A stretch of 64,000 nucleotides of DNA from an uncultured Eubacteriales bacterium (GTDB lineage: Bacteria > Bacillota > Clostridia > Christensenellales > Aristaeellaceae), in assembly GCA_902765395.1 (NCBI GenBank), contig CACWZP010000010.1, positions 1 to 64,000 of the forward strand, read 5' to 3'. The notes beneath the pieces were generated by a model. The model searched no databases. It was not told where the DNA came from and worked only from the letters and a program-made list of their open reading frames with translations. Positions within the stretch are counted from its first letter, which is position 1. Every line of letters begins with the position of its first letter. This document shows positions 1 through 64,000 of the stretch, piece after piece. The translations under genes and the position numbers were made by a program.

Positions 1-615
1 AGCCGCGGGCCTCGGCGGCTGCACGGGAGCGACTGGTCTCGGCGGCGCGGCGCGGTGCACCGGCGGACGCACGGGGGCCACCCGGCGGGGCGGCACGGCG
101 CGCAGCGTGTTATTCAGGCGGTAGACCGGCGGGCGCGTGCCGTTGAAGCGGTAGGGATAGTCCATGCGACGAATCTTGTCCCGGGAAATGCGGTTGCCCA
201 CGTCGATCAGCCCCAGGGCCGCCGCCACGGCGTTCACCAGGTCGCCGGTCTGATCCCACACGGAGCCGCTGGCGGACTCCCAGTCGCGCCAGCCGTTGCC
301 GTCGTACACGGACACCTCCAGGCCGAACTCCGTCAGCGCCTGGGCCAGGTACCTGGCCTGGTCGTCGCTGAGGCTGCGGGCCACCACGATGGGCGCGTTG
401 TCCACGATCAGCAACGCTTCCTCGGTGGTGTAGCCGCAGATCTGCGCAAGCAGCGCCGCCGCCGTCGTGCGGGCGCAGGTGCCCAGGGACAGCAGCATCA
501 CGCGGTTGTCGTTATCGGCGGTTTTCACGGCGGTCACGCCGCTCACCTTCGTGCCGCAGTTCGGGCAGAAGTTCACGCCCGCCGGAAGCTGTGTTCCGCA
601 ATTCGGACAAAACAT
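1..615 (-). CDS. Zinc-ribbon protein with L7/L12 C-terminal-like domain (partial, 3' end outside window)
   Basis: Reading leftward from ATG at 615, the protein opens with a double-CxxC zinc ribbon (MFCPNCGTQLPAG...FCPNCGTK, residues 1-23). Residues about 33-105 follow the pattern of the ribosomal L7/L12 C-terminal fold: a hydrophobic strand, a TTAAALLAQICGYTTEEA helix, an 'IVDNAPIVVARSLS' segment, then 'LTEFGLEVSVYDG'. After that the chain becomes rich in Pro and Arg and leaves the window without a stop. The start at 615 is preferred over the ATG at 620 because only it gives the CPNC ribbon, and AGAAGGGGTG sits just upstream. Zinc-ribbon plus L7/L12-like proteins are common, uncharacterised Firmicutes proteins; no function should be claimed. 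Confidence 0.75.
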   Translation of the reverse strand, partial: MFCPNCGTQLPAGVNFCPNCGTKVSGVTAVKTADNDNRVMLLSLGTCARTTAAALLAQICGYTTEEALLIVDNAPIVVARSLSDDQARYLAQALTEFGLEVSVYDGNGWRDWESASGSVWDQTGDLVNAVAAALGLIDVGNRISRDKIRRMDYPYRFNGTRPPVYRLNNTLRAVPPRRVAPVRPPVHRAAPPRPVAPVQPPRPAA

Positions 616-704
616 GTCATTCACCCCTTCTGTGCGGGCGCATACACGCCCTATTATCTGACATCAGTTTATCGCACAGATGTGGAGCGATGATGTCGAA
701 AATA

Positions 705-2630
<1,926 letters not shown>

Positions 2631-2674
2631 GGGAACCCTCCTCAAATGGTCAAAAAGGATTATCTATCAAATCC

Positions 2675-2702
2675 ATTATATCACATCGGCGGAAAATGGC
2701 AA
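2675..2702 (-). promoter_or_regulatory. Sigma-70 promoter of the macro-domain gene
   Basis: On the minus strand, TTGCCA (2702-2697) and TATAAT (2680-2675) are 16 bases apart, about 45 bases upstream of the start codon at 2630. Confidence 0.6.
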
Positions 2703-2714
2703 GGGCAGGGATGT

Positions 2715-2742
2715 AAAACGCCCCTCCCGGATGAGAGGGGCG
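2715..2742 (-). terminator. Intrinsic terminator of the Big_2 protein gene
   Basis: Reading leftward, CGCCCCTC and GAGGGGCG form an 8-bp stem with an 8-base loop, followed by TTTT, 16 bases after the stop codon at 2758. Confidence 0.7.
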
Positions 2743-2757
2743 CTTCCGTTGATTCCG

Positions 2758-4596
2758 TTACTTGACCACTTTGATCTTCACCTTGGCCACCTTGCCGTTG
2801 GACGTGCGCACAGCCACATAGCAGGTGCCCTTCTTCCAGGCGGTAACCCGCCCGTTTTCATCCACTGTGGCAATACTCTCCTTGGAGGACTTCCAGGCCA
2901 GAGTGGTGACGGCGGTGCTGGGCAGCACGGCCGCCTTCAGCTGCAGCGTCTTGCCCACCTTCAGCTTCACGGTCTTTGTCTTGTTCAGCTTCACCTTGGT
3001 GGGCACGGTGGGGTCGTACACCTTCACCGTCAGCGTCGCCTTCTTCTTGTTCTTGGTGGTGACGGTGATGGTGGACTTGCCCACGGCGACGGCCGTGACC
3101 AGGCCGGTGTCGGTGACGGAGGCATACTGGCTCTTGGAGGACTTGACGCCGGTGACCGTCCACTTCTTCTTCGTGGCGAACTTGGGCACCAGCTGCACCT
3201 TCTCGCCCAGGGGCACATTGATAGTGCCGTTCTTGCCGGTCTTGGTCAGCTTTTTCTGCACGGGGGGCTTCACCACCGTCACGGCGCAGCTGGCAGTGAA
3301 GCCGCCGTCGCCGGTCTTGACGGCGATGGTGGCGTTGCCCGCCTTCAGCGCGGTGACCTTGCCGTCGGCCACACTGGCCACGGCCTCGTCGCTGCTGGCC
3401 CAGGTGACTGCCTTGACGCCGGCGGTGTCCGGGGTGACGGTGGCGGTCAGGGTGGCGGTCTCGCCCGCGGTGAGGATGAGGCTGGTCTGGTCCAGGCTCA
3501 CGCCGGTGACGCTGATGCTGCCGTCGTCCGCGGAGACGCAGTTGGCGGGCAGGGGCTTCGCGCCGGGCCACTTGATGTACTTGATGTAGGTGTAGCCCTG
3601 CTTCCCCCAGGAATCGTAGAAGCCCTGCCAAGTGTAGTACCGGACGTGATGGCTCAGATTGTCGATGATGGTCACGCCGTCGGCGCTCTTGTCCGCCACG
3701 ATCATGCTGTGGCCGTGGTGGCCGCAGCCCAGGCCGTCGTTGTTGAAGCTCTTGCAGGACTTGGTGCAGCCGCACACGCGGATGGTGGCGCCCACGGTGG
3801 TCTGGCTGATGAAGTAGCGCACGTGCACCGGGGTTACCTTGCGCTGGGCGTCGTTCAGATTGCTCAGCAGGTTCAGGCCCGTGGCGCTCTTGCCCTCGAA
3901 ATTCTCGCTGAAATTGCAGCCCCAGACGAATCTATAGCAGTTCTGGGACCACTTCCAGCAGTTGTTGACCTCGGGGAACTGGGTGGCCTTGACCTCCTTG
4001 CCGTTCAGCACGAACAGGGTGTCGTTGGCCAGATAGGACGCGGCCAGCACCTCCAGGCTGTCGCCGTAGGTGACGCCGGAGAGCGCCGCCAGGGGCCAGT
4101 TCATATCGCCCTTGTACAGCGCGCCCACGCCGCTGACGGCCAGTGCGTCCAGGAAGGACTGGGTCTGCGCGTCGTCCATGGGCAGCAGGTCGGCAAGCTC
4201 CATCCAGCCGGACAGCACCTTGCCGTCAGCGCAAAAGGCCACGGGCGCGCGGCTGGCCATGGGGCCGGTCAGCAGCACGGTGTCGTTCAGGTTCAGAAGG
4301 GCCGCGGGTTCCCAGCTCTCCTGGTCGGGATAGACTGCGGCATCCGCGGTGCCGACGGTGCAATAAGCCAAGTCGGATGTATCGGTCTCGATATACTCAG
4401 CTTCGGCTTCCGGCTCTGGGGTGACCTCCGGGGCTGCGTCCTCCTGGCCATCGTCCACGGTGAGGCCGGTGTCCGCGTCCACGGTATCGGCCAGGGCGAT
4501 GTCCGGCTCCACCTGTTCCTCCATCAGAGCGGCGGGAGCCATGGAAGCCAGCAGGCACAGTGCCAACAGAAGCGCTATCAGTTTCATCGGTCGCAT
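2758..4596 (-). CDS. Secreted Cys-peptidase/CHAP-like protein with three Big_2 domains
   Basis: A 612-residue exported protein. The signal peptide is MRPMKLIALLLALCLLASM...APAA. An acidic P/E-rich linker follows (about 40-75). The middle (about 175-330) holds 'NCWKWSQNCYRFVWG', a Cys-rich stretch, 'GHHGHSMIVADKSADG' and 'IIDNLSHH'. Cys, then His in a GHS strand, then Asp/Asn is the order seen in CHAP/NlpC-type cysteine peptidases or amidases, so cell-wall hydrolysis is a reasonable but unproven guess. Residues about 345-612 are three Ig-like Big_2 repeats ('TLTATVTPDTAGVKAVTWAS', 'ATVDENGRVTAWKKG'). ATG at 4596 is chosen for GGAGGAAG 8 bases upstream, rather than the ATG 12 codons earlier. 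There is no sorting signal or membrane anchor at the C-terminus. Confidence 0.8.
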   Translation of the reverse strand: MRPMKLIALLLALCLLASMAPAALMEEQVEPDIALADTVDADTGLTVDDGQEDAAPEVTPEPEAEAEYIETDTSDLAYCTVGTADAAVYPDQESWEPAALLNLNDTVLLTGPMASRAPVAFCADGKVLSGWMELADLLPMDDAQTQSFLDALAVSGVGALYKGDMNWPLAALSGVTYGDSLEVLAASYLANDTLFVLNGKEVKATQFPEVNNCWKWSQNCYRFVWGCNFSENFEGKSATGLNLLSNLNDAQRKVTPVHVRYFISQTTVGATIRVCGCTKSCKSFNNDGLGCGHHGHSMIVADKSADGVTIIDNLSHHVRYYTWQGFYDSWGKQGYTYIKYIKWPGAKPLPANCVSADDGSISVTGVSLDQTSLILTAGETATLTATVTPDTAGVKAVTWASSDEAVASVADGKVTALKAGNATIAVKTGDGGFTASCAVTVVKPPVQKKLTKTGKNGTINVPLGEKVQLVPKFATKKKWTVTGVKSSKSQYASVTDTGLVTAVAVGKSTITVTTKNKKKATLTVKVYDPTVPTKVKLNKTKTVKLKVGKTLQLKAAVLPSTAVTTLAWKSSKESIATVDENGRVTAWKKGTCYVAVRTSNGKVAKVKIKVVK

Positions 4597-4641
4597 ACTC
4601 TCTTCCTCCAAAGGGTTTCCGTATTTTGACATTACAATAAT

Positions 4642-4670
4642 ATTCTAATATTATGTCATAAGTTTGTCAA
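4642..4670 (-). promoter_or_regulatory. Sigma-70 promoter of the Big_2 protein gene
   Basis: Reading leftward, TTGACA (4670-4665), a 17-base AT-rich spacer and TAGAAT (4647-4642), about 45 bases before the start at 4596. Confidence 0.75.
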
Positions 4671-4768
4671 GAGCAATCCAATTATGAAAAGATTTTGACC
4701 TAATGTTCCATTTATGTCCTATTTGCCTCCGAAAAACCGTGAAGTTTGTGTTATCAAGTGCAAATGGA

Positions 4769-4798
4769 TTGACAAGGGCAGGGTCTCTCCTCTATACT
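4769..4798 (+). promoter_or_regulatory. Sigma-70 promoter of the leader peptide/ABC exporter transcript
   Basis: TTGACA (4769-4774) and TATACT (4793-4798) with an 18-base spacer. Predicted transcription start near 4805 gives a leader of about 200 nt before the exporter gene, holding the small ORF and the attenuator hairpin. Confidence 0.8.
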
Positions 4799-4854
4799 GT
4801 CTTCCAGTGGCGCACGCGCGCCAGCGCAGAATAAACCGAACGGAGGTGTGTGAA

Positions 4855-4923
4855 ATGAAGCTTCGCAACGCAATCGCAGCCAAGCTTGTTTTCGCCTGCC
4901 GTCGAAGGGGTTATTCTGCCTGA
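4855..4923 (+). CDS. 22-residue leader peptide of the ABC exporter operon
   Basis: A short ORF (begins MKLRNAIAAKLVF, ends CRRRGYSA) with a textbook Shine-Dalgarno site GGAGGTG at 4842-4848. It lies between a strong promoter and an intrinsic terminator that closes 18 bases after its stop codon, ahead of a BmrCD-like exporter. That arrangement matches Bacillus subtilis bmrB-bmrCD, where translation of a leader peptide controls read-through in response to ribosome-targeting antibiotics (established for bmrB; inferred here). The Arg-Arg-Arg run near the end is a plausible stalling point. An inverted AAGCTT pair inside the ORF (4858-4863 and 4882-4887) could contribute to an alternative fold. A regulatory rather than a functional product is the likely role. 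Confidence 0.7.
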   Translation: MKLRNAIAAKLVFACRRRGYSA

Positions 4924-4941
4924 GTATTCCTGGGCAAGTGC

Positions 4942-4971
4942 CGCCGGACACGCAGGTGTCCGGCGTTTTTT
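4942..4971 (+). terminator. Attenuator (intrinsic terminator) upstream of ABC exporter
   Basis: Perfect 10-bp stem CGCCGGACAC/GTGTCCGGCG with a 4-base loop (4952-4955), followed by six T (4966-4971). It ends 33 bases before the exporter start codon, so it must be read through for exporter expression. Confidence 0.85.
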
Positions 4972-5004
4972 ATGCGCATAACTGATGCTATATGGAGGTT
5001 TCCC

Positions 5005-6870
5005 ATGCGGAATCAAATGACAAAATCCCCCGCCGAGAAGAGCGTATTGCAGCGCTTCCCCGAATTCATGAAGGGCAGCGGGATGAAATACCTGGGCAGC
5101 GTGCTGTCCGTGGCCGTCAGCGTGCTGACCGGCTTTTTGACGCCGCTGCTGATCGCCGGGGCCGTGGACGCCATCACCGACACGCTGAACGGCGCGGGCG
5201 CAAACCCCGTGAACCTGCCGGGCTTCCTGGCGGGCTGGTTCAACGCCAGGGGCGGCGCGGAGTACCTGGCCAGGCACGTGTGGATCGTGGCCGGGCTGCT
5301 GGTGGCGGTGAGCCTGATCGGCGGCCTGTTCCAGTACCTGCGGGGCAAGTGGAGCGCCGAGGCCAGCGAGACCATCGCCGAACGCATGCGCACGCGGCTG
5401 TACGGGCACCTGCTGGCCATGGACTACGATTACCACGTGAAGGCCCAGACCGGCGACCTGATCCAGCGCTGCACCACGGACGTGGAGACCGTGCGCCGCT
5501 TCCTGGCCAGCCAGGTGATCGAGATCTTCCGCACCGTCATCATGGTGGTGCTGGCGTTGACGCTGATGCTGAACATCCACGTGAAGCTGACGCTGATCTC
5601 GCTGATCCTCATTCCCCCGCTGTTCGGCCTGGCCTTCTGGTTCTTCCACTGGGTGCAGAAGCTGTTCCTGGAAGCGGACGAGGCGGACGGCCAGCTGAGC
5701 GCCATGCTGCAGGAGAGCCTGACCGGCGTGCGCGTGGTGCGGGCCTTCGGGCGGCAGCGCTACGAGAGCGACCGCTTCACCGTGCGGGCCGACGCCGTGT
5801 ACGACAAGAGCGTGCGCATCAGCCACGTGATGGCCATCTATTGGTCCGGGTCGGACATGCTCAGCATGCTCCAGACGGGGCTGACGCTGCTGTTCGGCAT
5901 CCTGTTCGCGGTGCGGGGCGAGATCACCACCGGCAACGTGCTGACCTTCGTCAGCTACATCTCCATGCTGATCTGGCCCATCCGCCAGCTGGGCCGCATA
6001 TTGCAGGACCTGGGCAAGTCCATGGTGGCCATGAAGCGCGTGTACGAGATCCTGGACGCGAAGGTGGAGGGCGACACCGCCGGCGCCGGCGAGGCGCCCC
6101 TCTACGAGGACATCGAGTTCAGGCACGTCTCCTTCCACTACGACGGCAAGCACCCGGTGCTCGAGGACGTGTCCTTCACCGTGAAGGCAGGCCAGACCGT
6201 GGCCATACTGGGCGCGACGGGCAGCGGCAAGAGCACGATGATGAACCTGCTGCAGCGGCTGTACGACGTGAGCGGCGGCGAGATCCTGATCGGCGGCCGG
6301 AACATCAACACCATCGAGAAGAAGTACCTGCGCAGCCGCGTGGGCTATGTGCTGCAGGAGCCCTTCCTCTATTCCCGCTCCATCCGGGACAACCTGGCCA
6401 TCACCCGCGAGGACGCCGCGGACGGCGAGATCCAGCGCGTGGCGGACGTGACCCACTCCACGGGCTTCATCACCCAGTTCAAGGAGGGCTACGGCACCAT
6501 GGTGGGCGAGCGGGGCGTGACCCTGTCCGGCGGCCAGAAGCAGCGCATCGCCATCGCGCGCACGCTGCTGAGGGAGAACGACATACTGATCCTGGACGAC
6601 TCCCTGTCCGCCGTGGACACCGAGACCGACCGGGCCATCCGCGAGGCGCTGAAGGAGGGCCGCAGCGCGGGAAGCCGCGTGCCCACCACGTTCATCATCT
6701 CCCACCGGCTGACCACGCTGGCCGACGCCGACCTGATCCTCGTTCTGGAGGACGGCAAAATCGCCCAGCAGGGCCGACACGAGCAGCTGATCCAGCGGGA
6801 GGGCCTGTATCAGCGGGTGTACCGCATCCAGGCCGCGCTGGAGGACGAATTGAACAGTGAGATCGCGTGA
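5005..6870 (+). CDS. ABC exporter half-transporter, degenerate-site subunit (BmrC/TM287-like)
   Basis: 621 residues. The N-terminal type-1 exporter membrane domain (about 30-330, six TM segments) is followed by an ATPase domain: Walker A GATGSGKS near residue 403, signature LSGGQ near 507, and Walker B 'ILILDDS' near 527. The residue after the Walker B aspartate is Asp instead of the catalytic Glu. With the partner's altered signature (LSTGQ), this reproduces the one-degenerate-site design of heterodimeric multidrug exporters such as BmrCD, LmrCD and TM287/288. ATG 5005 follows GGAGG; an upstream in-frame ATG at 4972 overlaps the terminator and is rejected. Expected substrates are drugs or lipids, from family knowledge. 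Expression is probably controlled by the upstream attenuator. Confidence 0.9.
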   Translation: MRNQMTKSPAEKSVLQRFPEFMKGSGMKYLGSVLSVAVSVLTGFLTPLLIAGAVDAITDTLNGAGANPVNLPGFLAGWFNARGGAEYLARHVWIVAGLLVAVSLIGGLFQYLRGKWSAEASETIAERMRTRLYGHLLAMDYDYHVKAQTGDLIQRCTTDVETVRRFLASQVIEIFRTVIMVVLALTLMLNIHVKLTLISLILIPPLFGLAFWFFHWVQKLFLEADEADGQLSAMLQESLTGVRVVRAFGRQRYESDRFTVRADAVYDKSVRISHVMAIYWSGSDMLSMLQTGLTLLFGILFAVRGEITTGNVLTFVSYISMLIWPIRQLGRILQDLGKSMVAMKRVYEILDAKVEGDTAGAGEAPLYEDIEFRHVSFHYDGKHPVLEDVSFTVKAGQTVAILGATGSGKSTMMNLLQRLYDVSGGEILIGGRNINTIEKKYLRSRVGYVLQEPFLYSRSIRDNLAITREDAADGEIQRVADVTHSTGFITQFKEGYGTMVGERGVTLSGGQKQRIAIARTLLRENDILILDDSLSAVDTETDRAIREALKEGRSAGSRVPTTFIISHRLTTLADADLILVLEDGKIAQQGRHEQLIQREGLYQRVYRIQAALEDELNSEIA

Positions 6871-6900
6871 TAAACGCGTTAACAGAAAAAGCGATTGTAG

Positions 6901-7022
6901 GTTGAGTTCCCCCTCTCCGCCCTTCGGGCACCTCTCCCCCTTCCAGGGGCGAGGCAAGTTGAGCGCTCCCTTGGCTCGCCTCCGCAAGGGGCAAGCCGGC
7001 GCGCAGCACCAGAGAGGGGGCT
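6901..7022. repeat. Dispersed intergenic repeat, copy 1
   Basis: The spacer between the exporter genes contains CCCTCTCCGCCCTTCGGGCA, then CACCTCTCCCCCTTCCAGGG and a GGCAAG...TTGGCTCGCC...AGAGAGGG tail. The same order of words recurs at 58473-58606. Internal inverted repeats (GCCCTTCGGGC, CTCCCCC/AGGGGCGAG) suggest a REP/MITE-like element. It has been crossed by the exporter operon without breaking either gene. Confidence 0.6.
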
Positions 7023-7060
7023 GCAAAACCGAAGCATCCGATAATCGAGGTGAAAAACCC

Positions 7061-8905
7061 ATGCAATACCAGCAGGAACAGGATTATACCAAGAAGCTGG
7101 ACGCGGGGCTGTGGCGCCGGGTGATCGGCTATATGAAGCCCTATCACCGGCACCTGATCGCCATCATGGCGACCATGGCCGTCAGCGCGCTCTGCGACAC
7201 CATCTTCCCGCTGCTGACCCGGGAGGCCATCGACACCTTCATCGGTTCGGGGCAGACCGCCGGGCGGGCCTGGTTCATCGCGCGCTATCTGGGCACGGTG
7301 CTGCTGCAGTCCGCCTGCATATTCACGTTCTGCCAGATCTGCGGCAAGGCCGAGTGCGGCATCAACCGCCACATCCGCAAGCTGGCCTTCAAGCGGCTGG
7401 AGGAGCTGTCCTTCTCCTACTACGACCAGACGCCCGTGGGCTTCATCATCTCCCGCATGACCAGCGACACCAGCCGCATCGGCGAGACGGTGGCCTGGGG
7501 ACTGGTGGATTTGTTCTGGTCCGGGGCCTACATACTCATCACCGCCATCGCCATGCTGCTGCTGAACGCGCGAATGGCGCTGCTGGTGCTGAGCGTGATG
7601 CCCGTCATCGCCGTGACGGCGGTGTGGTTCCAGAAGCGCATTCTGGCCAGCTACCGGGAGGTGCGCAAGACCAACAGCCAGATCACCGGCGCGTTCAACG
7701 AAGGCATCATGGGCGCCAAGACCAGCAAGACGCTGGTGCGCGAGGAGGCCAACGCGAAGGAGTTTTCCGTGCTGACGGGCAAGATGCGCACGTCCTCCAT
7801 CCGGGCGGCGGTGTTCAGCGCGCTGTTCTACCCCATCGTCATCTCCCTGGGCTCCATCGCCACGGCGCTGGTGCTGCAGCGGGGCGGCACGGAGGTGTTC
7901 AGCGCCAGCGGCATCGTCACCGTGGGCACGCTGGCGGCCTTCGTGCAGTACTCCACCGGCATCTTCGAGCCCGTGAGCAACATCGCCCGCATCTTCGCCG
8001 ACCTCCAGGCCAGCCAGGCCGCGGCGGAGCGCGTGGTGAGCTTACTTGAGACCGAGCCGGAGATCTTCGACACGCCGGAGGTGATCGAGAAGTTCGGCGA
8101 CAGCTTCAGCCCCAAGAAGGAGAACTGGCCGGACATCAAGGGCGACATCGAGTTCGACCACGTATCCTTCCACTATTCCACCGGCGAAGAGGTGCTGGAG
8201 GACTTCAGCCTGAAGGTGAAGGCCGGGCAGACCGTGGCGCTGGTGGGCGAGACCGGCAGCGGCAAGAGCACCATCGTGAACCTGATCTGCCGCTTCTACG
8301 AGCCCACCAAGGGCGTGATCCGCATCGACGGCGAGGACTACCGCAGCCGCAGCATCCTCTGGCTCCAGGCCCACCTGGGCTACGTGCTGCAGCAGCCGCA
8401 CCTGTTCTCCGGCACCATCCGCGAAAACATCCGCTTCGGTCGGCTGGACGCCACGGATCGCGAGATCGAGGCCGCCTGCCGCGCCGTGGACGCCGAGGAC
8501 TTCATCCTCAAGATGGAGAAGGGCTACGACACCGAGGTCGGCGAGGGCGGCAGCCGCCTGTCCACCGGCCAGAAGCAGCTGATCTCCTTCGCCCGGGCGC
8601 TGATCGCCAAGCCCGCCATATTCGTGCTGGACGAGGCCACGTCCTCCGTGGACACCCAGACCGAGCAAAAGCTGCAGGCCGCCATCTCCGTGGCGCTGAC
8701 CGGGCGCACCAGCTTCATCATCGCCCACCGGCTGTCCACCATCCGCAGCGCCGATTTGATCCTGGTGATCAAGGGCGGCAAGATCATCGAGCGCGGCACC
8801 CACGCCGAACTGCTGGGCCAGAGGGGCTACTACTACACCCTGTACGCCAACCAGTTCCGCGAGGAGGGCGAGAAGCGGGCCTGGGAGGAGGGCGCGAGCG
8901 CGTAA
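7061..8905 (+). CDS. ABC exporter half-transporter, catalytic-site subunit (BmrD/TM288-like)
   Basis: 614 residues: type-1 exporter membrane domain (about 25-330) and ATPase domain with Walker A GETGSGKS near 396, signature LSTGQ near 500 and Walker B 'IFVLDEATSSVD' near 522 with the catalytic Glu intact. The altered signature faces the partner's degenerate Walker B, so the pair should have one hydrolytic and one non-hydrolytic site. The start at 7061 follows GAGGTGAAAAACCC and matches the family; an open frame extends back to 6857 through the intergenic repeat but that stretch is not protein-like. It is co-transcribed with the gene at 5005 and ends at a strong terminator. Confidence 0.9.
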   Translation: MQYQQEQDYTKKLDAGLWRRVIGYMKPYHRHLIAIMATMAVSALCDTIFPLLTREAIDTFIGSGQTAGRAWFIARYLGTVLLQSACIFTFCQICGKAECGINRHIRKLAFKRLEELSFSYYDQTPVGFIISRMTSDTSRIGETVAWGLVDLFWSGAYILITAIAMLLLNARMALLVLSVMPVIAVTAVWFQKRILASYREVRKTNSQITGAFNEGIMGAKTSKTLVREEANAKEFSVLTGKMRTSSIRAAVFSALFYPIVISLGSIATALVLQRGGTEVFSASGIVTVGTLAAFVQYSTGIFEPVSNIARIFADLQASQAAAERVVSLLETEPEIFDTPEVIEKFGDSFSPKKENWPDIKGDIEFDHVSFHYSTGEEVLEDFSLKVKAGQTVALVGETGSGKSTIVNLICRFYEPTKGVIRIDGEDYRSRSILWLQAHLGYVLQQPHLFSGTIRENIRFGRLDATDREIEAACRAVDAEDFILKMEKGYDTEVGEGGSRLSTGQKQLISFARALIAKPAIFVLDEATSSVDTQTEQKLQAAISVALTGRTSFIIAHRLSTIRSADLILVIKGGKIIERGTHAELLGQRGYYYTLYANQFREEGEKRAWEEGASA

Positions 8906-8908
8906 GGC

Positions 8909-8941
8909 AAAGGGGCTGTCTCTGGATGAGACAGCCCCTTT
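8909..8941 (+). terminator. Intrinsic terminator of ABC exporter operon
   Basis: 14-bp stem AAAGGGGCTGTCTC/GAGACAGCCCCTTT with a 5-base loop, starting 4 bases after the stop codon. The same GGGGCTGTCTC core is reused in a hairpin at 11367-11393. Confidence 0.8.
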
Positions 8942-9067
8942 GAATTGCGCCTGACCGCGCATGAAATGGCCTGGTTACCCCACGCAGGAACAGATCGGCG
9001 ACTTCCACGACAAAGCGAAAGAACAGGAACTACTGTAACGACAAGCCCGCGTCAATCGGCGCGGGCG

Positions 9068-9376
9068 TCATGTTTTTATCTTGTGTATCAGCTGTAGCAA
9101 CAGCTTCAACTCATCCTCCGGCATATCCTGTATTTCGGCTGTAATCATCTGCGCAAGCAGATTCCCTTCCCCGTCACCCGCGAAAAACGCAGAGGGCGAT
9201 ACATCCAGGTAATCGCAGATGTAAAAAAACTCCGTCAATGACGGCATGGAACGCCCCGCAACGATATGATGGATATAGCCGTCGCTGTGGCCCAGGTCAC
9301 GGGACATTTTCAGTTCCGAGATGCCCTTTTGCATCCGCAACTCCGTAATGCGCCGTTGAACAAATACCGCATCCAT
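9068..9376 (-). CDS. Xre-family HTH transcriptional regulator
   Basis: 102 residues. The N-terminal 65 residues are a Cro/C1-type helix-turn-helix: 'VQRRITELRMQKGISELKMS' then 'RDLGHSDGYIHHIVAGRSMP' (recognition helix region) and 'FFYICDYLDVSPSAFF'. The C-terminal 35 residues are a charged helix ('MPEDELKLLLQLIHKI') that may dimerise. Start ATG at 9376 is preceded by GGGGTGAGACA. It is divergent from the Big_2 protein gene at 9508 with a 131-base shared regulatory region, so that gene is its natural candidate target, but nothing in the sequence proves it. A GCCCGCG/CGCGGGC hairpin at about 9043-9064 follows its stop and may end its transcript. Confidence 0.85.
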   Translation of the reverse strand: MDAVFVQRRITELRMQKGISELKMSRDLGHSDGYIHHIVAGRSMPSLTEFFYICDYLDVSPSAFFAGDGEGNLLAQMITAEIQDMPEDELKLLLQLIHKIKT

Positions 9377-9434
9377 TGTCTCACCCCTACAAACATTGTA
9401 TTGCAGGACATAAAAACATATCTCTCATTAAGAC

Positions 9435-9463
9435 TTGATTTTTGTGTCTGCATGACTTATAAT
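9435..9463 (+). promoter_or_regulatory. Sigma-70 promoter of the secreted Big_2/zinc-finger protein
   Basis: TTGATT (9435-9440), 17-base spacer, TATAAT (9458-9463). The -35 region lies inside an imperfect palindrome (AGAC...GTCT, 9431-9449) that could be an operator for the divergent Xre regulator; the operator idea is speculative. Confidence 0.7.
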
Positions 9464-9507
9464 GTCTGATAGAAGATAATTACATCAACATAGAAGGAGG
9501 AATACCC

Positions 9508-11172
9508 ATGAAGAAACTGTTTGCCTTCCTGCTGGCGCTGGCTCTGGCCCTCGCCACGCTGACCGTGCCCGCCCTGGCGGAGGACGCGCCCAAGGCAGGC
9601 AAGGCCAAGACGGTCATCACGCTCTCCCACTCCGGCACCGTCACGCTCAATAAGGGCGACACGCTCCAGCTGACGGCCACGGTCACGCCGAATAAGAAGG
9701 TGACGTGGAAGTCGTCATCGAAGAAGATTGCCACCGTGAGCAAGACCGGGCTGGTCACCGCCAAGAAGACCGGCACGGCCACCATCACCGCCAAGGCAGG
9801 CAAGAAGACCGCCAAGGTGAAGATCAAGGTCGTAGACCCCTATAAGCCCACTGGAGTATCCATCAGTCAGGGCAAGTCCGCGAAGCTGAACCTGGGAGGT
9901 ACCCTCCAGCTGGGCGCTGTGCTCAAGCCCTCGACTGCCAGGGCAACTCTCAAGTGGAAGTCCAGCAAGACCAAGGTCGCTACCGTAGACGGGAACGGCG
10001 TCGTCACGGCCAAGGCCGAGGGCAAGGCCAAGATCACCGTAACCGCCGGTAAGAAGAAGGCAACCATCACCATCACCGTGGTGAACCCGAACAAACCCAC
10101 GGGCATCAGCCTCAACCGCTCCGGCACCGTCAAGCTCCCGATGAACGAGACCCTCACGCTCACCGCCACGCTCCAGCCCTCTACCGCCGTGGGCAACGTC
10201 ACATGGAAGACCAGCAACAAGAAGGTTGCCACGGTCAACGGTGGCGTCGTCACCCCCAAGAAGAAGGGCACGGTCACGATCACGGCCAAGGTGGGCAAGA
10301 AGTCTGCCAAGGTCAAGATCAAGGTCGTCAGCGCGAGCGAGCACCAGCACGCCTGGGAGCCCATCTATACCACCAACACTGTAGTGGACACTCCCGCCTG
10401 GGACGAGACCGTCGTCGACACTCCCGCATGGGATGAAACCGTCGTGGACACTCCTGCCACCACCCAGACCGTCAACCATCCGGAAGAGGGCCACTACGAG
10501 CAGGTCGAACACAAGGCCGAAGGTCACTACGAGACCAAGACCGTAACCGACAAGGAAGCCTGGGTCGAACAGGTTCCCGTCTACAAGGATCGCTGGGTCG
10601 TGACCCAGGAGGCCTGGACGGAAAAGACGAAGTTAGTGGAAGGTGTCAAGTGCTACTGCGGGAAGATGTTCAAGACCTATGACGAGTGGGACGCACACTC
10701 CCAGCGTAACATTCAAGTATCAAATTATTATAATGGTTTCTGGGATGCCACACCCGAAGCCAAGAAAGCCATTGAAGATGCTTACGGCAATCCTCCCAAA
10801 GGCGATGGAGATTACCACGGACGACACGATGGATACAGCATTTGCTCCTACGAAGTCGACCTCGACCCCTCCGAATGGATCGAACATCCGGAAGAGGGTG
10901 TCTGGGAGAACTACTTCACGGGCGAATACGAGACCGTCCAGCATCCGGCCGAAACCCACGAAGAAAATGTGTGGGTCGAAGACAAGGCTGGCTGGACCGA
11001 GAACAAATGGGTCGTGGACAAGAAAGCCTGGACCGAGACTGTCAACATCCCGGCAAAAACCCACGTCGTTCACCATGACCCCGTCACCCACGTAGTGCAT
11101 CACGATGCCGTGACACATACCGAACAGGTTGTGACCGGGCACAAGTGCTCGACGTGCGGAGCGACCAAGTAG
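9508..11172 (+). CDS. Secreted protein: three Big_2 domains plus Trp-rich repeats and Cys/His metal-binding motifs
   Basis: 554 residues with a clear signal peptide (MKKLFAFLLALALALATLTV...ALA). Residues about 35-275 are three Lys-rich Big_2 domains ('KVTWKSSSKKIATVSKTGLV', 'TLKWKSSKTKVATVDGNGVV', 'NVTWKTSNKKVATVNGGVV'). The rest is unusual: tandem 'VVDTPAWDET' units near 292-318, many 'EAW/KAW' units, His-rich 'THVVHHDPVTHVVHHDAVTH', a central Cys-X-Cys...His motif ('CYCGKMFKTYDEWDAHSQ') and a final 'CSTCGATK'. The Cys/His pairs look like a small zinc-binding unit, a type seen in clostridial surface and phage-related proteins. AAGGAGGAATACCC precedes the ATG. There is no LPXTG motif or C-terminal membrane helix. 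Function unknown. Confidence 0.8.
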   Translation: MKKLFAFLLALALALATLTVPALAEDAPKAGKAKTVITLSHSGTVTLNKGDTLQLTATVTPNKKVTWKSSSKKIATVSKTGLVTAKKTGTATITAKAGKKTAKVKIKVVDPYKPTGVSISQGKSAKLNLGGTLQLGAVLKPSTARATLKWKSSKTKVATVDGNGVVTAKAEGKAKITVTAGKKKATITITVVNPNKPTGISLNRSGTVKLPMNETLTLTATLQPSTAVGNVTWKTSNKKVATVNGGVVTPKKKGTVTITAKVGKKSAKVKIKVVSASEHQHAWEPIYTTNTVVDTPAWDETVVDTPAWDETVVDTPATTQTVNHPEEGHYEQVEHKAEGHYETKTVTDKEAWVEQVPVYKDRWVVTQEAWTEKTKLVEGVKCYCGKMFKTYDEWDAHSQRNIQVSNYYNGFWDATPEAKKAIEDAYGNPPKGDGDYHGRHDGYSICSYEVDLDPSEWIEHPEEGVWENYFTGEYETVQHPAETHEENVWVEDKAGWTENKWVVDKKAWTETVNIPAKTHVVHHDPVTHVVHHDAVTHTEQVVTGHKCSTCGATK

Positions 11173-11202
11173 GTAGTAAGAGAAATCCAATCCCGCAAGT
11201 AA

Positions 11203-11238
11203 GGGGCAGGTCAGCTTCGCCGATCTGCCCCCTGTTTT
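11203..11238 (+). terminator. Intrinsic terminator
   Basis: GGGGCAGGTC pairs with GATCTGCCCC (one G-T pair, 9-base loop), followed by CCTGTTTT, 30 bases after the stop at 11172. Confidence 0.65.
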
Positions 11239-11450
11239 CCCCTTGAAGGGAAGAAACGCAAGATTACAAGAGATTTGAGGCGCAGCACCGCCAGTGCAAA
11301 TCATGGAGCGCAGCGAGAAATCATGCGCGTCGCGCAAATCATTTCTGCCATCAGCAATTATAACCAGGGGCTGTCTCATTTTGAGACAGCCCCGTGAATC
11401 CCCCAAAGCGACATTTCGTGCGGAAAACTGCGGTTTTCGTACGCGAAGCA
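11239..11450. other. Non-coding spacer with short repeats and an inverted repeat
   Basis: No gene is seen. AAATCAT occurs three times about 20 bases apart (from 11298, 11318 and 11337) within a GC-rich context, and a 12-bp hairpin GGGGCTGTCTCA/TGAGACAGCCCC with a 3-base loop lies at 11367-11393. The hairpin shares its core with the terminator at 8909 but lacks a T run. Confidence 0.5.
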
Positions 11451-11478
11451 TTGACCTTCCCCGCCAAAGTGGTATAAT
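11451..11478 (+). promoter_or_regulatory. Sigma-70 promoter of the riboswitch transcript
   Basis: TTGACC (11451-11456), 16-base spacer and TATAAT (11473-11478), placing the start of transcription at the 5' edge of the riboswitch. Confidence 0.8.
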
Positions 11479-11490
11479 GCAATCACTCAA

Positions 11491-11609
11491 TACGAGGGAG
11501 TAGCCGAACGCGAAAGCGCGGTTCCGCAACCGTCAATACGATGCGAAAGCATCCGGTGCGGGTGAGACGGCAAGACTTATATTGTGAGCGATCACGATAT
11601 AGGTCTTTT
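11491..11609 (+). promoter_or_regulatory. yybP-ykoY (Mn2+-sensing) riboswitch with terminator expression platform
   Basis: The RNA contains the family's landmarks in order: GAGGGAGUAGCC, a GAAA-capped helix, then GUCAAUACG-AUGC-GAAA-GCAU-CCGG (almost the same as the GUCAAUUCG...GAAA...CCGG loop of the Lactococcus example), GUGAGACGG and GCAAGAC. A 16-bp hairpin follows at once (11572-11587 with 11592-11607, loop GCGA, two G-U pairs) and then UUCUUAU: an intrinsic terminator whose 5' arm starts inside the aptamer's closing GCAAGAC segment. This is the classic layout for ON switching by Mn2+ (family knowledge). The downstream genes are not among the usual targets. Confidence 0.85.
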
Positions 11610-11642
11610 CTTATATCGGCAGCAACGAAAGGAGTGTTTCAG

Positions 11643-12062
11643 ATGATGAACGCGGATATGGCACGGGAGGTGCGCGAGGCGCGCGCAGCCGGCATTCGGG
11701 CGCTGAACAGCCTGCGCAGGGCGGAAAAGGCGCTGGACAGCGCCAGGGGCTGGGGCATCATGGACATGCTGGGCGGCGGGTTGATCTCGTCCCTCATCAA
11801 GCACAGCAAGGTGGACGACGCCCAGCACTATGTGGAGCAGGCACAGTACGACCTGGAGGACTTCTGCCGGGAGCTGAAGGACGTGAACCTGCCGGACGTG
11901 CGCATCGACGGCTTCCTGACCTTCGCAGACTTCTTCTTCGACGGCTTCCTGGCCGACTTCCTGGTGCAGCAGCGCATCAACGAGGCCCGCTCGCAGCTGG
12001 ATCGCGCCTGCCGCCAGGTGGAGGACGTGCTCAGGCAGCTGCCGGCCGACAATATCGGCTGA
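11643..12062 (+). CDS. Uncharacterised helical protein under yybP-ykoY riboswitch control
   Basis: 139 residues, not recognised. It is mostly predicted helix with a regular Arg/Ala/Glu pattern: an N-terminal helix 'AREVREARAAGIRALNSLRR', a Gly-rich turn 'GWGIMDMLGGGLISSLIKHS', a middle helix, a hydrophobic 'FLTFADFFFDGFLADFLVQQ' segment (amphipathic rather than a clear TM helix) and a C-terminal coiled helix 'INEARSQLDRACRQVEDVL'. No signal peptide and no obvious metal-binding His/Cys cluster. AAAGGAGTG precedes tandem ATGs at 11643 and 11646. Its only functional clue is the upstream manganese riboswitch, which suggests a role in Mn2+ handling or in tolerance of excess Mn2+; this is inference. 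Confidence 0.8.
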   Translation: MMNADMAREVREARAAGIRALNSLRRAEKALDSARGWGIMDMLGGGLISSLIKHSKVDDAQHYVEQAQYDLEDFCRELKDVNLPDVRIDGFLTFADFFFDGFLADFLVQQRINEARSQLDRACRQVEDVLRQLPADNIG

Positions 12063-12168
12063 CAATCGCTGCCGCGACATGGGCGCATGCACGGCAGGCG
12101 GCGGCGGAGGTTTTCAATCTTCATTCAAGCGATTTCTGCTATACTGAACCCACAAGGGAGGTGGAACC

Positions 12169-12360
12169 ATGTTCACGCTTATGATAATGTTTTTCGTCTT
12201 TCGGGCGATGCTTCGCCCGTGGCGGCCCTGGGGCATGTGGTATCGCCCCTGGGGCATGTGGGGCGGCATGTGGCGCCGCCCGCCGATGGGCGGCTTTGGA
12301 CCGCACCGGCCCCCGATGGGCGGCTTTGGCGGCCCCGGCCGGGGATTCGGCAGGTTCTGA
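12169..12360 (+). CDS. Small Trp/Gly/Met/Pro-rich membrane-anchored protein
   Basis: 63 residues: a hydrophobic N-terminus 'MFTLMIMFFVFRAML' that could insert in the membrane, then repeats 'RPWRPWGMW', 'RPWGMWGGMW' and a duplicated 'RRPPMGGFG'/'HRPPMGGFG' before a Gly/Phe/Arg tail. AGGGAGGTGGAACC is a strong ribosome site. A TATACT box at about 12141-12146 suggests it may have its own promoter, but it also lies just downstream of the riboswitch-controlled gene and ends at a strong hairpin. Codon use fits the neighbours, which supports real coding. Function unknown; Met-rich and Trp-rich tails sometimes bind metal, but nothing here proves it. Confidence 0.65.
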   Translation: MFTLMIMFFVFRAMLRPWRPWGMWYRPWGMWGGMWRRPPMGGFGPHRPPMGGFGGPGRGFGRF

Positions 12361-12383
12361 CAGATGACGGTTTATCCGATAAA

Positions 12384-12408
12384 GGCCCGGACGCTTGGCG
12401 TCCGGGCC
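12384..12408. terminator. Bidirectional hairpin terminator between convergent genes
   Basis: 11-bp stem GGCCCGGACGC/GCGTCCGGGCC with a 3-base loop. On the minus strand it is followed by TTTAT, so it mainly serves the MATE gene ending at 12424; on the plus strand it follows the small gene ending at 12360. Confidence 0.7.
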
Positions 12409-12423
12409 GATGTATTCTGTCCG

Positions 12424-13812
12424 CTAAAACTTCTCCCCCGACAGGATCGGGTTCCACTTGCCGTTCTTATAGTGGATGGCAAACAGCGCACAGAGCAGGA
12501 TGTTGTGTGCGATCATCGCGCCCCAGGCGGCGGTGAGGCCCAGTCCGAAGCCGTGCACGAGGACGACCGTGCCCAGCACCCGCAGGCCCCACATGCCCAC
12601 GATGTTGCACACGAAGGCATACATCGTGTCGCCCACGCCCATGAAGATGCCCTCCAGCACCACGGCGATGCCGTACAGCGGCTCGGTGACCGCCACCATG
12701 CGCAGCACCGTGCTGCCCAGGCGGATGACCTGTTGGTCGGGGGTGAACATGGCCATCATCCTCGGCGCGAGTATGAACAGCGTCGCACCGGAGACGGCCA
12801 TCAGCGTCGGCTCCAGGATCAGCAGCGTGCGGGTGATGGCCTTCATATACTTCTGGTCCCGCATGCCCCCAGCGTTGCCGGACAGGGTGGCCGCGGCAGT
12901 CTGGATGCCGTAGGCGGGGATGTAGAACGCGGATTCGGCGGTGTTGGCGATGGAGTGGGCAGCGGTGGCCACCGTGCCCAGGGAATTGATCACCGAGGCA
13001 AAGGCCACGTAGCCGAAGGACGTGCCGAAGCGCTGCAGCGCCGCCGGCAGGGCCACCTTCAGGCAGGGCTTCATGATCGTCCAGTCCGGCTTCAGGCTCT
13101 GGCCCTTCGGCGATATGCGCGGGTGCCGCCACAGCGCCAGCGTCATGGCCACGCCGCCCACGGCAAAGCCCGCAGCCGTGCCGATGGCCGCGCCGATCAC
13201 GCCCAGCCCCGCGCCGGGCATGCGCACCGTCAGGCCCAGCAGGGTCACGTCCCGGGTCTCGTAGATCAGCAGGTAGTTCAGCACCACGTTCACGCCGTTC
13301 ACCAGCAGGTTCACCTTCATGGGCGTGCGGGAGTCGCCGGAGGCGCGCAGCACCGTGCCGAAGATGACCGTGGCGGCGCGCAGCAGCATGGGCGTGTAGA
13401 TGATGAAGAAGTAGCGGGAGGCGGTCTCGCGGATGTCCTGGGCGGCGTTCATCCAGCCGGGGATCTGTCCGCTCAGCCCCAGGGTCAGCGCGGTGAAGCC
13501 CAGGCCGGCGATCAGCGCCGCCGATACGGACTGGGCCACAGCCCGGGAAGCGTTCTCAAAGCGCCCCGCGCCGTATTCCCGGGCGATGTAGGCCAGGAAG
13601 CCGATGCCCAGCGCGGAGAGGGTGCTGCCCACCATCCAGTTGATGGTCACCGTCGCGCCCACCGAGGCCGTGGCCGCCGCGCCGAGGCGGCCCACCATGG
13701 CGGAATCCACGTACTGGGCCGCCACCTGCAGCAGCTGCTCCAGCATCGTGGGCCAGGCCAGCGCCAGCACGACCCACAGCGTCCGCCGCCCGTCCTTCGC
13801 CCGCAAGCCCAT
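12424..13812 (-). CDS. MATE-family multidrug/cation antiporter
   Basis: About 462 residues with twelve hydrophobic segments and the two-lobed MATE pattern: 'LALAWPTMLEQLLQVAAQYV' followed by 'DSAMVGRLGAAATASVG' (first TM pair), a repeat of the same logic from 'CLKVALPAALQRFGTSFGYV', and 'NTAESAFYIPAYGIQTAAAT'. Family members export cationic drugs or metabolites in exchange for H+ or Na+. The start is uncertain. ATG 13812 lies only 2 bases after GGGAGG; TTG 13806 (8 bases after it) may be the true start; ATG 13833 coincides with the predicted transcription start and ATG 13869 lies upstream of it. Monocistronic. Confidence 0.88.
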   Translation of the reverse strand: MGLRAKDGRRTLWVVLALAWPTMLEQLLQVAAQYVDSAMVGRLGAAATASVGATVTINWMVGSTLSALGIGFLAYIAREYGAGRFENASRAVAQSVSAALIAGLGFTALTLGLSGQIPGWMNAAQDIRETASRYFFIIYTPMLLRAATVIFGTVLRASGDSRTPMKVNLLVNGVNVVLNYLLIYETRDVTLLGLTVRMPGAGLGVIGAAIGTAAGFAVGGVAMTLALWRHPRISPKGQSLKPDWTIMKPCLKVALPAALQRFGTSFGYVAFASVINSLGTVATAAHSIANTAESAFYIPAYGIQTAAATLSGNAGGMRDQKYMKAITRTLLILEPTLMAVSGATLFILAPRMMAMFTPDQQVIRLGSTVLRMVAVTEPLYGIAVVLEGIFMGVGDTMYAFVCNIVGMWGLRVLGTVVLVHGFGLGLTAAWGAMIAHNILLCALFAIHYKNGKWNPILSGEKF

Positions 13813-13840
13813 CGCCTCCCTCGGTAAGTGCATCCAAACC

Positions 13841-13869
13841 ATTATAGCACAAGTGGGCACTGGGTGCAA
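13841..13869 (-). promoter_or_regulatory. Sigma-70 promoter of the MATE gene
   Basis: Reading leftward, TTGCAC (13869-13864), 17-base spacer, TATAAT (13846-13841). Transcription would begin near 13834, which decides against the longest possible MATE start. Confidence 0.75.
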
Positions 13870-13887
13870 ACATTACTTGCGTGCGCG

Positions 13888-13924
13888 AAAAAACCGCCAT
13901 CCCCCGTTTGGAGGAATGGCGGTT
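13888..13924 (-). terminator. Terminator of the type IV pilus operon
   Basis: Reading leftward, AAACCGCCAT(T) and ATGGCGGTTT form a 10-bp or longer stem, extended by CCTCC/GGGGG pairing, and end in TTTTTT. It starts 18 bases after the last pilus gene stop (13942). Confidence 0.8.
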
Positions 13925-13941
13925 TGTCTCTGCGCCGTCCG

Positions 13942-14529
13942 TCAGTTGTTCACCGCGGCGGTGTCCGTGGGCAGGCCGGCGTCGGCCACGCCGCCCACCA
14001 TGGTCTCGTAGAAGGTGGCGTTGGCCTCCACGGTGGTGGCGCCGGAGGTCTCGATGGTGCATTTCACGTCGCTGATCAGGCAGCGGTCCTCGCTCTTGAG
14101 CAGATCCTCGACGATCTCCCTCGCCTTGCGGAAACCGCCGGTCTGGTACCTCAGCTTGAAGCTGCGGCGGATCTGGTTGCCGGTGCGGGTGACGTCGGCG
14201 AAGTCGATGGAGTAGCTCAGCGTGTCGGCCAGCAGGTCGTTCAAAAAGCGCACCTCGGGCTTGCTGTTGTTGTAGCTGGCCATCCAGGACAGCTTGCCCT
14301 GGGCCTCCATTTCGTCCATGGAGTTCTTCAGCGACCGCAGGCGCGCGGCTCGGATCTGGGCGGCGTCGATCTCCGTCTCCAGCATCTGGGCCTCGGACTG
14401 GGCGTTCTGGATGGTGCTGCGCACCGTCTTGTCCACGAATTGATAGTAGACCAGCGCCAGCAGGATCAGCGCCAGGATCACGATCAGCACCTTTTCAGTG
14501 GTGGAAAAGTCGCGGCTGAAAATTTTCAT
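13942..14529 (-). CDS. pilO: PilO-like type IV pilus assembly protein
   Basis: 195 residues: short cytoplasmic N-terminus, one TM helix (about 13-31, 'VLIVILALILLALVYYQFVD'), a coiled-coil stretch ('SEAQMLETEIDAAQIRAARL') and a small extracytoplasmic alpha/beta domain, as in PilO/GspM. The ATG overlaps the stop of the PilN gene (ATGA), and GAGGAGGTGG precedes it, so the two are translationally coupled. In the assembly platform PilM-PilN-PilO links the cytoplasmic motor to the pilus. Sequence similarity within this family is weak; the call rests on topology and gene order. It is the last gene of the operon. Confidence 0.75.
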   Translation of the reverse strand: MKIFSRDFSTTEKVLIVILALILLALVYYQFVDKTVRSTIQNAQSEAQMLETEIDAAQIRAARLRSLKNSMDEMEAQGKLSWMASYNNSKPEVRFLNDLLADTLSYSIDFADVTRTGNQIRRSFKLRYQTGGFRKAREIVEDLLKSEDRCLISDVKCTIETSGATTVEANATFYETMVGGVADAGLPTDTAAVNN

Positions 14530-15308
14530 TGCTCCGCCACCTCCTCTTCCACGGGCTGAACCAGATAGATCACGAACTTGCCGCGCACGCCGGATTCCAG
14601 CGAAGTCAGCGCGCGGGCCTTGGAGTCCTTGTTGGCGGTGGTCAGGCTGCAGGTGTCCACCAGGGGGCTCTCCTCCACCTTGCGGGCCAGCTTGTTCAGG
14701 TTTTCCAGCGTCTTGCCGGTCAGCTCCACCTGAAGCACATTGCCCTGCACGTTCCAGGAGAGCACCTGCTCGCGATAGGCCACGATCTCCGAGCCCAGGG
14801 CGGAAACCTTCTGGCGGAACTCACTCAGCGACAGATAGGGATTGCCGCCGGAGGACAACTCCTCCACCAGGTTGTTCAGCCGCGGGACATAGGCCTTCAT
14901 GTCGAACAGGTTGTCCTGATCCTTGATGATGGTGCTGACCAGGTTTACCACCTCGGCGCGATCCACCAGGCCCGTCTCCGTCGCGTTCATGTCGTCATAA
15001 GTATAGTGGGCATAGGTGGCCTCCACCTCGCCGAAGCCCTCGATGGCCGCCAGCGTGTCGTCCAGCGTCTTTTGCAGCTGGCTGACCCGGCCGGAGGCCT
15101 GGGACATGGCCACGAGGCGATCCGCCACCAGGAATTTGCCGAACGCAAACGCCAGCGCGATGATCACGATGATGCCCAGCGCCGCCTTGACGGGGTTTAT
15201 TTTGTTTTCATCGACCAACACCAGGTTGATCGACCGCTTCACCGGCATGCGCGCGCCAATGCCCTTCTTGAGGACCTTGCCGCCAGCCGGCTTGCCCTTT
15301 GCTGCCAA
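14526..15308 (-). CDS. pilN: PilN-like type IV pilus assembly protein
   Basis: 260 residues. The N-terminal cytoplasmic tail has the 'SINLVLVDENKINP' segment, equivalent to the INLLP motif by which PilN binds PilM. One TM helix follows (about 44-62, 'ALGIIVIIALAFAFGKFLVA'), then a coiled coil ('ASGRVSQLQKTLDDTLAAIE') and a ferredoxin-like periplasmic-type domain. The start is a TTG (15308) 8 bases after GGAGG; no better ATG fits. The C-terminus is acidic. It sits between PilM and PilO, the invariant order. Confidence 0.8.
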   Translation of the reverse strand: MAAKGKPAGGKVLKKGIGARMPVKRSINLVLVDENKINPVKAALGIIVIIALAFAFGKFLVADRLVAMSQASGRVSQLQKTLDDTLAAIEGFGEVEATYAHYTYDDMNATETGLVDRAEVVNLVSTIIKDQDNLFDMKAYVPRLNNLVEELSSGGNPYLSLSEFRQKVSALGSEIVAYREQVLSWNVQGNVLQVELTGKTLENLNKLARKVEESPLVDTCSLTTANKDSKARALTSLESGVRGKFVIYLVQPVEEEVAEQ

Positions 15309-15337
15309 TATCGTTACCTCCAGGGAGATTTATTCGC

Positions 15338-16357
15338 TTACAGCCCCAGCGCTATGCCGATGGCCTGGATATAGGTGTTGCAGTCCGGCACGCTTTCGCC
15401 GCCGGGCACCAGCTCGGAGGCCTCGTGCAGCTGGATATTCAGCATGTCGCCGATGGTCTCGGCCAGGGGCTCGATCACGGCGCCGCCGCCGCAGAGCCAC
15501 ATGTGCTCCAGAGAGCTGTCCGGGTTGGAGAAGCGATAGAAGTTCAGCGCCCGCATCAGCTCCACCGCGATGTTGGAATAGGCGTTCAGGCACTCCTCGC
15601 GCTGCTGGCAGTTCTCGAAATTGCTCATCAGGTAGGTGTGCGCCAAGTGCACGTCCACGCCGTAAATGTCGGCCAGGACGCTGTCCAGGTTGGACATGCC
15701 CATCTCCAGCACGCGGGTGGCCACGTGCCTGTCGCCCTTGAACATATACATGCGGATGGACTCAAAGCCCAGGTCCAGCACGCAGTACTCGTCCGTCATC
15801 AGGGACAGCTTGTCGCCCAGCGCGCGGAACAGCGATATGTAGGCGCTGATGGCCGGGGCCGAGAGCACCATCTTCTGGCCCGACTTGCGCAGGGATTCCT
15901 TGCAGTCCTCCAGCACGGCGCGCAGCGTGCCCACCGCCATCAGCTCCAGCGAAGGCGCTGCGGCCTCGCCGCCCTCCCCTTCGCCGGAAGCGGCCTTGGG
16001 ATCGGAGACCACGGCATAGTCGAACACATAGTCCTTCAGCTCGCCGGTGATGTAGTCATTGAACTCAAACGGCAGGTTGTACTCCAGCTGCTCGATGCTC
16101 ATCAGGGGCATCTCCACGTTCTTGACAAAGACCACGTGATTGGGCAGCACCACGGCGGCGCGGCCCGCGCGGATCCCGCCGGCCTTCATGGTGGCCTTGA
16201 TCAGCTCGCCCATGCTCTCACGGCTGGCGATGCGGCCCTCCTTGAGCAGGTTCTCCGGCATGGGCGCGGAGGCGGTCTTGATGACCTGCTGACCCCGCAC
16301 CAGCGCCAGCTTCAGCTGGTCGTGCCCGATATCGACACCCATTATCGTCTTTGCCAT
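15338..16357 (-). CDS. pilM: PilM, actin-like type IV pilus assembly ATPase
   Basis: 339 residues with the actin/FtsA-type phosphate motifs: phosphate 1 'MGVDIGHDQLKLALV' at residues 6-20, a phosphate 2 'YCVLDLGFESIRMYMF', and the adenosine loop 'LCGGGAVIEPLAETI'. It forms a cytoplasmic ring that binds the PilN tail. The starting ATG follows AGAGGG. An acidic, Gly/Ala-rich insertion near residue 120 ('AASGEGEGGEAAAPS') is unusual but harmless to the fold. Upstream spacing to the prepilin peptidase gene is 11 bases. Confidence 0.88.
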   Translation of the reverse strand: MAKTIMGVDIGHDQLKLALVRGQQVIKTASAPMPENLLKEGRIASRESMGELIKATMKAGGIRAGRAAVVLPNHVVFVKNVEMPLMSIEQLEYNLPFEFNDYITGELKDYVFDYAVVSDPKAASGEGEGGEAAAPSLELMAVGTLRAVLEDCKESLRKSGQKMVLSAPAISAYISLFRALGDKLSLMTDEYCVLDLGFESIRMYMFKGDRHVATRVLEMGMSNLDSVLADIYGVDVHLAHTYLMSNFENCQQREECLNAYSNIAVELMRALNFYRFSNPDSSLEHMWLCGGGAVIEPLAETIGDMLNIQLHEASELVPGGESVPDCNTYIQAIGIALGL

Positions 16358-16368
16358 TCAAATACCCT

Positions 16369-17169
16369 CTATATATTCAGCAATCCCTGATACCACTTCA
16401 CCAGCGGCTCGCCGTACAGCAGCATCAGCGCCGCGGACAGCGCGATGGCCGGGCCGAACGGAAACGCCCGATCGCCGTCCCGACGCTTCATGGTCGCGTT
16501 CATCATAAGGCCCAGCACGCAGGCCGCCAGCAGTGAAAACAGCGTGCCCACGATGCCCAGGTACAATCCCACCACGGCGAACAGCTTGATGTCGCCGCCG
16601 CCCAGGGAGTCCCGGCCCAGCACCTTGTCCATGACCAGCGAGATGCCCAGCAGCCCCCCGCCGAAGATCACCGCCGACAGCGCGGAGCGCAGCACGTCCC
16701 CCCATCCCGTGAACAGGAACGGCAGGGCCGCCAGCCACGAAAGCACCGCCGCGATGTGGCAGCCGTCGGGGATGGTCATATCCTCCAGGTCGGTGAGCGT
16801 CAAAAGGAACAGGCAGCACAGGAACACGTAGTTCCGAAGGCACAGCACCGTCAGGTCGAACCTCAAAAGGCACAGCACCGTCGCCAGCGCGAAGCCCAGC
16901 TCCGTCAGCGGATAGCGCACGGACACCTTCGCCCCGCAGGCGCGGCATTTGCCCCGCTGGAGCACCCAGCTGAGCACCGGTATCAGCTCCAGGGCCGTGA
17001 GCTCGTGCCCACAGGCGGGACAGCGACTGTGGCCCCTGAGGAAGCTCTCTCCGCGAACGATGCGGAAGGCCGCACAGTTCAGGAAGGAGCCCATCACCGC
17101 GCCAAGGCAGGCCGCGACGATCACGAAGAAAAACAGCATCGGCCGATATTCGTAGATGGACACATCCAT
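16369..17169 (-). CDS. pilD: Prepilin peptidase (A24 family), PilD
   Basis: 266 residues. The N-terminal methylase-type domain keeps the 'GSFLNCAAFRIVRGESF' motif and two CxxC pairs (CPAC, CRAC), so zinc-binding and probable methyltransferase activity are retained. The peptidase aspartates are both present ('LLTLTDLEDMTIPDG' and 'GGGDIKLFAVVGLYLG'). Eight hydrophobic segments. It should cleave and methylate the prepilins of this locus. The ATG is only about 2 bases after AGGAGGGG; a GTG two codons later would be better spaced and may be the real start. It has its own promoter-like sequence upstream (17211-17239). Confidence 0.92.
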   Translation of the reverse strand: MDVSIYEYRPMLFFFVIVAACLGAVMGSFLNCAAFRIVRGESFLRGHSRCPACGHELTALELIPVLSWVLQRGKCRACGAKVSVRYPLTELGFALATVLCLLRFDLTVLCLRNYVFLCCLFLLTLTDLEDMTIPDGCHIAAVLSWLAALPFLFTGWGDVLRSALSAVIFGGGLLGISLVMDKVLGRDSLGGGDIKLFAVVGLYLGIVGTLFSLLAACVLGLMMNATMKRRDGDRAFPFGPAIALSAALMLLYGEPLVKWYQGLLNI

Positions 17170-17210
17170 CCCCTCCTTCGGCCTTCCTGAGGCGCTATTA
17201 CGCCATCAAT

Positions 17211-17239
17211 ACTTTATACCAAAACAGGCCGTGTGTCAA
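17211..17239 (-). promoter_or_regulatory. Internal promoter before pilD-pilM-pilN-pilO
   Basis: Reading leftward, TTGACA (17239-17234), 17-base spacer and TAAAGT (17216-17211), or TATAAA two bases nearer. It lies in the only sizeable gap (130 bases) of the pilus locus, so the last four genes may be expressed independently. Confidence 0.6.
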
Positions 17240-17299
17240 GGGTTTGGAGCACAACGGTCTGTTCTTTTTGCAAAATTGTTAATTTGTTTACGTATTTCG

Positions 17300-18016
17300 T
17301 CAATATTGGTAGGCGTCGCCCGTCCAGCCGTCGTCCGCCCGCCAAATGGCGCAGTGATCCTCGTCGGCGTAGATGAAGTAGTAAAGCTCGCCCGCCTTCA
17401 CGCCCTTGACCGGAAAATCGCCCTCCCCCGCGACGCCATAGAAGGCCACGATGCCCTCATAGTCGTTGGAGGTGGCGGTGCCCCGGCGCAGGCGCACGGC
17501 CTTGTCCACCAGGGCGCAGTCCAGCAGTTGGCCGTTCAGGGCGATCTGCACGCTCTGCGGCGCCTCGGCGCTCTTCTTCTTCGCCTTGGTGAGGCTGCTC
17601 TCCAGCAGCTCCCTGGCCCGGCTGGCGTTCAGCCGGCAGCGCTGCTTTTCATCCGGGGCGTGCAGGCCGCAGACGGGCTCGAAGATGCCGTTGGCCCCGC
17701 GCACCAGGTACACCGTGCCGCCGGAGGGGCAGATGTTGGGCCGGGCGGGCATCACCACGTCCAGGGTGTTCATGGCGTCCTGGGTGGAGCCGGCCTGGAA
17801 GGTGTTGAAATACTCGATGATCAGCCCGTCCCGCGCGGAGGCCAGCGCCTGTTCGCAGGCGATCCTCTGGCTCCGCTCCGAAAAACTCTGGAGGCTGGGA
17901 AGGGCGATGATCACCAGCATCACGGCGATCAGCGCCAGCAGCACCGCCATCACCCGGGGAATGCCGCCCCGGCGTGCGCGCAACTTGTTCATAGCGTTCA
18001 TCACCCCGGCGATCAC
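17300..18016 (-). CDS. Pilin-like protein lacking the canonical class III cleavage motif
   Basis: 238 residues. After a basic leader (RARRGG) comes a hydrophobic helix 'VMAVLLALIAVMLVIIALPS' and then 'LQSFSERSQRIACEQALASA', which closely mirrors the N-terminal helix of major type IV pilins (…IALPSLQSYxERAQxxACExxL). The usual FTLIE, including Glu5, is replaced by IPRVM. The globular part has three cysteines besides the one in the helix, and ends in an aromatic-rich beta region ('GELYYFIYADEDHCAIW'). The ATG overlaps the PilC stop (ATGA), so it is coupled to PilC, the position where a major pilin is often encoded. Either a divergent pilin or a pseudopilin; not certain. Confidence 0.6.
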   Translation of the reverse strand: MIAGVMNAMNKLRARRGGIPRVMAVLLALIAVMLVIIALPSLQSFSERSQRIACEQALASARDGLIIEYFNTFQAGSTQDAMNTLDVVMPARPNICPSGGTVYLVRGANGIFEPVCGLHAPDEKQRCRLNASRARELLESSLTKAKKKSAEAPQSVQIALNGQLLDCALVDKAVRLRRGTATSNDYEGIVAFYGVAGEGDFPVKGVKAGELYYFIYADEDHCAIWRADDGWTGDAYQY

Positions 18017-19233
18017 ATCGCGGCGTACATGCCGAACATGGCCATGTAGATGGCGATGACGATGAACCCGGCGAAGCCCGCCAGGAACACCAGCACCGTG
18101 GGCTCCAGCTTGGCCAGGGCCGAGGCGGTGGCCTGCTCCAGCTCGGTATCGTAGTAGTCGGCGGTCATGCCCAGCGTCTGCTCCAGCTCGCCGCTCTCCT
18201 CGCCCACGGCAGTCATGTCCACCAGGATGTCCGGCAGGCAGTCGGCCTCCCGCATGCTGTGGCCCAGGGTATAGCCCTCCTCCAGGCGGGAGGTGATCTT
18301 GCCCACCTGCTGGCTGACGAAATAGTTGTCCAGCACGCGGCTGGTGATGGTGACGGCCTTGGTCATCGGCAGGCCCGCGCCCATCATCATGGCCATGGTG
18401 TTGGCAAACTGGCTGGCGGCATTCAGCACCGCGATGTTGCCCAGCACGGGCAGCCTCAGCTGCAGCTTGGCCAGGTTGATGCGCCCGGCCTCGGTGTTGC
18501 CATAGAGCTTGAAGCCCAGCACGATGGCCGCCGCCACCGCCGCCAGGATCATCCAGTTGTGGCTGAAGAAGTTGGACATGGCGATCAGGATCTGGGTGGG
18601 TACGGGCAGCTCGGCGTCATAGCTGTCGAAGATGGCGGTGAACGTGGGCACCACCTTCACCATCAGCACGATGACCACCACGATGGCCACCACCAGCACG
18701 AAAGCCGGATAAATCAGCGCGCCGCGCACCTTGCCCTTCATCTTGCTCTGCTTGGCATAGTGCTCGCTGACGGATTCAAAGGCGGTGTCCAGGCTGCCGG
18801 CTTCCTCGCCGGCGCGCACGGTCTCCAGGAAGGTGACGGGCAGGATCTTCCCGCCCCGCTCCTCGAAGCTGGCCGCCAGGGAGCGGCCGCCCTCCACGTC
18901 CTTGACCACCTGTTCCAGGATGCGCTTGAGCGTCTTGTCCGTCATCTTGTCGGCGATCAGCTCCACCGTGCGGCGAATGGGCACGCCGGCCTTGAGGATG
19001 ACGGAGAACTGGCGGCACATCAGCATGAAGGCCTTGTCGTCCAGCTTGTTGCCGCCCAGGTCCATGCTGAGGAAGGCCGCGGCCTTGCTCTTTTCCTGCA
19101 CCTCGCCCAGCTGGAGCACGATGGAATAGGACTCCTTGACCTTGGTGGCGGCGTCCAGCTCGTTGAAGGCTTCGATCAGGCCGGAGACCTTCTTTCCGTC
19201 CTTGGTGACGGCGGTATACTTGTATTGGGGCAT
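18013..19233 (-). CDS. pilC: PilC, inner-membrane platform protein of type IV pili
   Basis: 406 residues, normal length for PilC/GspF. Two copies of the T2SSF domain: 'FMLMCRQFSVILKAGVPIRR' and 'ASQFANTMAMMMGAGLPMTK', each followed by the conserved 'E…G.SL…' helix pattern ('VEGGRSLAASFEERG'; 'LEEGYTLGHSMREADCLPDI'), with three hydrophobic segments. The N-terminus 'YKYTAVTKDGKKVSGLIEAF' is typical. It holds the pilus base and contacts PilB/PilT. GGAGATCCGCCCT precedes ATG. Confidence 0.93.
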   Translation of the reverse strand: MPQYKYTAVTKDGKKVSGLIEAFNELDAATKVKESYSIVLQLGEVQEKSKAAAFLSMDLGGNKLDDKAFMLMCRQFSVILKAGVPIRRTVELIADKMTDKTLKRILEQVVKDVEGGRSLAASFEERGGKILPVTFLETVRAGEEAGSLDTAFESVSEHYAKQSKMKGKVRGALIYPAFVLVVAIVVVIVLMVKVVPTFTAIFDSYDAELPVPTQILIAMSNFFSHNWMILAAVAAAIVLGFKLYGNTEAGRINLAKLQLRLPVLGNIAVLNAASQFANTMAMMMGAGLPMTKAVTITSRVLDNYFVSQQVGKITSRLEEGYTLGHSMREADCLPDILVDMTAVGEESGELEQTLGMTADYYDTELEQATASALAKLEPTVLVFLAGFAGFIVIAIYMAMFGMYAAM

Positions 19234-19272
19234 AGGGCGGATCTCCTTTGTCGCTTAATGGACAGCGCAGCG

Positions 19273-20325
19273 CTATGCGTTCTTCTTCACATAATCCGGC
19301 TCGTGGGCGAAGGTCAGCGCCATGTCTCGGGTGATCTGGCCGCCGCGCACCAGGCGCACCAGAGCCTGGTCCATGGTCTGGCCGCCGATGGCCGCGCTGG
19401 TGGCGATGGCGTTGGCGATCTGCGGGGTGTTGCCGTTGCGGATCAGGTTGCGGATGGCGTCGGTGACCACCATCATCTCGCAGGCCAGCGCGCGCCCGCC
19501 CATCTTCTTCGGGATCAGCTGCTGGGTCAGCACGGCCTGCAGGCACATGGACAGCTGCAGGCGGATCTGCACCTGCATGCCCTCGGGGAACACCTGCACG
19601 ATGCGGTCCACGGCGTCGGAGGCGCTGCCGGTGTGCAGCGTGCCGAACACCAGGTGGCCGGTCTCGGCGGCGGTGATGGCGGTTTCGATGGTCTCTCGGT
19701 CGCGCATTTCGCCGATCAGTATCACGTTCGGGTCCTCGCGCAGGCTGGCGCGCAGGCCGGCCGCGAAGGACAGGGTGTCCTTGCCCACCTCGCGTTGGTT
19801 GATGGCGCACTTGTCGGGGGTGTAGATATACTCCACCGGATCCTCCAGCGTGACGATGTGGGCCTTGCGGGTGTGGTTGATGTAGTCCAGCAGCGCCGCC
19901 AGCGTGGTGGACTTACCGGAGCCGGTCTCGCCGGTGACTAGCACGATGCCCTTGTGCAAATCCGGCAGCTTCAGCGCCGCCGGGGGCAGGCCCAGGGTAT
20001 CCAGCCTGGGGATGCGGTCGGACAGCAGGCGCAGCGCCACGGAGGGCAGGCCCTGCTGGCGGAAGATGTGGATACGGCAGCGGTTGCCGGCGTAGGTCTC
20101 CGCCGCGTCCAGCTCACCGATCTGCAGGTAGATGTCGTAATTCTCTGGCGTGCCCGCCAGCTCCCGGGCGTAGGCCGAGCAATCGCTGGCGGTCAGCGGG
20201 GTGTCCGTCATGTTCTCCAGCTGGCCGTCCTTGCGGTACTTGGGTGGCAGAGAACAGATCAGGTGAATATCGGAAGCGTGGTCTTCTCGCGCCTTGGCGA
20301 CAAGCTGTTCAATGGTCATGGTCAT
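19273..20325 (-). CDS. pilT: PilT, pilus retraction ATPase
   Basis: 350 residues, normal for PilT. Motifs in order: N-terminal 'ASDIHLICSLPPKYRKDGQL', Walker A GETGSGKST near 134-142, 'VTLEDPVEYIY' (Asp box), Walker B 'VILIGEMRDRET', 'TGHLVFGTLHT' (His box) and the PilT signature region 'GGRALACEMMVVTDAIRNLI'. Start ATG 20325 follows AAGGAGACGACAGCC; the extra upstream frame is not protein-like. Its presence implies retractile pili, so twitching, surface sensing or DNA uptake is possible. Confidence 0.93.
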   Translation of the reverse strand: MTMTIEQLVAKAREDHASDIHLICSLPPKYRKDGQLENMTDTPLTASDCSAYARELAGTPENYDIYLQIGELDAAETYAGNRCRIHIFRQQGLPSVALRLLSDRIPRLDTLGLPPAALKLPDLHKGIVLVTGETGSGKSTTLAALLDYINHTRKAHIVTLEDPVEYIYTPDKCAINQREVGKDTLSFAAGLRASLREDPNVILIGEMRDRETIETAITAAETGHLVFGTLHTGSASDAVDRIVQVFPEGMQVQIRLQLSMCLQAVLTQQLIPKKMGGRALACEMMVVTDAIRNLIRNGNTPQIANAIATSAAIGGQTMDQALVRLVRGGQITRDMALTFAHEPDYVKKNA

Positions 20326-20426
20326 GGCTGTCGTCTCCTTGTATTCAGGTGAATTTGGTTTGAGCGTTTGAAGGCGGTCGGCGCATCGCCGCCCCCGCAA
20401 GGACGTGGCAGCGGGTACTCCCGTTC

Positions 20427-22175
20427 CTAAATATCCTCATAGATCACGCGCAGCAGCTCGCTGGACGTGGTGGTGCCGTTCTCCACCAGGCGGATGGCGT
20501 TCTCCCGCAGGGAGACAAAGTCGCTGCCCGGGGCCTTCAGCATGGCCTCGATGGCTTCGCGCCCGGCACCCTTGGCGATCAGGCGGCGCACCTGCACGGA
20601 CAGGGGGAAGATCTCAAACACGGCGGTACGGCCGCGATAACCGGTGTCGAAGCACTCGGGGCAGCCGGTGCCGCGGTAGAACGTGCGCCCGGGCATGTAT
20701 TCCAGGCCCAGCTCGGCCTGCTCCTCTTCCGAGGGCTCATAGGCCTGGCGGCAGTTGGGGCAGATGCGGCGCACCAGCCTCTGGCTGAACACGCCCTTCA
20801 GGGCGCTGGCCACCAGGTACGGCTCCACGCCCATGTCGATCAGGCGCTCCACCGTGCCCAGCGCGTCGTTGGCGTGCAGGGTGGAAAGCACCACGTGGCC
20901 GGTGATGGCCGAGCGCATGGCGATCTCCGCCGTCTCGCCGTCGCGGATCTCGCCCACGGCGATGATGTCCGGGTCCTGGCGCAGTATGGAGCGCAGGCCG
21001 CTGGCAAACGTCATGCCCACCTTCTCGTTGATCTGCACCTGGTTGACGCCGTCGATGTTGTACTCCACCGGGTCCTCCAGGGTGACCAGGTTCACCTCGC
21101 GGGTGTTCATATCGCCGATCATGGTGTACATGGTGGTGGACTTACCGGAACCGGTGGGGCCGACGATCAGTATCACGCCGTTCTTGATCTTCACCAGGCG
21201 CAGGTACTTCTCCAAATCGTCGCCGGTCAGGCCGATGGAATCGCGGCTCAGCTTCCGGCCGGACTTGTCCAGCAGTCGGGCCACGATCTTTTCGCCGTAG
21301 ACGGTGGGCAGCGTGGAGATACGCAGGTCGATGTCCTTGTCGCGCACCTTCACGTTGAAGCGGCCGTCCTGGGGCACGCGGCGCTCGGTGATGTCCAGGC
21401 CGGACATGACCTTCACGCGGCTGGTGACGGCGGCCTGCAGCTCCCGCGGCACGGTTAGGATGTCGCGCAGCAGGCCGTCGATGCGCATGCGCACGGAGAA
21501 CTCCGTCTCCCGGGGCTCCATGTGGATATCGCTGGCGCGCTCGGTGACGGCGCGCTCGATGATGGCGTTCACCAGCCGGATGGCCGGGGCCTGGTTCACG
21601 TTCTCCTCGCCCACCTGGTTGGCGGCGAAGGCGCTGTCCAGCGCGACGGTGGTCTCACCGGAGGCGGCGGCCTCGCGCTTCATCTCCTCGATGGCCTTGG
21701 CCGCGCCCTCGTTGCCGTAGAGCACTTGGATGGCCCGCTCCACGGCGGCGGACATGGCCACCATGGGCACGATCTTGCGCCGGGCGGCCTTTCGGACTTC
21801 CTCGATGGCATAGAAGTTCAGCGGGTCGCTCATGGCGATGTACAGCTCGTCCCGGTTCAGGCGCACCGGCACCACTTGATACTGCTTGGCGATGTTCTTG
21901 GGCACCATCTGAACGAGCTCCGTGGGGATATTCACCTTGCTCAGGTCGATGAACTCGATGCCCAGCTGCATCTGCAGCGCCTCGATCAGGTCGGTCTCGG
22001 TGATGATGCCGTTCTCCTGAAGCACCGTGCCCAGGCGCTTGCCGCTGCCCTTTTGCAGCCGCAGGCCCTCTTCCAGCTGTTCCTCGTTGATGAGGCCCGC
22101 AGAGATCAGCAGATCGCCCAGGCGCAGGTATCCCTTGCCTGCCGGTTTTTTCCCGTTATTGCCTATGATTGCCAA
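20427..22175 (-). CDS. pilB: PilB, pilus extension ATPase (GspE/PilB family)
   Basis: 582 residues, full length. N-terminal GspE-N/MshEN domain ('YLRLGDLLISAGLINEEQL', 'GIITETDLIEALQMQLG'), which in related proteins can bind cyclic-di-GMP (family knowledge), then the ATPase core: 'ASDIHMEPRETEFSVRMRID', Walker A GPTGSGKST near 339, Asp box 'TLEDPVEYNIDGVNQVQINE', Walker B 'PDIIAVGEIRDGETA', 'HVVLSTLHANDALG', and a tetracysteine zinc site ('CPNC...CPEC'). The start is a TTG (22175) preceded by AGAGGG; no in-frame ATG lies closer. Confidence 0.93.
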   Translation of the reverse strand: MAIIGNNGKKPAGKGYLRLGDLLISAGLINEEQLEEGLRLQKGSGKRLGTVLQENGIITETDLIEALQMQLGIEFIDLSKVNIPTELVQMVPKNIAKQYQVVPVRLNRDELYIAMSDPLNFYAIEEVRKAARRKIVPMVAMSAAVERAIQVLYGNEGAAKAIEEMKREAAASGETTVALDSAFAANQVGEENVNQAPAIRLVNAIIERAVTERASDIHMEPRETEFSVRMRIDGLLRDILTVPRELQAAVTSRVKVMSGLDITERRVPQDGRFNVKVRDKDIDLRISTLPTVYGEKIVARLLDKSGRKLSRDSIGLTGDDLEKYLRLVKIKNGVILIVGPTGSGKSTTMYTMIGDMNTREVNLVTLEDPVEYNIDGVNQVQINEKVGMTFASGLRSILRQDPDIIAVGEIRDGETAEIAMRSAITGHVVLSTLHANDALGTVERLIDMGVEPYLVASALKGVFSQRLVRRICPNCRQAYEPSEEEQAELGLEYMPGRTFYRGTGCPECFDTGYRGRTAVFEIFPLSVQVRRLIAKGAGREAIEAMLKAPGSDFVSLRENAIRLVENGTTTSSELLRVIYEDI

Positions 22176-22227
22176 AGTCCATCCCTCTGTTTCTGCGTCA
22201 ATTTCGGTATCTCCGGGTTGGTTTGCG

Positions 22228-24729
22228 TTACTCGTTCACGACCAGGGTCTCCGGCGCGGGCCAGTCGCCGTAGTGGATGGCGACGAAGTCCACCGGGTCG
22301 GTCTCGTCCGCCTCTGCGATGACGGTGTCGTCCCCCAGCCGCTCCACGGTATTGAAGTTGTACTTCGGCTGCTTTTCGCCGTCGCTCCCCGCGTAGAAGA
22401 TCTCCTTCAGGGTGTCATCGTAGACGATGGCATCCTTCCAGTCCGTCTTCTCGCCGGAGAAAACGGCGTAGCTGGCGGCACTGTAGTCCCCGCGGCTGAC
22501 GCCCGTCAGCTTCACGGAGCCGGTGGGGACAACCGTCTCGTCCGACGGCGACCAGTCTGGCACAGGCGGCAGATAGTTGACCGCGCCGCCGGTCGTGATC
22601 TCGTTGATGATCTCCAGGTACCGGCAGTTCACCGGCTGCTTGTTGGAGAGCACATAGCCCGCGAAAGCACCGGCGTTATTGCCGTTCACAAGACCCGTGG
22701 CATAGCTGTTTTGCACGAGGCCCTCCGTCCTGCCCACCAGGCCGCCCGCAGTGTCACCGGAGGCGGAACAGGTGGAATAGCAATAATCGATGTTCGTGCC
22801 GCCCGCATTGCCCACCAGGCCGCCCGCGTACCCACCGGCGGTGACGTTGTAAATCGCCGCGCCGTTCTTGTAGTAGCTGTGGGCGTTGGTGTGGCCGCCG
22901 GAATAGCTGGATTCGATCTTGCCGCCGTTGCTCTCGCCCACCAGGCCGCCGGCATTGCCATTGGTGCTCTCGACCACCAGGGCCGCGGCGCATTTCGCCA
23001 CGTCCGCGCCGGTCATCTTGCCGATCAGACCGCCCGCCGCGCCGGAGCCGGATTTCACCGTGGCAGTTTCGAGTTTGTCGAAGCTGTCTGTATTCCGGGC
23101 AAGCACGTTTTCAACCGACACCTTCGCACCGTCTGGGTTCGACAGCGTGCCCGCCAGCGCGCCAGCGTTGCCGGAGGCAGCGGTGATGTCGAAGTCGATC
23201 AGCTCCAGGTTGCGGATCGTCACATCCGCCGCCACCGTGCCGAACAGGCCAGCCGGGTTGCCGTCCTTCGCGGAAACCTTCACGCCGGTGATGCTGTGGC
23301 TCCGGGCGACCTTGTCCGCATCGTCCGCGGCGTCCGTGTCGCCGGGCTCCGCGCCCTCGTAGATCAGATCGTAGTCGATGTTCAGCGGCAGCCAGCAGCC
23401 CTCGTCCGTGTGGGTGGACTCGCCCTTCTTGTAGACGCAGGCGTTCTGGATGGCTTCAGTGAAGGCATCTGGATTTTTAGTTTTGCTTGACCAGATTAAG
23501 TCGGCGGTCTGCTGCGCTGTGATGATCGTAAGCTTGCCGGTGTTCACCGTATTCACGCCGGAGATCATCCTGTCCAGGTTGGCCAGGTGGCGCATGTTGG
23601 AGATCAAAGCCTTTCTTGGACCGGCCTCCGAATCCGTTGAACCCAGGTTCTCCTCGTCCGCATCCACAGCATCGGCGAACAGGCTGTTGGTGGTCCACTC
23701 GTTGCTGTAGTCGATGCTGGCCAGGGCGGTGTTGCTGAAGGCCACGGCCTGCACGGTGATGTTTTCGCCGGGGATGAAGGCCGTGCCCGCCAGCACGTCG
23801 ATGGCCGGCACCGTGGTGCTGGTCGTGGAGGCCATGTCGGTGGTAATGTCCGCGAAGTGGCCGCCATCCATGCGGCCGGTGTCATAGGCCATGGTGATGT
23901 CGTCCAGTATGATGTCGTAATCGAAGCCATCGGTCGTCGATGCCTTCACGCGCTGGTTCTGGTCGGGCAGCACGGGAATGGCCGCCATGGCCCCGCTGGT
24001 CTTGCCCCGGATGATCAGCTTGACGGTGACGGCAATGGCGTTGCCTTCGGCATCCTTGATCTCATTGCCCTCCGCGTCCTTGTTGACGTCCACCGTCTTG
24101 ATGCGCACGGTGAGCCGTTCGGCGTTCTCCACCTCGATATAGGGCGCGTTCAGGATCGCGCCGCCCTCCAGGGCTTCGTCGCCGCCGTACCAGCCAATGA
24201 CTTTGCTGTCGTATTTGTGGCTGGCGAGGTCTTCGATGCTGATCAAGCAGGGGTCGGCGTCGTAACGGCCCGCGTACAGCTCGTTGGTGCGACGGCCATA
24301 CCACACGTCCAGCACCCGCGCGGGCTTGGACTGGTAGCGGATGACATAGTTGCCCGCCGAGCGGACGGTGTCGTCGATGGAACCGAAGGGCAGCATCTGG
24401 TTCAGGATGCTGTTGGCCGGGAAGGAACCCGGTGTGTTCATCGTGACATAGTACACGTTTTCGGTGATGGTGGTATCGCCGCTGGTGTAGCTGGTGGGCG
24501 TGCCGTAGTCGATGATATCGCTCAGGTAGCCCTGGCCCTCGGCCATGGTCAGGTGGTTCTGCGCGGCAAAGAAGATCTCCTTGGCGACGGTGTCCGCCTC
24601 CAGCTGGGCCAGGTTTCTCTGGTGGGCCTGCACGGCAACAAAGCTGACGCCGGTCAGGATGACGATGATCGCCACCACGACCAGCAGCTCAGCCATGGTA
24701 AAGCCGCGTCGATTGTTCTTTTTCTTCAT
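22228..24729 (-). CDS. Giant type IV prepilin carrying GLUG-repeat adhesin domain
   Basis: 833 residues. The N-terminus MKKKNNRRGFTMAELLVVVA is a textbook class III prepilin signal (cleavage G|F, Glu5 present) followed by the pilin helix 'IIVILTGVSFVAVQAHQRNL'. Most pilins are 100-200 residues; here a beta-rich region (about 100-480) leads into GLUG-type repeats (about 490-700: 'GNAGALAGTL', 'GAAGGLIGKM', 'NGNAGGLVGE', 'GGYAGGLVGN', 'GDTAGGLVGR', 'NNAGAFAGYV') and a C-terminal domain. GLUG repeats occur in bacterial surface adhesins and IgA proteases. A tip-located adhesive minor pilin is the natural reading. ATG 24729 is preferred because it puts the cleavage site 9 residues in; an in-frame ATG at 24783 would give a 27-residue leader. 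Confidence 0.85.
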   Translation of the reverse strand: MKKKNNRRGFTMAELLVVVAIIVILTGVSFVAVQAHQRNLAQLEADTVAKEIFFAAQNHLTMAEGQGYLSDIIDYGTPTSYTSGDTTITENVYYVTMNTPGSFPANSILNQMLPFGSIDDTVRSAGNYVIRYQSKPARVLDVWYGRRTNELYAGRYDADPCLISIEDLASHKYDSKVIGWYGGDEALEGGAILNAPYIEVENAERLTVRIKTVDVNKDAEGNEIKDAEGNAIAVTVKLIIRGKTSGAMAAIPVLPDQNQRVKASTTDGFDYDIILDDITMAYDTGRMDGGHFADITTDMASTTSTTVPAIDVLAGTAFIPGENITVQAVAFSNTALASIDYSNEWTTNSLFADAVDADEENLGSTDSEAGPRKALISNMRHLANLDRMISGVNTVNTGKLTIITAQQTADLIWSSKTKNPDAFTEAIQNACVYKKGESTHTDEGCWLPLNIDYDLIYEGAEPGDTDAADDADKVARSHSITGVKVSAKDGNPAGLFGTVAADVTIRNLELIDFDITAASGNAGALAGTLSNPDGAKVSVENVLARNTDSFDKLETATVKSGSGAAGGLIGKMTGADVAKCAAALVVESTNGNAGGLVGESNGGKIESSYSGGHTNAHSYYKNGAAIYNVTAGGYAGGLVGNAGGTNIDYCYSTCSASGDTAGGLVGRTEGLVQNSYATGLVNGNNAGAFAGYVLSNKQPVNCRYLEIINEITTGGAVNYLPPVPDWSPSDETVVPTGSVKLTGVSRGDYSAASYAVFSGEKTDWKDAIVYDDTLKEIFYAGSDGEKQPKYNFNTVERLGDDTVIAEADETDPVDFVAIHYGDWPAPETLVVNE

Positions 24730-24775
24730 ATATACACCGCCATTGTCCGGTCGAATTCGATCATTTATGCGCAGT

Positions 24776-25345
24776 TCAGGCATCTTCGCAGGAAAACACG
24801 TCGATCACCAGCGAATCCAGCGACGCCAATTCGGCGTTGCTGGCGCTGAACACCTTCAGGCCGCTGATCGACACCGTTTTGGCGCTCTTGTCCAGCGTGA
24901 TGCTCCCGGCCTTCAGCGACAGCTTTCCCAGCCGGTCGATGTCGGACTGGAACACCAGGTCACGTGCCGTGGTCGCAGCTTTGTTCTGATCGTCACCCAG
25001 CAGGGCATCCAGGCTGGTTGCCTCGGCGAAGTCGAGAAGTTTGACGGTCCCGCCGTCGATGTACAGCTTGGAGCGCGTGCCGGTTGAGGCGCTGAAGTAA
25101 ACCACGACATTGGCAGACGGCTGTTCCACCTTCCAGGCCGTGCCCAGCTCGTTGCGAAGCGTGGAGATCGCCGTGGTGAGCAGCGTCTCGGCATTGCTGG
25201 TCAGCACCACCTTTTCATAGGCCGTACGCGCCACGGGCATGCCCGTCGCCACGATCGTAGAAACCAGCAGCAGGATCAGCACCGCCAGCAGCGTCTCCGC
25301 CAGCGTGAAGCCGGCCCGGCTATTCAGTTTTTCCCTGGCTTTCAT
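24776..25345 (-). CDS. Type IV prepilin (minor pilin-like)
   Basis: 189 residues. 'MKAREKLNSRAGFTLAETLL' shows the class III prepilin cleavage site (G|FTLAE, Glu5 present) followed by a 20-residue hydrophobic helix. The rest is a small beta-rich domain with one cysteine near the C-terminus. GAGGTGAAGCACC precedes ATG. It ends just before the giant GLUG prepilin. Either a minor pilin or the major pilin; gene order does not decide. Confidence 0.85.
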   Translation of the reverse strand: MKAREKLNSRAGFTLAETLLAVLILLLVSTIVATGMPVARTAYEKVVLTSNAETLLTTAISTLRNELGTAWKVEQPSANVVVYFSASTGTRSKLYIDGGTVKLLDFAEATSLDALLGDDQNKAATTARDLVFQSDIDRLGKLSLKAGSITLDKSAKTVSISGLKVFSASNAELASLDSLVIDVFSCEDA

Positions 25346-25394
25346 GGTGCTTCACCTCGCTGTTAAGGGAATGCATGCATTGCAAATTGCATTG

Positions 25395-25634
25395 TCATTT
25401 CAGGGTATTCTCCATAATAGTTATCCATTGTTTTTCCAAGCCATTAATGGGATCATAGATCTCGTTCTGATACTCCTCTATCGCCTTCCGGCTGGTGGTG
25501 ACGATTCGCGCGGCGGAAGCGACGGCCCCCGCCAGCATCACCAGCGCCAGCGCGGCGATCAGCGTGGCGATCAGCGTCTCAGCGATGGATTCCCCCGCCC
25601 TGCCGCGCAGCTTGGCCTTGATTCTATTCATCAT
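25395..25634 (-). CDS. Short prepilin-like protein
   Basis: 79 residues. 'RGRAGESIAETLIATLIAAL' places a Gly before a short sequence with Glu at the fifth mature position (G|ESIAE), followed by a hydrophobic helix and a 35-residue polar tail ending 'WITIMENTLK'. It lacks a globular pilin domain, as seen for small PilV/pseudopilin-like partners in clostridial pilus loci. GGAGG lies 11 bases before tandem ATGs. Position within the prepilin cluster supports a real gene. Confidence 0.75.
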   Translation of the reverse strand: MMNRIKAKLRGRAGESIAETLIATLIAALALVMLAGAVASAARIVTTSRKAIEEYQNEIYDPINGLEKQWITIMENTLK

Positions 25635-25641
25635 TGCTTCA

Positions 25642-26262
25642 TCAGCCTCCTGTTTTCTGACTTGCCTGTCCCCTGGAGAGGCTGTTCAGCGACCATGTGA
25701 CGATTGCTTTTACATTAGAAAGGCTTTTTCCTGTTTCTGGTCTTTTCAGGTTTGGCGTAAACAGAATATCCAATGTATACGTCCCCTTATTAAGATTCGA
25801 TCCACCTACAGCACTTATGATGAATTCCAGCGTACCTTTTGTAGGTTGCTGTTCGACGGTACATGTATAAGCCTCCGTATCCGACACCACGTTGGCAGCA
25901 GGCCAGGACTTCTTCTCGTAATTTGCGTCAGTGACTACCGCCCAACTGGCGTTCTTTAAAATGTCGTCGGTAATAGCAGAGCCATCACTATTTACTGCGC
26001 TGACCAACGTGTAAGTGTCGCCAATCTTGTTATAAGTGATAACCACTGTTTGCCCATCAAATATCTCCTGCAACACGTGCGCCGCGGCGGTTGCCGCGAA
26101 ATAGCGCTGGTCGGTCTCCTTCATGCCGCTCATGCGGCCGCCGGCAGTGCTGGCCGCCACGATGACCACGCCGCTGACGATGGCGCAGACCAGGAAGATC
26201 AGCAGCGCGAAGGTGATGGACGCGCCACGGTTGGAGCGCAGCTTCCGCTTCAGATTCTTCAT
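25642..26262 (-). CDS. PilX/pilin-like exported protein, first gene of the pilus locus
   Basis: 206 residues. A basic leader with 'RSNRGASITFALLIFLVCAI' and a 25-residue hydrophobic helix gives a pilin-like N-terminus without Glu5 (G|ASITF), followed by a soluble domain ('YFAATAAAHVLQEIFDGQ...'). Such proteins commonly head clostridial type IV pilus operons. ATG 26262 is chosen because GGAGG lies upstream; an earlier in-frame ATG (26313) has no ribosome site. Base composition of its second half is less GC-rich than the neighbours. Confidence 0.7.
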   Translation of the reverse strand: MKNLKRKLRSNRGASITFALLIFLVCAIVSGVVIVAASTAGGRMSGMKETDQRYFAATAAAHVLQEIFDGQTVVITYNKIGDTYTLVSAVNSDGSAITDDILKNASWAVVTDANYEKKSWPAANVVSDTEAYTCTVEQQPTKGTLEFIISAVGGSNLNKGTYTLDILFTPNLKRPETGKSLSNVKAIVTWSLNSLSRGQASQKTGG

Positions 26263-26335
26263 AGGGCCCGTCACCTCCCTCTCGCACGATTGTTCAGCCT
26301 TTTTCAAGCTCAATGGGCATAAGAACCCTTATTGC

Positions 26336-26364
26336 ATGATACCACAAAACCCCATATATCGCAA
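26336..26364 (-). promoter_or_regulatory. Probable promoter of the type IV pilus operon
   Basis: Reading leftward, TTGCGA (26364-26359), 17-base spacer and TATCAT (26341-26336), about 65 bases upstream of the first pilus gene. No GEMM-type c-di-GMP riboswitch motif is visible in the short leader. Confidence 0.55.
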
Positions 26365-26461
26365 CAGTTTTTTGCGGTTTGCATAGAGGGCGCAAGGAAC
26401 CATCCAAGCGATGCTCCCCCATGCCGATGCTGGCTGTGACGCTGGCGGAAAGGCCATACCG

Positions 26462-29400
26462 TCATGTCAGCTGGATGGCCTGCGGCGCTCGCCGGGAGCG
26501 CCGCAGGCCGCTTGGTTGACCGACGGTCAGCGTGTACCACACGTTCGCGGTGCCGCCGCCCTTGTAGATCTCGTGGATGTAGTACTTGCCAAAGGGCAGG
26601 GTGTCGATGAAGTAGACGCCGTTGGCCTGGGACACATAGTAGCCCATGTCGCCCTCCGTGTAATCGCCGTTGACGATCTCGGTGAGGTCCGCGCGAAGCA
26701 CCTTGAAGCGCGCGCCCTGCAGCGGCACGCTGTCGGTGTCGGTCTTCTTCAGGATCACCTTGCGGCTGTTGGCGGAGGCGTTCATCACCCGATACTCATA
26801 CTCCGCCGGCACAGCGGGCGTGGTCTCGGTGGCCGGCTCTGCCGCCCTGGTCTCCACCTTGGGCACTTCCTTGTACAGGGCCTCCGCTTCCGTTGCCAGC
26901 TTGCGCTCGAGCAGCATCGCGCCATCGTCGTCAATCGTCATGCGATAGACGACGGTCTTTTCGTCCGTGTTGCCCTCATAGCCCGCCGGCACAGCGGTCT
27001 CCTTCATGTAGTAGGTGCCCGCCGTCACCGTCTGGAACAGCACCGTGCCCTTGGGATAGGGCTTCGCGGTCTCCTCTTCCATGTAGGTGAGAGCGTTGGC
27101 GCCATCGGTCGTGCCGTCCGCGGACTTGCAGGTCGCCACGATCTTGTCATCGGCCATGGAAACGTCGGAATAGAGCGTGAACTCGGCACCGTCCAGCGGC
27201 TCGCCATAGCCGTCGATCTTGACGAAGCTGACATCCCCGCCGGCGACCGAGTTCGTCACCGTGACGGTGCCGGTCGAGGTCAGCAGGTCGTTGACATCGC
27301 TGTGGCCGCTGTAGGTGACCTCGCTGTAATCCGCGGGCAGATGCGCGGTCTCCTCCACGTAGTAGCCGTAGATCTTGCCCGTCTTGACGTCCTTCACATC
27401 CAGGCTAATGGTTTCGCTCCAGGGGTGATCGCCGCTTCCGGGAAGGGTGATGGTCTGGACCACGCCGTCATACGTCAGGGTGCCCGGCGCACGCGTCGCG
27501 CTGCCCTTGTTGAAGGTCGCGCCGATGCATTCGCCGCCAGCCAGGTTCATCGGGTAGAGCTCCACTTCCCTGACGTCGCTTCCGCCCAGCATTTCCATGG
27601 TGATTTCCACCTTTGCCTGGCCGTCGGTGGTAACCATGTATTGGCCGTTGCGCGTGATATTTATCCAGGTACTCCTTTCGCTGCACGCGTAAACCATGGT
27701 AACCGGGAAATTCTCTTCCTTCAGGAAGCGCTCCGCTACCACGGTGTTGTCCTCAGAGCCGTAGGGCTTCGCCATGACCATGATGTGGATCGTGCCGTCG
27801 TCGACCATGGAATAGCGGTGGATATCGAAGGTGGCTGAGGTGCCCGTGGTCTCGGTGCTGCCATTCATCCACTTCTTCTCGATGGTCAGCGACAGCCTCT
27901 CGCCAAACACGATGGTGGTCCGGCCGGCCGTGCCCGTGGCGTCAAGCCCGGCTTCTTCGCTCAAATTGCCAGGCAGGGTAAAGTTGTAGATGTTGCCGAT
28001 GCTGCCGGTCGACCCGGAGAGCGTGATATCTGATTCTCCCGTACGCGAGCAACCGATCGTCGTGGTGTTGTCGACGTTCTGGAAGCCGCCGTTGAAGGAG
28101 TAGGCCGCCCCGCAGCCGCCGGGGAACATCAGCGTGATGGATTCGCCGCTTTCCAGGTTGAGCGCAGAGTTGCTGGGCATGTCCGTATAGGTCAGCGTGC
28201 CGTCGTCGCCGATCTCCACGATATAGCCGTAGCCGTTATACACCCGCATCCCGTGCACCATCATGTTGTTGTTCTCGACGAGCTTGTGGGTGGTGTTGTT
28301 GATGATGGTCAGGTAGGCCGGCTCGGTGTAGTAGATCACCAGCTTGGTGCCATCCGCCTTGCTGAAATTATTGTTCGGCTTGCAGAACTTCCATTTGCCA
28401 GGATCCACATATCCGTTGATGGAATCCAGCTCGACCGACTCGACATAGCTGCCGGCGTTGGTATCCACTGCGTCGAACGCCCGCCAGAAGATCATGGTGT
28501 CCGTCTTGCCCTCATACTCCGCGCCGTACTGCTCCATCAGGTCAGCCACGATCGTATCGATCGGGTTCTGGTCCGCCGGCAGGCTGTAGCTGTCGTTTGA
28601 GTACATGAGCGTGGAGCTGGTGGGCACGTTGGTAAGGCTCTGGAGCCCGTGCACATAGCGCACCTCGACAGAGATGACCTGCTCCCACATGACCTCGCTT
28701 GAGCCCTTGGCCTTGCCCCTCAGGCCGATGCGGTCGTTGACAAACGTCCTAAGGCCCGTGGTCGCGCCCTCATAGACGCCGAACACGTCCATCGCGCCGC
28801 CGCGGGTGACGAAGGGCTCGGTGGTGTCGTCGCCCGTGACGTACACGCCGATGTCGGCGTTCCTGTTGAGGTCCTTCGCGGCGATGATGGCGTTGGTATT
28901 GAAGTTCAGGTACACGTTGCTGTCGACGGCGTCTTCGCCCGTCCCCATCGTGTTCCCGGACACCTTCGCCGCGCTGGAGAACACCAGTCGGGAGGTATCG
29001 CCGCCCACGCCGACCGCGCCGCCGTTCGCGGCGTTGTTGCCGGTGATGGCCGCGGTGCCGGACATGGTCATGCTGGCGCCGTCCTCCACATAGACCGCGC
29101 CGCCGTTTTGGCTGGCTTCACAGTCGTGGACGCGCGTGCTGCCGGTGAGGTTGACGGCCGCGCCTTCATAGCCGTAGATCGCGCCGCCGTCGCGCGCCTT
29201 GCCGTTTTTCAGCTCGGCGTTATGGACGGTCAGCGTCACCGTGCCTGTCGAATCCGGGTTCCCGACGGCGATGATGCCGCCCTGCTGCGCCGCGTCCCCC
29301 GCCTTCGAGCCGTCGAGGATGATGCTATCCACCTCGAAAGTGCCGGCTGTCGCCGCGAACATGCTGCCGCTGGTGGTGAACCCGCGGGAAATGGTAGTGG

Positions 29401-32400
29401 TGAAATTGCTCGCGCCGCCGGTAAACTCGCTGTCCGTGGTGGTGCGCAGCGTCAGCGTCCTGGACTTCTCCAGCCGGACCTCCTCCTGCAGGGTATAGCG
29501 GTCGTGGGTCTCGAGCAGGGTCTCGACGATCACGTTACCCGTAAGCTGGTTGGCCTGGTTGAACGCGCCGCGGTGGATTGAATCGCCGTTGCGGGTATAG
29601 GTGACGCTGTCCACCAGCTTGTCGTGGTAGGTCCAGGTCTTGCCGCCATCACCCGATACGCGGGCGAGGAACAGGAACCACTCCATCTCCTGCTCTCCGC
29701 CGTCGGTAGTCACGTTGATCGCGAAGGTCTTATCGTCCTGGTCGTTGATGAACGCGCGCAGGTCGGTCACGTTGGGATCGTCCACGGTGCCGAAGCGCGT
29801 GCCACGCGCGCCATGATCGTCGAAGAGCGTGTCGATGGTCTTGGGCACATAGACGCCGATCTTCGCGCTGGACGCCAGAGCGCCGGTGACGCGGATGATC
29901 TCGTTGCTGTCCTCGCTGAGCACCACGTTCTTCTGCTGCCTGGAGGCGTCCACGTTGTTGTAGACGAACGGATTGCCGGAGAAGCTGATGCGGGCGTTCG
30001 CTCCGCCGACGTTGATCGCGCCGCCCTCTGCCCCGCTGGCGGTGTTGCCGGACACGCTGCCGCCAGACATGGTCATGCCGACGCCATCCGCCAGGTAGAC
30101 GCCCGCGCCGCTGACCGCCTTGTTGCCGGCGATGGCGCCGCCGGTCATGGTCACGCTTGCGCCGGTCGCCGCGTACACCGCGCCGCCGTTCTCGCTGGCT
30201 GTATTGTTGGTCATCGTGCCGGCTTTGAAGGTCATGTCGCCGCCGTCCAGATAGACCGCGCCGCCATTGTCCGCCCTGTTGCCGGTGAGGGTGCCGCCGG
30301 TCACGGCCAGGTCGCCGCCGACCCAGATGCCGCCGCCGTCGCCGGTAGCCGTGTTGTTGCTGATGGTGCCGCTGGTCAGGGTCACGTCGCCCTCGGCGCA
30401 GATGCCGCCGCCGTTGCCGGTGGCCGTGTTGCCGCTGGCCGTGTTGCCGCTGGCCGTGACATTGGTGAGCGTGATGGCGCTATTGCCATTGGAGCTCACC
30501 GCGCCGCCGTTTCCGGAGGCGGTGTTGTTCCTGAACACGACGCCGCTGATGGCCAGCTCACTGCCCTCGGGCTGGTGGAGGCTGATGGCGCCGCCATTCT
30601 CCCCCGCCTTGTTGTTGGTGAACTGGGCGTTGGTCAGCTTCTTGATTTCAGCGTCTTCGGCCGCGTAGATCGCGCCGCCGTCCCCGCTGGTTTCGTTGTC
30701 GGTGAACACCGCCGTGCGGCCGGAACCGCCGTCCACATCCAGCGTCGAATCGGACGCCACGCGCACTGCGCCGCCATTGAAGCTCTTGATCAGGGTGTTC
30801 TGCCGGATGGTCAGCAGCGAGCTGTCGGTCACCTGGATCGCGGTCGCGGCGATGCCGGCGCTCTTCTGGCCGTTGAGGTTGATGTTGTTCAGGGTCAGCT
30901 CCGCGCCGTTTGTGACGGTAATCATCGCGCTGCCGCTATCGCTGAGCTTGATCTCCGCCCTGCCGGTGTCGCTGGTGCGGGTCGTGGCGAACACGTACCG
31001 GTCGTCGGTCGTCGCCGTCCTGGCCGCCGTGGTAAGCGTCAGCGGATGGCTGCCGTCATAGGTCGTCGGGGTCATGGTCAGATCCTTCAGCGCCTGCAGC
31101 TTCAGCGCGGCGTTCGATGCGACGCTGCTGCCCGCCTTGGTCACGAGTGCATGGCTTTCCGCCGCCGCGAAGCCTTCCTCCAGCGAGGCATAGACCGCGG
31201 GCCGCGTCACACCGTCCCTGCCGATCTCATACAGCAGCTTTCCGCTGTCGTCCGTCAGCTTGCAGACGGCCTCCGTGTTCGCAATGTGATAATAGCCGTC
31301 CTGTTGTTTTTCATAGGTCTCGTATTCGTTACCCCTGATCCACTCGGACAGGGTGTACTCATCCTCACCCGTGATGACCAGCTTGTAGAGGCGGTCGTTT
31401 TCAACATAGAAGGTCCTGCGGTTGCTGCCGTTTCTCTCGGGATAGGTTCCTTCCTTCAGGAAGTAGGTGCCCAGCGGCAATCCGCTCAGGAACACTTCGC
31501 CCTTCTTGAGCGTCTTGCCCTCCAGATCCTTGAACTTCGCGGTACCGTCGGCGGATACGAAGGGGTCGGGATAGTATACGCCGTCGCGGGACCAGGCCTC
31601 CAGCTGGGGATAGCCGTCCACAAAGGTCGCCGGGTTGCCGTCGCCATCCGGCGATTCCGGCGCGTAGATGGTGAAGCCCGCGCCGGGAAGCACCGCGCCA
31701 TTGCCGTCGACCTTCATAAAGCGCGCGGTATAGTCGTTGCGGATGTTGACGATACCCTCGCCTTCGCTGGCCAGGTTGGTGGTCAGGATGGCCTTGCCGT
31801 TGTCGTCCAGCAGGTAAACGCCGAAGAAGATGCCGTTGCCGGTGGTAGTGCGCTGCACCATCGTCTGCGCGTTGGGCACGTTCAGCGGGCCGTCGCCATC
31901 CCACAGCGCCGGATCGTTGTCGTGGGTCAGCGAAGGCGTGCCGACGAGGAGCAGGTAGACGGCGTTGTTGGGCTTGAAGCTATTGGGAGTCACCGTCTCC
32001 TTCATATAATACACGCCGATGGGCAGGGACGGGAAGTCCACCTTGCCCTTGTCGTCCTCGCCATCCATGGACTCCGCCACTGCCCCAGCGATCTCCTGGG
32101 TGCAGGCCCTGTCGGTGTACAGCTTGAACTCGGCCCCGGGCACAGCGACGCCCTTGTTGTCGATCTTCTGGAAGAACACGTTGTGCATCTTGCTCCAGTA
32201 GACCATGTTGGGGTCCATGTTCGGCAGGCGAACGCCGGCCAGGTGCTCACCGTCGGAGCAGAAGGTGGTGCCGTCGTCCAGGGCGTTGCGGAACAACTCC
32301 AGGCTCTTGCCGGAGACCGAAGCACCACTCTTTATGATCGCGAACTGTTCGCTGGCCTGCTGGTGGAGACCCTGCTCGGGCCACACCCAGATGCTGGTGG

Positions 32401-35400
32401 CGCTGTCAGTCAGCTCGTCGGTGATGCAGATGGACCGGGCGTTTGCGTTTACGTATCCAGCCAGGTAGATATCCTGGCGAGCGTGATCCCTGACGCCGCC
32501 GTTGGTCACCTTCTTGGCGTCCGTATCGGCATAGATGATATTGCGGCTGAACTGCGGGCCGCCGGAGATATTCAGCGTACTGCCCTCGACGAGGTAGATG
32601 CAAGCGCCCTTCTGGGACGTGAGAATATCGCCGCCGCGCGAGATATAGCCGTTCTTCGTGAAGACAGGGCTGTCCTCGAGGTTCAGCGTCACCTTCTGCT
32701 TCAGGTAGATCGCGCCGCCCTGGTTGGCATAGCAGCCGGTGATGGTCGTATTGCCCTTGATGGTGATAGCGCTGTCATCGGTCTCCATATACACGGCGCC
32801 GCTGAAGCCGTTCTTGTTGGCGATGCTCACGGCGCAGTTACTGATGCTGGTCGGACGGGTTGAGCCGTTCTGGAGCGTGAGCGCCTTGGTCTTGCTGTAG
32901 ATCGCGCCGCCGTAGCCCGCGCTGCGGGTGACGGAACAGTTATCGAACTCGGTGCCGGAAATGGTCACCCTGGACGCATTGTCAGCGTTTTCACAATACA
33001 GCGCGCCGCCATAGTTATGGGCCGTGCTGTTGAGCACAGAGCAGTCGGTGATTTCAACCGTCTTCGCCCGGGTATAGACCGAGCCGCCATAACCGTAAGA
33101 GTTGTTTGTGCCGGAAGTTCTGCAGCCGTCGAAGGTCGTGCCGATGATCGTCGTGTTGACCCTGTTGGCCTGATCTGAGCCATGATTGATCGCGCCGCCG
33201 CAGCCCTTGGCATAGCATCCCGTAAAGTCGCAGTTCTCCACCGTCAGGTTTCCGGCCTTTGAATTGACCGCGCCGCCGTTGGAATACTGATCGCTGTTAA
33301 TCGTATAGCAATTGACGAAGCCACAGTTCTCGATCGTCGTCGTGGCGCTTGTCGAATTGTTGTTGTGATAGACCGCGCCACCCTCGGAGGCGCTGTAGCA
33401 GTTCTCGAACGCTACGCCCTGGATAAAGAGCTGTGCTCCACTGGAATAAATCGCGCCGCCGGTGTAGCCGCAGCTGTCAACGATGGACGTGCCGTATTCT
33501 CCAATGCTATCGTTTTCACCGCTATTGATGGTCAGGTTTACCGCATAGATCGCCGCGCCATGGCACCTCTTGCTTGAATCAATCACGGCGTTGCAGTTGA
33601 TAAACTTGACCGTAGCTTCATTTTTCTCCGCGTCATAGGCGCCATTCACCGTCACCGGCGCATCTGCATTCTTGGCATAGATCGCCCCGCCGACCTGGTG
33701 GCCACTCTCTACTCTTCCGTACTGCAGCGTCGTGCCCGGATTGATGACGACAGCGCCATGTTCGGCCTCGATCAGCCTGTAGTCGCCCTTGCTGGCTGTC
33801 TTGTCCCTGCGGCCGTCCAGAGTGATGTTCTCCAGCTTGAAGGTGGAGGCTGCGTTGTTCAGCTTGAACAGCGGGTTGTTGCTGTTGGTGCGCGAAATGG
33901 TGCAGACGGTGCCTTCCTCGCCCCGATAGGGATAAGGCTCATCACTCTTCCCCGCCGTAGTCAGGGTCACGGGCTTCGTGGGGAAGTTCGTGATGGCATT
34001 GGTCTGGAAGAGGGTGTAATCCTGCACCAGCATCTTGATGTAGACAGGTTCGCCCTCGATCTGGTCAAATTCGCCCAGTGCGGTGGTCAGCCTCTGATAG
34101 ACCGCAGGCGTGCCGTTGGGGCGCTGCAGCGTATTGCCTTCCGCGTCCGTGATCTTGCACAGATACTGGCCCCAGTAGATTTTGGTGTCGGTCGGGGACG
34201 ACTGGTAGCCATAGAGCAGGCTGTTCCGGTCGTTCGAGAAGTTGCCCAGGTAGTTGGCGCTGGGTGTGTCATAGGTGCCGAAGGGGTCGCCTTCATTGCC
34301 GTGCCTGGAAAAGACGCCGGAACTGTCGGTCGCATACACGCCGATTCTGGCATTGGTGCCGAGGTTCTGCGTATTGATGACGGCGTTGCTGTCGTGGTTG
34401 AGCGCGACGTTGTGCTGGTTTTCGGCATCCTCGCTGCAGGTGTTGTCTTGCACCTGGACATCGCCCTCGAAGTACAACCTTGCGCCAGTGCCGCCCGCCG
34501 AAATCGCGCCGCCGTTGATGTTGGTGGCGATGTTGCCGGTGATGCCGATGCCCGCGGCAATGCTCTGCTGCGTCTGCTCCGACTGCTTGAGAATCACCTT
34601 CGCATTGTTCACCGCGAAGACCGCGCTGCCGTAGGCAGCCTGGTTTTCAGTGATCTTACAGTCTTCGATTGTAACAGACGAAGTGTTTGCGCTGTAATTC
34701 GAATACACCGCGCCGCCGTTGCCGGTCGCGCTGCAACCGTTGATGGTGCTGTTCTTGATGGTCGCAGCCGAATTGGCCTGCTTGTATTCCAGATACACCG
34801 CGCCGCCGTTCTGTCCGGCCGTGCAGCCGTCGAATACGCAGCGCTGCTTGATTTCGCCGCCTTCAACGGTCGCGTCGATCGTTACTGTCTTGGCGCGCGT
34901 CCACACCGCACCGCCGTTCTTGGCCGCGCTGCAGCTGGCGCCGTCCGCATTGTTGGGATCCGCAGAGAACACGCAGCCTTTGATCGTCGTGGTATCCTGG
35001 GTCGAATCTCCTCGGCTGTTCTGGTAGTGGCACACAGCGCCGCCGATTGCGGTGAACGAGCTGCATCCATAGAACCAGGAATCCGTGATTTCCAGTTTAT
35101 ATGTGGAAGCGAGCACGGCGCCGCCCTCTTCCTGTGCCATGCAGTTCTTAAACTTGGTGCCGCTGATGGTGGCTTTGCTGTTGTTGCCCTGTCCGCCGAG
35201 GTGCAGCGCGCCGCCCTCCCTTATAGAGGAGACGCAGTCTTCAAAGTAGCTGTTCTGAACATTGGCGATTTGAGCCTTGGAATTGATCGCACCGCCATAA
35301 TGCTGCAAGGCTGTGGGATCATAGCGATTCTCCGCGCGGCAGCTCACGAAGCGGGTGTTTATAACATCCAGAGTTGAATTGGCCCATACCTGGGCATAAT

Positions 35401-38400
35401 TATCGCCGAAGTAATGGTTGACCGCGCCGCCTTCCTTACCGGCCCAGCATTTGCTTATGTCGCAGTTGTTAAACTCCAGCTTGGGCAGGTAGCACTGGAT
35501 CGCGCCGCCACTGCCATTGGACGTACCAGAGGAACAGTTATTGATAATGCTGTCCTTGAATAACAGTTTTGTTGTACTGTTCGTATTACTCGGTACGGTC
35601 TGATAGACTGCCACAGCGCCGCCCTGGCCCTTGCAGCTGCAGTTCTCGAAATCGCAGTTTTGGACCGTTACCCCACTATCAACCGTTACCCCACTATCAT
35701 TGGTCTTCACATGACCCATGATCGCGCCGCCGCTGATCAGCGTATCGCAGGCTTCAAACCTGCAATACTCGATTTTCAGGCTTTTGACATTCCTTCCAGA
35801 TACTGCGCCGCCGCCATATCCCTTGTCATTGTTATCCTTGATGTTGTCCTTGCAGCTACATTCGACAAATCCACAGCCACGGATTGTTACTGAATAATTG
35901 CTGTTCGTAGTCGTATAGATCGCGCCGCCGTTACCGCCGGGATTATCCTTATTAGTGCCATTGGCCTTTGCCACGCAGCCAACGAACACGATACCGGGGT
36001 TATTCAGAGGGGTTTTTTTGCCGTTGGCATCTACAGAAACGCCGCACTGAGTGCCACCGTCTATACTGAGATCGTGGGAACCGCTGTAGTAAATCGCTCC
36101 GCCGTGTCCGCCCAAATTGTTAGTATGCGCCTCCGCGAAGCAGTTTTCAAAGCGCGTGCTTCCGCTTGTGCCGGTGACGCTCAGCGTGGCGCTGCCCTCG
36201 GCATAGATCGCACCGCCGCCCCTGGCGTGGAGATTGCTGAACAGGCCCGCATTTACGGTCACAGTGCCGTTATTGGCGTAAATCGCGCCGCCGCGGCCAT
36301 TGCTGGTGTCACTATAGGCCTTGAATTCAACATTGCGCAGGGTCGTGCCGGCAGAGATGTTCAGCTTGCCGTCCGAAACGTTGATCAGGCCGCCCTTGGT
36401 GGCTGTCTCCGCCTTGCGCCCCTTGGTGCTGCCGCCATCCAGCACGATGTTGGTCAGGGTGATATTGCTGTCTTCGTTGGACACGTTGAAGCAGCTGTTG
36501 CTGTTTCCGCTGCCATACCGATAGATGGTTGCGCGATCCCTCTGCCCCGCGTAGGGGAAGGTCGCGTCATCCTTGCCGGCAGTGGTCAGCGTCATAGTCT
36601 TGCTCGGGAACACCAGCGCGGCAGCTTGCTGGATGGTATACTCGTCCACCAACATCTTCACAGCCGCGGGCGTAGCCGTGGCAGTATGGGCGTCATCGGT
36701 ATACAGCGTTCCGGCATAGGCCGTGAAGGCGTCCGAAAGCTTCGTATACACGGCAGGGCCGTTGTTGTCGTACAGGGTATTCCCGGCAGCGTCCGTGATC
36801 TTGCAGATGCCGGGCGTGAAAGTAATGGTGCCGTCCCGCTCGACAGAGGCGACTTTGAAGCTGTTGACCGCGGAATCCTCGTCCGCGAACTGGTCAGAGG
36901 TCGCCATGGCGGTGGCTGCGGAAGCCGTCAGCACGAGCTGCGCGCCATCGGGAATATCGGTCAGGTTTTGATATGCGCCTGCTGCAAGGGCAAGGCTCTC
37001 ACGGGCCTCGCCAGCCACCGAAACGCTGACGGTCAGGCTGTCGCCGGTGCTGTTTTTGACGGTCACGACGTGCGTATCGCGCTGCGGCTTGTCCCAAACG
37101 GCGTAGAGCGTCATGGGGCCCGATACGGCGTTTTCTTCGCTCTCAAAATCATAGATGGCGTTTGTCGTCTTGTCCGTCGTCCAGCCAAGGAACGCGATGC
37201 CCTCCGCCGTGGGATAGACGGGGGCGGGGCTGGGCTGCGGGGCCTTTGCGCCCTTGTCGACGGCATACTGATAGACCAGCCGGTTGCCGTCGCGGTCGTT
37301 GTAGCCCTCCATCTCCGTCGTCCACACGCCGCCGTTGGCGTCATAGCTGACCAGCGGCTGGGCGGTGAAGGTGACGGTGGAATCCGTGGGGCTGTACCTG
37401 AGTTTGCCGTTTACCACCTTGCCGGTCTGGACATTGTAGACGCGCAGGATCGCCGGGTCCGCGAACTCATGGTAGGAAGGCTCGTTGTAGATGGTATAGA
37501 GATAGCCGTTCTTGGGGGTGTTGAACGTGACCGTATAGGTCTGCTCGTTGTCCACCTTGCTCATGTCGTGGTTGACCTCCAGGACGGCAGTCTTTCCCGC
37601 TTCGACGCTCACGGTGGCGTTCTTGCCGCTCATGGGCACCTGGTCCTGCCCGGTCCCGGCTTCGTTGACGCGGTACATCACCGTTGCAATGCCAAAGCTG
37701 AGCCGGATATTCTCAAAATTCGAAGAGGTCTCGTTCTTCAGGATGATATTGATCAGCTGGTTGTTGGTGAAGTCGACCGTCACGGCATCGGTGACGGTAA
37801 AGCTGTCCTGCAGCGTCACGCCGAGGTCGCTGCTGCCATGCTTCACCTTTGTCTCGTAGCCGACGATCTCCGTCTCGGTCACCGTCAGATGCGCGCCCTT
37901 GGGCACGGACAGCACCTTGTTCTGGCCCTTGGCCAGCTCGAAGGTCATCACGCCGTTCACAAAGCCGCCTTCGTTGTAGTCTTTATTCGGGCCCTCGCCG
38001 GTCACAGTGGCGGTGTAGGTGAAGGACTGCACGTTGCCCGCATAGCCATTGACGGTATTCGTTACGGTGATGTCGCGCATCGGGCGCGTGTTGGTGAAGG
38101 CGATGGAACGCAGCTCCTGCGTGATGGAGCCGATATCGACATCGGCCACCTCGCCGTCGTTGATCCTGGCGACGGTGGTATAGTGCGACGCCAGCGCGGG
38201 GATCTCCGGGGCCTGCTCCACCTTCAGATCAGCGCCCATGGGGATGACCAGGGCAACGCTCTTCTCACTTTCGCCCTTGCCAAAGGTAAAGGGAATGACC
38301 GCTTTGCCATCGTCGTCGGTGGTGATGGGATGCTCGGGGTCGTCGGACATATCATAGCCCTTCGCAGCTCCGCCCTCGCCCGCCAGGGTGACGGTCACGT

Positions 38401-41400
38401 TCCAGGTCTCCGGCGCGGACACCTTGTTGACCAGCTTCACGCTCAGGTCGAAGTTGGCCATTTTGCGGTCGTTGTCGAAGGTGATAACCGCCCCGTCGTC
38501 CGTCACGTCAAAGGCGAAGATATTGTCCGCGGCATCGGCATCCTCAATGGCCTCGCCGGCGCCTTCCGCGGGCATGGTAAGGGCGGAGACCCCGACGCTG
38601 TAGTCGTCGTTCACGGTCTCCGTGATGGTCATGGTTGCGCCGACCGGCGCGACAAGCTCCAGCTTGGCCGACTCGTCGTTCGTAGGCGACAGGGTGAAGG
38701 TCGTCCGGCCGTTCGCCGTGGCGGCGATCCCCTCCGCGAGGACATAGCCGTTGATGGGCGTGCCGTCCGCCTCGGCCAGGGTGACGGCGAATCCAAAGTC
38801 AACGGGCGCGTCCCCCACCAGCCGGTCATCCAGGTTCTTGTTCAGGTTGACCGCCGCCTGCCGGCGAGTGTCGGTGATGGTGACGACGCAGTCGCCGTTC
38901 AGCGGGTACGCGCCGCTCACCGGCGCGATCGCCTGCCCACTCTCCTGTTCGACAGCCGCGTAGGTCGTCTGATAGTTGGAGGGTGCTTCCTCGATGGTAT
39001 AGCTGCCCACCGGGAGCGGTGAGATGGTCAGATCCCTGTTGATGGCGACATCCCGCAGTACGATGGTGCCGGGAGTGTTGCCCTTCGTGGTCGTGATCTC
39101 ATAGTCCGGCGTGCCGGTGATGCTGTAGTCCGTCCTGCGGATGGCCGTGGAAGTGATGGTAATGGTGAAGGTATCCCGCTCGTCCACGCCCTGGCCATCC
39201 GATTGCTTCAGGATCTTCAGCGTCAGGCCGTTCCAGATGACGTTGGTGTGGCTGCCGTCCCTGAGCTTGCCCTTGTAGCCGTATTCATCGTTGATGAAGC
39301 AGTTCAAGTTGGCGGTCATGTCGTAGTCCGCCATGGCGAACATCTCGTTGATCTCCCGGTGGCCCTGTGCGGCGCGCACGCCGATCTTCGCGCCTGCATC
39401 GAGGCCCGGCTCGAGCACGTTGATGATGCTGCCGCTGTCCGCGCCAATGAACAGGTTGGCATCCTCGCCCTGGTCGTTGAGGTTGTCGTAAATCACGGGG
39501 GAGCCGGACAGGTTGACCAGCGCGTCGATGTTCGTGGTCGCGACCGCGCCGTCGCTGGCGCCGACATTGTTCTCAATGCGGCCGCCGGTCATGTTCAGCG
39601 CGCCGCTTTCAATGTAGATGGCGGAGCCGTTCGCGGCGGCATTGCCCTCGATGCGGCTGCCAGCGGGCATGTTGACGGTGCCCTCGCTGTAGATCGCGCC
39701 GCCCTTGCCGTCGGTCCGGGAATTCCGCAGTATCGTCCCATCGCTCAGGTTCAGCACGCCCGTGCTGTGCACAAGTCCGCCGTCCACCGTGGACGTGAAG
39801 TCGTCCTTTGCGCCGTCCAGCACGACCTTGCCCAGCGTCAGCGTGCCGGCGCTGCTGATCATGCTGCCGCCGTCCCCGCCGCGGGTGACGATGGCCGCGT
39901 CCGCGGGAGCGTCCGGATCGTCCCCGGTCCTGTCAGCCCTGAAGGGGACGCTGGCAGTGGGGGCTTCGCTGGCGGTGTCCGCCGTGGTCAGGACGATGTT
40001 CTCATCCGCCTGGACATCGAACACGTCGGTGGCGGGCATGATATAGTCATCGATCATCTGGATGGTGGCCACGCCGTCAAAGACGGTATCGCCCGGGTTT
40101 TGACGGATATAGGCCAGCGCGCTCTTGAAGGACTCAAACGTCTGCTCCGTGCCTTGCTTGTCCACCACCTTGCAGACGACGTGCAGGGTGTTCACGAAGG
40201 TCACGGTCACGTCGCCGTCTTCCTGCTTCACGGCATACTTGAAGACCCTGCCGCTGTCGTCCAGGTCGACGACGGCTTCAGGGAGGGAAGTCGTTTCGGT
40301 CTTGTATTCCCGGTTCTCGGCCTCGGTGATGGCCGCGGTCACGCCTACGGGCAGGGTGAGTTCGATGGACTGCTCCGGCTTCAGGTCAAAGTCCGTTTTG
40401 CCGTCCCAGTCCGTCGTCAGCGTCGTGCCATCGGCATTGTATACCGTATAGCTGCGAATGACGCGGTTGCCGTCGTCCTTGGTCAGGGCCAGCGTGAAAT
40501 GGAAGTCCGTGTCCACGGATTCCGGGCGCTGGTCGCCCACCAGCGCCGCCTTGGTCACCGTCAGCTTCACGGTCTCCGGGGCGATCAGGTTGCGGATGGT
40601 GATGGTCCCTTCCGTCTCTTCAGGCAGGTAGACCTCGTCCCCGAAGGAGGGCACGGTCTCCAGCACGTAGTAGTAGTAGGGCTTGAAATCGCCGTTGGCA
40701 TAGTAGTACTGGTCCAGGCCTTCGATCTGCACGGAATCGTTCCCGGCTTCGAAGCCCTGTCCCTCGCGCACCTTTTCAAGACTTGCGACAAACGCGGTCA
40801 TCTCGTCGTTGTCGACACCGTCCACGCGCGTCCCGTCAGGGATCGGCTCCTTCGAGCGGTACACATCGAAGGTGACCTCCGACTGCTGGGCGAGCTGTTC
40901 GGCCGTCAGCGGTCTGCCGTCCCGGTCGACCCACTCCTTCAAAACGGTCAGCGCGGTGGCTTCCTTGTTGTAGGCGATGTAGATGCCGGAATCGGAGATG
41001 GGATACTCGCGAACGTAGCGGTTCAGCAGGTCCTCGCCGTCGATGCCCGCGATGGCTGTCTCCTCGATGGAGTAGGTGATCTCGCGGTCCTGGTCGTCCC
41101 GGGCGGGCAGGTCGGCGAAGGTCGTGTTGTCATAAGGCTCATTCGCGGTCAGCGTCTTGGCCCTGGGCTGGTCATTTTCGTCCAATACGGGCGTGGGTCC
41201 CCCGCCGTCCACGGACTGGTACAGCTGGACAGTGACGCTCGCAACCGCCCCGGGCCAGTCGTTCCCCTGCCAGGTGGCCATCACGGGGATGGTGACCCGC
41301 GCCTTCTTGTTGTCCAGCGTCTGGCTGTCGTAGGATTCCGTCAGGTTAATCGCCGTTTTCCCCTCGGGCAGGCCCGCCAGGATCTCCGGGATCAGCGCCT

Positions 41401-44400
41401 CGTCGTTGCAGAAGTAGAAGTAGATCTTCTCCGGCTCAAGCGGCAGCAGATAACCGGTGGGCGGAACGGTCTCCACGACGTAGTACAGCACTTCGGACTC
41501 GATGCCGTCGCCGCCGACGATGACCAGTTCACCGCTTCCTTCGGTGATAAAGGTATTGGCAACCGAGTCGTCCGCGGCCTTCCGCACCTCAAACTCCGCG
41601 CCGGACAGCTTTTCGCCCGTCTCCTTGTCCATCTTGATGAGGGTCAGCTTGTGCTCCACGTACTCGTTTTTGATGACCACGTTGAAGCTGCTGCCGACGT
41701 TCTCCCCGGTCACGGTGAACTCCGGCGCCGCCTCGCCTTCGACGGCCTGGGCCGTGCCGACAGAGAGGCTATAGCTGGCGCTTTGGCTGATGCCATCGGG
41801 AATATCCCACGACACATCGCTGACGTCCTCGCGCACGCGATAGGTCTCGCCGGGCTGGAAGAGGTCGTCCGCGCCGCCCTTGTCGAAGGTCAGCGCCCCG
41901 CGGTCGAACTGGGCGTAGGTATAGCTCTCCACTTCCTCCCAGGTGTCCCCGGTCTTCCTCTCAAGGACGACCCTGATCCGATTCTTCAGATCCTCGGTCA
42001 GCTCGTGGTTGCCCGCGAAGCGCACCGCCACGTTCAGGCTGCTCGCCTCGCGCTGGAGGCGGATCTTCATGGTGTCGCCATTGAAATAGGTATAAACGCC
42101 GCCGGAATCATAGCTGGCGTCGTCGGTAATCATGAAGCTGTAGAGGGTATTGTCCTTTTTGTAGCCCGCGGGCACCTGGGTCATGTCAAGGAAGTAGACG
42201 GTGTTTTTCTCGATGGTCACGCCGTCCGCCTGGGCATCCAGCCGGATGTCCGCCTCGCCGCCGTCCGCCGTCTCAAAGGTCACCGGCTCGCCTTCACCGT
42301 TGAGCACGGGCCGCTGGTTGGCGTCCAGCAGGGCAAACTTCGCCCCGGGAAGGCGGTTTTGCATGTTCGAGCCGCCGTAGACCAGCAGCTTCACCATGTA
42401 GCCCGCCGAGCTGTCCACTTCGGACGCGGTGGGATAGATCGTCCGAGTGGATTCGGTGGAATCCTGGGCGATCTCCCCGTCGGCGCCGGACAGCGTGGCC
42501 AGGCTGGCGAAGGTGCACTCAGCGCCAGCGCCGCCCAGCACGCGCGTGGTATAGGTGATGGTCAGCGACTGCCCGTCGGGGATGGTATAGGTGCCGGTGG
42601 AGCCGCTGTAGTCGTAGGACGCGCCGACGCTCGTGGGATCAAACGTCACCGTATGATAGTTGATGGACTGGTTCGTATAGCGGGAGTCGTCCGCGCTGCC
42701 AAGCAGCGTGTCCCTGAGCGTGAGGGGCTCCCCTCCGTTCAGCTGCAGGCTGTCGGGATTGATCGTGACCTTATAGGTCACCTTGTTGCCGTCGACGCCG
42801 TTGATGGTCTTCTCAAGGATCGTCGTGATGAGGATGTCGCCCGGGATCGTCTCCGTGACGACGTAGTTTTCTGTGGTATCCAGGGTCTCGCCCGGCGTCA
42901 CGCCGTCAAAGATGACCACGCCTTCGTGCTTGCCCTTCTCTGTGGCGCTGCCGCTGGCGGTGACGCCCTCGAAGGTCAGGCCATCCAGAGTCTCCCCGTC
43001 GGCGTTTTTAACGGTATAGCCGGAAACCACGTGCATGTTGCCGTCATAGGCTGCCCAGCCGCTGTTGGCCACCAGGGTCACTTCAATGGGATCCACCGCG
43101 TCCGTCACACGGATCTCCACCGTCTGGCCATTCGCGAGCGCGAGGAACAGCGTCTCTTCGCTCTGGAAGGGCGCAAGGGCGGTGAGCCGCCAGTCGGAGC
43201 CTTCGTGCTCAACGGCGACCAGTTTGGGATTTGAGAAGCTGGCATCATTGACATCGGCCAGGGTGATCTCCGTCACGCCCAGCTCATTCAGCAGCGCGCT
43301 GAGCAGAATGGAATCCTCCCCCGCGATGCTGTAGGTATAATCGCCCCAGTGGAAGTCCACCGTGTAGCGGGCGAGCATCAGCGCGTACATGGAGAAGCCA
43401 TCTGCATCAAAGGCAACCGTGGCTTCATCAGTATTGCCGACTTCAGTCTGTTCTATTTCGACTTCAGTCTGTTCTGTGCCGATCTCCACGCTCATGGCCA
43501 CGCGGCCGCCGGCGCTTTCAGCCGCTTCGGTCTGCTCCATCAGCTCCACCGCGCCGCTATCGTCCATGTGGGCCACCAGGGCTTCCTGCTGATCGTCCAT
43601 GCGCGCGGCCATGCTCATGGCGACAGCTACGGGCACCAGCGGCTCGATCTCATTGCCGTCGGCGTCGTAGAAGGTGATGTCCACCACGAAGCAGCGCTCC
43701 ACCTCCAGGTTGTCCGTGGAGACGGCGTCGGTGAAGTCGGCGATGGTGTCATCGTTCCACACGGGTTTGACCACCATGGTCGTGCCCTCGGGGAACGCGC
43801 CTTCGGGAGCGTCCACGTCCACGCGCACAAACACCGTGCTGCCGGTAAAGTGCCGCGCAGAATAAGCGACTTCGGTCGGTTCTTCTGTGGGTTCCGGCGT
43901 CGGTTCTTCTGTGGGTTCCGGCGTCGGTTCTTCTGTGGGTTCCGGCGTCGGTTCCTCGGTGGGCTCGGCGGTAGGCTCCTCAGTGGGCTCGGCGGTTGGC
44001 GCCTCGGTGAGCTTGGCAGTGGGCGCCTCGGTGGGCTCTAACGTCGGTTCCCCGGTGGGCTCGGCGGTCGGCGCCTCGGTGGGCTCTAACGTCGGTTCCT
44101 CGGTGGGCTCGGCGGTGGGCGCCTCGGCGGGCTCTGCCGTCGGTTCCCCGGTAGGCTCCTCTGTAAACTCAGTAATCAGCTCGACTTCCGCTTCCTCGTC
44201 GGGTTCGTCCGCCGGTTTCTCAACTTCATCGGTTGCTTCGGTTGGCTCGGTTTCATCCTCGGTGGGCAGATCGATTTCAGGCTCCTCCACCGCTTCCTGC
44301 GTGGCATCGTCCACGGGCTGCTCTGGAAGGTCGGCCTCGGGCTCCTCGGTCGGTTCGGCGCCGACGCCATTGACCAGCGTCAGGACGCAGACCTCCTCCC

Positions 44401-45295
44401 CCGCGTATAAGGCCAGCCGTGCCTCGTCAAAATCACGGGTCACGGAGATCAGGTAGTCCCCGTCGACGGCTTCCACGGCGATCGGGTCCGCTTCCCCGCT
44501 GCCGTCGCCCAGCACGGCCACAGTTTCGACTTCGGTCGGTTTCAGGGACAGCCCGACGCGATCCAGCACCACGCTCAGCCGCTCCGGCCAAGCCGCGCTG
44601 ATTTCGTACACGGGTTCGGCCGTCGCTTCCGGCAGGGGCGCTTCGGTCTCCTCGGGCAGCGCCTGGGCCTCCCTCGCGCGCTTTTCCATCTCCTTGGCGG
44701 CGTCGTCGGGCCGCCGGAGGCGCACGATAAAGTAGTCGTCAGCGGTATAGACCATCAACCCCGCTTCCTCAAAGAAGCGCAGCGCACTGATGGTATAATC
44801 GGAAATCTCGTTCTTGTCGTTCAGGATCGGCTCGACATAAAGCGCTTCGCCGTCGGCCTGCTTCCCATCGGGATCCTGCTCGTCCAGGCTGCCCATGACG
44901 CTGATCATTTCCACGTCCTTCACCTTTTTGATGGGCAGCTTTGCATCGTCCACGATCCTGCTGAACAGGAATTCGCTGTCATAGCCCGCATTAAATATGT
45001 AGGTATTCTGATCGGCAGTCTCCGGATCTTCCCCGTCTTCCAGACCGAGGTCCACATCCTCCAGCTCCTCGACGGCCTGTTCCTCCTCTTCCAGGATATT
45101 CGCGTCATATTCGGCGGCGTCCACAGTTTGGGCGATGGCCATGCCAAAGTCCTCCACCGTGAATGTGAAGGAGTTCAGAATGAGGCTCAACGCGAGCAGG
45201 CAGCTCATCAGTCGCCCAAAATAGGCCAGGCTGAAGCGGCGGCCCCCCTGCGAACGCGCCCCATATGTATTCGTATTTCTGGTAGGATTTCTCAT
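26462..45295 (-). CDS. Giant (6,277-residue) mosaic surface protein: Pro/Thr/Glu stalk, Cna/SpaA folds and five beta-helix modules
   Basis: Starts after GTAGGAGGAAAAA. A signal-like hydrophobic segment (about 28-50, 'LMSCLLALSLILNSFTF') is followed by an acidic region, a T-E-P-rich repeat stalk (about 375-477), Ig-like and Cna-B/SpaA-type domains (to about 1,690), beta-helix module 1 (1,702-2,022), more Cna-like domains (to 2,640), a Listeria/Bacteroides 'YDANGG...FLGWTTD...LYAVWDK' repeat (about 2,650-2,735), module 2 (2,828-3,708), module 3 (3,710-4,375), SpaA domains, module 4 (4,677-5,200), module 5 (5,202-5,538) and final Cna/SpaA domains. The modules consist of GGAIYA/NGGAVY repeats like polymorphic-membrane-protein repeats. 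No LPXTG signal or C-terminal TM helix. Family role: very large adhesin; partner and ligand unknown. The frame is open for 18.8 kb. Confidence 0.9.
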   Translation of the reverse strand: MRNPTRNTNTYGARSQGGRRFSLAYFGRLMSCLLALSLILNSFTFTVEDFGMAIAQTVDAAEYDANILEEEEQAVEELEDVDLGLEDGEDPETADQNTYIFNAGYDSEFLFSRIVDDAKLPIKKVKDVEMISVMGSLDEQDPDGKQADGEALYVEPILNDKNEISDYTISALRFFEEAGLMVYTADDYFIVRLRRPDDAAKEMEKRAREAQALPEETEAPLPEATAEPVYEISAAWPERLSVVLDRVGLSLKPTEVETVAVLGDGSGEADPIAVEAVDGDYLISVTRDFDEARLALYAGEEVCVLTLVNGVGAEPTEEPEADLPEQPVDDATQEAVEEPEIDLPTEDETEPTEATDEVEKPADEPDEEAEVELITEFTEEPTGEPTAEPAEAPTAEPTEEPTLEPTEAPTAEPTGEPTLEPTEAPTAKLTEAPTAEPTEEPTAEPTEEPTPEPTEEPTPEPTEEPTPEPTEEPTEVAYSARHFTGSTVFVRVDVDAPEGAFPEGTTMVVKPVWNDDTIADFTDAVSTDNLEVERCFVVDITFYDADGNEIEPLVPVAVAMSMAARMDDQQEALVAHMDDSGAVELMEQTEAAESAGGRVAMSVEIGTEQTEVEIEQTEVGNTDEATVAFDADGFSMYALMLARYTVDFHWGDYTYSIAGEDSILLSALLNELGVTEITLADVNDASFSNPKLVAVEHEGSDWRLTALAPFQSEETLFLALANGQTVEIRVTDAVDPIEVTLVANSGWAAYDGNMHVVSGYTVKNADGETLDGLTFEGVTASGSATEKGKHEGVVIFDGVTPGETLDTTENYVVTETIPGDILITTILEKTINGVDGNKVTYKVTINPDSLQLNGGEPLTLRDTLLGSADDSRYTNQSINYHTVTFDPTSVGASYDYSGSTGTYTIPDGQSLTITYTTRVLGGAGAECTFASLATLSGADGEIAQDSTESTRTIYPTASEVDSSAGYMVKLLVYGGSNMQNRLPGAKFALLDANQRPVLNGEGEPVTFETADGGEADIRLDAQADGVTIEKNTVYFLDMTQVPAGYKKDNTLYSFMITDDASYDSGGVYTYFNGDTMKIRLQREASSLNVAVRFAGNHELTEDLKNRIRVVLERKTGDTWEEVESYTYAQFDRGALTFDKGGADDLFQPGETYRVREDVSDVSWDIPDGISQSASYSLSVGTAQAVEGEAAPEFTVTGENVGSSFNVVIKNEYVEHKLTLIKMDKETGEKLSGAEFEVRKAADDSVANTFITEGSGELVIVGGDGIESEVLYYVVETVPPTGYLLPLEPEKIYFYFCNDEALIPEILAGLPEGKTAINLTESYDSQTLDNKKARVTIPVMATWQGNDWPGAVASVTVQLYQSVDGGGPTPVLDENDQPRAKTLTANEPYDNTTFADLPARDDQDREITYSIEETAIAGIDGEDLLNRYVREYPISDSGIYIAYNKEATALTVLKEWVDRDGRPLTAEQLAQQSEVTFDVYRSKEPIPDGTRVDGVDNDEMTAFVASLEKVREGQGFEAGNDSVQIEGLDQYYYANGDFKPYYYYVLETVPSFGDEVYLPEETEGTITIRNLIAPETVKLTVTKAALVGDQRPESVDTDFHFTLALTKDDGNRVIRSYTVYNADGTTLTTDWDGKTDFDLKPEQSIELTLPVGVTAAITEAENREYKTETTSLPEAVVDLDDSGRVFKYAVKQEDGDVTVTFVNTLHVVCKVVDKQGTEQTFESFKSALAYIRQNPGDTVFDGVATIQMIDDYIMPATDVFDVQADENIVLTTADTASEAPTASVPFRADRTGDDPDAPADAAIVTRGGDGGSMISSAGTLTLGKVVLDGAKDDFTSTVDGGLVHSTGVLNLSDGTILRNSRTDGKGGAIYSEGTVNMPAGSRIEGNAAANGSAIYIESGALNMTGGRIENNVGASDGAVATTNIDALVNLSGSPVIYDNLNDQGEDANLFIGADSGSIINVLEPGLDAGAKIGVRAAQGHREINEMFAMADYDMTANLNCFINDEYGYKGKLRDGSHTNVIWNGLTLKILKQSDGQGVDERDTFTITITSTAIRRTDYSITGTPDYEITTTKGNTPGTIVLRDVAINRDLTISPLPVGSYTIEEAPSNYQTTYAAVEQESGQAIAPVSGAYPLNGDCVVTITDTRRQAAVNLNKNLDDRLVGDAPVDFGFAVTLAEADGTPINGYVLAEGIAATANGRTTFTLSPTNDESAKLELVAPVGATMTITETVNDDYSVGVSALTMPAEGAGEAIEDADAADNIFAFDVTDDGAVITFDNDRKMANFDLSVKLVNKVSAPETWNVTVTLAGEGGAAKGYDMSDDPEHPITTDDDGKAVIPFTFGKGESEKSVALVIPMGADLKVEQAPEIPALASHYTTVARINDGEVADVDIGSITQELRSIAFTNTRPMRDITVTNTVNGYAGNVQSFTYTATVTGEGPNKDYNEGGFVNGVMTFELAKGQNKVLSVPKGAHLTVTETEIVGYETKVKHGSSDLGVTLQDSFTVTDAVTVDFTNNQLINIILKNETSSNFENIRLSFGIATVMYRVNEAGTGQDQVPMSGKNATVSVEAGKTAVLEVNHDMSKVDNEQTYTVTFNTPKNGYLYTIYNEPSYHEFADPAILRVYNVQTGKVVNGKLRYSPTDSTVTFTAQPLVSYDANGGVWTTEMEGYNDRDGNRLVYQYAVDKGAKAPQPSPAPVYPTAEGIAFLGWTTDKTTNAIYDFESEENAVSGPMTLYAVWDKPQRDTHVVTVKNSTGDSLTVSVSVAGEARESLALAAGAYQNLTDIPDGAQLVLTASAATAMATSDQFADEDSAVNSFKVASVERDGTITFTPGICKITDAAGNTLYDNNGPAVYTKLSDAFTAYAGTLYTDDAHTATATPAAVKMLVDEYTIQQAAALVFPSKTMTLTTAGKDDATFPYAGQRDRATIYRYGSGNSNSCFNVSNEDSNITLTNIVLDGGSTKGRKAETATKGGLINVSDGKLNISAGTTLRNVEFKAYSDTSNGRGGAIYANNGTVTVNAGLFSNLHARGGGAIYAEGSATLSVTGTSGSTRFENCFAEAHTNNLGGHGGAIYYSGSHDLSIDGGTQCGVSVDANGKKTPLNNPGIVFVGCVAKANGTNKDNPGGNGGAIYTTTNSNYSVTIRGCGFVECSCKDNIKDNNDKGYGGGAVSGRNVKSLKIEYCRFEACDTLISGGAIMGHVKTNDSGVTVDSGVTVQNCDFENCSCKGQGGAVAVYQTVPSNTNSTTKLLFKDSIINNCSSGTSNGSGGAIQCYLPKLEFNNCDISKCWAGKEGGAVNHYFGDNYAQVWANSTLDVINTRFVSCRAENRYDPTALQHYGGAINSKAQIANVQNSYFEDCVSSIREGGALHLGGQGNNSKATISGTKFKNCMAQEEGGAVLASTYKLEITDSWFYGCSSFTAIGGAVCHYQNSRGDSTQDTTTIKGCVFSADPNNADGASCSAAKNGGAVWTRAKTVTIDATVEGGEIKQRCVFDGCTAGQNGGAVYLEYKQANSAATIKNSTINGCSATGNGGAVYSNYSANTSSVTIEDCKITENQAAYGSAVFAVNNAKVILKQSEQTQQSIAAGIGITGNIATNINGGAISAGGTGARLYFEGDVQVQDNTCSEDAENQHNVALNHDSNAVINTQNLGTNARIGVYATDSSGVFSRHGNEGDPFGTYDTPSANYLGNFSNDRNSLLYGYQSSPTDTKIYWGQYLCKITDAEGNTLQRPNGTPAVYQRLTTALGEFDQIEGEPVYIKMLVQDYTLFQTNAITNFPTKPVTLTTAGKSDEPYPYRGEEGTVCTISRTNSNNPLFKLNNAASTFKLENITLDGRRDKTASKGDYRLIEAEHGAVVINPGTTLQYGRVESGHQVGGAIYAKNADAPVTVNGAYDAEKNEATVKFINCNAVIDSSKRCHGAAIYAVNLTINSGENDSIGEYGTSIVDSCGYTGGAIYSSGAQLFIQGVAFENCYSASEGGAVYHNNNSTSATTTIENCGFVNCYTINSDQYSNGGAVNSKAGNLTVENCDFTGCYAKGCGGAINHGSDQANRVNTTIIGTTFDGCRTSGTNNSYGYGGSVYTRAKTVEITDCSVLNSTAHNYGGALYCENADNASRVTISGTEFDNCSVTRSAGYGGAIYSKTKALTLQNGSTRPTSISNCAVSIANKNGFSGAVYMETDDSAITIKGNTTITGCYANQGGAIYLKQKVTLNLEDSPVFTKNGYISRGGDILTSQKGACIYLVEGSTLNISGGPQFSRNIIYADTDAKKVTNGGVRDHARQDIYLAGYVNANARSICITDELTDSATSIWVWPEQGLHQQASEQFAIIKSGASVSGKSLELFRNALDDGTTFCSDGEHLAGVRLPNMDPNMVYWSKMHNVFFQKIDNKGVAVPGAEFKLYTDRACTQEIAGAVAESMDGEDDKGKVDFPSLPIGVYYMKETVTPNSFKPNNAVYLLLVGTPSLTHDNDPALWDGDGPLNVPNAQTMVQRTTTGNGIFFGVYLLDDNGKAILTTNLASEGEGIVNIRNDYTARFMKVDGNGAVLPGAGFTIYAPESPDGDGNPATFVDGYPQLEAWSRDGVYYPDPFVSADGTAKFKDLEGKTLKKGEVFLSGLPLGTYFLKEGTYPERNGSNRRTFYVENDRLYKLVITGEDEYTLSEWIRGNEYETYEKQQDGYYHIANTEAVCKLTDDSGKLLYEIGRDGVTRPAVYASLEEGFAAAESHALVTKAGSSVASNAALKLQALKDLTMTPTTYDGSHPLTLTTAARTATTDDRYVFATTRTSDTGRAEIKLSDSGSAMITVTNGAELTLNNINLNGQKSAGIAATAIQVTDSSLLTIRQNTLIKSFNGGAVRVASDSTLDVDGGSGRTAVFTDNETSGDGGAIYAAEDAEIKKLTNAQFTNNKAGENGGAISLHQPEGSELAISGVVFRNNTASGNGGAVSSNGNSAITLTNVTASGNTASGNTATGNGGGICAEGDVTLTSGTISNNTATGDGGGIWVGGDLAVTGGTLTGNRADNGGAVYLDGGDMTFKAGTMTNNTASENGGAVYAATGASVTMTGGAIAGNKAVSGAGVYLADGVGMTMSGGSVSGNTASGAEGGAINVGGANARISFSGNPFVYNNVDASRQQKNVVLSEDSNEIIRVTGALASSAKIGVYVPKTIDTLFDDHGARGTRFGTVDDPNVTDLRAFINDQDDKTFAINVTTDGGEQEMEWFLFLARVSGDGGKTWTYHDKLVDSVTYTRNGDSIHRGAFNQANQLTGNVIVETLLETHDRYTLQEEVRLEKSRTLTLRTTTDSEFTGGASNFTTTISRGFTTSGSMFAATAGTFEVDSIILDGSKAGDAAQQGGIIAVGNPDSTGTVTLTVHNAELKNGKARDGGAIYGYEGAAVNLTGSTRVHDCEASQNGGAVYVEDGASMTMSGTAAITGNNAANGGAVGVGGDTSRLVFSSAAKVSGNTMGTGEDAVDSNVYLNFNTNAIIAAKDLNRNADIGVYVTGDDTTEPFVTRGGAMDVFGVYEGATTGLRTFVNDRIGLRGKAKGSSEVMWEQVISVEVRYVHGLQSLTNVPTSSTLMYSNDSYSLPADQNPIDTIVADLMEQYGAEYEGKTDTMIFWRAFDAVDTNAGSYVESVELDSINGYVDPGKWKFCKPNNNFSKADGTKLVIYYTEPAYLTIINNTTHKLVENNNMMVHGMRVYNGYGYIVEIGDDGTLTYTDMPSNSALNLESGESITLMFPGGCGAAYSFNGGFQNVDNTTTIGCSRTGESDITLSGSTGSIGNIYNFTLPGNLSEEAGLDATGTAGRTTIVFGERLSLTIEKKWMNGSTETTGTSATFDIHRYSMVDDGTIHIMVMAKPYGSEDNTVVAERFLKEENFPVTMVYACSERSTWINITRNGQYMVTTDGQAKVEITMEMLGGSDVREVELYPMNLAGGECIGATFNKGSATRAPGTLTYDGVVQTITLPGSGDHPWSETISLDVKDVKTGKIYGYYVEETAHLPADYSEVTYSGHSDVNDLLTSTGTVTVTNSVAGGDVSFVKIDGYGEPLDGAEFTLYSDVSMADDKIVATCKSADGTTDGANALTYMEEETAKPYPKGTVLFQTVTAGTYYMKETAVPAGYEGNTDEKTVVYRMTIDDDGAMLLERKLATEAEALYKEVPKVETRAAEPATETTPAVPAEYEYRVMNASANSRKVILKKTDTDSVPLQGARFKVLRADLTEIVNGDYTEGDMGYYVSQANGVYFIDTLPFGKYYIHEIYKGGGTANVWYTLTVGQPSGLRRSRRAPQAIQLT
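26477..26509 (-). other. Perfect hairpin inside the last codons of the giant gene
   Basis: 14-bp perfect stem GGCCTGCGGCGCTC/GAGCGCCGCAGGCC with a 5-base loop, overlapping codons for the final 'GLRRSRRAPQA'. It looks like a terminator stem without its T run and coincides with the place where a sorting signal would be expected. Confidence 0.6.
43872..44160 (-). repeat. Tandem 24-base repeats coding the Thr-Glu-Pro stalk
   Basis: Units of 24 bases (eight residues, EEPTPEPT and EEPTAEPT/EAPTAEPT variants) are repeated about twelve times; the three units nearest 43872 are almost identical at DNA level, so length change by slippage or recombination is likely. The product is a rigid, acidic, wall-spanning type stalk. 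Confidence 0.8.
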
Positions 45296-45377
45296 TTTTT
45301 CCTCCTACTGCCCGATCGAAGGTTTTTACAGTGCTTTTCGACACCACTGCGTCGCATGAGCGCACATTTCCATCATT

Positions 45378-45424
45378 ACAGACCATAGTCTCTTGTTTGT
45401 GGCTTAATTTGGACTATCGTCTGT
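45378..45424. other. Imperfect inverted repeat in the 5' leader of the giant gene
   Basis: ACAGACCATAGTC (45378-45390) and GACTATCGTCTGT (45412-45424) can pair over 13 positions with one mismatch around a 21-base loop, about 83 bases upstream of the giant gene's start. On the plus strand it is followed by TTTTT and could act as a terminator of antisense transcription; on the minus strand it would be a leader-RNA hairpin or an operator. Confidence 0.5.
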
Positions 45425-45732
45425 TTTTGCAACATATTTTAGACCGGATTCTGTTTTATTGTGTCATATTTCCCAGGCTCTGGCCGACATTCGACAAGTG
45501 GGCCTGGGTATGGGTATAGCTATACACGATACCAACTTTATTATAATATATTCTCGGTTATTTGTCTACGTTTTTTTCTGCATTGCCGTATAACCATTTG
45601 TTATCCAGGCATGCAGATCAGCCGCCATGCCCATCAACTCCCATATGTCAGGCGTTGGCGCGGGATTCTCCATTATATAATGTAAAAAACCGCTCAAAAG
45701 TTCAAATTGCCCCAAGAATTAACTTTCAGGCC
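45425..45732. other. AT-rich intergenic region between divergent giant gene and rpsB
   Basis: No gene is seen. It is clearly AT-richer than the rest, with a TATAGCTATA palindrome (45516-45525) and a TTATTATAATATA run (45539-45551). Several weak -10-like boxes face the giant gene but no convincing -35/-10 pair could be assigned. It probably holds the giant gene's promoter and control sites. Confidence 0.4.
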
Positions 45733-45762
45733 TTGAATATGCCCCGTGAATTGTGTTATAAT
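45733..45762 (+). promoter_or_regulatory. Sigma-70 promoter of rpsB-tsf
   Basis: TTGAAT (45733-45738), 18-base spacer, TATAAT (45757-45762). The resulting leader of about 110 bases is GC-rich and may fold (CGCGCGGCGG..., GGGGGCAAAGCCCTC), which would suit autogenous control by S2, but no known leader motif is recognised. Confidence 0.75.
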
Positions 45763-45880
45763 TTTCGGGCAAAACGCACTTCTGCCGATTCGCGCGGCGG
45801 TTGACCGTAGGGGGCAAAGCCCTCATGGTGCCACGCGGAGTTGAAGCAGGAGGTGGAAAAAACAAGGAGGGAAACCCACT

Positions 45881-46606
45881 ATGGCAGTCATTTCCATGAA
45901 GCAGCTGCTGGAGGCCGGCGTTCACTTCGGCCACCAGACCCGCCGCTGGAACCCGAAGATGGCCCAGTACATCTTCACCGAGCGCAACGGCATCTACATC
46001 ATCGACCTGCAGAAGACCGTTCGCAAGATCGACGAAGCTTATATGTTCGTGCGCGACATCGCGCTGGAGGGCAAGAGCATCCTGTTCGTCGGCACCAAGA
46101 AGCAGGCCCAGGAGAGCATCGAGGTCGAGGCCAAGCGCTGCGGCATGTTCTATGTGAACAACCGCTGGCTGGGCGGCACCCTGACCAACTTCCGCACCAT
46201 GCAGACCCGCATCAAGCGCCTGAACGACATCGACGCGATGGAGAAGAACGGCCAGTTCGACGTCCTGCCCAAGAAGGAAGTCATCAAGCTGTGCGCTGAG
46301 CGCGAAAAGCTGCTGAAGAACCTGGGCGGCATTCGCGAGATGAAGAAGCTGCCCGGCGCGCTGTTCATCGTCGACCCCCGCAAGGAGCGCATCGCCGTGG
46401 CCGAGGCCCGCAACCTGGGCATCCCGATCGTGGCCATCGTCGATACCAACTGCGACCCCGATGAGATCGACTACGTCATCCCCGGCAACGACGACGCCAT
46501 CCGCGCTGTCAAGCTGATCGCCGGCAAGCTGGCGGACGCCGTGCTGGAGGGCAAGCAGGGCGAGCAGACCGAGGACGAAGCCGTTCCCGCTGCCGCCGAG
46601 GAATAA
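45881..46606 (+). CDS. rpsB: 30S ribosomal protein S2
   Basis: 241 residues, normal length. The start '[20 protein letters not shown]' followed by '[20 protein letters not shown]' is the S2 signature, with '[18 protein letters not shown]' and '[20 protein letters not shown]' further on. AAGGAGGGAAACCCACT precedes ATG. The protein ends in an acidic tail. It heads the conserved rpsB-tsf operon. Confidence 0.98.
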
Positions 46607-46714
46607 TTGAACTTCCAAAGATTCATGCGACGCTCCCTTGTTGGAGTGCCGCTTGAATCGCGTAATGGAGCGATTGCGCTCCCCCACCCCACATCATCTT
46701 AGGAGGAATTCAAA

Positions 46715-47638
46715 ATGGCAAACTTCACCGCTAAGGACGTTATGGATCTGCGCGGCCGCACCGGCTGTGGCATGATGGATTGCAAGAAGGCGCTGACCGA
46801 GTGCGACGGCGACGTCGAAAAGGCCATCGACTACCTGCGCGAAAAGGGCCTGGCCAAGGCCGCCAAGAAGCAGAGCCGCATCGCCGCCGAGGGCATCGTG
46901 GGCAGCCATATCTGCACCAAGTGCGGCACCGGCGCCATCGTCGAAGTCAACTGCGAGACCGACTTCGTGGCCAACACCCCCGAGTTCAAGGAGATGGTCA
47001 CCGACATCGCCAAGCAGATCGTCAAGGGCAATCCCGCCGATGTCGACGCCCTGCTGGCCGAGAAGTATCTGGACACCGATTCCACCGTGGCCGACGTCAT
47101 CACCGAGAAGACCGCCAAGATCGGCGAGAAAATCTCCATCCGCCGCTTCGCCCGCTATGAGTGCGGCGAGAACGGCTTCGTAGATTCCTACATCCACATG
47201 GGCGGCAAGGTTGGCGTGCTGGTAAAGGCCGAGGTGCCCGAGGTGAACGACACCGTGAAGGAAGTGCTGCACGACGTGGCGCTGCAGATCGCGGCGGCCT
47301 CCCCCGTGGCTCCCGAGTATGTGACCCGCGACCAGGTGAACCCCGAGCACCTGCAGCACGAGACCATGATCCTCGCCGAGCAGGCCCGCAACGAGGGCAA
47401 GCCCGAGAAGATCATCGAGAAGATGGTCCAGGGCCGCATCAACAAGTTCTATCAGGAAGTCTGCCTGCTGGAGCAGGTCTTCGTCAAGGACGGCGAGACC
47501 CCTGTCGGCAAGATGATCGAGAAGAAGGTCCCCGGCATGAAGATCGTCGAGTTCACCCGCTACAAGATGGGCGACGGCCTGGAGAAGAAGGTCAGCGACC
47601 TGGCTGCCGAGGTTGCCGAGCAGATTGGCAAGAAGTAA
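46715..47638 (+). CDS. tsf: Elongation factor Ts
   Basis: 307 residues. 'MANFTAKDVMDLRGRTGCGM' and 'MDCKKALTECDGDVEKAIDY' are the UBA-like N-terminal signature; 'VEVNCETDFVANTPEFKEMV' is the second EF-Ts signature, followed by the dimerisation domain with a coiled-coil. It recycles EF-Tu-GDP. AGGAGGAATTCAAA precedes ATG. The 108-base gap from rpsB holds no clear promoter. A terminator follows at once, unusual before pyrH. Confidence 0.98.
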   Translation: MANFTAKDVMDLRGRTGCGMMDCKKALTECDGDVEKAIDYLREKGLAKAAKKQSRIAAEGIVGSHICTKCGTGAIVEVNCETDFVANTPEFKEMVTDIAKQIVKGNPADVDALLAEKYLDTDSTVADVITEKTAKIGEKISIRRFARYECGENGFVDSYIHMGGKVGVLVKAEVPEVNDTVKEVLHDVALQIAAASPVAPEYVTRDQVNPEHLQHETMILAEQARNEGKPEKIIEKMVQGRINKFYQEVCLLEQVFVKDGETPVGKMIEKKVPGMKIVEFTRYKMGDGLEKKVSDLAAEVAEQIGKK

Positions 47639-47648
47639 GCAACTCTTC

Positions 47649-47679
47649 AAAGGGAACGTGGAAACGCGTTCCCTTTTTT
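47649..47679 (+). terminator. Intrinsic terminator after tsf
   Basis: AAAGGGAACG/CGTTCCCTTT 10-bp stem with 8-base loop, then T run to 47679, 10 bases after the tsf stop. It would partly separate the HD-GYP gene and pyrH from rpsB-tsf. Confidence 0.75.
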
Positions 47680-47700
47680 CAAATGGCTGGAGGTCGAAAT

Positions 47701-48843
47701 ATGAGCGATGTCAAAAAGCGCATCGTACAGATTGCGAAGATGCTCTTTGCGGCGGCCACCGTCGCCAAGGTGATCACCATCGTGCTGATGGTGGTGACAT
47801 GCCTTCAGATCGCGGCGGCCTTCTCCATCAAGGTGCCGGCTCTTACCGGCTTCTTTGACGGCCATATCAGTCAAATCGAAAGCGTGCTGGGCCGCAGCAC
47901 GGTCTTTGAATTCCTGTTCCGGACCGCCAACCTGAACGCCATGGAGCCGGTCTACGCGAAGGCCATCGAGTTGTTCATCACATTCCTGTCCCTGGTGGTG
48001 CTGCTGTTCTATATCAGCTTCTTCAAAAAACTGATCGGCCGCATCATTGAAGAGGGCCGACCCTTCTCCGACGACACGGCGCGACAGCTGCGAAAGAGCA
48101 GCTGGGGCCTGATCCTGCTGGTGCTGGTCAACCCGGTGCTGGGGCTTTTGCTGTTTTTGCTGCTGCGCTTCTTCTCGCTGGTGTTTGAATACGGCGCATA
48201 CCTGCGCAGCAAGGCCGAGGAGACCAGCCGCATCCAGGAGGAAGTGATCGTGTCCCTGGCAGAGATCACCGAGAACAAGAGCGAGCAGACCGGCCAGCAC
48301 ATCCGGCGCGTGTCGGAATATTCAAAGATCCTGGCGCGGCAGATGGGCCTGCCCGAGGAGCAGGTGGAGAGCCTGCGCCTGGCCAGCACGATGCACGATC
48401 TGGGCAAGCTGATGATCCCCACGGAGATTCTGGAAAAGCCCGGGCGGCTGACCGACGAGGAGTTCGCCGAGATCAAGAAGCACCCCGGCTTCGGCGAGCA
48501 GCTGCTGCACAACGTGGAGGGCGACACCATGACCCTGGCGCGGCAGATCGCCCTGGAGCACCACGAGCGCTACGACGGCAAGGGCTATCCCGGCGGGGAG
48601 TCCGGCGAAGGCATCGGCCTGGAGGGCCGCATCGTGGCCGTGGCGGACGTCTACGACGCCCTCACCAGCCGGCGCAGCTACAAGGACGCCTGGGATCCGA
48701 AGGCCGCCTACGACGAGATCGTGCGCTGCAGTGGCACCCAGTTCGATCCCCGGGTGGTGGACGCCTTCGTGGCCGCCTACGACCAGATCGACGCCGCCCG
48801 CAGGCAGTACGCCGACGAGCACATCACAAACAAAGTGGCATGA
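47701..48843 (+). CDS. Membrane HD-GYP phosphodiesterase with DUF2975-like membrane domain
   Basis: 380 residues. Three hydrophobic stretches (residues about 18-42, 86-104 and 134-158) with the 'IIEEGRPFSDDTARQLRKSS' loop resemble the DUF2975 membrane family. The C-terminal HD-GYP domain has 'MHDLGKLMIP' near residue 231 and 'HHERYDGKGYPGG' near 290, with both HD metal ligands and GYP intact, so hydrolysis of cyclic-di-GMP is expected (family knowledge). GGAGG lies 7 bases before ATG. It sits between tsf and pyrH, normally adjacent genes, and is 14 bases upstream of pyrH, so probably co-transcribed with it. Confidence 0.9.
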   Translation: MSDVKKRIVQIAKMLFAAATVAKVITIVLMVVTCLQIAAAFSIKVPALTGFFDGHISQIESVLGRSTVFEFLFRTANLNAMEPVYAKAIELFITFLSLVVLLFYISFFKKLIGRIIEEGRPFSDDTARQLRKSSWGLILLVLVNPVLGLLLFLLLRFFSLVFEYGAYLRSKAEETSRIQEEVIVSLAEITENKSEQTGQHIRRVSEYSKILARQMGLPEEQVESLRLASTMHDLGKLMIPTEILEKPGRLTDEEFAEIKKHPGFGEQLLHNVEGDTMTLARQIALEHHERYDGKGYPGGESGEGIGLEGRIVAVADVYDALTSRRSYKDAWDPKAAYDEIVRCSGTQFDPRVVDAFVAAYDQIDAARRQYADEHITNKVA

Positions 48844-48857
48844 AAGGACGATTGAGT

Positions 48858-49577
48858 ATGTACAAGCGCATCATACTGAAACTGAGCGGCGAGACGCTGG
48901 CCCCGGAGAAGTTCTCCCCCACCGACGCCTCCCACAGCTTTGAGGCCGGCCGCGTGGACCGCGCGGCGAAGGCCATCGTGGCCCTGGCCGACCTGGGCGT
49001 GCAGGTGGGCGTGGTGATGGGCGGCGGCAACATCTGGCGCGGCCGCTTCACCGACGAGATGAACCCCGTGCTGGCGGATCAGATGGGCATGCTGGCCACG
49101 ATCATCAACGCCCTGTGCGTACAGGACGCCATCCAGCGGCTGGGCCGCGGCGCGTCCGTGTTCACCGCCCAGGAGATGACCCGGTTCGCCGAGCTGTATC
49201 GCGCCAACCGCGCCATCGCGGCCATGGAGCGCGGCGACATCGTGCTGCTGGCCGGCGGCAGCGGCAACCCCTTCTTCACCACCGACACCGCCGCGGCGCT
49301 GCGGGCGGCCGAGCTGGGCGCGGACGCGGTGTTCAAGGGCACCACCGTGGACGGCGTTTACGACTCCGACCCCCGGAAGAACCCGGACGCGAAGCTTATC
49401 AAGGACATCACCTACCAGCAGACCATCGAGATGGGCCTGAAGGTGATGGATACCTCCGCCTTCCAGCTGTGCCAGGACCAGAAGATCCCGGTGATCCGCG
49501 TGTTCAACATGGACGACCTGGACAACATCCTGCGGGTCGCCAGGGGCGAGGACATCGGCACCGTGGTGCACATGTGA
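48858..49577 (+). CDS. pyrH: UMP kinase
   Basis: 239 residues, normal. Motifs: 'YKRIILKLSGETL' (phosphate loop), 'VGVVMGGGNIWRG', 'MGMLATIINALCVQDAIQRL' and 'VFKGTTVDGVYDSDPRKNPD'. It phosphorylates UMP to UDP in pyrimidine nucleotide synthesis. ATG 48858 (MYKR) has AAAGGACG upstream; a longer in-frame ATG at 48840 overlaps the stop of the preceding gene. The ribosome-recycling-factor gene (frr) that usually follows pyrH is absent. Confidence 0.97.
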   Translation: MYKRIILKLSGETLAPEKFSPTDASHSFEAGRVDRAAKAIVALADLGVQVGVVMGGGNIWRGRFTDEMNPVLADQMGMLATIINALCVQDAIQRLGRGASVFTAQEMTRFAELYRANRAIAAMERGDIVLLAGGSGNPFFTTDTAAALRAAELGADAVFKGTTVDGVYDSDPRKNPDAKLIKDITYQQTIEMGLKVMDTSAFQLCQDQKIPVIRVFNMDDLDNILRVARGEDIGTVVHM

Positions 49578-49591
49578 TTTTTCCATACAGG

Positions 49592-49756
49592 CCGTTGAGA
49601 AAGCCTGCAAGACAAGGAAGGACAGCCTGCCAATGAGGGCGCTTACGCAGACGCAAGCAACCGACATGGGCAGGCCGTCCTGACACCGGAAGCAGAAATC
49701 CCTCCCCTGCACGCTGTGTGTCAGGGGATTCCTGCGCTTGCGGGCTTTGTCAGCGG
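49592..49756 (+). ncRNA. Candidate structured RNA (three-way junction) downstream of pyrH
   Basis: The 165-base stretch folds by eye into three helices: a closing stem of 7+12 bp (49592-49598 with 49750-49756; 49600-49611 with 49737-49748), a 4+7-bp hairpin (49620-49631 with 49669-49680) and a CCCCTG/CAGGGG hairpin (49704-49709 with 49722-49727). A strong terminator follows at 49762. No ORF of note and no recognised Rfam family; 6S RNA, SRP RNA, tmRNA and RNase P were considered and do not match. It may be a free small RNA or the 3' UTR of pyrH. Confidence 0.35.
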
Positions 49757-49761
49757 TCTGA

Positions 49762-49792
49762 GGCCGTCGGAGAACCGTCCGACGGCCTTTTT
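49762..49792 (+). terminator. Intrinsic terminator after pyrH/candidate RNA
   Basis: Perfect 10-bp stem GGCCGTCGGA/TCCGACGGCC with a 6-base loop, followed by TTTTT. Confidence 0.85.
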
Positions 49793-49795
49793 ATG

Positions 49796-49824
49796 TTGAC
49801 TTATACGCCTGTTGACGGTATAAT
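49796..49824 (+). promoter_or_regulatory. Sigma-70 promoter of the 49853 gene and methyltransferase
   Basis: TTGACT (49796-49801), 17-base spacer, TATAAT (49819-49824), immediately after the preceding terminator. Confidence 0.8.
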
Positions 49825-49852
49825 GAAAGCAATACACAAGGGGGTGAACTTC

Positions 49853-50062
49853 ATGCGGCCCGGTCACAGCGCGCCCTGGCGCGTCATCTACATCGCCCGC
49901 GGAGAGGCGCAGGCCCGGCAGATCGACGACCTGCTGCGCCAGGCGGGCTTCCTGTGCGACTGGAAGCAGCCCCAGAGCGCCCACGCCGAGGACATTGAGA
50001 TCAAGGCGCTGGAGTCCGAGGCCGAGGAGGCCCGGATGTTCCTGATGGAGCAGGGGCTGTGA
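49853..50062 (+). CDS. Small conserved protein (DUF2007-like fold)
   Basis: 69 residues. The pattern 'PWRVIYIARGEAQARQIDDL' (strand then helix), 'LRQAGFLCDWK' and a C-terminal acidic segment 'EIKALESEAEEARMFLMEQG' resembles the small clostridial proteins related to the DUF2007 'signal transducing' family; similarity is from memory only. GGGGGTGAACTTC precedes ATG. It shares its last base with the start of the methyltransferase gene, so the two are coupled. Function unknown. Confidence 0.7.
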   Translation: MRPGHSAPWRVIYIARGEAQARQIDDLLRQAGFLCDWKQPQSAHAEDIEIKALESEAEEARMFLMEQGL

Positions 50063-51390
50063 TGGAGAGGATCGCCATCACCGGCGTCGGCTCCCAGCTG
50101 CAGGGGGTTGGCCGCCTGTCCGACGGTCGCGCGGTGTTCGTGCCCGGCGCGATTCCCGGCGAGGTCGTGGAAATCGAAATCACCCAGGAAAAGGGGCGCT
50201 TCTGCGAAGCGTCTCTTTCCGCTGTTTGGGAGCCGTCTGCCGACCGCGTCAAGCCCGCCTGTCCCCACGCGGGGGTGTGCGGCGGATGCCAGGGGCGGCA
50301 CATGGCCTACGGGCGCACGCTTGAGCTGAAGCGGCAGATCGTCTATGACGCGCTGACGCGGCTGGGCGGCGTGAAAGCGCCCAAGGTGCGGGAAACCCTG
50401 GGCTGCGAGACGCCCGAGCGCTATCGCAACAAGGCGGAGTATCCCATCGCATGGCAGGACGGACGGCCCGTGATCGGCATGCACGCCGCGGCCAGCAGCC
50501 GCGTCGCGCCCATCGAGGACTGCCTGCTGCAGGCGCCCCAGAGCGGCGCTGCGCTGCGCTGGTTCGCGGCGCGGCTGCCCGCCCTCCCCTGCGCCAGGCA
50601 GCTCAAGTACCTGGTCACCCGCGTGAACCGCGAAGGAGAGCTGATGCTGGTGGTCTGCGCGGACGCGCCGGTGCGGCCGGAGATCGAAAGGCTCATCCCC
50701 GCGCTCGAAAAAGAGCTGTCCGCGCTGAAGTCCCTGTGGTTCTGCCAGCTGAACCGCAGGCCCGCTCACGCGCTGGACGGCCGCTGCGAGCGGCTTTGGG
50801 GCGCGGAGGCGCTGAAGGAGACGCTGCTGGGGCTGGAATTCGAGGTGTCGCCCCAGTCGTTTTTCCAGGTGAACCCCGTGCAGACCGAGCGGCTCTACGC
50901 CTGCGCGCTGGAAGCTGCCGGCGTCGGCCCGGGCTGCGGCCTGAACGTGCTGGACGCCTACTGCGGCGCGGGCACCATCACGCTCGCGGCGGCGCGACAG
51001 GCGAAGTCTGCCCTGGGCATCGAGATCGTCGCCCCGGCCATCGCCGACGCCAAGCGCAATGCCCAGCGCAACGCTCTTTCCGGCAGGGCGCGCTTCATCT
51101 GCAGCGACGCCGCCCGGGAGATCCCCCGGCTGCTGAATCGGGGAGAGCGCTTCGACGCCGCCATACTCGACCCGCCCCGCAAGGGCTGCGACGCCGCGCT
51201 GCTGAAAGCGCTGATCGCCGCGGAGATCCCCACGCTCGCCTACGTCTCCTGCAACCCCGCCACCCTGGCCCGGGACATAAAGCTGCTGTCCGCCGGGGGC
51301 TACAGGCTGGAATGGGCCCAGCCCGTGGATATGTTCGCGTGGACGGGGCATGTGGAGACCGTAGTATTGATGTCAAGGAAAGACACATAA
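50062..51390 (+). CDS. rlmD: 23S rRNA (uracil-5-)-methyltransferase, RlmD/RumA (RlmCD) type
   Basis: 442 residues. N-terminal TRAM RNA-binding domain (1-60), a [4Fe-4S] site with Cys67, Cys73 and Cys76 ('CPHAGVCGGC') and a later Cys, then the SAM-dependent methyltransferase: 'FFQVNPVQTERLY', SAM loop 'NVLDAYCGAGTITLAAA' near 293, 'AAILDPPRKGCDAALL' and the catalytic Cys in 'VSCNPATLARD' near 396. It methylates U747 and/or U1939-equivalent uridines in Firmicutes. ATG 50062 overlaps the preceding TGA. Confidence 0.93.
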   Translation: MERIAITGVGSQLQGVGRLSDGRAVFVPGAIPGEVVEIEITQEKGRFCEASLSAVWEPSADRVKPACPHAGVCGGCQGRHMAYGRTLELKRQIVYDALTRLGGVKAPKVRETLGCETPERYRNKAEYPIAWQDGRPVIGMHAAASSRVAPIEDCLLQAPQSGAALRWFAARLPALPCARQLKYLVTRVNREGELMLVVCADAPVRPEIERLIPALEKELSALKSLWFCQLNRRPAHALDGRCERLWGAEALKETLLGLEFEVSPQSFFQVNPVQTERLYACALEAAGVGPGCGLNVLDAYCGAGTITLAAARQAKSALGIEIVAPAIADAKRNAQRNALSGRARFICSDAAREIPRLLNRGERFDAAILDPPRKGCDAALLKALIAAEIPTLAYVSCNPATLARDIKLLSAGGYRLEWAQPVDMFAWTGHVETVVLMSRKDT

Positions 51391-51504
51391 GGCCATCAAA
51401 AGTGCCGTATTTCCGGTCTTTTCTGGCATTTGACCGTCAGCTACAAAGAACGGATTTGATCGCTAAAAATACTCCGACAGAACATATCTACCGCTCCGGT
51501 CGGA
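51391..51504. other. Spacer at the left edge of an AT-richer accessory island
   Basis: No gene is seen. Base composition falls from GC-rich to near-even at this point. GGAATTCC-like or terminator hairpins were not found. Confidence 0.3.
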
Positions 51505-51619
51505 GGGTTGAGTAGGCCATTTAGATGTCACCGGGTTGAGTGGCCGGTTTAGATGTTTTTGCAGTAGGGTTGAGTTAGTGATTTGGATAACGGCAGGTTG
51601 TGGCTGTGATTTAGATGTC
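51505..51619. repeat. Four imperfect direct repeats resembling an IS21-type end
   Basis: Units beginning GGGTTGAGT and ending TTTAGATGTC recur at 51505, 51533, 51567 (third more diverged) and about 51595, spaced 28, 34 and 28 bases. Multiple terminal direct repeats are a feature of IS21-family ends (transposase-binding sites). No istA/istB genes are nearby, so this would be a solitary relic. Confidence 0.45.
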
Positions 51620-51630
51620 GGAGGTTAACC

Positions 51631-51852
51631 ATGCTTGTATTGAGAATATTGGCCATCCTGCTGGGATTGGCGTTTACTCTGTTCGGGCATTTTATATACT
51701 TCCGGAAAAAGTATAATCTCATCAATGGCTTCGAAGCTGATTTCAAAGCAGGCCGCAAAAATGAGGACTACGCAAAGCGCGTAGGGATGGTGGAATATGT
51801 AATTGGAATAGCGATCCTAATTGCGGGACTCATCCTCATCATATTTGCTTAA
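51631..51852 (+). CDS. DUF3784-like small membrane protein
   Basis: 73 residues with two TM helices ('ILAILLGLAFTLFGHFIYF' and 'EYVIGIAILIAGLILIIFA') flanking a cytoplasmic-type loop 'INGFEADFKAGRKNEDYAKR'. This helix-loop-helix with a central 'GF...K' loop matches the DUF3784 family of Firmicutes. TCGGAGGTTAACC precedes ATG. It lies within AT-richer DNA. Function unknown. Confidence 0.75.
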   Translation: MLVLRILAILLGLAFTLFGHFIYFRKKYNLINGFEADFKAGRKNEDYAKRVGMVEYVIGIAILIAGLILIIFA

Positions 51853-51920
51853 AGAGGACGACGCACCAAGGCTCCCGCACTGCCATCAGCGGCGGCGGGG
51901 AGCGGTATTAGGAGGACTTT

Positions 51921-52511
51921 ATGTATTATCACGCTTCACCTATAGAAGGTATTACTCGGTTGGAACCACGGGTCTCCAATCACGGAATCCCTTTGATTTA
52001 TTTCTCAAAAAAGCGGGAAAACGTGCTTGTCTATCTGAGCAACGCCATCGAGAAGTATTGCAGGGATACCGGCTTCTCCTATGATGGAAAATGGGAAAAG
52101 TGGGGACCTTACGGATTTGACAAGGATGGTCGTCAGCGGCTGGAAGAATACTATCCAAATGCTCTGATAAATACATATAAAGGCGTTCCCGGCTACATTT
52201 ACAGGGCCGAATCCATTATTGCTTCGGGATTTGAACTTCAAATACCGGATGCGGCAGCAAGTTCTGAGCCGGTAAACGTGGCTGACGTAGAGTTTATCCC
52301 GGACGCTTATGAAGCCATTCTGCAAGCAGAGCGTAACGGCCTGATTACAATACTTCGCTATGAAGAGATGTCAGAGGCAATGAGAGAATGGAACGCAAGA
52401 ACCATAAAAGAAGAATATGAAAAAGCGGTTGATCATCCGGAATACAGGCATTTTCTCAGAGGCAATTTCCCGGATATGTTCTTACGGAACTATGTGGATT
52501 CATTCCCGTGA
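51921..52511 (+). CDS. Uncharacterised soluble protein (YYHASP/ART-like N-terminus)
   Basis: 196 residues, not assigned to a family. The N-terminus 'MYYHASPIEGITRLEPRVSN' followed by 'HGIPLIYFSKKRENVLVYLS' has the 'hHxSp..gi..l.P...h....vYfS' shape seen in some ADP-ribosyltransferase-like or phosphotransferase-like proteins, but no catalytic set could be confirmed. No signal peptide or membrane helix. TTAGGAGGACTTT precedes ATG. Codon use is visibly AT-richer than the flanking housekeeping genes, consistent with transfer along with the neighbouring small membrane gene. Confidence 0.75.
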   Translation: MYYHASPIEGITRLEPRVSNHGIPLIYFSKKRENVLVYLSNAIEKYCRDTGFSYDGKWEKWGPYGFDKDGRQRLEEYYPNALINTYKGVPGYIYRAESIIASGFELQIPDAAASSEPVNVADVEFIPDAYEAILQAERNGLITILRYEEMSEAMREWNARTIKEEYEKAVDHPEYRHFLRGNFPDMFLRNYVDSFP

Positions 52512-52628
52512 ACGAACGGAGCCGCTGACATCCAAATGGACGTATCGAGCTACGTGGAGACGGCGGTCTCCATGCGCAAATAAAGGGAAGCTCGAAGGAC
52601 CGGAAACACGCCAGAAAGGGTGAATGTT

Positions 52629-52820
52629 GTGAAATCGCTGGAAATCAAGCTGAAAACCCACGACAAGTTAAACTGTTTTCAGCCTGTGACCCGGACCAGA
52701 AGCTGCTGTCGGAGGACGTGGCTTCCTGTCCGGAGCGGAATTACCTGAACAAGCACAGGTCCGCCCTTGAGGAGTATACGCTCCAAATCTGCAGCGACGT
52801 GCCTACGACGTGCTGGCGAC
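52629..52820 (+). pseudogene. Remnant of a frameshifted small gene
   Basis: A GTG at 52629 with AAAGGGTG upstream starts 'VKSLEIKLKTHDKLNCFQ'. The frame then closes, while a protein-like continuation ('DPDQKLLSEDVASCPERNYL', 'NKHRSALEEYTLQICSDV') appears in another frame from about 52690. A single frameshift near 52685 would join them. No family is recognised. The stretch 52512-52628 before it shows nothing. Confidence 0.35.
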
Positions 52821-52874
52821 GCCTTGAATGGATAAAAACATCCCAAATTTCGGCAGGAATTGTACTGCGGCGCT

Positions 52875-52903
52875 TTGCGCTCGCGCCGGATTTTTGATAT
52901 AAT
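52875..52903 (+). promoter_or_regulatory. Sigma-70 promoter of the GGDEF-EAL gene
   Basis: TTGCGC (52875-52880), 17-base spacer, TATAAT (52898-52903), about 30 bases before the start codon at 52935. Confidence 0.65.
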
Positions 52904-52934
52904 AATAACAAATAAACTGATAGGTGAAATGGGA

Positions 52935-54605
52935 ATGCCATTTTTCAGCGACAGCTTTCAACGATTCATCACCACGCTGGCCAGCTCCGCGGAGACATCG
53001 GCCGTCTCCCAGCAGGCGCTGGAGGAGCTGGCGGGGGAACTGCGCCTGGCCCGCATGGACGTGGCGCTGACCATACCCGAAAACCGCTATCTGCCCCTGG
53101 GCAAGCGGGGCACGATGACCCTATATGACGCCCACTCCCCCGCCGACGAGGCGGACGTGTATACCCGCGTGCTGCGCACCGGCGACGGCGGCGAGGGGGA
53201 TTTCCGCGCGCTGCGGCTGGCGGGCACCGCCCCCTGGACGGAGGACGAGCGCGCCGCGCTGGACGTGATCGTGGACGTGTACGGCATGCACGGCGGCCGC
53301 TTCCGGCTGATCGGCCAGGTGGAGAACAGCCTGCTCACCAACTACCTGACGGGCCTGCCCAACAGCGGCGGCTATCTGCGCGAGGTGGGCAGGCGGATGC
53401 AGGAGGGCAGCCTCAGTGATTACGTGGCCCTGTACTTCAACCTGAAGGGCACCAGCATCATCAACCTGCGCTTCGGCCAGCAGCAGGGCGACGCCATCAT
53501 CCGCAAGTACGCCCATTCGCTGAAGGAGGCGCTGCTGGAGGACGAGCTGCTGGGCCACCTGGGCGGCGACAGCTTCGTGGCCATGGTGCGCCGCGACCGG
53601 GAGGAGGCGCTGCTGGAGCGACTGGCCCACACCGAGGTGTACGCCGAGCAGGACGGCGGCGAGCGCGTGCCGGTGGCGCTGGGCGCCTGCGTGGGCGTCA
53701 TGTCCCTGGACGACAAGCTGCCCGGCCCCTGGATGTTGATCTCCGGACCGGCCATCGCCTGGCAGCGGGCCAAGGCCGAGGGCATCCCCGTGCTGCGCCT
53801 GACCCGGGAGATGTACGAGCTGACCAACCGCACCCGCATCGTGGAGAACACCTTCAAGCACGCCCTGCGCGCCGGGGAATTCGTGCCGTTCTACCAGCCC
53901 AAGGTGGACATGGTCACCGGGAAGATCATCGGCGCGGAGGTGCTCTGCCGCTGGATCAGCGATGGCCAGGTGGTGCCGCCGGCGCAGTTCATCCCCATAC
54001 TGGAGCGCACGGAGGAGATCGCCGACCTGGACCTTTTCATCCTGGAGCAGGCCTGCAGGGACATGAGCGCCTGGAAGGCCGCAGGGCACACTCCCGTGCC
54101 GCTGTCGGTGAACATCTCCCGGCGGGACGTGGGCCTGGCCGGCATCATCGAGCGCATCGAGGCCTGCTTTGAGAAGCACGGCATCCGCAAGGGCGAGGTG
54201 CTGATCGAGATCACCGAGACCAGCAACGAGCGCGAGAGTACCCAGATGAAGGACTTTGTGCACAGGCTGTTCTGCGACGACATCTACACCTCCATCGACG
54301 ACTTCGGCAGCGGCTATTCCTCCTTCAACTTCCTGCGCACCATGCCCGTGCGGGAGCTGAAGATCGACCGCAGCTTCATCAACCACCCCAACATGGCGGA
54401 CAAGGACGAGATCATCATCGGCGGCATCATCGACATCGCCAGGCGGCTGGGCATCGAGGTGATCACCGAGGGCGTGGAGACCCGGGAGCAGGCGGACTTC
54501 CTGATGAAGCTGGGCTGCCACCGCGCCCAGGGCTATCTGTACGACCGGCCCATGCCGAAGGAGGCATTTGAGTCCAGGCTTTTGCGGGGAATGTACGAGC
54601 TATGA
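52935..54605 (+). CDS. Degenerate GGDEF-EAL cyclic-di-GMP phosphodiesterase
   Basis: 556 residues, no TM helices. A GAF-like N-terminal sensor (about 10-130) is followed by a GGDEF-type domain whose active site reads GGDSF, so synthase activity is unlikely. The EAL domain is complete for catalysis: 'GAEVLCRW' (EVL in place of EAL), 'PLSVNISRRDV', 'IEITETSNE', 'IDDFGSGYSSFNFL', 'ELKIDRSFI', 'ITEGVETREQADFL' and 'CHRAQGYLYDRPM'. It should hydrolyse c-di-GMP, with the GGDSF domain possibly binding GTP as an allosteric site (family knowledge). ATG 52935 is 8 bases after AGGTG. Confidence 0.9.
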   Translation: MPFFSDSFQRFITTLASSAETSAVSQQALEELAGELRLARMDVALTIPENRYLPLGKRGTMTLYDAHSPADEADVYTRVLRTGDGGEGDFRALRLAGTAPWTEDERAALDVIVDVYGMHGGRFRLIGQVENSLLTNYLTGLPNSGGYLREVGRRMQEGSLSDYVALYFNLKGTSIINLRFGQQQGDAIIRKYAHSLKEALLEDELLGHLGGDSFVAMVRRDREEALLERLAHTEVYAEQDGGERVPVALGACVGVMSLDDKLPGPWMLISGPAIAWQRAKAEGIPVLRLTREMYELTNRTRIVENTFKHALRAGEFVPFYQPKVDMVTGKIIGAEVLCRWISDGQVVPPAQFIPILERTEEIADLDLFILEQACRDMSAWKAAGHTPVPLSVNISRRDVGLAGIIERIEACFEKHGIRKGEVLIEITETSNERESTQMKDFVHRLFCDDIYTSIDDFGSGYSSFNFLRTMPVRELKIDRSFINHPNMADKDEIIIGGIIDIARRLGIEVITEGVETREQADFLMKLGCHRAQGYLYDRPMPKEAFESRLLRGMYEL

Positions 54606-54609
54606 ACGC

Positions 54610-54640
54610 AGCGGCGGCGCCTTGAAGGCGCCGCCGCTTT
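54610..54640. terminator. Bidirectional hairpin terminator
   Basis: 12-bp stem AGCGGCGGCGCC/GGCGCCGCCGCT with a 5-base loop between the converging EAL gene (stop 54605) and GH113 gene (stop 54658); short TT tail on the plus strand. Confidence 0.7.
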
Positions 54641-54657
54641 CCATCAGCATGGCTTTC

Positions 54658-55611
54658 TCAATCCGTTTCCCCTATCTCCGCCGCGAAGCGCTTCAGCACC
54701 TCGTTGGCCGGCTTGCCCCAGGTGCAGTAGCCATTGTCGTCCACCCCGGCGTACTCCGGATAGAGCCGGGTGGCGTGCCAGTCCCACCAGCCCGTGCCGC
54801 GCACGAAGGGATGGCGCCTGATCGCGTCGGTGAAGGCCTCGTACCAGCGCCGCTGCACGTCCATGTCGATGCCTTCGCCAAAGCGCCAGTCGTTGGGCCG
54901 GTACTCGCTGCCCACCCGGGCGGGACAGCCGCACTCCATGAACATGAAGGGGCGGTCAGCCTTCTCCGCCGCGGCGCGGATGCGCTCGAAGTGCTCATCC
55001 AGCTGGTCGATGGGATAGTAGCCGGAGGAGGAGATCACGTCCACGGCGTCCCACCAGGTGACCCTGTCCTCCTGGTACTTGTCGCAGTTGTAGGTGATGG
55101 GGCCGCTGTAGCGCTGGCGCACCTCGGCGATCAGCGCGCGCCAGTGGCCCGCCTGGCCGTCGGTGCCCACCATCTCACAGCCCACGCACAGCATGTCCGT
55201 GCTGTTCTCCCGGGCCATGTCCGCCACGCGGCAGACGTGGGCGGTCCAGTTGGGGAACCAGTCCGACCAGTTGGGCTCGGTGGGCACGGGCGGGTCGAAG
55301 AAGTGGATGTAGGCCCGCCAGGCGCCGTCCCGGCAGTTCACCATGGCCTTCAATATCACCTTCAGGCCCAGCTTCTTCGCCTCGGCGCACACCGCGGCCA
55401 CGTCTGCCTCGTCCATCACAGCGGGCGAGTCGGACACCACCTCGGTGGACCAGGGATGCTCCTGCCATGCGGTGACGGGCAGTATGATGGCGTTGCAGCC
55501 GGTGGACCGGGCCATCAGTTGAAGGGACGCCTTCCAGGCCGAGCCCGCGGTGAAGCCCCGCTTCTCGCAGAAGCCGAAGGTATAGGCGTTCAGAAAGGGC
55601 ATGTGCTGCAT
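54658..55611 (-). CDS. GH113-like glycoside hydrolase (beta-mannan-type)
   Basis: 317 residues, a single TIM-barrel without signal peptide. Features match glycoside hydrolase family 113: 'ILKAMVNCRDGAWRA', the acid/base Glu in 'MLCVGCEMVGTDGQAGHWR', 'ITYNCDKYQ', 'DVISSSGYYPI', the nucleophile Glu in 'PFMFMECGCPAR' and 'GTGWWDWHATRLYPE'. GH113 members cleave beta-1,4-mannose linkages; the cytoplasmic location suggests action on imported oligosaccharides. AGGAGGATGCC precedes ATG. It is in an operon with the gene at 55621, 9 bases apart. Confidence 0.8.
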   Translation of the reverse strand: MQHMPFLNAYTFGFCEKRGFTAGSAWKASLQLMARSTGCNAIILPVTAWQEHPWSTEVVSDSPAVMDEADVAAVCAEAKKLGLKVILKAMVNCRDGAWRAYIHFFDPPVPTEPNWSDWFPNWTAHVCRVADMARENSTDMLCVGCEMVGTDGQAGHWRALIAEVRQRYSGPITYNCDKYQEDRVTWWDAVDVISSSGYYPIDQLDEHFERIRAAAEKADRPFMFMECGCPARVGSEYRPNDWRFGEGIDMDVQRRWYEAFTDAIRRHPFVRGTGWWDWHATRLYPEYAGVDDNGYCTWGKPANEVLKRFAAEIGETD

Positions 55612-55620
55612 GGCATCCTC

Positions 55621-56478
55621 CTATTTCGCCTTGCCGAAGGCGTCCTGGTGGGCGTTGGGGCTGGCCCGCTTTTCGATATCCGGGAAGCGGCGCTCCAGCG
55701 CGGCGCGGGAGATCTCGATGTCCTCGGCGGCCTCGTCGGGATGGGTGCAGCCCACGGTGACCATGTCGCAGTCGCGGATGGTGTTCCACACGAAGTTCAA
55801 TCCCACATAGGGCGTGGTGCGACCCGCAGCGAAGGGCTTGATGGTCATCACCGGCTTTTTCGCGCTGTTGATGATGGCGGCCACGGTCTCGATCTCCACC
55901 TGCATCAAAAAGCCCATGCAGTTGTAGATCTGGATGTAGGTCTGCACGTCGTAGCCGTTTTCGTCGGAATAGGTGATCAGCTCCGGCATGTGGCAGGACA
56001 GGCCGGGGATCATGCCCTCCTGGCGGATCATGTCGGTGTAGTCGTCGATGCGCTGGATGGCGTGCCTGTTCTTGTTCACCAGCTGCTCGGCGCTGGAGTG
56101 GTGGATCAGGCACAGCTTCGCGCCGCACATCTTGCTGCGGTGGATGGTGGCCCGGGCCTGCTTGCGGCCCTCCTCGGTGTCGTCCACGTTGATGATGGGC
56201 GTGTCGATCAGGATCAGCTCCCTGCCGGTGGCCTGCATGGTCTCCTGCACGGCCTCCTGCATCACCCGCTCCTGCTGCAGCGGGCCCATGATGGTGTCCA
56301 CGCCCTCGTCCAGGAAGGTCTTCAGCAACGGCACCACCTGCGCGCCGGCCGGGAATCGGTTCTTGATCTGCCGGTCCGCCGCGGGGCTGCGGTGGCTCCA
56401 GCCCAGGATCCAGTTGGTGCCGATGATCATGCGGGAGAGGGAAACGCCCTCCACTTCAGTCCGGGGAAACGTATTCAT
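55621..56478 (-). CDS. Uncharacterised TIM-barrel-like protein in the GH113 operon
   Basis: 285 residues. 'GVSLSRMIIGTNWILGWSHR' near the N-terminus, 'LLKTFLDEGVDTIMGPLQQE', 'ELILIDTPIINVDDTEEGRK', 'KLCLIHHSSAEQLV', 'MIPGLSCHMPELITYSDENG' and 'KPVMTIKPFAAGRTTPYVGL' give alternating strands and helices of a TIM barrel, reminiscent of aldo-keto-reductase-like conserved hypotheticals. No catalytic set is assigned. ATG 56478 follows GGAGGATGCCAT (the upstream open frame contains the promoter). Its role is probably linked to the glycosidase that follows. Confidence 0.65.
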   Translation of the reverse strand: MNTFPRTEVEGVSLSRMIIGTNWILGWSHRSPAADRQIKNRFPAGAQVVPLLKTFLDEGVDTIMGPLQQERVMQEAVQETMQATGRELILIDTPIINVDDTEEGRKQARATIHRSKMCGAKLCLIHHSSAEQLVNKNRHAIQRIDDYTDMIRQEGMIPGLSCHMPELITYSDENGYDVQTYIQIYNCMGFLMQVEIETVAAIINSAKKPVMTIKPFAAGRTTPYVGLNFVWNTIRDCDMVTVGCTHPDEAAEDIEISRAALERRFPDIEKRASPNAHQDAFGKAK

Positions 56479-56532
56479 ATGGCATCCTCCATTGCACGGG
56501 CCTGCGCCCGTTATTTCTATCACTCCGCTCAT

Positions 56533-56561
56533 ATTATAACTGGCCTGGCCAGCGCCGTCAA
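56533..56561 (-). promoter_or_regulatory. Sigma-70 promoter of the GH113 operon
   Basis: Reading leftward, TTGACG (56561-56556), 17-base spacer, TATAAT (56538-56533), about 55 bases upstream of ATG 56478. Confidence 0.8.
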
Positions 56562-56682
56562 GGACGAAAGCGGCCATTTCTCACGGCGTTCTCATGGGCT
56601 TCTCACCCAAAGACAACCTGCAGTTAACCTGTCTCTGCTATGCTTATGCCCGTGAGGAGAATACCCCTGTGGGAGGGATCGT

Positions 56683-58374
56683 ATGATAACCACCTATTAC
56701 GACATCGCGCTGGCGCTCTCGCTGCTGTTGACGCTGGTGTATGTGTTCATGTGGCACAAGCACTTCGACGTTCACATCACGCTGACCTTCGTGCTGGTGT
56801 CAGTGACAAACCTGGGCTGGGCCATGCTCAGCCGCGCCAAGACGCTGGAGGCGGCGCTGATCGCCAACCGGCTGACCTACGTGGGCGGGTGCTATTTGAT
56901 GATGAACATCACATTCGTGGTATTCAGCATGTGCCAGATCCGCCTGAACCGCTGGCTGCGGGTGGCGATGGTGCTGGTGTCCACGGCGGTATTCGTCGCG
57001 GCCATGTCCATGGGTCAGGCCGACTTCTTCTACAAGAGCATCACCTTTGAGCGCGTGGACGGCACGGTGGTGCTGACCAAGGAATACGGGCCTGTACATG
57101 GCCTGTTCGTGGCGATGACCCTCATCTACTTCCTGATGAGCGTGGGCGCCATCGTCTACTGCTACATCCGCAGGAACCAGGTGTCCCGGAAGATGCTGGG
57201 GCTGCTGTTCTTCCCGGTGGTGGTGTGCATGGTGGCCTTCTACGGCGGACGGAAGCTGTTCCCCCGGGTGGAGCTGGTGCCCGCGGCCTTCGACATCGCG
57301 CTGGCCACCTGCCTGGTGATCGTGTACCGCATCTGCCTGTACGATATCACCGACACCGCCGTGGATTCCCTGGTGCAGAGCGGCGACACCGGCCTGGTCA
57401 GCTTCGACTTCGGCTTCCACTATCTGGGCAGCAACGAGACCGCCAAGGTCATCTTCCCCAACCTGAACAACCTGACCGTGGACCGGTCCATCCGGCGGGA
57501 CAAGCAGATGCAGGACATCGTGCGTCCCTGGCTGGAGGCGTTCCGGGACGACGAGGGCCAGGATTCCCACTACTACGAGCGGGACGACAGCATCTACCTG
57601 GTCAAGACCACCTACCTCTACGACGGCAGCCGCAAGCGGGGCTACGAGCTGTTCATCACCGACGACACCGAGAACCAGCAGCACATCGCCCTAATGGATC
57701 GCTACAATGCCCAGCTGGAGGCGGAGGTGGCCGAGAAGACGGCGCACATCGTGGAAATGCACGACAAGCTGGTTCTGGGCATGGCGACCATGGTTGAAAG
57801 CCGGGACAACTCCACCGGCGGGCACATCAAGCGCACCAGCGAGGGCGTGCGGCTGCTGGTGGAGGCCATCCGCGAGGACAACGTGTTCGAGCTGACGGAC
57901 GAGTTCTGCCGGGCCGTGGTGAAGGCCGCGCCCATGCACGACCTGGGCAAGATCGCCGTGGACGACGCGATACTGCGCAAGCCCGGCCGGTTCACGCCGG
58001 AGGAGTTCGACAAGATGAAATCCCACGCCGCCGAGGGCGCGCGGATCGTGCGCGAGATCCTGGCGGGCACCGACGACACCTATTTCCAGCAGATCGCCGA
58101 GAACGTGGCCCACTACCACCACGAGCGCTGGGACGGTTCCGGCTATCCGGAGGGCCTGAAGGGCGACGAGATCCCGCTGGAGGCCCGGATCATGGCCGTG
58201 GCGGACGTGTACGACGCGCTGGTGAGCAAGCGGGTGTACAAGGAGAGCATGTCCTTCGAGCAGGCCCACGGCATCATCATGGACGGCATGGGCAGGCACT
58301 TCGACAAGCGGCTGGAAGCGTATTACCTGGCCGCCAAACCGAAGCTGGAGGCCTATTACAGCAGCCTGGCATAA
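56683..58374 (+). CDS. 7TM-type sensor with C-terminal HD-GYP phosphodiesterase
   Basis: 563 residues. Seven to eight hydrophobic helices fill residues 5-225 and resemble the N-terminal histidine-kinase-type 7TM sensor; a middle PAS-like region (about 240-345) follows ('DTGLVSFDFGFHYLGSNETA...YLVKTTYLYDGSRKRGYELF'), then a coiled helix ('YNAQLEAEVAEKTAHIVEMH') and the HD-GYP domain: 'MHDLGKIAVDDAILRKPGRF' near 418 and 'HHERWDGSGYPEGL' near 482. All HD-GYP ligands are present. It is expected to hydrolyse c-di-GMP in response to a membrane or extracellular signal. GGGAGGGATCGT precedes ATG; divergent from the GH113 operon. Confidence 0.9.
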   Translation: MITTYYDIALALSLLLTLVYVFMWHKHFDVHITLTFVLVSVTNLGWAMLSRAKTLEAALIANRLTYVGGCYLMMNITFVVFSMCQIRLNRWLRVAMVLVSTAVFVAAMSMGQADFFYKSITFERVDGTVVLTKEYGPVHGLFVAMTLIYFLMSVGAIVYCYIRRNQVSRKMLGLLFFPVVVCMVAFYGGRKLFPRVELVPAAFDIALATCLVIVYRICLYDITDTAVDSLVQSGDTGLVSFDFGFHYLGSNETAKVIFPNLNNLTVDRSIRRDKQMQDIVRPWLEAFRDDEGQDSHYYERDDSIYLVKTTYLYDGSRKRGYELFITDDTENQQHIALMDRYNAQLEAEVAEKTAHIVEMHDKLVLGMATMVESRDNSTGGHIKRTSEGVRLLVEAIREDNVFELTDEFCRAVVKAAPMHDLGKIAVDDAILRKPGRFTPEEFDKMKSHAAEGARIVREILAGTDDTYFQQIAENVAHYHHERWDGSGYPEGLKGDEIPLEARIMAVADVYDALVSKRVYKESMSFEQAHGIIMDGMGRHFDKRLEAYYLAAKPKLEAYYSSLA

Positions 58375-58387
58375 AGAGAGAAACAAC

Positions 58388-58416
58388 ACAGGGGCGGCAC
58401 ACGGTGCCGCCCCTGT
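58388..58416 (+). terminator. Intrinsic terminator
   Basis: 13-bp stem ACAGGGGCGGCAC/GTGCCGCCCCTGT with a 3-base loop, 13 bases after the stop at 58374, followed by TCCATTT. Confidence 0.7.
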
Positions 58417-58472
58417 TCCATTTGGGAACGAATTGTCAGGCTCTTCACGGAAACATGGGAAATTGAGGAAGG

Positions 58473-58606
58473 TCCCCTCTCCGCCCTGCGGGCACCTCTC
58501 CCCCTCATGAGGGGGAGAGGCAAGAGGGATTGGCTTTGCGGCAGCTTTGGCTCGCCCCCGTGAGGTGGAGAGCTGGCAGCCGAAGGCTGACTGAGAGGGG
58601 GATCCC
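58473..58606. repeat. Dispersed intergenic repeat, copy 2
   Basis: CCCCTCTCCGCCCTGCGGGC, then CACCTCTCCCCCTCATGAGG, GGCAAG...TTTGGCTCGCCCCCGTGAGG and GCTGACTGAGAGGGGGATCC. Same word order as copy 1 (6901-7022), with an extra internal segment. Several inverted repeats. It lies downstream of pgi. Confidence 0.6.
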
Positions 58607-58630
58607 CAGGAGAACGGGATGAACCAACTA

Positions 58631-60214
58631 TCAGATGTCCAGCAGGTCGCTGTAGGCCTTCAGCGCGCCGTCGGTGTCGTGGGCCAGCACCCGCTTGGCC
58701 AGCACCTTGCCCAGCTGCACGCCCTCCTGGTCGAAGGAGTTCACGTTCCAGATGAAGCCCTGGAACATCACCTTGTTCTCGAAGTGGCTCAGCAGCGCGC
58801 CCAGCGCCTCGGGGGTCAGCTGTTCGCCGATGATGATGGACGAGGGCCGTCCGCCGGCGAAGGCCTTGTTGGGATTGTCGTCGTCCTTGCCGCAGGCGAA
58901 GGCCATGATCTGGGCCGCCACGTTGGCGCACAGCTTCTGCTGGCTGGTGCTGCCCTGGATGTCCACGTCCATGCCCGCCTGGTTCTTCCGGAAGCCCACG
59001 AACTGCAGCGGGATGATGTCGGTGCCCTGGTGCAGCAGCTGATAGAAGCTGTGCTGGCCGTTGGTGCCAGGCTCGCCGAAGATGATCGGGCCGGTCACGT
59101 AGTCGACGGGCTCGCCGAAGCGGTTGACGGACTTGCCGTTGGACTCCATGTCCAGCTGCTGCAGGTGCGCCGGGAAGCGGGAGAGCGCCTGGGAATAGGG
59201 CAGCACGGCGGTGGCCGGATAGCCCAGCACGTTGCGCTCGTACACGCCGATCAGCGCGTCCAGCATGGCGGGGTTCCTGCGGATGTCCTTTTCCTTGGCG
59301 GTGGCGTCGGCCTGGGCCGCGCCGTCCAGGAATCGGGCGAACACCTCCGGCCCGAAGGCCAGGGACAGCACCACGCCGCCCACGCAGGACGTGGAGGAAT
59401 AGCGGCCGCCGATGAAGTCGTCCATGAAGAAGGCGGCCAGGTAGTCGCTGGACTTGGCCAGGGGCGAGGTCTCGCTGGTGACGGCCACCATGTGCTTCGA
59501 GGCGTCCAGGCCGGCGTTCTTCAGCGCGTCCTTCACGAAGGATTCGTTGGTCAGGGTCTCCAGCGTGGTGCCGGACTTGGACACCAGCACGAACAGGGAG
59601 TGGGCCACGTCGATGCTCTTGAGCACGCTGGCGGCGTCGTCCGGGTCCACGTTGCTGATGAACCGGGCCTCCAGCTTCAGGTTGCCCGTCTGCTTCGCCC
59701 ACTGCTCCAGAGCCAGGTACATGGCGCGGGGGCCCAGGTCGCTGCCGCCGATGCCAATCTGCACCACGGTGGTGAACTTCTCCCCCGCCGCGTTGGCGAT
59801 CTCGCCGGCGTGCACCTTGGCGGCGAACTCGGCGGCCTTCTTCTGCTGGGCCACGTAGAACTGACGCTTGTCCATGCCGTCCACCACCACGGCCTCGCCC
59901 TGCTGGCCGCGGGTCAGCTGGTGCAGCACGCGGCGCTTTTCGCCGGTGTTGATGACCTCGCCATTGTAGAGGGCGGCATACTTGTCCGTCAGCTGGGCCT
60001 CGTCCGCCAGCGCCTGCAGGGCGGAGAGCACCTCGTCGTCCACGGCCTTGGCGGCAAAGTTATAGGCCAGGCCGCCCGCCATGGGCACGCTGTATTCGGC
60101 GACGCGGCGCGCGCCGTTCTCGCCGGACATGGCCTCGTTCAGCTTCACGCGGCCCTTGGTGGCGGCCAGCTTTTCGTAAGCGGCCAGGGTATCCAGGTTC
60201 TTCCAGGAAATCAT
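58631..60214 (-). CDS. pgi: Glucose-6-phosphate isomerase
   Basis: 527 residues. 'VVQIGIGGSDLGPRAMYLAL', the sugar-phosphate signature 'FVLVSKSGTTLETLTNESFV', 'GGRYSSTSCVGGVVLSLAFG', 'PIIFGEPGTNGQHSFYQLLH' (PGI signature) and 'VNSFDQEGVQLGK' with the catalytic Lys are all present. It interconverts glucose-6-phosphate and fructose-6-phosphate. ATG 60214 (MISW) is spaced correctly from AAAGGATG; an ATG three codons earlier overlaps that site. Promoter overlaps the preceding gene's terminator. Confidence 0.96.
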   Translation of the reverse strand: MISWKNLDTLAAYEKLAATKGRVKLNEAMSGENGARRVAEYSVPMAGGLAYNFAAKAVDDEVLSALQALADEAQLTDKYAALYNGEVINTGEKRRVLHQLTRGQQGEAVVVDGMDKRQFYVAQQKKAAEFAAKVHAGEIANAAGEKFTTVVQIGIGGSDLGPRAMYLALEQWAKQTGNLKLEARFISNVDPDDAASVLKSIDVAHSLFVLVSKSGTTLETLTNESFVKDALKNAGLDASKHMVAVTSETSPLAKSSDYLAAFFMDDFIGGRYSSTSCVGGVVLSLAFGPEVFARFLDGAAQADATAKEKDIRRNPAMLDALIGVYERNVLGYPATAVLPYSQALSRFPAHLQQLDMESNGKSVNRFGEPVDYVTGPIIFGEPGTNGQHSFYQLLHQGTDIIPLQFVGFRKNQAGMDVDIQGSTSQQKLCANVAAQIMAFACGKDDDNPNKAFAGGRPSSIIIGEQLTPEALGALLSHFENKVMFQGFIWNVNSFDQEGVQLGKVLAKRVLAHDTDGALKAYSDLLDI

Positions 60215-60252
60215 GGCAAACATCCTTTCTGTGGGTGGTTTGATATGGCAAT

Positions 60253-60282
60253 ATTATAGCGCAAAACCCCCGCCCTTGTCCA
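60253..60282 (-). promoter_or_regulatory. Promoter of pgi
   Basis: Reading leftward, TGGACA (60282-60277), 18-base spacer, TATAAT (60258-60253). The -35 lies in the loop of the terminator of the upstream gene. Confidence 0.6.
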
Positions 60283-60291
60283 GAGGGCGGG
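60264..60291 (-). terminator. Terminator of the BMP-protein/sensor operon
   Basis: Reading leftward, CCCGCCCT/AGGGCGGG stem with a 7-base loop, then GGTTTTG, 21 bases after the stop codon at 60313. Confidence 0.65.
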
Positions 60292-60312
60292 AGTTTAAAC
60301 TGTGCGGAAGCA

Positions 60313-61503
60313 TCATTCCTCCACGGTGATGACGTCCCTTAGCAGGTAGCCGAAGGTGGGCCATGAAGTGGTTTCGTTCTCCTTGTAGCCCAGGCTCAGG
60401 TCCACGGTGTCGCTTTCGTCGGTGAGGCTCACGCCGGTGTAATCGCCCTTGAACACCTCGATGGTGCCCTTCTTCAGGCCCTCGATGGCCTTGTTCAGCT
60501 TCTCCTGGGTGCCATAGGCGGCCAGATGCTGGTTCAGCTCGGTCACCTCCACCCAGCCCTGGTCCAGGCCGGCGGAGACGTCGTTGCCGTGGACGCTGCC
60601 CTTCACGCTGCGCTCGATGCTCCTGCCCTCCAGCATGGCCTCCACCGCGCCCACCACATAGGGCGCCCAGTTCACCCGGCAGCCGATCAGCGATGTGCTC
60701 GGCGCGATGTCCATCATGCTCTGGTTGTAGGCCACGTGATAGACCCGCTTCGCGCCGGAGGCCTCCTCGCAGGCCATGGCCGGGCCGATGGTGTCCACAT
60801 GCTGGGCGATGATCACGCAGCCCTCGTCGATCAGGGCCCTGGTGGCGGCCTTCTCCTTGCTGTAGCTGCTCCAGGCGCCGGTGTAGCGCACGCGCATCAC
60901 GGCCTCCGGCGCGGCGGAGCGCACGCCCATCAGGAAGGCGGTATAGCCGGAGACGACCTCCACCGAGGGGAACGCGCCCACATAGCCCACCAGCGCCTCG
61001 TCCTTGGCCAGCAGGCCGTTGTCGATCATGTCCCGCAGCTTGAGCCCCGCGGCCAGGCCGGTGATATAGCGGCCCTGATAGATGGTGGCGTTGAAGGTGT
61101 GGTAGTTGTCGGGGCAGTCCTCATGGACGCCGGCGTTGTAGGACGTCTGGCAGAACTGCACGTCCGGGTACAGCCGCGCCGCCTCCAGGAATTGGTCGGA
61201 ATAACTGTTGGTGAATATAATGTGGCAGTCGGCGCGCACCAGCTCGTGCACCGGCTCCAGCATCTCGCTCTCGGGCACATTACTGCTGACGTACACCTCC
61301 ACCCGGCCCGGGAAGCTCTTTTCCACTTCCCGTTCGGCCAGGCTGAAGTTGTAGGTGTAGGGCGTGCTCTCGTCGGTGTCATAGATGAAGCCCACCTTCA
61401 GCGCCTGCCGACCCACTTGGCCGCCATGGCCAAAGTAAATCCCGGCGACGACAGCCAGCACCAGCAGGGCCGCCACGAAAGATGTGATATTTACGCGCTT
61501 CAT
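60313..61503 (-). CDS. BMP/Med-family substrate-binding protein, membrane-anchored
   Basis: 396 residues. One N-terminal TM helix ('NITSFVAALLVLAVVAGIYF') without a lipobox Cys, then a periplasmic-binding-type domain of the BMP/PnrA/Med family: 'LKVGFIYDTDESTPYTYNFS', 'CHIIFTNSYSDQFLEAARLY', 'LVGYVGAFPSVEVVSGYTAF' and 'GCVIIAQHVDTIGPAMACEE'. Family members bind nucleosides or regulate competence (Med); the ligand here is unknown. ATG 61503 overlaps the TGA of the upstream HD-GYP sensor gene (ATGA), and GGAGG precedes it, so the two are translationally coupled; a ligand-sensing partnership is likely. No ABC permease or ATPase is adjacent. Confidence 0.82.
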   Translation of the reverse strand: MKRVNITSFVAALLVLAVVAGIYFGHGGQVGRQALKVGFIYDTDESTPYTYNFSLAEREVEKSFPGRVEVYVSSNVPESEMLEPVHELVRADCHIIFTNSYSDQFLEAARLYPDVQFCQTSYNAGVHEDCPDNYHTFNATIYQGRYITGLAAGLKLRDMIDNGLLAKDEALVGYVGAFPSVEVVSGYTAFLMGVRSAAPEAVMRVRYTGAWSSYSKEKAATRALIDEGCVIIAQHVDTIGPAMACEEASGAKRVYHVAYNQSMMDIAPSTSLIGCRVNWAPYVVGAVEAMLEGRSIERSVKGSVHGNDVSAGLDQGWVEVTELNQHLAAYGTQEKLNKAIEGLKKGTIEVFKGDYTGVSLTDESDTVDLSLGYKENETTSWPTFGYLLRDVITVEE

Positions 61504-64000
61504 GCCGATCCCTCCTTGGCCTCCCCGTCGTCCGTCTTCGCCGGATAGAGCGCATTCAGGTCGATCTTGCCGTCGTCGATCAGCTTCAACAGGATCTCCA
61601 CGAACCGGGGATCAAACTGGGTGCCGCTGCACCGGCGCATCTCGTTCAGCACATAGTCGAAGTCCATCTGCTTGCGGTAGATGCGATTGGCAGTCATGGC
61701 GTCGAAGGCGTCCGCCACGCCGATGATGCGGCCGTACAGCGGGATCTCCTCGCCCTTCAGCCCGTCGGGATAGCCTGTGCCGTCGTATTTCTCGTGGTGA
61801 TAGCGCGCGCCGTCCACCACGTGGTCCAGCAGCGTGAAGTCCTTGAGGATCTCCGCGCCGCGGGTGACATGGCTCTTCATGACCGCGTATTCCTCGTCGG
61901 TCAGCCGCGCGGGCTTGTTGAGGATGGCGTCGGGGATGCCGATCTTGCCAATGTCATGCAAAAGCGCGGTGCGGCGCAGGTTCTCGCACTCCTCCTCGCT
62001 CATGCCGATCTCCCTGCCGATCAACGCCGAATACTCCGACACGCGCTTGGAATGCTGGCTGGTGCGCTCGTCCCTGGCGTCCACGGCATTGGCAATGGCG
62101 ATGATGGTCTCGTTGCCCATCTGGATCTTCTGGTTGGCGATGGCCAGTTCCCGCCGCTGGATGTCCAGCATGCGCTGCACCCGGGTGCGGGCGACGTACC
62201 AGGTGACCCAGGCCACCGCCAGCATCGGCACCAGCACCACATAGATGATGAACCACTGATTGTCGTAAATCTCCTTCTCCTTCACCAGCCGATAGTCCCG
62301 CTGTGCGAAGATCTCCGTCTGGTCGTTGTCAAACACCGCCAGATGGAAGGTGTATTCGCCGCTGGGCAGGTTGGTATAGGTGATGGTGCTCAGGCTGCTC
62401 TGGGGCAGTATGGTCCAGTCGGCATCAAAGCCCTCCAGCCAGTAGCCCACGAAGGGATCCTGGATGGTGTAGTTGATGACCTCGGGGTACATCTCGATCT
62501 TGCTGACGCCCCGGCCAATTTCGATCAGATTGCTGCGGCCCAGGCGATGCATCGCGCCGTCCAGGCGCACGGAGCTCACCGTCATGCGGTAGGTGCTGCT
62601 GCCGGCGATGTAGCCGGCGGTGTCGATGATGTACACGCCGGTGTCGCAGGGCAGGAACAGGTCGCCGTGCTCGTCGCAGTAGTTCCAGGAATTGGCGGTC
62701 AGGGCGCTGTTCAGGCCGCTCTTGGCGTCCAGCAGCTCATAGCTCACCGCCTCACCGCCGGAGAGCAGCTCGTCCCGGTCCACCACGTAGATGCCGGCGC
62801 TGCTCATCACGAACAGGGTGTCCCGGTCCTTGGCGAACACGTCGTAGTTGTTGAAATACGGGAAGTTGTTCAGCGGGCGGATGGCCCCGTCGGCGTCCAT
62901 GTAGCACAGGCCGTTGCTGGTGACGATAAACACGCCGTCCGTCTTGGGGTCGGGCACGGTGCGCAGGATGACCTCGGAAGACAGGCCGTCCTCCCGGGTG
63001 AGCATTCGCTCCACCTGGCCGTCCCGGATCACGGCGATGCCGTCGCCGTCGGTGCCTGCCAGGATGCGGCCGTCCTTCAGCTCCGTAACGGTGAGGATCA
63101 TGCTGTTGATCAAGCCGTCGGCGTAGCCCACGGTGTTCACGATCTCATGGCCCCGGATGAAGCTGACACCTGTATCGCCGCCGGCCATGATGGTGCCGTC
63201 GGACAGCTGGGCCACCACGCGGGCGCGGTTGCCGAAGCCGCCGTTTTCGCTGTTGTACCAGTGCTGGGCGCCGTCCGGCTCCACCTCCAAAAGGCCGCTT
63301 CCGTAGGTGCAGACCCAAAGGTGGTCGCTGTCGTCCACCAGCATGCACCGGATGCGCTTGCCGTCCAGCTGCTCGGTCAGTTCACTGTGGACGCGCCGCT
63401 TGCAGGCCTCGTCCACCACGTCCAGGCCCTTGTCGGTGCCGAAGTAGAACTCGCCCTGCCACTTCACCACCGTGTTCACCACGCGGCTGTCCATGCCCAC
63501 TGTGCTGTAAACGTCCTTGAAGGCCGATGGCGCCATGCGCAGCAGGCCCAGGCGTGAGGACGTGAACCAGAGGTTGCCCTGGTAGTCGATGAGCATGTTG
63601 TCGATGGAGTTGTTGAAATCGTTGGTGTTGATGGGCTCGAAGTCGTCTTCCCTGGTGATGTATCCCACGCCGTTGTCCGCGGAGATGAACAGCTCGCCGT
63701 TTTCCAGGTAGTACAGGTCGTTGAGGTTCTTGAGTCCTTCGCAGTCGCGAATGGTCTTCTGGTCGAAGCGGTCCTCGTTCACCTCGAACACGTAGATGTG
63801 GTTGGTGGAGGTGCCCGCCAGCAGCACGCCATCCTCGTCGAAGCAAACGCTGTTGAACAGCTCCGCGCCATCGGGCAGCTTCAGGGAGCTGACGATCTGG
63901 CCCTTCTTCATCAGGAACAGCCGGCCGTCGGAGGTGATGGCCGCCACGTGGCCGGCCTCGTCCGCCGCCAGCTTGTCGCAGTAGTTGATCTCCCACAGGG
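61500..64000 (-). CDS. Beta-propeller sensor with C-terminal HD-GYP domain (partial, 5' end outside window)
   Basis: At least 833 residues; coding continues past the right edge (in-frame residues LWEINYCDKLAADEAGHV precede the first internal Met at 63947). It has Reg_prop-like propeller blades ('NLWFTSSRLGLLRMAPSAFK', 'HLWVCTYGSGLLEVEPDG'), a Y_Y_Y-type Ig domain ('LEGFDADW...TYTNLPSGEYTFHLAV'), one TM helix ('WFIIYVVLVPMLAVAWVTWY'), a coiled linker and an HD-GYP domain ('LLHDIGKIGIPDAILNKPAR', 'HHEKYDGTGYPDGL'). Architecture equals the hybrid two-component propeller sensors, but with HD-GYP in place of a kinase. Should degrade c-di-GMP in response to an extracellular ligand. Confidence 0.88.
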   Translation of the reverse strand, partial: LWEINYCDKLAADEAGHVAAITSDGRLFLMKKGQIVSSLKLPDGAELFNSVCFDEDGVLLAGTSTNHIYVFEVNEDRFDQKTIRDCEGLKNLNDLYYLENGELFISADNGVGYITREDDFEPINTNDFNNSIDNMLIDYQGNLWFTSSRLGLLRMAPSAFKDVYSTVGMDSRVVNTVVKWQGEFYFGTDKGLDVVDEACKRRVHSELTEQLDGKRIRCMLVDDSDHLWVCTYGSGLLEVEPDGAQHWYNSENGGFGNRARVVAQLSDGTIMAGGDTGVSFIRGHEIVNTVGYADGLINSMILTVTELKDGRILAGTDGDGIAVIRDGQVERMLTREDGLSSEVILRTVPDPKTDGVFIVTSNGLCYMDADGAIRPLNNFPYFNNYDVFAKDRDTLFVMSSAGIYVVDRDELLSGGEAVSYELLDAKSGLNSALTANSWNYCDEHGDLFLPCDTGVYIIDTAGYIAGSSTYRMTVSSVRLDGAMHRLGRSNLIEIGRGVSKIEMYPEVINYTIQDPFVGYWLEGFDADWTILPQSSLSTITYTNLPSGEYTFHLAVFDNDQTEIFAQRDYRLVKEKEIYDNQWFIIYVVLVPMLAVAWVTWYVARTRVQRMLDIQRRELAIANQKIQMGNETIIAIANAVDARDERTSQHSKRVSEYSALIGREIGMSEEECENLRRTALLHDIGKIGIPDAILNKPARLTDEEYAVMKSHVTRGAEILKDFTLLDHVVDGARYHHEKYDGTGYPDGLKGEEIPLYGRIIGVADAFDAMTANRIYRKQMDFDYVLNEMRRCSGTQFDPRFVEILLKLIDDGKIDLNALYPAKTDDGEAKEGSA

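Follow-up and report, generated by a model that had tools for sequence, protein, structure and literature searches.

A putative ribosome-mediated transcription attenuator ahead of a BmrCD-type exporter pair and its sequence-divergent counterparts in Clostridia

Background

In Bacillus subtilis, the multidrug exporter genes bmrCD are accompanied by bmrB, a leader ORF of 53 residues with an intrinsic terminator inside it, and induction of this system by drugs acting on the 50S subunit has been demonstrated (PMC4191407). The portion of that report used here describes bmrB as the first such case for a multidrug ABC transporter. The vmlR leader of the same species follows a logic of anti-antiterminator, antiterminator and terminator, triggered by early stalling on its uORF. 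According to the excerpted text, the uORF is a tripeptide, the target is an ABC-F gene, the Shine-Dalgarno (SD) sequence of the uORF is single-stranded and an extra hairpin sequesters the SD of vmlR itself (PMC9226507).

In macrolide systems of the mef(E), erm(K) and erm(D) type, short leaders carry MRLR or MKLR, i.e. a +X+ motif, at residues 6-8 (PMC4335068, with leaders in its Table 3; PMC8298421). Transcription attenuation is described for mef(E)/mel as well (same excerpts). In ErmDL, +X+ stalling leaves Leu7 in the P site, with the A site occupied by Arg8 (PMC8298421, in part). The heterodimeric ABC exporter patAB of Streptococcus pneumoniae is preceded by a terminator attenuator with predicted antiterminator and anti-antiterminator; the available portion of its report draws a link to fluoroquinolones and mentions no leader ORF (PMC4319486). 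A survey from 2010, as excerpted, counts 205 candidate attenuators ahead of genes for ABC transporters, including one upstream of a multidrug export operon in lactobacilli (PMC2965389). The titles and abstract openings of the best matches among open-licence PMC articles describe no such switch in Clostridia.

Here we analyze a candidate switch in an uncultured Eubacteriales bacterium. The window, i.e. the whole stretch of DNA analyzed, comprises 64,000 nucleotides of contig CACWZP010000010.1.

Organization of the locus

The relevant features are listed below; orthologue counts refer to the 15 orthologues of the same genus described in the next section.

4769..4798, + strand: sigma-70-type promoter TTGACA-N18-TATACT, 11/12 consensus match (TTGACA at 4769-4774, 18-nt spacer, TATACT at 4793-4798)
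4809..4822, + strand: GGCGC-N4-GCGCC palindrome, found by pattern search in 9/15 orthologues
4841..4848, + strand: R1, SD region of the leader, CGGAGGTG; proposed strand 1 of the anti-antiterminator
4855..4923, + strand: leader ORF of 22 codons, MKLRNAIAAKLVFACRRRGYSA; related leader in 15/15 orthologues
4858..4866, + strand: codons 2-4, Lys-Leu-Arg (+X+), a motif read from the sequence; candidate site of a macrolide-type stall, Leu3 being in the P site
4893..4903, + strand: R2, CGCCTGCCGTC, from the last base of codon 13 to the first base of codon 17; proposed partner of R1 or R3
4942..4965, + strand: R3/R4, intrinsic terminator with a perfect 10-bp stem, GCAG loop and T6 (CGCCGGACAC-GCAG-GTGTCCGGCG, then TTTTTTAT)
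4950..4955, + strand: ACGCAG, the part of R3 that pairs with R2 in the proposed antiterminator
5005..6870, + strand: BmrC-like ABC half-exporter, Walker B LILDDSLSAVD
7061..8905, + strand: BmrD-like ABC half-exporter, Walker B VLDEATSSVD, signature LSTGQ

The initial annotation placed a promoter, a 22-codon ORF with its ribosome site, a perfect 10-bp terminator and an exporter pair in this order, and the sequence confirms it. Six nucleotides separate the end of the SD CGGAGGTG from the leader ATG, and the terminator starts 18 nt after the leader stop codon. Two elements expected of a ribosome-mediated transcription attenuator are therefore present: a leader with a ribosome site, predicted to be translatable (15/15 orthologues), and an intrinsic terminator that separates the leader from the structural gene. 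The palindrome at 4809..4822 lies where the transcript probably begins; a 5´ hairpin or an operator are its candidate roles.

PF00664 and PF00005 are found in both half-exporters with scores exceeding the curated cut-offs; of the NCBIfam models listed for them, none reaches its cut-off. The PDB matches listed include the BmrC and BmrD structures (YheI, YheH), which are outscored by ABCB1 chains. In the product of 5005-6870, Walker B carries Asp where the catalytic Glu is usual, and LSTGQ in the product of 7061-8905 is a degenerate signature. The two adjacent half-exporters, with one degenerate nucleotide site, thus show the pattern of a BmrCD-type heterodimer. Judged from sequence, the pair appears to be a heterodimeric multidrug pump, drug export being predicted by likeness.

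The bmrB-bmrCD-like organization suggested in the initial annotation stands in the kind of target gene, the leader ORF, the intrinsic terminator and the predicted antiterminator and anti-antiterminator. It fails in the position of the terminator, which lies beyond the 22-codon ORF instead of inside it, so that the strict bmrB-type arrangement is absent from the window. Further, one strand of the proposed anti-antiterminator is here the leader SD, which would set the locus apart from bmrB as described in the excerpts of PMC4191407. The three-part logic is shared with vmlR, from which the locus differs in all points named above (PMC9226507, in part). The same type of exporter and attenuator is found in patAB, which differs in its fluoroquinolone link and in the leader ORF, unmentioned in the portion used (PMC4319486). 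Like the macrolide leaders, the window leader contains +X+, but at residues 2-4, without the MTAS/MTHS stretch, and the motif is not universal among orthologues (PMC4335068 and PMC8298421, in part).

Conservation within the genus

Among 28 genomes of the same genus, 16 contain a homologue of the exporter at E <= 1e-30, and 15 of these are orthologues, 79-100% identical in their 200 N-terminal residues. The remaining homologue (in G203, 36-40% identity) is not an orthologue, and no such leader was found upstream of it. All 15 orthologues are preceded by the promoter at 11/12 consensus positions, the leader and the terminator hairpin; a scripted stem search recovered a perfect stem in 13/15 (none in G202 and G016). 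The conservation of leader and hairpin near homologous exporters, on which the initial annotation had made its proposal depend, is thus observed in the genus. The leader peptides all end with (A/T)CR and 4-9 further residues.

A covariance model built from the 15 leaders recovers them at E < 1e-19, which is expected by construction; a strong match to the model coincides with an orthologue in the same 15/28 genomes. In 308 genomes of the family, searched with stricter filters, its matches outside the genus were all weak (best E 1.3e-5, L070). As read from its sequence, the L070 match lies at a terminator between oligopeptide-transporter-like genes. These searches bear on the idea that a small-molecule riboswitch or a T-box acts on the terminator. 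We consider it barely credible: no Rfam family matched positions 4600-5300 up to E = 5, nothing comparable to the genus leaders was recovered elsewhere with the leader RNA model, and no point in support of the idea was found.

The initial annotation recommended a search for the peptide, and this gave a divided answer. A related leader is present throughout the orthologues of the genus; beyond it the peptide sequence is not conserved, while the architecture is kept. Sixteen of 200 family genomes yielded a peptide match. Besides the window, only five of these matches (L004, L005, L006, L009 and L017) adjoin an orthologue, all in the same genus and with 83-98% identity. The remaining ten, at E 0.06-0.9, are probably chance matches.

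Model of the switch

We suggest that a ribosome-mediated transcription attenuator with a three-segment switch controls the BmrCD-type exporter, and we hold this to be highly probable. With no ribosome on the leader, R2 would pair with R1, i.e. with the leader SD; R3 could then form the terminator stem with R4, and transcription would end. During normal translation, the ribosome would pass over R2 and the terminator would form again. A ribosome held by a drug at the first codons would cover R1 and leave R2 free. Free R2 could then capture the emerging R3 (5´ arm and loop of the terminator), and the polymerase would continue into the exporter genes. Computation shows that the parts are conserved, that they have the potential for three-way pairing and that this pairing co-evolves across genera. 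That the leader is translated, that R3 is captured kinetically and that antibiotics induce the system are steps that we infer; induction of the pump via ribosome-targeting antibiotics is plausible. Antitermination must be kinetic in this model, because the minimum-energy fold retains the terminator in all 13 folded orthologues (of 15).

The potential for three-way pairing is visible in the genus. The DNA of leader codons 14-16 is nearly invariant, (G/A)CCTGCCG(T/C) in 14/15 orthologues and GCTTGCCGC in one. Over the 15 sequences, 95.8% of cells are paired in the R1:R2 helix, with no covariation among them. For R2:R3 (ACGCAG), 94.4% of cells are paired and one pair is changed on both sides (2 cells), a slight covariation that was reached by 35/500 column shuffles. 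The terminator stem contains changes on both sides at 3/10 pairs. RNAalifold gave almost no consensus on R2-R3, and none that is useful.

With synonymous-codon nulls as the reference, 11/15 orthologues show stronger R2:R3 pairing at p <= 0.037 (mean 6.7 vs 2.1), and R1:R2 exceeds its nulls at p < 0.05 in only 4/15. Dinucleotide shuffles gave p < 0.05 for R1:R2 in 8/15 genus loci and 18/24 other family loci, and for R2:R3 in only 1/15 and 6/24, respectively. The prediction of alternative folds, recommended in the initial annotation, returned pairing of R2 with either R1 or R3, with the window's own R2:R3 taken alone not significant (4.75 vs 2.59 expected by the synonymous-codon null, p = 0.26). 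The ACR and (S/F)A ends of the peptides within the genus may, at least partly, reflect this RNA pairing. Simple SD mimicry, in which R1 and R3 share words, found no support (shared word 4.40 vs 4.07 by chance).

Effect of ribosome position

Nascent RNA was folded up to the terminator loop with the footprint of the ribosome masked, footprint sizes being assumed. Masking R1 necessarily releases R2, and masking R2 necessarily blocks it; what informs here is the contrast with foreign R3. Across 29 genera, the predicted mean number of R2:R3 pairs was 3.8 when no ribosome was present, rose to 7.5 for a ribosome at codons 2-6 and fell to 1.1 for one on the last three codons. Pairing under the early ribosome exceeded that under the last-codon ribosome in 26/29 genera and that without ribosome in 23/29. 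With R3 taken from 8 random other genera, early pairing dropped to 2.6; own R3 gave the higher value in 24/29 genera.

In the window leader, P-site codons 1-3 and 9 are favourable (about 4-7 predicted R2:R3 pairs) and codons 4-8 and 14-22 are not (0-0.5 pairs). Among the genus orthologues with the ribosome at codon 3, at least 3 pairs are predicted in 12/15 with two footprints and in 10/15 with a smaller one. At least 3 pairs are predicted even without ribosome in 6/15, and G206 and G192 show little predicted pairing at stall codons 2-9. An antiterminator reachable only with the ribosome held upstream is a prediction for the set of genera only. According to these models, induction would need a stall near the start of the leader, at the MKLR region.

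This is difficult to reconcile with the stall site that the initial annotation tentatively placed on the Arg-Arg-Arg run. On such a reading, ribosomes would slow at CRRR (Arg codons 16-18) under drugs, on rare codons or when arginine is short, and antitermination would follow. The codons CGT, CGA and AGG indeed make up only 1.7, 2.8 and 6.1%, respectively, of the Arg codons in nine window ORFs, and a section heading in PMC4191407 names rare codons as affecting the decision in bmrB. However, CRRR is present in only 3/15 orthologues, and a ribosome stalled on the run covers R2, the very segment needed for antitermination, and so favours termination; in one run of the window leader, at most 0.02 R2:R3 pairs were predicted for codons 14-22. 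The rare CGT, yet present in 11/15 orthologues at R2, is explained by its pairing with R3. We regard the Arg run as a quite improbable sensor.

Related loci beyond the genus

Homologues of the exporter were found in 58/120 family genomes, of which 54 belong to other genera, and in 41/291 genomes of a class-wide search, the window's genome included. We examined the best 26 of the 54 family genomes and the best 29 of the 40 class genomes other than the window's. By rules and hand work, an SD, a short ORF and a terminator were located ahead of the exporter in 24/26 family and 21/29 class loci. The pairing counts exclude two family loci with no leader or terminator found (L098, L099), one ambiguous class locus (L114) and seven class loci in which none was found (L117, L118, L120, L125, L128, L133 and L135; in L125 and L133 the contig ends close upstream). 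A strict automatic detector of the same three elements scored 19/26 family and 11/29 class loci, and found 0 in dinucleotide-shuffled sequence (10 rounds per set).

Altogether, SD, ORF and R2 are kept in 60 loci from 9 families, although the genera differ in their peptides, in the surroundings of the SD and in their terminators. We exchanged the pairing partners among 29 genera of 9 families and compared the energies. For R1:R2, own partners gave -20.2 and swapped partners -14.9 kcal/mol; for R2:R3, the values were -15.9 and -11.7 kcal/mol, and in both cases 0 of 20,000 permutations matched the own partners. The outcome was 0 and 0 of 20,000 for automatically delineated loci only (24 genera), 0 for R1:R2 and 7 for R2:R3 when each of the 9 families contributed a single such locus, and 0 and 1 for the 14 genera outside the home family alone. 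As a control in 28 of these 29 genera, the exporter's own SD was set against its own codons; no pairing appeared (z +2.0 and +1.0), as opposed to z -9.6 for the leaders of the same genera. Co-evolution of R1, R2 and R3 as whole segments is the strongest evidence for the switch, because lineages have replaced all three together. A conserved function of the peptide has no support outside the genus, where the peptides are unrelated.

Co-evolution also bears on the possibility that the terminator is a fixed attenuator lowering basal expression, and that the short ORF is incidental or sets the stability of the leader. Thermodynamic dominance of the terminator would agree with such a role, as would patAB, with its terminator attenuator and no leader ORF in the portion of PMC4319486 used. 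Conservation of SD, ORF and R2 over the 60 loci, together with their co-evolving pairing, makes the fixed attenuator unlikely in our opinion.

We propose, with somewhat more reserve than for the window's own switch, that a widespread attenuator class unconserved in sequence guards BmrC-like exporters across Clostridia; on balance we favour its existence. In this class, the leader SD would act as anti-antiterminator strand, the 5´ arm and loop of the terminator would compete for the anti-SD segment in the last leader codons, and any ribosome arrested near the start codon would, owing to this competition, be the inducing signal. Replacement of all three segments together between genera makes the class invisible to a sequence or covariance search that starts from one genus. 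The logic itself is already known from vmlR, and the kind of target and leader from bmrB; what is added is the breadth with wholesale replacement of sequence, the use of the SD and the terminator outside the ORF. If our assumptions are true, then a single RNA logic, missed by ordinary annotation, wires drug-inducible efflux in many uncultured Clostridia, and the bmrB paradigm extends to nine families of another class. Such loci could then be found by a simple rule, namely that the end of a leader pairs both with the leader's SD and with the terminator that follows, and the required stall positions could be predicted precisely.

Inducing signal

The leader starts with MKLR, MRLR or VKLR in 8/15 genus orthologues, and +X+ lies within the first ten residues in 3 more; the remaining 4/15 are devoid of it in residues 1-10 (11/15 with the motif, counted by reading). 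In the wider set, +X+ is present in residues 1-10 in 27/60 loci and in 12/29 genus representatives. The latter number compares with 6.7 expected from own N-terminal composition (p = 0.007) and with 50/239 uncurated ordinary ORFs (p = 0.016), a moderate enrichment. In the home family alone the motif is not enriched (4/15, p = 0.355). By analogy with ErmDL, a ribosome carrying a macrolide would be arrested by +X+ at codons 2-4 of the window leader with codon 3 in the P site. Because the motif is missing in 4/15 orthologues and is only moderately enriched elsewhere, the class of the inducing drug is a guess, and a macrolide-type signal a reasonable one. That macrolide-like drugs acting at the K-L-R motif are the main inducers is the least certain part of our proposal.

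The same switch might instead sense general arrest or slowing after initiation, caused by many 50S drugs and not by +X+, so that the sequence of the peptide matters little. Peptides unrelated outside the genus, 17/29 genus representatives without +X+ in residues 1-10 and the response of bmrB to lincomycin, erythromycin and chloramphenicol (PMC4191407, in part) all speak for such a general sensor, whereas the enrichment of +X+ over ordinary ORFs and the recurrent MKLR, MRLR or VKLR start in the genus speak against it. We give it only slightly less than an even chance. As to the drugs themselves, broad 50S sensing as in bmrB and a macrolide-type signal are, by analogy, equally open for the three-segment switch.

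The 14 related loci (81-98% identity) derive from uncultured Clostridiales/Clostridia MAGs, some of which are labelled rumen or jejunum. We take the RUG prefix in the names of relatives to denote rumen.

Elements around the leader and the exporter genes

The palindrome next to the leader's promoter is a candidate 5´ hairpin or operator, and a pattern search recovered a related palindrome, with variable loop, in 9 of the 15 orthologous loci. The exporter operon itself is flanked by two probable secreted-protein genes, recognized by reading the sequence; their products have signal-peptide-like starts and repeated Ig-like segments.

2758-4632 (-), probable secreted-protein gene
4809-4822, palindrome GGCGC-N4-GCGCC, immediately 3´ of the promoter
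9508-11172 (+), probable secreted-protein gene

Two further promoter-like sites, 4626-4654 (+) and 4670-4642 (-), overlap each other in the divergent intergenic region. At locus L020 (genome G108), 118 bases separate the -10 box from the leader start, compared with 56 in the window (about 62 extra), and a second GC-rich palindrome-like stretch is present 5´ of the leader.

The gap separating both exporter genes contains a dispersed repeat (6900-7036). It has 20 matching places in its own genome, itself counted, and these matches are mostly short (25-123 bases, 74-100% identity).

Leaders and terminator-like hairpins in other families

Among the exporter homologues, four leaders of family f43 (L119, L126, L137, L139) end in PP(V/A)CSK and form a second leader group with conserved sequence. 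Their CCTCC codons could pair with the Shine-Dalgarno region. At six loci from families other than that of the window (L111, L112, L113, L115, L130, L134), inspection by eye showed a tandem pair of hairpins 5´ of the exporter, both terminator-like and of the form CCATAGG...CCTATGG.
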